Source: Dysgonamonadaceae bacterium (GTDB taxonomy: Bacteria; Bacteroidota; Bacteroidia; Bacteroidales; Azobacteroidaceae). From it: a stretch of 10,626 nt of DNA. The translations under genes were made by a program, and so were the position numbers. The stretch is taken from the NCBI GenBank assembly GCA_031276105.1, contig JAISNS010000036.1, forward strand, positions 1 through 10,626. The letters are read 5' to 3'. Positions 1-10,626 of this stretch are shown piece after piece. The first letter of the stretch is position 1. Each line of letters starts with the position of its first letter. The notes under the pieces were generated by a model that saw only the letters and a program-made list of their open reading frames with translations, searched no databases and was not told where the DNA came from.

Positions 1-3
1 TCG

Positions 4-34
4 CAAAGATACAAACAATTTTTAAGCCTACAAA
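4..34 (-). promoter_or_regulatory. Bacteroidetes-type promoter directed off the left edge
   Basis: Read on the minus strand, TTTG (34-31) is followed after exactly 19 nt by TATCTTTG (11-4), which matches the Bacteroidetes -33/-7 consensus TTTG-N19-TAnnTTTG and is followed by the common C. It overlaps the last codons and the stop of the leftward gene. It should therefore drive a separate leftward gene outside the window. The match is seen directly; promoter activity is inferred. Confidence 0.55.
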
Positions 35-675
35 GGATTTACAAATTCAGATTCAAAATTTTCTATTAATTCCGGATGCTTGTTTATATATTTATCCCTT
101 AGATAGACGCTCATAACCCGTATCACTACATAAAAATCTATTTTGCTTTTTTGTCCGGCAAATTCCATTTCTTCGGGATTGAAATAAACGTAGTTTTTTA
201 TGCAATTAAAAATATCTTTGTCGCTGCTTTCGGTCAAAACTTTAAACGAAGATTCTTCCAAGTCGTATGCCGTTTTTGGCGCCTGTTTTTCGATTTCCGA
301 AATAAAGAAATCTAAATTATCATCTATTATTTTCTGTGCACAGGTTTCTTTTAGGAGTTCGTAACCGGCTTCGCTGATTTTTCTCGGACTTTTTTTAGGT
401 AAAAAAACATCAATCATTGAGCTGTCAAATTTTGCAATCCAGCGCGAAACATCACAAAAAGAATTTTGTAAAGTAATAATATTTTTCAGGGCGGTTTTAA
501 TATCGTATCCGTGGGAGTTGCAAGGCATTTCGCTGATCTTTTTCTCCAATTCCGGTATCTTTTCCGTTCGCACGGAAATTTCGCCGGTCTTAAATATCTT
601 TTTTAGCATAAACCAAACGCCGCCTAAAACAACTGAAATGATTGAAATAATTATGTAAACCGTATTTAAGTCCAT
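28..675 (-). CDS. Single-pass membrane protein of unknown function
   Basis: This 215-aa protein is not assigned to a named family. Residues about 6-24 form one hydrophobic helix followed by the basic stretch KKIFK, which suggests an N-terminal anchor with the rest in the cytoplasm. A short coiled coil follows at about 36-50. The middle region (about 92-130, KISEAGYELLKE) resembles the small winged-helix-like part of hypothetical proteins I have seen in many bacteria, with the later AYDLEES segment fitting the same type. The C-terminal third is predicted helical. It is transcribed away from the capsid genes from its own promoter-like sequence (720-752). That arrangement fits an accessory (moron) gene expressed independently of virion assembly. 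Superinfection exclusion or defence is possible, but nothing in the sequence proves it. The ATG at 675 is the natural start because it opens directly into the membrane helix. Confidence 0.75.
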   Translation of the reverse strand: MDLNTVYIIISIISVVLGGVWFMLKKIFKTGEISVRTEKIPELEKKISEMPCNSHGYDIKTALKNIITLQNSFCDVSRWIAKFDSSMIDVFLPKKSPRKISEAGYELLKETCAQKIIDDNLDFFISEIEKQAPKTAYDLEESSFKVLTESSDKDIFNCIKNYVYFNPEEMEFAGQKSKIDFYVVIRVMSVYLRDKYINKHPELIENFESEFVNPL

Positions 676-719
676 TTTTTAATTGTATGTTTTATTTGCC
701 GGTACTGTTTTTGTTTCTG

Positions 720-752
720 CAAATGTAATTTGTTTTTTTTAAGCGGCAAGAA
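720..752 (-). promoter_or_regulatory. Promoter-like element for the leftward membrane-protein gene
   Basis: On the minus strand, TACATTTGC (727-719) fits TAnnTTTG plus the common C. TTCTTG (752-747) lies 19 nt upstream as an imperfect -33 box. Transcription would start near 713, giving a leader of about 40 nt. Motif and spacing are seen directly; activity is inferred. Confidence 0.5.
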
Positions 753-831
753 AAAATTACGACTAACCAATTTTTTTTGCTTATTTTCAAAAAAATATCA
801 GTCAAAACGACTAAAATTCAATCCAAATGCT

Positions 832-840
832 TATATTTGC
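832..840 (+). promoter_or_regulatory. Promoter-like -7 box for the rightward structural operon
   Basis: TATATTTGC matches the Bacteroidetes -7 consensus TAnnTTTG with its usual trailing C, about 64 nt before the ATG at 904. No TTTG is present at the expected -33 position (about 809-812). The promoter may therefore be weak or depend on a phage-encoded activator, as a late promoter could. No other good match was noticed further down the plus strand, so this may serve the whole head-tail operon. Confidence 0.45.
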
Positions 841-903
841 AGTGTCCTTTACGGAAATACTTCGCCCCAATGTGGGAATACCGATTAAAAACAAAAAAAT
901 CCA

Positions 904-1254
904 ATGAACAAGTACATTAAAGTAATAGAAAAAGACAAACGTCCGGTGATCGTTTTGGCTGCAAATAAGGCTTTCTACGCCTCTCGCGGCGCTAAAATCG
1001 AAGATGCGACACAAAAAGAAATTGAAGCCTTTTTCCCGGAAGAGGGTAAAGGCGGAAAATCTAAACTCTCTGGAGGGATATTCGATAGATTAAATGAAGA
1101 ATTTGAAGTTGTAAAAAAGGAACTGGAAGCTGAAAAGGCCGCTCATGCCGAAACCGTTGCATTGCTTAATAAGGCAAATACGGAGTTGGAAAAGGTAAGA
1201 GCCGGTTTTGACGAAGCGCAAAGGCAGATTGCAAAACTATCTAAAAATCAATAA
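904..1254 (+). CDS. Small coiled-coil phage protein preceding the scaffold
   Basis: This is a 116-aa protein with two parts. Residues 1-47 are a compact segment containing the stretch ASRGAKIEDAT and ending in FFPEE. After a Gly/Lys linker (48-58), residues about 60-114 are a highly charged heptad-rich helix expected to form a coiled coil. It is the first gene of the rightward operon and ends 3 bases before the scaffold-like gene, so the two are almost certainly co-expressed. Position and coiled coil suggest a head-assembly accessory protein, possibly a co-scaffold or a packaging-related protein. I cannot name a family. Start choice: the ATG at 904 follows an A-rich leader and the promoter-like box at 832. 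Confidence 0.7.
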   Translation: MNKYIKVIEKDKRPVIVLAANKAFYASRGAKIEDATQKEIEAFFPEEGKGGKSKLSGGIFDRLNEEFEVVKKELEAEKAAHAETVALLNKANTELEKVRAGFDEAQRQIAKLSKNQ

Positions 1255-1257
1255 AAT

Positions 1258-2151
1258 ATGAAATTAGGTGATTTTATACACGGTTTCGCGGTTAAAGCCG
1301 GGAAACAAAACGAACAGGCAATTATTGATATTTTGAGCCGTGCGGATTTGCAGAATGTCGATATTGAAGACTCGGTCGCCAACGCAATTGCTAACAGCTT
1401 GTTAACGGTTGATGCGGCGAAAAACAATGCGGTGGTTAAAAACCACTTTAACGCGCAGATTTTGAACGCTTTCGATGCAGAGATTTCAGAGGCGGTAGAT
1501 AAGTTGGAATTAGGGGATGATTTTAAGACGGAGTTAACCGGTATAAAAAGCACCTACGAAAAACAGCGGAAACTGGCCGAAAAAATCAAAGAAACGGTTG
1601 ATAGCCTCAAAGCCTCGCAAGGAAAGGGAGATGATAAAGCAATTGAGCGTTACACGAAGCAAATCAATGAATTGCAGACCAAATACGCAAAGTTGCAGGA
1701 AACTACCATCCCGAAAACAGAACTCGAAAAAGTGAAAAAGGAGAACGAAAACGCCGTGCGCGATTTTATGCTTCATTCCAAGATTTCGGGCTTGAAATTT
1801 GCTAATCAGGACGTTAATCACGATGATAACGTTGCGTTTGCTAATGTTATTCTGGGCAACCGGTTATCGAAAGCGAAAGCGGTTATCGTTAAAGATGGAA
1901 ACGACCTCAAATTGAAACAGGCAGAGGATCAGGCGTTGGATTATTTTGATGAGCAAAACAAGCCGGTATCGTTCGATGATTTCATGAACAAAGCGTTTGC
2001 CGACGCTAAAATTTTGGCAGTCAGCGGGCCTCAAAACCCGAATACTCCGCCTGTTCCTCCGGTTATTCCTCCGGGCGGCGGGCAACCACCGGTAAATGCC
2101 GCTCAATTCAATGCCGCTATTCAGGCTTCGTTGGGCGATTTATCCAATTAA
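1258..2151 (+). CDS. Probable capsid scaffolding protein
   Basis: This 297-aa protein has the architecture expected of a phage scaffold. An acidic helical N-terminal region (1-90) is followed by a long coiled coil (about 97-167, rich in E, K and Q). Residues about 168-255 form a compact region (MLHSKISGLKFANQDV... to KILAVSG). A proline/glycine-rich linker (about 258-278) then leads to a short C-terminal amphipathic helix (279-297). Scaffolds commonly bind the capsid protein through a C-terminal helix on a flexible tether, which this end resembles. The gene lies directly upstream of the probable major capsid gene with a 20-bp gap. No serine-protease signature of a fused maturation protease was recognised. 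The role is inferred from order and architecture; a minor structural protein is the alternative. Confidence 0.65.
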   Translation: MKLGDFIHGFAVKAGKQNEQAIIDILSRADLQNVDIEDSVANAIANSLLTVDAAKNNAVVKNHFNAQILNAFDAEISEAVDKLELGDDFKTELTGIKSTYEKQRKLAEKIKETVDSLKASQGKGDDKAIERYTKQINELQTKYAKLQETTIPKTELEKVKKENENAVRDFMLHSKISGLKFANQDVNHDDNVAFANVILGNRLSKAKAVIVKDGNDLKLKQAEDQALDYFDEQNKPVSFDDFMNKAFADAKILAVSGPQNPNTPPVPPVIPPGGGQPPVNAAQFNAAIQASLGDLSN

Positions 2152-2171
2152 CTTTATAAAATTATTCAATT

Positions 2172-3284
2172 ATGTTTCCAAATTTAGTGGGAATAGTTAA
2201 TTCCCTTTTACTTACCATTTCGGCGCTTGCAGGGCAAAACGATCCGCAGTACAAAATTACTCCGGTGGGTTTCCTGCAAATGCTTCTTGAAAATGCAACC
2301 ACGGCAACGGTGGCTAATGCGGATGATTTGCGCAAAGGCTTGGAACGGACGTTAACGGTGCGCTATATGCAGCGCGGCACGGATACGGATGTTGTGGATA
2401 CGGATGATTGCGAAACGAATGTTACTGCCGCCTGGAAACAGACGAACATCGGGGCGCCTATGTTTTCAAAGTTAGGCATTAAGATTGAGGATGACCTTTT
2501 GCGGCAACTTCAGGAATCGGCAACTTCTACGATAACGCTCGGCTCGCAGGGGGCGAATGTTTATTTAGCTCTATATCAAACGGTACTTACTCAATTGAAC
2601 GGATTGATACAAAAGATAGACAAAAACCTTTTGGCAGCACAGGCGGGCAATTGGGGGGTTAATATTGCATCCGGTTCTTCGGCGGCACGGGCGGTTAATT
2701 TTTCCAATACGCCAAACATTAGCGATGGGATTGTTAAATTGATTTCGGATTATCAGTTTAACGAAATGTCGGGTACTCCGCAAATCGTAGGGAACGGCAT
2801 TATTACCAACTATGATATTTTGCAACGGTTGAAAATCGGCGTGGATAATGGTGGTTTCGGCTCTAATCCGGTTAATGTTTATACGGATGTTAATACCGTT
2901 TCGGCTTGGGGAGCTAATCATTTCGGGGTATTTGTTCCGGGTTTAGTGGACTTTGTCGATTATCAAAGAAACATAGGGGCTTTTGCGGGCTTCAAAGGCG
3001 GATCGCTATTCTTTACGATGCCGGTACCGGTGCAGTTGGCTGGCGGCAGGCTGGTTAGTCTTGTTTTCGACTGTCAGTTAAAATACAACGATTGTCCGGA
3101 TGGTGATTCCGGTCGCGGATGGTTTTTGCTTATTAGCAAGAGATATGGTTTATGGAACGCACCGGCTGATATGTTTAAACAAACTATTCCGGCGGTAGCG
3201 GGAGATAATCCTGTTCCGGAAATTCCCGGCGACCGATTGGAGGGTTTCAATGGTTCGTTGCATTATTTGGCGACGGCGGTTTAA
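2172..3284 (+). CDS. Probable major capsid protein
   Basis: This 370-aa protein is the likely shell subunit and would be expected to adopt the HK97 fold, although I see no motif that proves it. Length, mixed alpha/beta composition and position immediately after the scaffold support the call. Residues 1-25 are hydrophobic and lead into a helical stretch (about 32-62). The body is rich in Gly, Asn and Val. No long charged N-terminal delta domain is present, in keeping with a separately encoded scaffold. Cysteines cluster in acidic loops (DTDDCE; DCQLKYNDC), which is uncommon in capsid proteins. The C-terminus ends SLHYLATAV. A large hairpin repeat begins just after the TAA TAA double stop and could protect the 3' end of this presumably abundant message. 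Confidence 0.7.
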   Translation: MFPNLVGIVNSLLLTISALAGQNDPQYKITPVGFLQMLLENATTATVANADDLRKGLERTLTVRYMQRGTDTDVVDTDDCETNVTAAWKQTNIGAPMFSKLGIKIEDDLLRQLQESATSTITLGSQGANVYLALYQTVLTQLNGLIQKIDKNLLAAQAGNWGVNIASGSSAARAVNFSNTPNISDGIVKLISDYQFNEMSGTPQIVGNGIITNYDILQRLKIGVDNGGFGSNPVNVYTDVNTVSAWGANHFGVFVPGLVDFVDYQRNIGAFAGFKGGSLFFTMPVPVQLAGGRLVSLVFDCQLKYNDCPDGDSGRGWFLLISKRYGLWNAPADMFKQTIPAVAGDNPVPEIPGDRLEGFNGSLHYLATAV

Positions 3285-3382
3285 TAAGTTAAAAACTAAA
3301 AACTAAAAACTAAAAGTTGCGCGAGGCGCGGACAGTTTTTAGTTTTTAACTTTTAGTTCTTAGTTCTTAGTTCTTAGTTTTC
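3285..3382. repeat. Hairpin repeat, copy 1 (AAAAACT-type arms)
   Basis: The whole 98-bp spacer is repeat. The left arm (3294-3318) carries reiterated AAAAACT units. The right arm (3348-3372) carries AGTTCTT units. The two pair at 23 of 25 positions around a 29-nt loop containing GCGCGAGGCGCGG (3319-3331). A 15-nt perfect alternative pairing also exists (3288-3302 with 3336-3350). The right-hand repeats run to within a few bases of the next ATG at 3383, so the repeat supplies that gene's entire leader. There is no terminal T-run, so this is not a standard intrinsic terminator. Confidence 0.85.
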
Positions 3383-3922
3383 ATGTTGGATTGTTTGACA
3401 GGTTATATCGGGTTAGCGAGCGTCGTGGGTACTGCCGAGAGCGGTTTGTATCTCGATGCCTTGCCCGGTATTAACCTGTTTAATGTATTGAAAATCGCGG
3501 ATAGCAGCCAAAAAAATCCGAATGGTGAATATTCGGTTGAAAAGGTTTTTTCGGATGTGCAGCAACGCACGATATTGAAGTTCAGAACGCTTTTTATCAC
3601 GGAGTTTAATCGTTGTTTCAAGTTTTACAAACGAAACGGTATTGATTGCCTCGTTTGTGAAAACAGGGAGTTACTGGCGGTTGCTTTATGGTATTTGATG
3701 GGCGCCGAAATGTCGGAAGAGTGTTTGCGAAGCGACCGGATTAACCGCTATACAACCGTTGATCGGCAAAAGATAAAGGAACAAAAAGAGGGTTTTCTGG
3801 ATGCTTTTTATACGGAAATTTCCGCCGCTATTGCCGGGATTGATTTGGAAGGTAGCGAGTGTTTTACCCATGATGCGCCCGAATGCGGGGGTATCATACA
3901 AGTGATTGAAACATGTCCGTAA
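3383..3922 (+). CDS. Probable head-tail connector (neck) protein, cysteine-rich
   Basis: This 179-aa, largely helical protein lies right after the capsid gene, the usual place for a head-completion or adaptor protein. Its pattern (start MLDCLTGYIGL, then SGLYLDALPGI, a Val-Gln-Gln-Arg helix, and CLVCEN followed by a WYLMG segment) resembles proteins I recall from Bacteroidetes phages at this location. That recollection is not verified. It has eight cysteines (residues 4, 78, 89, 92, 114, 160, 168, 178), including a CxxC at 89-92. The ATG at 3383 is kept because MLDCLTGYIGL fits the remembered N-terminus, even though the leader is repeat sequence. Its 3' end overlaps the next gene by 10 bases, implying coupled translation. 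Confidence 0.6.
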   Translation: MLDCLTGYIGLASVVGTAESGLYLDALPGINLFNVLKIADSSQKNPNGEYSVEKVFSDVQQRTILKFRTLFITEFNRCFKFYKRNGIDCLVCENRELLAVALWYLMGAEMSEECLRSDRINRYTTVDRQKIKEQKEGFLDAFYTEISAAIAGIDLEGSECFTHDAPECGGIIQVIETCP

Positions 3923-4500
3923 CGGTTAATTTATCGGGATTGGATGAAATCGGTCGAATGCTTAACAGTATAGATGTTGATTTGCTTTGCTACGATGTAG
4001 CCTATTCGTTAAAGGCCGAAATAAAGAATCGAATACACATAGAAGGCAAAGCAGCCGACGGCTCTAAGATTGGGACTTATTCCAAAGGATACATGAAGGT
4101 GCGAACGGGTATATATCCAAATACTTCATATGTGCCGGAATATAATGTATCCAAAAAGGGAAAGGTGTCTAAGAAACGGAATAAAACAGCAGGGGAACAA
4201 AAAGATGACGGAGTATTTACCAAGGTACCTCGAGCCGGACAGCCGAGACCGGTCTATAATCGTAAAAACGAAACGGATGTTATTCTTTCCCTTACAAGGC
4301 AGATGGAGAAAGATATGGATGCTACACTACCGATTAAAATTGAAGGCGGTTACGGGATTGGATTTAGCAATGATTTTAATTACGATAAATCGCAATGGAA
4401 CGATAAACGATACGGTAAAACGGTTTACGATTTAACGGATGAAGAAGAGCGAATAATGAATGAGATTGTCGATAAATACATAGAAGAAAAAATGCAATGA
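3913..4500 (+). CDS. Probable tail-completion / virion morphogenesis protein (HK97 gp10- or Mu gpG-like)
   Basis: This 195-aa basic protein begins with a short amphipathic segment (VNLSGLDEIGRML) and a helix ending in IKNRIHIEGKAADGSKIG. That arrangement is typical of the gp10-like and virion-morphogenesis families that join heads to tails. A Lys/Arg-rich central loop (about 60-115) is followed by a segment with a beta character (SLTRQMEKDMDATLPIKIEGGYGIGFSNDFNYD). In those families this part ends in a fold resembling a tail-tube subunit. The C-terminus is a charged helix. The gene overlaps its upstream neighbour by 10 bases and its downstream neighbour by an ATGA, so the three form one translational unit. 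Family assignment rests on pattern and position only. Confidence 0.6.
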   Translation: MSVTVNLSGLDEIGRMLNSIDVDLLCYDVAYSLKAEIKNRIHIEGKAADGSKIGTYSKGYMKVRTGIYPNTSYVPEYNVSKKGKVSKKRNKTAGEQKDDGVFTKVPRAGQPRPVYNRKNETDVILSLTRQMEKDMDATLPIKIEGGYGIGFSNDFNYDKSQWNDKRYGKTVYDLTDEEERIMNEIVDKYIEEKMQ

Positions 4501-5033
4501 ACGGGATAATTGATGACATAAACGCACAAATTGAAAACGCTATCAGGTGTTTGTTTGGCGATGAAATGCCTTTTCTGGGCTTTACGCTCGCCAAGCCGGT
4601 ACAGATAACGGACGATACAACGGACATGTCTATGCCTGCAATTATCGACAATAACGGGGAATGTCATTATGTATTTACAGATGACAGTTATGCAATAGGT
4701 TGGTATCATCGTTTGCTTTCGAGAAATTATTCTGCGAAACCCGGGTTTGGGGATAACAATCTGGATGTAAAAAACGATGAAATTCTTTTGGTTTGCTGGG
4801 GATTATCTAATGTTCTGCAAATGCAGGCCGAGGAGGTAGAGAGTAAGGTTATTGTTCCGTCGATTCCAGGCAATGCCTTGTTGGTATCTTCCAACTTCGA
4901 TGCTAAATCGGTATTGAGCGGCGAGTTCAGGAATATCAATTACTTAAACAAACCGGAAGAGTTTATTTTTTCGGTCAAATACAGAGTTCAAACGGCATTT
5001 AATCGTAAATGCAAGAATAAGTTAACGAGTTGA
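4497..5033 (+). CDS. Probable tail terminator or tail-completion protein
   Basis: This 178-aa protein is third in the head-tail joining block and directly precedes the probable tail-tube gene, where a tail terminator is usually encoded. The N-terminal helix (about 1-20) and a final strand (EFIFSVKYRVQTAFNR) are compatible with that fold and recall Bacteroidetes phage proteins at this place, but I cannot confirm the family. It starts in an ATGA overlap with the previous gene. The final residues (LTS) and the TGA stop are encoded inside the left arm of hairpin copy 2 (GTTAACGAGTTGACAAG). The original C-terminus may therefore have been replaced when the repeat arrived. Confidence 0.55.
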   Translation: MNGIIDDINAQIENAIRCLFGDEMPFLGFTLAKPVQITDDTTDMSMPAIIDNNGECHYVFTDDSYAIGWYHRLLSRNYSAKPGFGDNNLDVKNDEILLVCWGLSNVLQMQAEEVESKVIVPSIPGNALLVSSNFDAKSVLSGEFRNINYLNKPEEFIFSVKYRVQTAFNRKCKNKLTS

Positions 5034-5101
5034 CAAGTAAACAAGTTAACGAGAGCGCGAAGCGCGGCAATCCCAAAACTCGTTTACTTGTTTACTCGTT
5101 A
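5021..5101. repeat. Hairpin repeat, copy 2 (GTTAACGA-type arms)
   Basis: The left side consists of 8-bp units (GTTAACGA, GTTGACAA, GTAAACAA, GTTAACGA) and begins inside the upstream gene. The right arm holds complementary units. Positions 5032-5053 pair with 5079-5100 at 19 of 22 positions around a 25-nt loop containing GCGCGAAGCGCGG (5055-5067). The loop itself contains GCGAAGC, known as an exceptionally stable single-stranded DNA mini-hairpin. Positions 5044-5084 are identical to 5764-5804 in copy 3. The remainder of the spacer (5102-5142) is an A/T-rich leader for the next gene. Confidence 0.88.
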
Positions 5102-5142
5102 AGTAAAAAAATAATAATTAAAAATTTAATAATAAAAGAGTT

Positions 5143-5736
5143 ATGGCTATAGTTTATAAAAATTGTACAGAAGACGGAGTTTTTCCGGGATACGCATGTG
5201 ATCCTTGCGGTGAAACCGAGGGTGGGCGCGTTCGCGGGGCGGTTTATTTTCATAAAAGCCTCAAAAGCGCATTGACAAATGCAAATCTTTCTCTACTTAC
5301 GTGGTGGGATACTCAAATTGCCGCCGGAAAGGTAAAAATTATTCCAAGTACGCGCGGAACATACGACGGGGGAACAAAGAATACCGTTACGGGATTTGGG
5401 GACGATCAGGAAAAAATAACGGGCAAAACGTATGTGGCGGTTGTTAACGATCCGCGACATGCTGGCAATTTGGCTTTTTATCAGGCGCTCGAAAACAATT
5501 ACAAAGATTATATTTTTGGTTTTCGCACGGAAAAAGAATTGCGGGTAGCTAACGATGTAATGACCGGTCTTGAGGTTAAAGACCCGGTAGAAGAGGATGC
5601 TAATTCGGTTGTACTATGGCAAGCAAACGTTACATGGATTCAAAAAATACCGAATACGATGGTTTCAGTCCATATATTGACGGATGAAGTAAAGGAATTG
5701 TTCAGCAATTGTATTGACGAAGAGGAAGCCGATTAA
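5143..5736 (+). CDS. Probable tail tube protein
   Basis: This 197-aa protein is assigned mainly from position, after the head-tail joining genes and before the tail and fibre genes. Its mixed beta composition and a central region (GTYDGGTKNTVTGFGDDQE, then VAVVNDPRHAGN) recall Bacteroidetes phage proteins in this slot. Late segments such as VVLWQANVTWIQKI are strand-like. The N-terminus has a C-x10-C-x2-C cluster (residues 8, 19, 22) plus one cysteine near the C-terminus (190), which could bind metal or form disulfides. No sheath gene precedes it, so a contractile tail is not indicated. It is the only gene flanked on both sides by nearly identical hairpin repeats. Its A-rich leader suggests strong translation. 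A baseplate or other virion protein remains possible. Confidence 0.55.
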   Translation: MAIVYKNCTEDGVFPGYACDPCGETEGGRVRGAVYFHKSLKSALTNANLSLLTWWDTQIAAGKVKIIPSTRGTYDGGTKNTVTGFGDDQEKITGKTYVAVVNDPRHAGNLAFYQALENNYKDYIFGFRTEKELRVANDVMTGLEVKDPVEEDANSVVLWQANVTWIQKIPNTMVSVHILTDEVKELFSNCIDEEEAD

Positions 5737-5831
5737 ACAAGTAAACGAGTAAACAAGTAAACGAGTTAACGAGAGCGCGAAGCGCGGCAATCCCAAAACT
5801 CGTTAACTCGTTTACTTGTTTACTCGTTAAC
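5737..5831. repeat. Hairpin repeat, copy 3 (longest arms)
   Basis: Arms 5741-5773 and 5799-5831 pair at 32 of 33 positions around a 25-nt loop (5774-5798) identical to that of copy 2, with the core GCGCGAAGCGCGG at 5775-5787. Each arm holds four 8-bp units (GTAAACGA, GTAAACAA, GTAAACGA, GTTAACGA on the left, with complements on the right). Compared with copy 2, the right arm has one extra unit next to the loop. The preceding gene's TAA stop abuts the first unit, and the right arm ends 11 bases before the ATG at 5843. Confidence 0.92.
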
Positions 5832-5842
5832 TAAAAAAAAAC

Positions 5843-6187
5843 ATGGAAAAGTATCAGGGAGAAGATATAAGTTTTAACGTTAAGTTTCAGAAAGGGGAAA
5901 ATGAGAGTATTAACAGTTTTGCCGACCTTTCCGAAATAACGATCTATGCTTATACGGATGGATGCGATATTGTAAGGTTTAGTTATCCCTCCAAAGCGAA
6001 TTACGAAAGCCTTACACTTGTAAACAATACAACGCTTGCCGGAGTAATTTCGGCTTCCAAGACAAAAATAATGGCTCCGGGTTTTTTGCGCGTTGAAGTA
6101 CGGGCGAGAAAAAATAATGAAAATATGGTAGAAAAAAGAATTACCGGAATAGTAATAGTTAAAGACTTAATTAAAACAGAAATATAA
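5843..6187 (+). CDS. Small beta-rich phage tail or baseplate protein
   Basis: This 114-aa protein is predicted to be almost entirely beta strand (GEDISFNVKFQ; EITIYAYTD; LRVEVRARKN; ITGIVIVKDL). The pattern of an opening strand, then an ITIY-type strand, then an alternating LRVEV strand resembles the N-terminal domain of phage baseplate upper proteins (BppU-like), which carry receptor-binding fibres. That assignment is only suggestive. It starts right after hairpin copy 3 behind a run of nine A residues, and it ends in a one-base TAATG overlap with the multi-domain fibre gene. The two are thus co-translated and probably act in the same tail structure. Confidence 0.55.
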   Translation: MEKYQGEDISFNVKFQKGENESINSFADLSEITIYAYTDGCDIVRFSYPSKANYESLTLVNNTTLAGVISASKTKIMAPGFLRVEVRARKNNENMVEKRITGIVIVKDLIKTEI

Positions 6188-7392
6188 TGGCCGATTTTGA
6201 CTTAATAATTCAGTTTGGAAAAGATTATTCGGCGGGGTTAGCCGCTTTGCAAAACTCCGTTGATATTTACAACGTCACCCAAAAAGTCCCTTTGCAATCC
6301 GGCTATTACACCGCCGCCACCGCCCGGGCCGCCGTCCCCACTGCCATTCGCAAGAAAGGCTTGATTATCACTTATCGGACATCCGATGCAATCTGGAAAA
6401 CCGAACAGTTTTATAAGGGTGAAACTTCTGCATGGACAACCGCCGACAATTGGCGTTCCATGGACGGACTTGATATAATTAGCGTTTCCAGCATAGCGGA
6501 TTTGTACGAAAAACTGAACGACGCATCCTTGTGGCTGAACAAATACAATCTTTCCGAGAAGACAATAATAAGAACCTTTCGTTTCGTACAATGGATTTTC
6601 ACGCTTATTGTTGTAAAGAGTGATGCAATTACCCAATACTTGTTTGGCCCTACCATTCTCAATGAAGACGGTACATTTAACGATGCTACTTACTTTGAGA
6701 GTTACATAATCAAGCGTACAATTAGTAATTCCGGAACAGTTATTGTACCTTGGCATTACGTCGACAAACCGGATTTTGTTAACATCGACGCCTTCAAACC
6801 CCTCGCCTCCGGCTATTACACGCCCGATACCGCACACGCCGCCCTGCCTAATTCGATGAGAAAACAGGGAATTGTGATTACTTACCGGACAGCCGCAAGC
6901 GCGTGGGCAACAGAACGGTACGTTGGCACCTCTTGGCAACCCTTCGTGGCGGAAGGAGGCGGAGGCGGCGACGTTGACCTTTCCGAAATCGAAGACGACA
7001 TCGAGGTTTTACAAAAAACCTCCTTTAAATACCTTGCTTCCGATACCAATTTAAACATGATAACCGCCCTTGGCGCCTATTACATCGGCACGGCAGAAAT
7101 ATCCGGAGCGCAACTGACCGGCGGAAGTAAAGATTTTCTTTTTGTGGTCGGGAATAAGCTGCTTTCACCAACCGAAAAGGTGAACGACATAACGCAATAC
7201 CGGATAACGAACGGTGAAATAACAATGCGTAAGCATTATCCCGCATACGGAAACATTGGTAACATTACCCCCGCCAGCTGGGACGAATGGACGTCGCTTG
7301 GCGCTCAAACCACCCCGATTGCTACCATGACCGAATCGGCCTACGAAGCATTGGAAGAAATAGACGAAAATACATTGTATTTTTTAACATAA
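6187..7392 (+). CDS. Multi-domain tail fibre protein with duplicated SGYYT module and knob-like C-terminus
   Basis: This 401-aa protein has a recognisable modular layout. Two related modules, residues 34-91 and 204-253, share the pattern P-L-x-SGYYT-x-x-TA-x-AA-x-P-x-x-x-RK-x-G-x-x-ITYRT followed by a W-x-TE stretch. They flank an unrelated segment (about 92-200). A GGGGG hinge (257-261) and a short acidic helix lead to residues about 284-371. There the spacing of G-x-YYIG, a DFLFVVG strand, QYRITNG, R and W-x-x-W suggests a pyocin-knob-like fold. The end, MTESAYEALEEIDENTLYFLT, is a linker motif common in phage tail proteins. It is translationally coupled to the upstream gene. From about 6240 many codons end in C, unlike the genes to the left. 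Role: host-surface binding, inferred. Confidence 0.7.
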   Translation: MADFDLIIQFGKDYSAGLAALQNSVDIYNVTQKVPLQSGYYTAATARAAVPTAIRKKGLIITYRTSDAIWKTEQFYKGETSAWTTADNWRSMDGLDIISVSSIADLYEKLNDASLWLNKYNLSEKTIIRTFRFVQWIFTLIVVKSDAITQYLFGPTILNEDGTFNDATYFESYIIKRTISNSGTVIVPWHYVDKPDFVNIDAFKPLASGYYTPDTAHAALPNSMRKQGIVITYRTAASAWATERYVGTSWQPFVAEGGGGGDVDLSEIEDDIEVLQKTSFKYLASDTNLNMITALGAYYIGTAEISGAQLTGGSKDFLFVVGNKLLSPTEKVNDITQYRITNGEITMRKHYPAYGNIGNITPASWDEWTSLGAQTTPIATMTESAYEALEEIDENTLYFLT

Positions 7393-7396
7393 CGAG

Positions 7397-7603
7397 ATGA
7401 TATTCAAAGGAACGACACCGATACAGGCAATCAAACTCGGAATCGCCGATGTGCAACGAGTGATGTACAACGGCGCAAAGATATGGCCGGGCGATGACAC
7501 CGGCGACTCCATTTCCGTTAGCCCTTCATCAATAGTCATTCCGGCAAACGGAGACTCGCAAACCGTAACCGTTACGGCAACAGATAATTGGACAGTACTA
7601 TAA
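7397..7603 (+). CDS. 68-aa fibre linker protein ending in the first half of a BACON-like domain
   Basis: The gene starts 4 bases after the fibre gene stop. Residues 1-31 (KGTTPI...KLG...VMYNGAKIW) match a short module that in many phage proteins follows a 'TLYF' segment like the one just ended. After a Gly/Asp linker, residues about 38-68 (SISVSPSSIVIPANG, then SQTVTVTATDNWTV) are the opening strands of a BACON/Ig-like domain. The protein then stops at a TAATAA double stop. The conserved continuation of that domain (AxAxWLTVTPASG) is absent here but present at the start of the next gene, in another frame. This looks like a deliberately or evolutionarily split domain rather than a sequencing frameshift, because two stops and a separate leader intervene. 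Confidence 0.65.
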   Translation: MIFKGTTPIQAIKLGIADVQRVMYNGAKIWPGDDTGDSISVSPSSIVIPANGDSQTVTVTATDNWTVL

Positions 7604-7635
7604 TAAAAATATTAACAAATTAAAAAAACAAAATT

Positions 7636-8256
7636 ATGGCAAAAGCAGCATGGTCAACAGTAACTCCCGCAAGCGGAAGCGCGGGAACAACACCCGTACA
7701 AGTAGGCGGAAGCGTACACACCGGACGCGCCTCGCGTCCAACATCGCCCGTCTTTAAGATAGGAACGGCAGCATCCGCAACATTAACAGGAACACAGGAA
7801 GCGGCAGGAAACATTTTTCAGCTTGCGCAAAATTTAGCCGTTACGAAAGAAGGCGGTACCGCTTTGCCTTTTGAAGGAATATCCAACGCGCAAAAATTAA
7901 ATGTCGTGGTCGCCGGAACAGGATTTACGTTTAACGGATTGCAAATATCAATCGACGACGGCGCAACGTGGACTGCGAAATTAGCAAATAACATAAATTT
8001 TGAAGGAGACCCCGGCGTGACAGCTGCATATAAATTCAGAATACTAATCAGCGCAACGGCGAATCCGACAACAGCTACACGCTCCGGCACGATAACCATC
8101 ACGCCGACGCCTGGAGCCGCTCTGCCTGTCAGGACTATCACGCAAGCCGCCGGCGACGCAGCTGTTTCGATAAGTCCGACCTCAATCACCATCCCGGCAG
8201 ACGGAACCGCACAAACCGTTAACGTTACGGCAAATGCCGATTGGACGGTAGAATAA
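7636..8256 (+). CDS. BACON-like fibre protein with complementary half-domains at both ends
   Basis: This 206-aa beta-rich protein begins MAKAAWSTVTPASGSAG, the second half of a BACON-like domain (1 to about 50, including the HTGRASR strand). It has a central Ig-like domain (about 80-170) containing SIDDGATW, AYKFRI and RSGTITITPTPG...RTITQ. It ends (177-206) with a new first half (VSISPTSITIPADG...NVTANADWTVE). The C-terminal half matches that of the 68-aa neighbour at 18 of 30 positions. Residues about 81-170 are clearly paralogous to the next protein (SNxQKLN, DDGxTW, AYKFR). It thus carries both an acceptor-like and a donor-like end and could in principle assemble head to tail. The leader is A-rich. 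BACON domains are associated with carbohydrate or surface binding. Confidence 0.7.
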   Translation: MAKAAWSTVTPASGSAGTTPVQVGGSVHTGRASRPTSPVFKIGTAASATLTGTQEAAGNIFQLAQNLAVTKEGGTALPFEGISNAQKLNVVVAGTGFTFNGLQISIDDGATWTAKLANNINFEGDPGVTAAYKFRILISATANPTTATRSGTITITPTPGAALPVRTITQAAGDAAVSISPTSITIPADGTAQTVNVTANADWTVE

Positions 8257-8262
8257 GCAATT

Positions 8263-8808
8263 ATGGCGAAAGCAGCATGGTTAACGGTTAAAGACGAATC
8301 AGGAAACAACGTAACAGGCGGAACAGCCGGAACAAAAACCCTGAAAATAGGCTCAAGCACAGCCCATACGGGGAGGCTTCAACGCACATCGCCTTTTTCG
8401 CTCAAACCGACGGCAGGCGGAACACAAGTTAACAAGACAATCCCACAATTATCGTCGGGAGACATCCTCTTAATCGCCGACCCAAGTACCGTTCCGGGCG
8501 TCGGCATGAATCTATTGGTGCAGGGAGTATCCAACACACAAAAATTAAATGCGACAATAAGCGGCGACGGATTCACGATCGGTTTTTTAGAAATATCGAC
8601 AGACGACGGCTCGACATGGGATACAATCACAAACAATGCAAACATCCCAAACGATCCGGGCGCGGCAGCAGCATATAAATTCCGAGTGGCGGTTTCCGTA
8701 ACGCCGAATACGTCGCCAACAAGCCGTTCGGCAACGCTAACCGTTACCCCTAAACCCGGTACCGCGGTAAAAAAAACAATTACGCAAACCGGCATAATCC
8801 ACAGTTGA
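8263..8808 (+). CDS. BACON-like fibre protein with only the acceptor-like N-terminal half
   Basis: This 181-aa paralogue of the preceding protein starts with the same MAKAAW and continues with LTVKDESG and an AHTGR strand. It shares the central Ig-like domain (SNTQKLN, STDDGSTW, AYKFRV, then KKTITQ). It stops at GIIHS, just where the paralogue begins its C-terminal half-domain, so no donor-like end is present. It begins six bases after the previous TAA and in the same reading frame, so readthrough of one codon would fuse the two proteins. Re-initiation after termination is the simpler explanation. Likely role: the last member or tip of a fibre series, inferred from the missing half. Codon bias is like its neighbours to the left and right. 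Confidence 0.7.
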   Translation: MAKAAWLTVKDESGNNVTGGTAGTKTLKIGSSTAHTGRLQRTSPFSLKPTAGGTQVNKTIPQLSSGDILLIADPSTVPGVGMNLLVQGVSNTQKLNATISGDGFTIGFLEISTDDGSTWDTITNNANIPNDPGAAAAYKFRVAVSVTPNTSPTSRSATLTVTPKPGTAVKKTITQTGIIHS

Positions 8809-8823
8809 CGGCAATAACGTGTA

Positions 8824-8917
8824 GTGACAAGTGACAAGTGACAAGTTAACGAGTAAACAAGTTAACGAGTGACAAGTGACAAGTGACAAGTGACAAGTGA
8901 CAAGTGACAAGTGACAA
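8824..8917. repeat. Heptamer array (GTGACAA) with embedded octamers
   Basis: Three GTGACAA units (8824-8844) are followed by GTTAACGA, GTAAACAA and GTTAACGA (8845-8868), then seven more GTGACAA units (8869-8917). The segment GTAAACAAGTTAACGAG (8853-8869) is shared exactly with the left arm of hairpin copy 2 (5037-5053). There is no GC-rich core and no complementary right arm. Each unit contains TGA or TAA, and 7- and 8-bp periods rotate through all frames, so the array closes every plus-strand frame. It ends 15 bases before the ATG at 8933. Copy number could vary by slippage. Confidence 0.9.
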
Positions 8918-8932
8918 ATAAATAACAAAAAT

Positions 8933-10626
8933 ATGCAAGTAAAAGTAACACAGTTAGACGAAAAAAATATCAACATCGAACGGATATTTAACGACGGGCG
9001 AATCGTTTCAAATGATTATCCTGCGCAGTTTTACTCCGTCTCCGACCGCGGAAATGTAGTTATCATGACCGATCATCGCCCGTTTTCATCAGTCGTCGTA
9101 GCCCCTGCCGACTTGGAAATAAACGGCGAACCGGCGCCGGCCTCCGTTCAGGAAGCCGTGATGCTGCTAAATTCTTTCATCGGAAATTTTAATCCGGCAG
9201 TAGGGGCTGCCTCACCAACCCTTCTCGCCTTTGAAGCAGACAATGATTACAAAGAGGGCGATACGATTAAGCACAACGGCGCGATCTATGTGGCGAAGGC
9301 CGATTTCAAATCCGGCGCCGATTTTGACCCGGACGATTGGGATCAGTTGAGCGTAAACCCTTTCGAGTTGTCGGAAGTAGTGAACGCAGCCGTCGAAGAA
9401 ATTAACGCCGACATTGAAGAAATTAACGCCGACATCGAAGAAATTAACTCAACAATTAGTGATTTTGAACCCACCGCCAACAAAACAACCGCCATTCGAG
9501 AAGCCAATGAAGCGAACGACATAAACTTTCCCACCGAGCTTGCCGCCCGCAAGGAACTCGACACGAAAGCCGACAAAATCACAACCCCGCACATCGATTG
9601 GAATCCCGACGCTTTCGATATTCCGGCCGGCCGGACGCTGCATTTCAACACAGCAACCGCACCGGCTATTGCCGGAGACGACATGCCGATTTTGGCCTGT
9701 TATTCGACCGTGAATGGCGACGCCGATTCGATGTTCGGATTTTTCAGCAACGATGCCGGAGCAACCACGCAATTCGGTTTGTTTCATTTGAACGATGACA
9801 TGGATGCCTTCGTGGCCGACACGCTCTTATACGACGGCGCGCAATGGTTGAACGGCAGCGATTACGTACTTCCCACCGGTATCGCGGGCAATTTCAGCGC
9901 CTGCGTTGGAAACAACGTAACAGTGACCGGCTTCGATTTAACAACCGACATAACCGTTTCGGACGTGCCGCCGAAAAATTTAATCGACGTCGAAAACGAA
10001 GTATTGCAACTCGTAAAAAGCAAAGCAAATATTTTTGTGCGCCTTGCGCAGGGCATCACAATCGGCAATAACATTCAGGGAATGCACATCATCGCAAAGC
10101 CCCCGTTTGCCTACTTCACGGATTGGACTTTGACCGCCGCCGACGGCGCAACAATGGTCAGAACGGATAACAGCTTCGTTTACACGAAAGCAAACGGAAC
10201 AGTTGTTACGCTTGTCGATAACGGAAATATCCTGATAAACGATTATGTGATTGAAGAGCCGTTCCTGATAACCGAAATGGAAGGCAGTTTCACGAACGTG
10301 AACCTGTTTTACCGCTATTTCGACATAAAAGATTTAGACCAGCGTATCGGGCTTGTTTCGGCGTTGCAAACCGTCGACAAATCAAGCATTGTCAATGCGA
10401 TAAACTCTTTGAAGGGTTACGTCGACGGCATTCTGGAAAGCAGCGAAATAGCAGGCTCGCCATACGCGAATTATGCAGCCTTCATGGCAGGCGCAGGCGC
10501 AACGATTACGCCTTCCAAATATGCGTATGTAACATTTACCGATACGGATACGTGGCCGACCGGCGGCAACTGGAATAAGATTGTGGCGGGCGAAACCTGG
10601 AGGCTGGATTGTTCGGACACGGAATG
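8933..10626 (+). CDS. Long tail fibre protein, 3' end beyond the window
   Basis: The frame from the ATG at 8933 is open for 564 codons to the right edge. Residues 1 to about 90 form a head domain (MQVKVTQLDEKNINIERIF... to a SVQEAVMLLNSFIGNF helix) that I associate with tail-associated Bacteroidetes phage proteins. Residues about 104-140 (YKEGDTIKHNGAIYVA, then DFDPDDWDQLS) fit a small carbohydrate-binding-like module of the CBM5/12 type. Residues 155-175 are three exact-register heptads (EEINADI, EEINADI, EEINSTI), followed by more coil. The rest is beta-rich, Gly/Asp/Asn-rich fibre sequence with a second helix (VSALQTVDKSSIVNAINSL) typical of phage fibres. The start is well defined because the repeat array upstream closes all frames and the leader is A-rich. 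Likely role: receptor binding. Confidence 0.8.
   Translation, partial: MQVKVTQLDEKNINIERIFNDGRIVSNDYPAQFYSVSDRGNVVIMTDHRPFSSVVVAPADLEINGEPAPASVQEAVMLLNSFIGNFNPAVGAASPTLLAFEADNDYKEGDTIKHNGAIYVAKADFKSGADFDPDDWDQLSVNPFELSEVVNAAVEEINADIEEINADIEEINSTISDFEPTANKTTAIREANEANDINFPTELAARKELDTKADKITTPHIDWNPDAFDIPAGRTLHFNTATAPAIAGDDMPILACYSTVNGDADSMFGFFSNDAGATTQFGLFHLNDDMDAFVADTLLYDGAQWLNGSDYVLPTGIAGNFSACVGNNVTVTGFDLTTDITVSDVPPKNLIDVENEVLQLVKSKANIFVRLAQGITIGNNIQGMHIIAKPPFAYFTDWTLTAADGATMVRTDNSFVYTKANGTVVTLVDNGNILINDYVIEEPFLITEMEGSFTNVNLFYRYFDIKDLDQRIGLVSALQTVDKSSIVNAINSLKGYVDGILESSEIAGSPYANYAAFMAGAGATITPSKYAYVTFTDTDTWPTGGNWNKIVAGETWRLDCSDTE
9395..9457 (+). repeat. 21-bp coding tandem repeat encoding coiled-coil heptads
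   Basis: Three consecutive 21-bp units (9395-9415, 9416-9436, 9437-9457) encode EEINADI, EEINADI and EEINSTI. The first two differ at one synonymous base. One unit equals one coiled-coil heptad, so gain or loss of a unit would lengthen or shorten the stalk without breaking frame or register. A trimeric fibre stalk is likely, by inference. Confidence 0.85.

Follow-up and report, generated by a model that had tools for sequence, protein, structure and literature searches.

Complementary halves of a BACON-type Ig-like domain at the ends of consecutive genes in phage loci, possible parts of a tail appendage joined by domain complementation

The closest described relatives of the proteins considered here contain the BACON domain (Pfam PF13004, PF19190; BoGH5A structure 3zmr), which is resembled by the middle domain of the 206-amino acid (aa) protein described below, according to its model, and by the acceptor half of that protein, according to its profile. 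In 3zmr and in 30 bacterial domains BACON is one chain, whereas in the present locus a gene boundary lies inside the domain. Crass-like phages have tail proteins with BACON tandem repeats (PMC6949934), and gut phages have BACON/Ig-like adhesins (PMC13370021). These proteins share the domain with ours, come from overlapping phage groups and are encoded near tail or structural genes, but in the accessible parts of the two papers BACON occurs within single open reading frames (ORFs), either repeated, by itself or beside a second Ig-like domain, and gene splitting is not mentioned. The tail fibre hubs of CrAss001, as presented in the accessible sections of PMC10172136, likewise involve separately encoded fibre proteins that dock on the tail, with a C-terminal THB segment that interlocks and with tail fibres that are flexible and less well resolved; the main text of that paper never uses the word "BACON".

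In chaperone-usher pili and type V pili (FimA/Mfa1 of Porphyromonas gingivalis), a subunit whose Ig-like domain is incomplete receives the missing part from a terminal segment of its neighbour. A C-terminal beta-strand has been proposed as the donor of FimA, and the donor of Mfa1 is described as unsettled in the accessible part of PMC5954841. Sequence comparison and the prediction for a tethered chain together suggest the same arrangement here, an incomplete Ig-like domain and a donor segment in the neighbour. The likeness is loose, since the donor in the phage loci comprises some 33 residues in two to three strands, roughly 40% of the domain, and no component for secretion, chaperone/usher function or proteolysis was noticed in the window. 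Ten proteins of the window gave no match to a pilin family in Pfam. By analogy, the locus may work like donor-strand complementation, but in phage loci and with a donor amounting to almost half of the domain. A BACON domain split between genes was found neither in the accessible parts of PMC13370021, PMC6949934, PMC10172136, PMC5954841 and PMC10136315 nor in titles and abstract starts among the matches listed from the open-access literature.

The window, that is, the whole stretch of DNA analysed, comprises 10,626 nucleotides of contig JAISNS010000036.1 from a Dysgonamonadaceae bacterium. Hereafter, D denotes the donor (the first ~33 residues of the BACON domain) and A the acceptor (the last ~55); D1 is the donor of the 68-aa protein, A2 and D2 are the acceptor and donor of the 206-aa protein, and A3 is the acceptor of the 181-aa protein.

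6187..7392, forward strand: 401-aa protein of the gene upstream, a possible tail fibre protein
7397..7603, forward strand: 68-aa D-only protein, a short N-terminal part, then the C-terminal donor half-domain D1
7508..7600, forward strand: D1, first half of a BACON domain, ending ...DNWTVL before the stop
7604..7635, forward strand: gap from the D1 gene to the A2 gene, a gene boundary within the domain
7636..8256, forward strand: 206-aa A+D middle protein
7636..7803, forward strand: A2, second half of a BACON domain, beginning MAKAAW
7804..8154, forward strand: middle domain of the 206-aa protein, predicted to be a complete BACON/Ig-like domain
8155..8253, forward strand: D2, ending NADWTVE before the stop
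8254..8262, forward strand: TAA plus 6 bases separating the 206- and 181-aa genes, which share a frame in the window
8263..8808, forward strand: 181-aa A-only protein, A3 plus a BACON-like domain, with no donor tail
8263..8433, forward strand: A3, acceptor half of the 181-aa protein, from the own-genome match; part of a D2+A3 Ig-like domain in the read-through model
8933..10624, forward strand: 564-aa protein of the gene downstream, a possible tail fibre protein whose ORF runs off the window

The 68-aa and 206-aa proteins were identical at 18 positions of their C-terminal 31 residues, and in a search of the own genome D1 matched residues 173-205 of the 206-aa protein (63% identity, E 1.8e-5). 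The 181-aa protein matched residues 1-171 of the same protein (48% identity, E 4.9e-32). The N-terminus of the 206-aa protein (residues 3-56) aligned with positions 40-93 of the 94 of Pfam BACON_2, the second half only, and scored 18.5 bits, under the 25-bit cut-off. Pfam BACON (PF13004) matches at or above the cut-off of 25 bits fell after the acceptor half, at residues 135-171 of the 206-aa protein (25 bits, at the cut-off) and residues 133-175 of the 181-aa protein (29 bits). The terminal halves thus did not amount to a complete single-chain BACON domain in Pfam, where the 68-aa protein had no BACON match listed at E <= 1. Among solved structures the best homologue was 3zmr_A, matched by the A half at E values between 0.0005 and 0.006, positions 4-54 of the family profile matching its residues 42-92; those beyond it had E 0.037 or weaker, many plainly unrelated, and further searches for solved homologues gave nothing better than E 0.07. 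The first-pass annotation had described a shared donor end in the 68- and 206-aa proteins (counted there as 18/30), a MAKAAW start followed by the second half of the fold in the 206- and 181-aa proteins, and a three-gene series of D-only, A+D and A-only. All of this stands in the window, and the series recurs in many relatives. Judging from the sequences, the ends of these consecutive genes are complementary halves of one domain.

None of the 68-, 206- and 181-aa proteins obtained a useful name from PHROGs. The 401-aa neighbour matched Pfam Phage_tail_C (E 0.001, 18.8 bits, under the cut-off of 23.7), phrog_14959 of unknown function (E 8e-13) and the tail fiber phrog_6578 (E 0.005), and the matches of the 564-aa neighbour to PHROG tail fibres were weak (best E 0.004).

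Forty-three of about 5.8 billion proteins searched matched the 206-aa protein at E <= 0.001, its own entry included, and 42/43 aligned over 98-100% of its length. A Trp was located within the first 8 residues in 38/43 of them, and 38/43 had their last Trp close to the C-terminus, at a distance of 4 residues (32 proteins) or 7 residues (6 proteins); the starts were M-A-K in 23/43, M-A-Y in 8/43 and M-S-F in 6/43. Loci were gathered from scans of viral and genome contigs with sub-alignments (L041-L162) and from phage records by a family-guided search, which leaves phages without the family uncounted. They contained 125 full-length A+D ORFs, 95 of them unique and 119/125 of 198-225 aa, and the de-duplicated set consisted of 88 representatives, forming 74, 52 and 33 clusters at 95, 80 and 70% identity, respectively. 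L040, on the minus strand, was excluded from the counts, L160 is a bacterial continuous protein, and the start of the 279-aa ORF of L063 and of the 580-aa ORF of L126 is probably over-long. Relatives of about 200 aa with the A+D arrangement are present in many phages, crAss-like ones among them; one viral scan, made with P0036 as query, came back without a relative. At E 1e-14, 2 of the 393 genomes searched within the order (the own genome and G336) had a full-length member, and the family is therefore rare in bacterial assemblies. The phage host is likely to be among Bacteroidales bacteria, because the records behind the full-family matches on genome contigs bear the names uncultured Bacteroidales and Tannerella (L157, L159).

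In one A+D subfamily the donor is followed by a basic tail that we read as helix-like, and is then not the extreme C-terminus (P0038, P0039, P0046, P0047, P0051, P0052, P0056, P0058; L034 4989-5645; L119 75-740). Family members in MT774387, MT774393 and OR575929 are annotated as lipocalin-like, cellulase or glycosyl hydrolase, names that were probably transferred from BACON-bearing enzymes such as BoGH5A.

Inspection by eye showed that the proteins upstream of the A+D gene, of 63-136 aa in 68/74, end in ...SNTxWxIx, and that downstream proteins frequently start with MAxTIPWxxGxGNIxLTYTGQGNGTV. Profiles built from the A+D ends detected, at 5 bits, the adjacent upstream ORF in 51/87 loci and the downstream ORF in 63/86, against 13/3534 control ORFs each for donor and acceptor, some of which are displaced family members. 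For cross-validation, D and A profiles were trained on half of the 70% clusters and scored on the loci of the other half over every ORF of at least 50 aa (mean 42 ORFs per locus); training neighbours were adjacent ORFs picked on their score against the A+D-end profiles, the level being 3 bits for D and 5 bits for A, and sides with less than 250 bases of flank were omitted from the counts. The immediate upstream gene was the top donor ORF in 70/87 loci and the immediate downstream gene the top acceptor ORF in 71/86. Both neighbours were top in 62/85 loci, and one or both failed in 23/85. The missing half was located elsewhere in the locus in L070, L108, L141, L054, L086, L125, L075 and L094 and was adjacent with a lower score in L081 and L082; no missing half was evident in other exceptions, e.g. 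L123 and L067. The converse search with an A-only profile gave 33 loci, 26 of them on contigs already in the locus set. Among the eight inspected (seven on new contigs, two of which look identical, and one known), all 7/7 new contigs had an A+D gene immediately upstream of the A-only gene, and six also had a D-only gene. In the D1 proteins selected by profile, the last Trp occupied the fourth place from the C-terminus in 60/74 loci.

Named phages in which we read the series D-only, A+D, A-only are cr111_1 and cr127_1 (Crassvirales) and csAssE-Sib; the third gene of cr127_1 is doubtful, having its acceptor-like stretch at the C-terminal end. In csAssE-Sib the series is located at 48.9-54.6 kb, and a second A+D copy (L034) lies at 5 kb amid non-structural genes. 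Upstream of this series, separated from the D-only gene by three genes, is an ORF annotated as retron-type reverse transcriptase (L192 1-1317).

We then compared the split ends with continuous bacterial BACON domains of related genomes, in which the donor profile was followed directly by the acceptor profile. From 44 unique D hits and 51 unique A hits, 30 unique domains had both halves, and in 24/30 the full-model end distance from D to A was -1 residue, a one-residue overlap. The distance from donor Trp to acceptor Trp was 7 residues in 19/25 bacterial domains with the pattern (5 were without it); when the split ends were joined, it was 8, or 7 plus the start Met, in 59/66 for D1+A2 and 9-10 in 44/59 for D2+A3. 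The abutment of the profiles and the Trp spacing indicate that the cut is at one loop, where D1+A2 neither lack nor repeat residues. As far as the sequences can tell, then, the halves, their tiling of a continuous domain and the recurring order of D-only, A+D and A-only belong to many phages.

On the reading that we favour, and regard as moderately probable, these loci encode linear split-domain complementation, D1 with A2 and D2 with A3, in a phage tail appendage. Each gene boundary would cut one BACON-type Ig-like domain in two, and the D of one protein would be completed by the A of the next, without a covalent link. The three genes would then encode pieces of a phage tail appendage joined head to tail, the 68-aa protein as anchor, the 206-aa protein as connector and the 181-aa protein as cap, and complementation would fix their order of assembly. 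Arguing against it are the 23/85 loci in which a neighbour failed, the A+D proteins with a helix-like stretch behind the donor and the 5-kb copy of csAssE-Sib, besides the covariation given below.

Half-domains can also persist as remnants, and the confident lone AlphaFold model of the 206-aa protein would suit plain gene fission or domain decay, in which the pieces fold alone and the tails have no partner. Nevertheless, proteins of as little as about 30% identity retain this cut, which also recurs at neighbouring genes in many loci, and a spacing of 4 residues between the donor Trp and the C-terminus is seen in 60/74 and 74/88 cases. Decay is not expected to keep donors and acceptors in register, so that chance or decay is judged very improbable. 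Conservation of the tails and of gene adjacency in relatives had been set beforehand as a test, and both were conserved in most loci. The first-pass annotation had also looked to related phages for the same split and for fused versions; the former was found, while a search for fused D-A homologues with read-through residues 130-300, which covers proteins with shared words and a length 0.55-1.75 times that of the query, gave 18 listed matches, of 216-227 aa and each aligned to 39-47% of the stretch, none of which spans the junction. Its alternative, fission of an ancestral continuous phage fibre, thus found no support among the 18 matches listed, although related genomes do encode bacterial proteins with continuous BACON domains.

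Stop read-through or frameshifting gives rise to some Ig-like extensions of phage tail proteins. A single polyprotein of this kind would agree with the 206- and 181-aa genes of the window, where one frame continues across a single TAA, and with the D1-A2 junctions, over one third of which are in frame (35/74). However, the 68- and 206-aa genes of the window are out of frame, at least two in-frame stops are present in 15/31 of the listed in-frame upstream junctions, and the D2-A3 junctions are in frame in just 13/72, a gap of -1 being found in 24/72. A read-through or frameshift product is therefore not general for D2-A3 and the case is less clear for D1-A2; as an account of the locus we find it scarcely credible.

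The first-pass annotation had proposed a middle subunit able to repeat, and this was borne out by L154, where two A+D genes are consecutive, indicating that the middle piece can repeat. The same locus, and the resemblance of D1 to D2 (63%) and of the 181-aa protein to residues 1-171 of the 206-aa protein (48%), which makes the halves look interchangeable, would also be expected of a homopolymer, a fibre of many 206-aa subunits in which the D2 of one completes the A2 of the next and which is capped by the 68- and 181-aa proteins. To the eye, however, D1 and D2 are unlike in many relatives, as are A3 and A2, and the Trp-to-Trp spacing given above differs between D1+A2 and D2+A3. These differences suggest two junction types and not an open-ended repeat, and we consider the homopolymer improbable.

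When the 206- and 181-aa proteins were modelled by AlphaFold as one chain, D2 and A3 were predicted to fold as one Ig-like domain (residues 175-275), with moderate confidence at the junction (pLDDT blocks 68-89; pTM 0.55), in a model that tethers D2 beside A3 and whose alignment contained six further read-through rows. Strand complementation between subunits, as first proposed, thus gained a predicted composite domain, for 206+181 as one tethered chain. The lone 206-aa protein was modelled with a mean pLDDT of 92 (D2 94-97), and its middle domain resembles BACON. Foldseek against the PDB gave general Ig-like matches for the lone protein, pilus chaperones matched the read-through model only as an Ig-like fold, and no phage fibre structure was among the best 50 matches listed in each of the two model searches.

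These models bear on a circularly permuted pairing, a real rival because both D and A are within the middle protein: the 206-aa protein would close its own BACON domain (D2 on A2), and the 68- and 181-aa proteins would pair D1 with A3, skipping or embracing it. The D2 and A2 profiles abut in continuous bacterial BACON domains, so the halves would fit, and the very high pLDDT of D2 in the lone model could equally mean closure in cis, as could its mean of 92. In csAssE-Sib, moreover, one A+D gene stands with neither a D-only nor an A-only gene next to it. Against this, the A2 strands of the lone model are 3-4 residues long and the strand 203-206 is absent, whereas A3 has strands of 4, 9, 9 and 7 residues in the read-through model. 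The two models superpose on the same viral model (~3 A, 204-207 columns), although A3 would use D2 in one of them; indirectly, the lone 206-aa protein appears not to close on itself. Closure is also awkward in that A and D stay at the extreme ends with several Ig-like stretches between them.

Covariation between the segments was also determined. In partial Mantel tests of segment distances over 51 loci, the highest donor-acceptor partial correlations were those of D1-A3 (0.355) and A2-D2 (0.341), compared with 0.252 for D2-A3 and 0.135 for D1-A2, and segment covariation thus leans towards closure in cis. The share of pairs with high mutual information was largest among the donor-acceptor blocks in A2-D2 (0.026), but this coupling is expected anyway inside one gene; D2-A3 had a share of 0.0101, D1-A2 of 0.0092, D1-D2 of 0.0088, D1-A3 of 0.0079 and A2-A3 of 0.0058. 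Averaged over its ten best pairs, A2-D2 scored 7.9, D1-A2 6.4, D2-A3 4.0 and D1-A3 3.3. At an effective number of about 33 sequences, residue-level mutual information is mixed on the pairing and not decisive. Taken over models and covariation, we hold closure in cis to be rather unlikely.

For the linear pairing of D1 with A2 and D2 with A3, the roles of anchor, connector and tip are deduced from the parts to which donors and acceptors are attached. Two loci, L074 and L129, have the donor as the C-terminal end of a Tail_P2_I (PF09684) protein, a baseplate component (E 6e-21 and 1e-20), and these fusion proteins also match tail PHROGs; L040 resembles them by eye. It is through the fusions in L074 and L129 that the genes are linked to tail proteins, the window neighbours matching only weakly. 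Middle proteins reach 534, 580 or 746 aa with extra Ig-like stretches, A remaining first and D last. A-only proteins are 78-132 aa in 54/72, and others have additional parts: BspA-type leucine-rich repeats (LRR; L052), Big_2 with an LRR match below the cut-off (L079) or ALK_LTK glycine-rich regions (L103, L045). No LRR, Big_2 or glycine-rich part was found in the A-only proteins of L128 and L146.

Extending this, Bacteroidales phages may assemble a tail appendage from separate parts by means of natural split Ig-like domains, with the two junction types as keyed connectors that fix order and length; a baseplate anchor would be joined to interchangeable tips, and modules would be added, repeated or swapped gene by gene. 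This extension we regard as conceivable but somewhat doubtful. If linear complementation is true, a phage appendage would be assembled non-covalently from gene-encoded half-domains in gut phages, including crAss-like ones, and many small hypothetical proteins near "lipocalin-like" or "cellulase" genes would be parts of one structure. A reading rule, a D end and an A start, could then locate more such parts, and the natural split-domain connector pairs would be usable as a biochemical tool.

Short D1 proteins have N-terminal short repeats such as ISVSVxRxGG ahead of the donor half (L050 4749-4967; L057 2842-3081; L059 4738-4977), perhaps a small beta-repeat anchor. Repeats are also present in the DNA of the window. 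Between the 181-aa gene and the next, at 8823-8917, there are about 13 tandem copies of the 7-base AGTGACA (variants GTTAACGAG), and akin short repeats occur at 5730-5773 and 5797-5832. A 21-base tandem repeat of 2.7 copies at 9393-9448, within the 564-aa gene, encodes EEINADI repeats.
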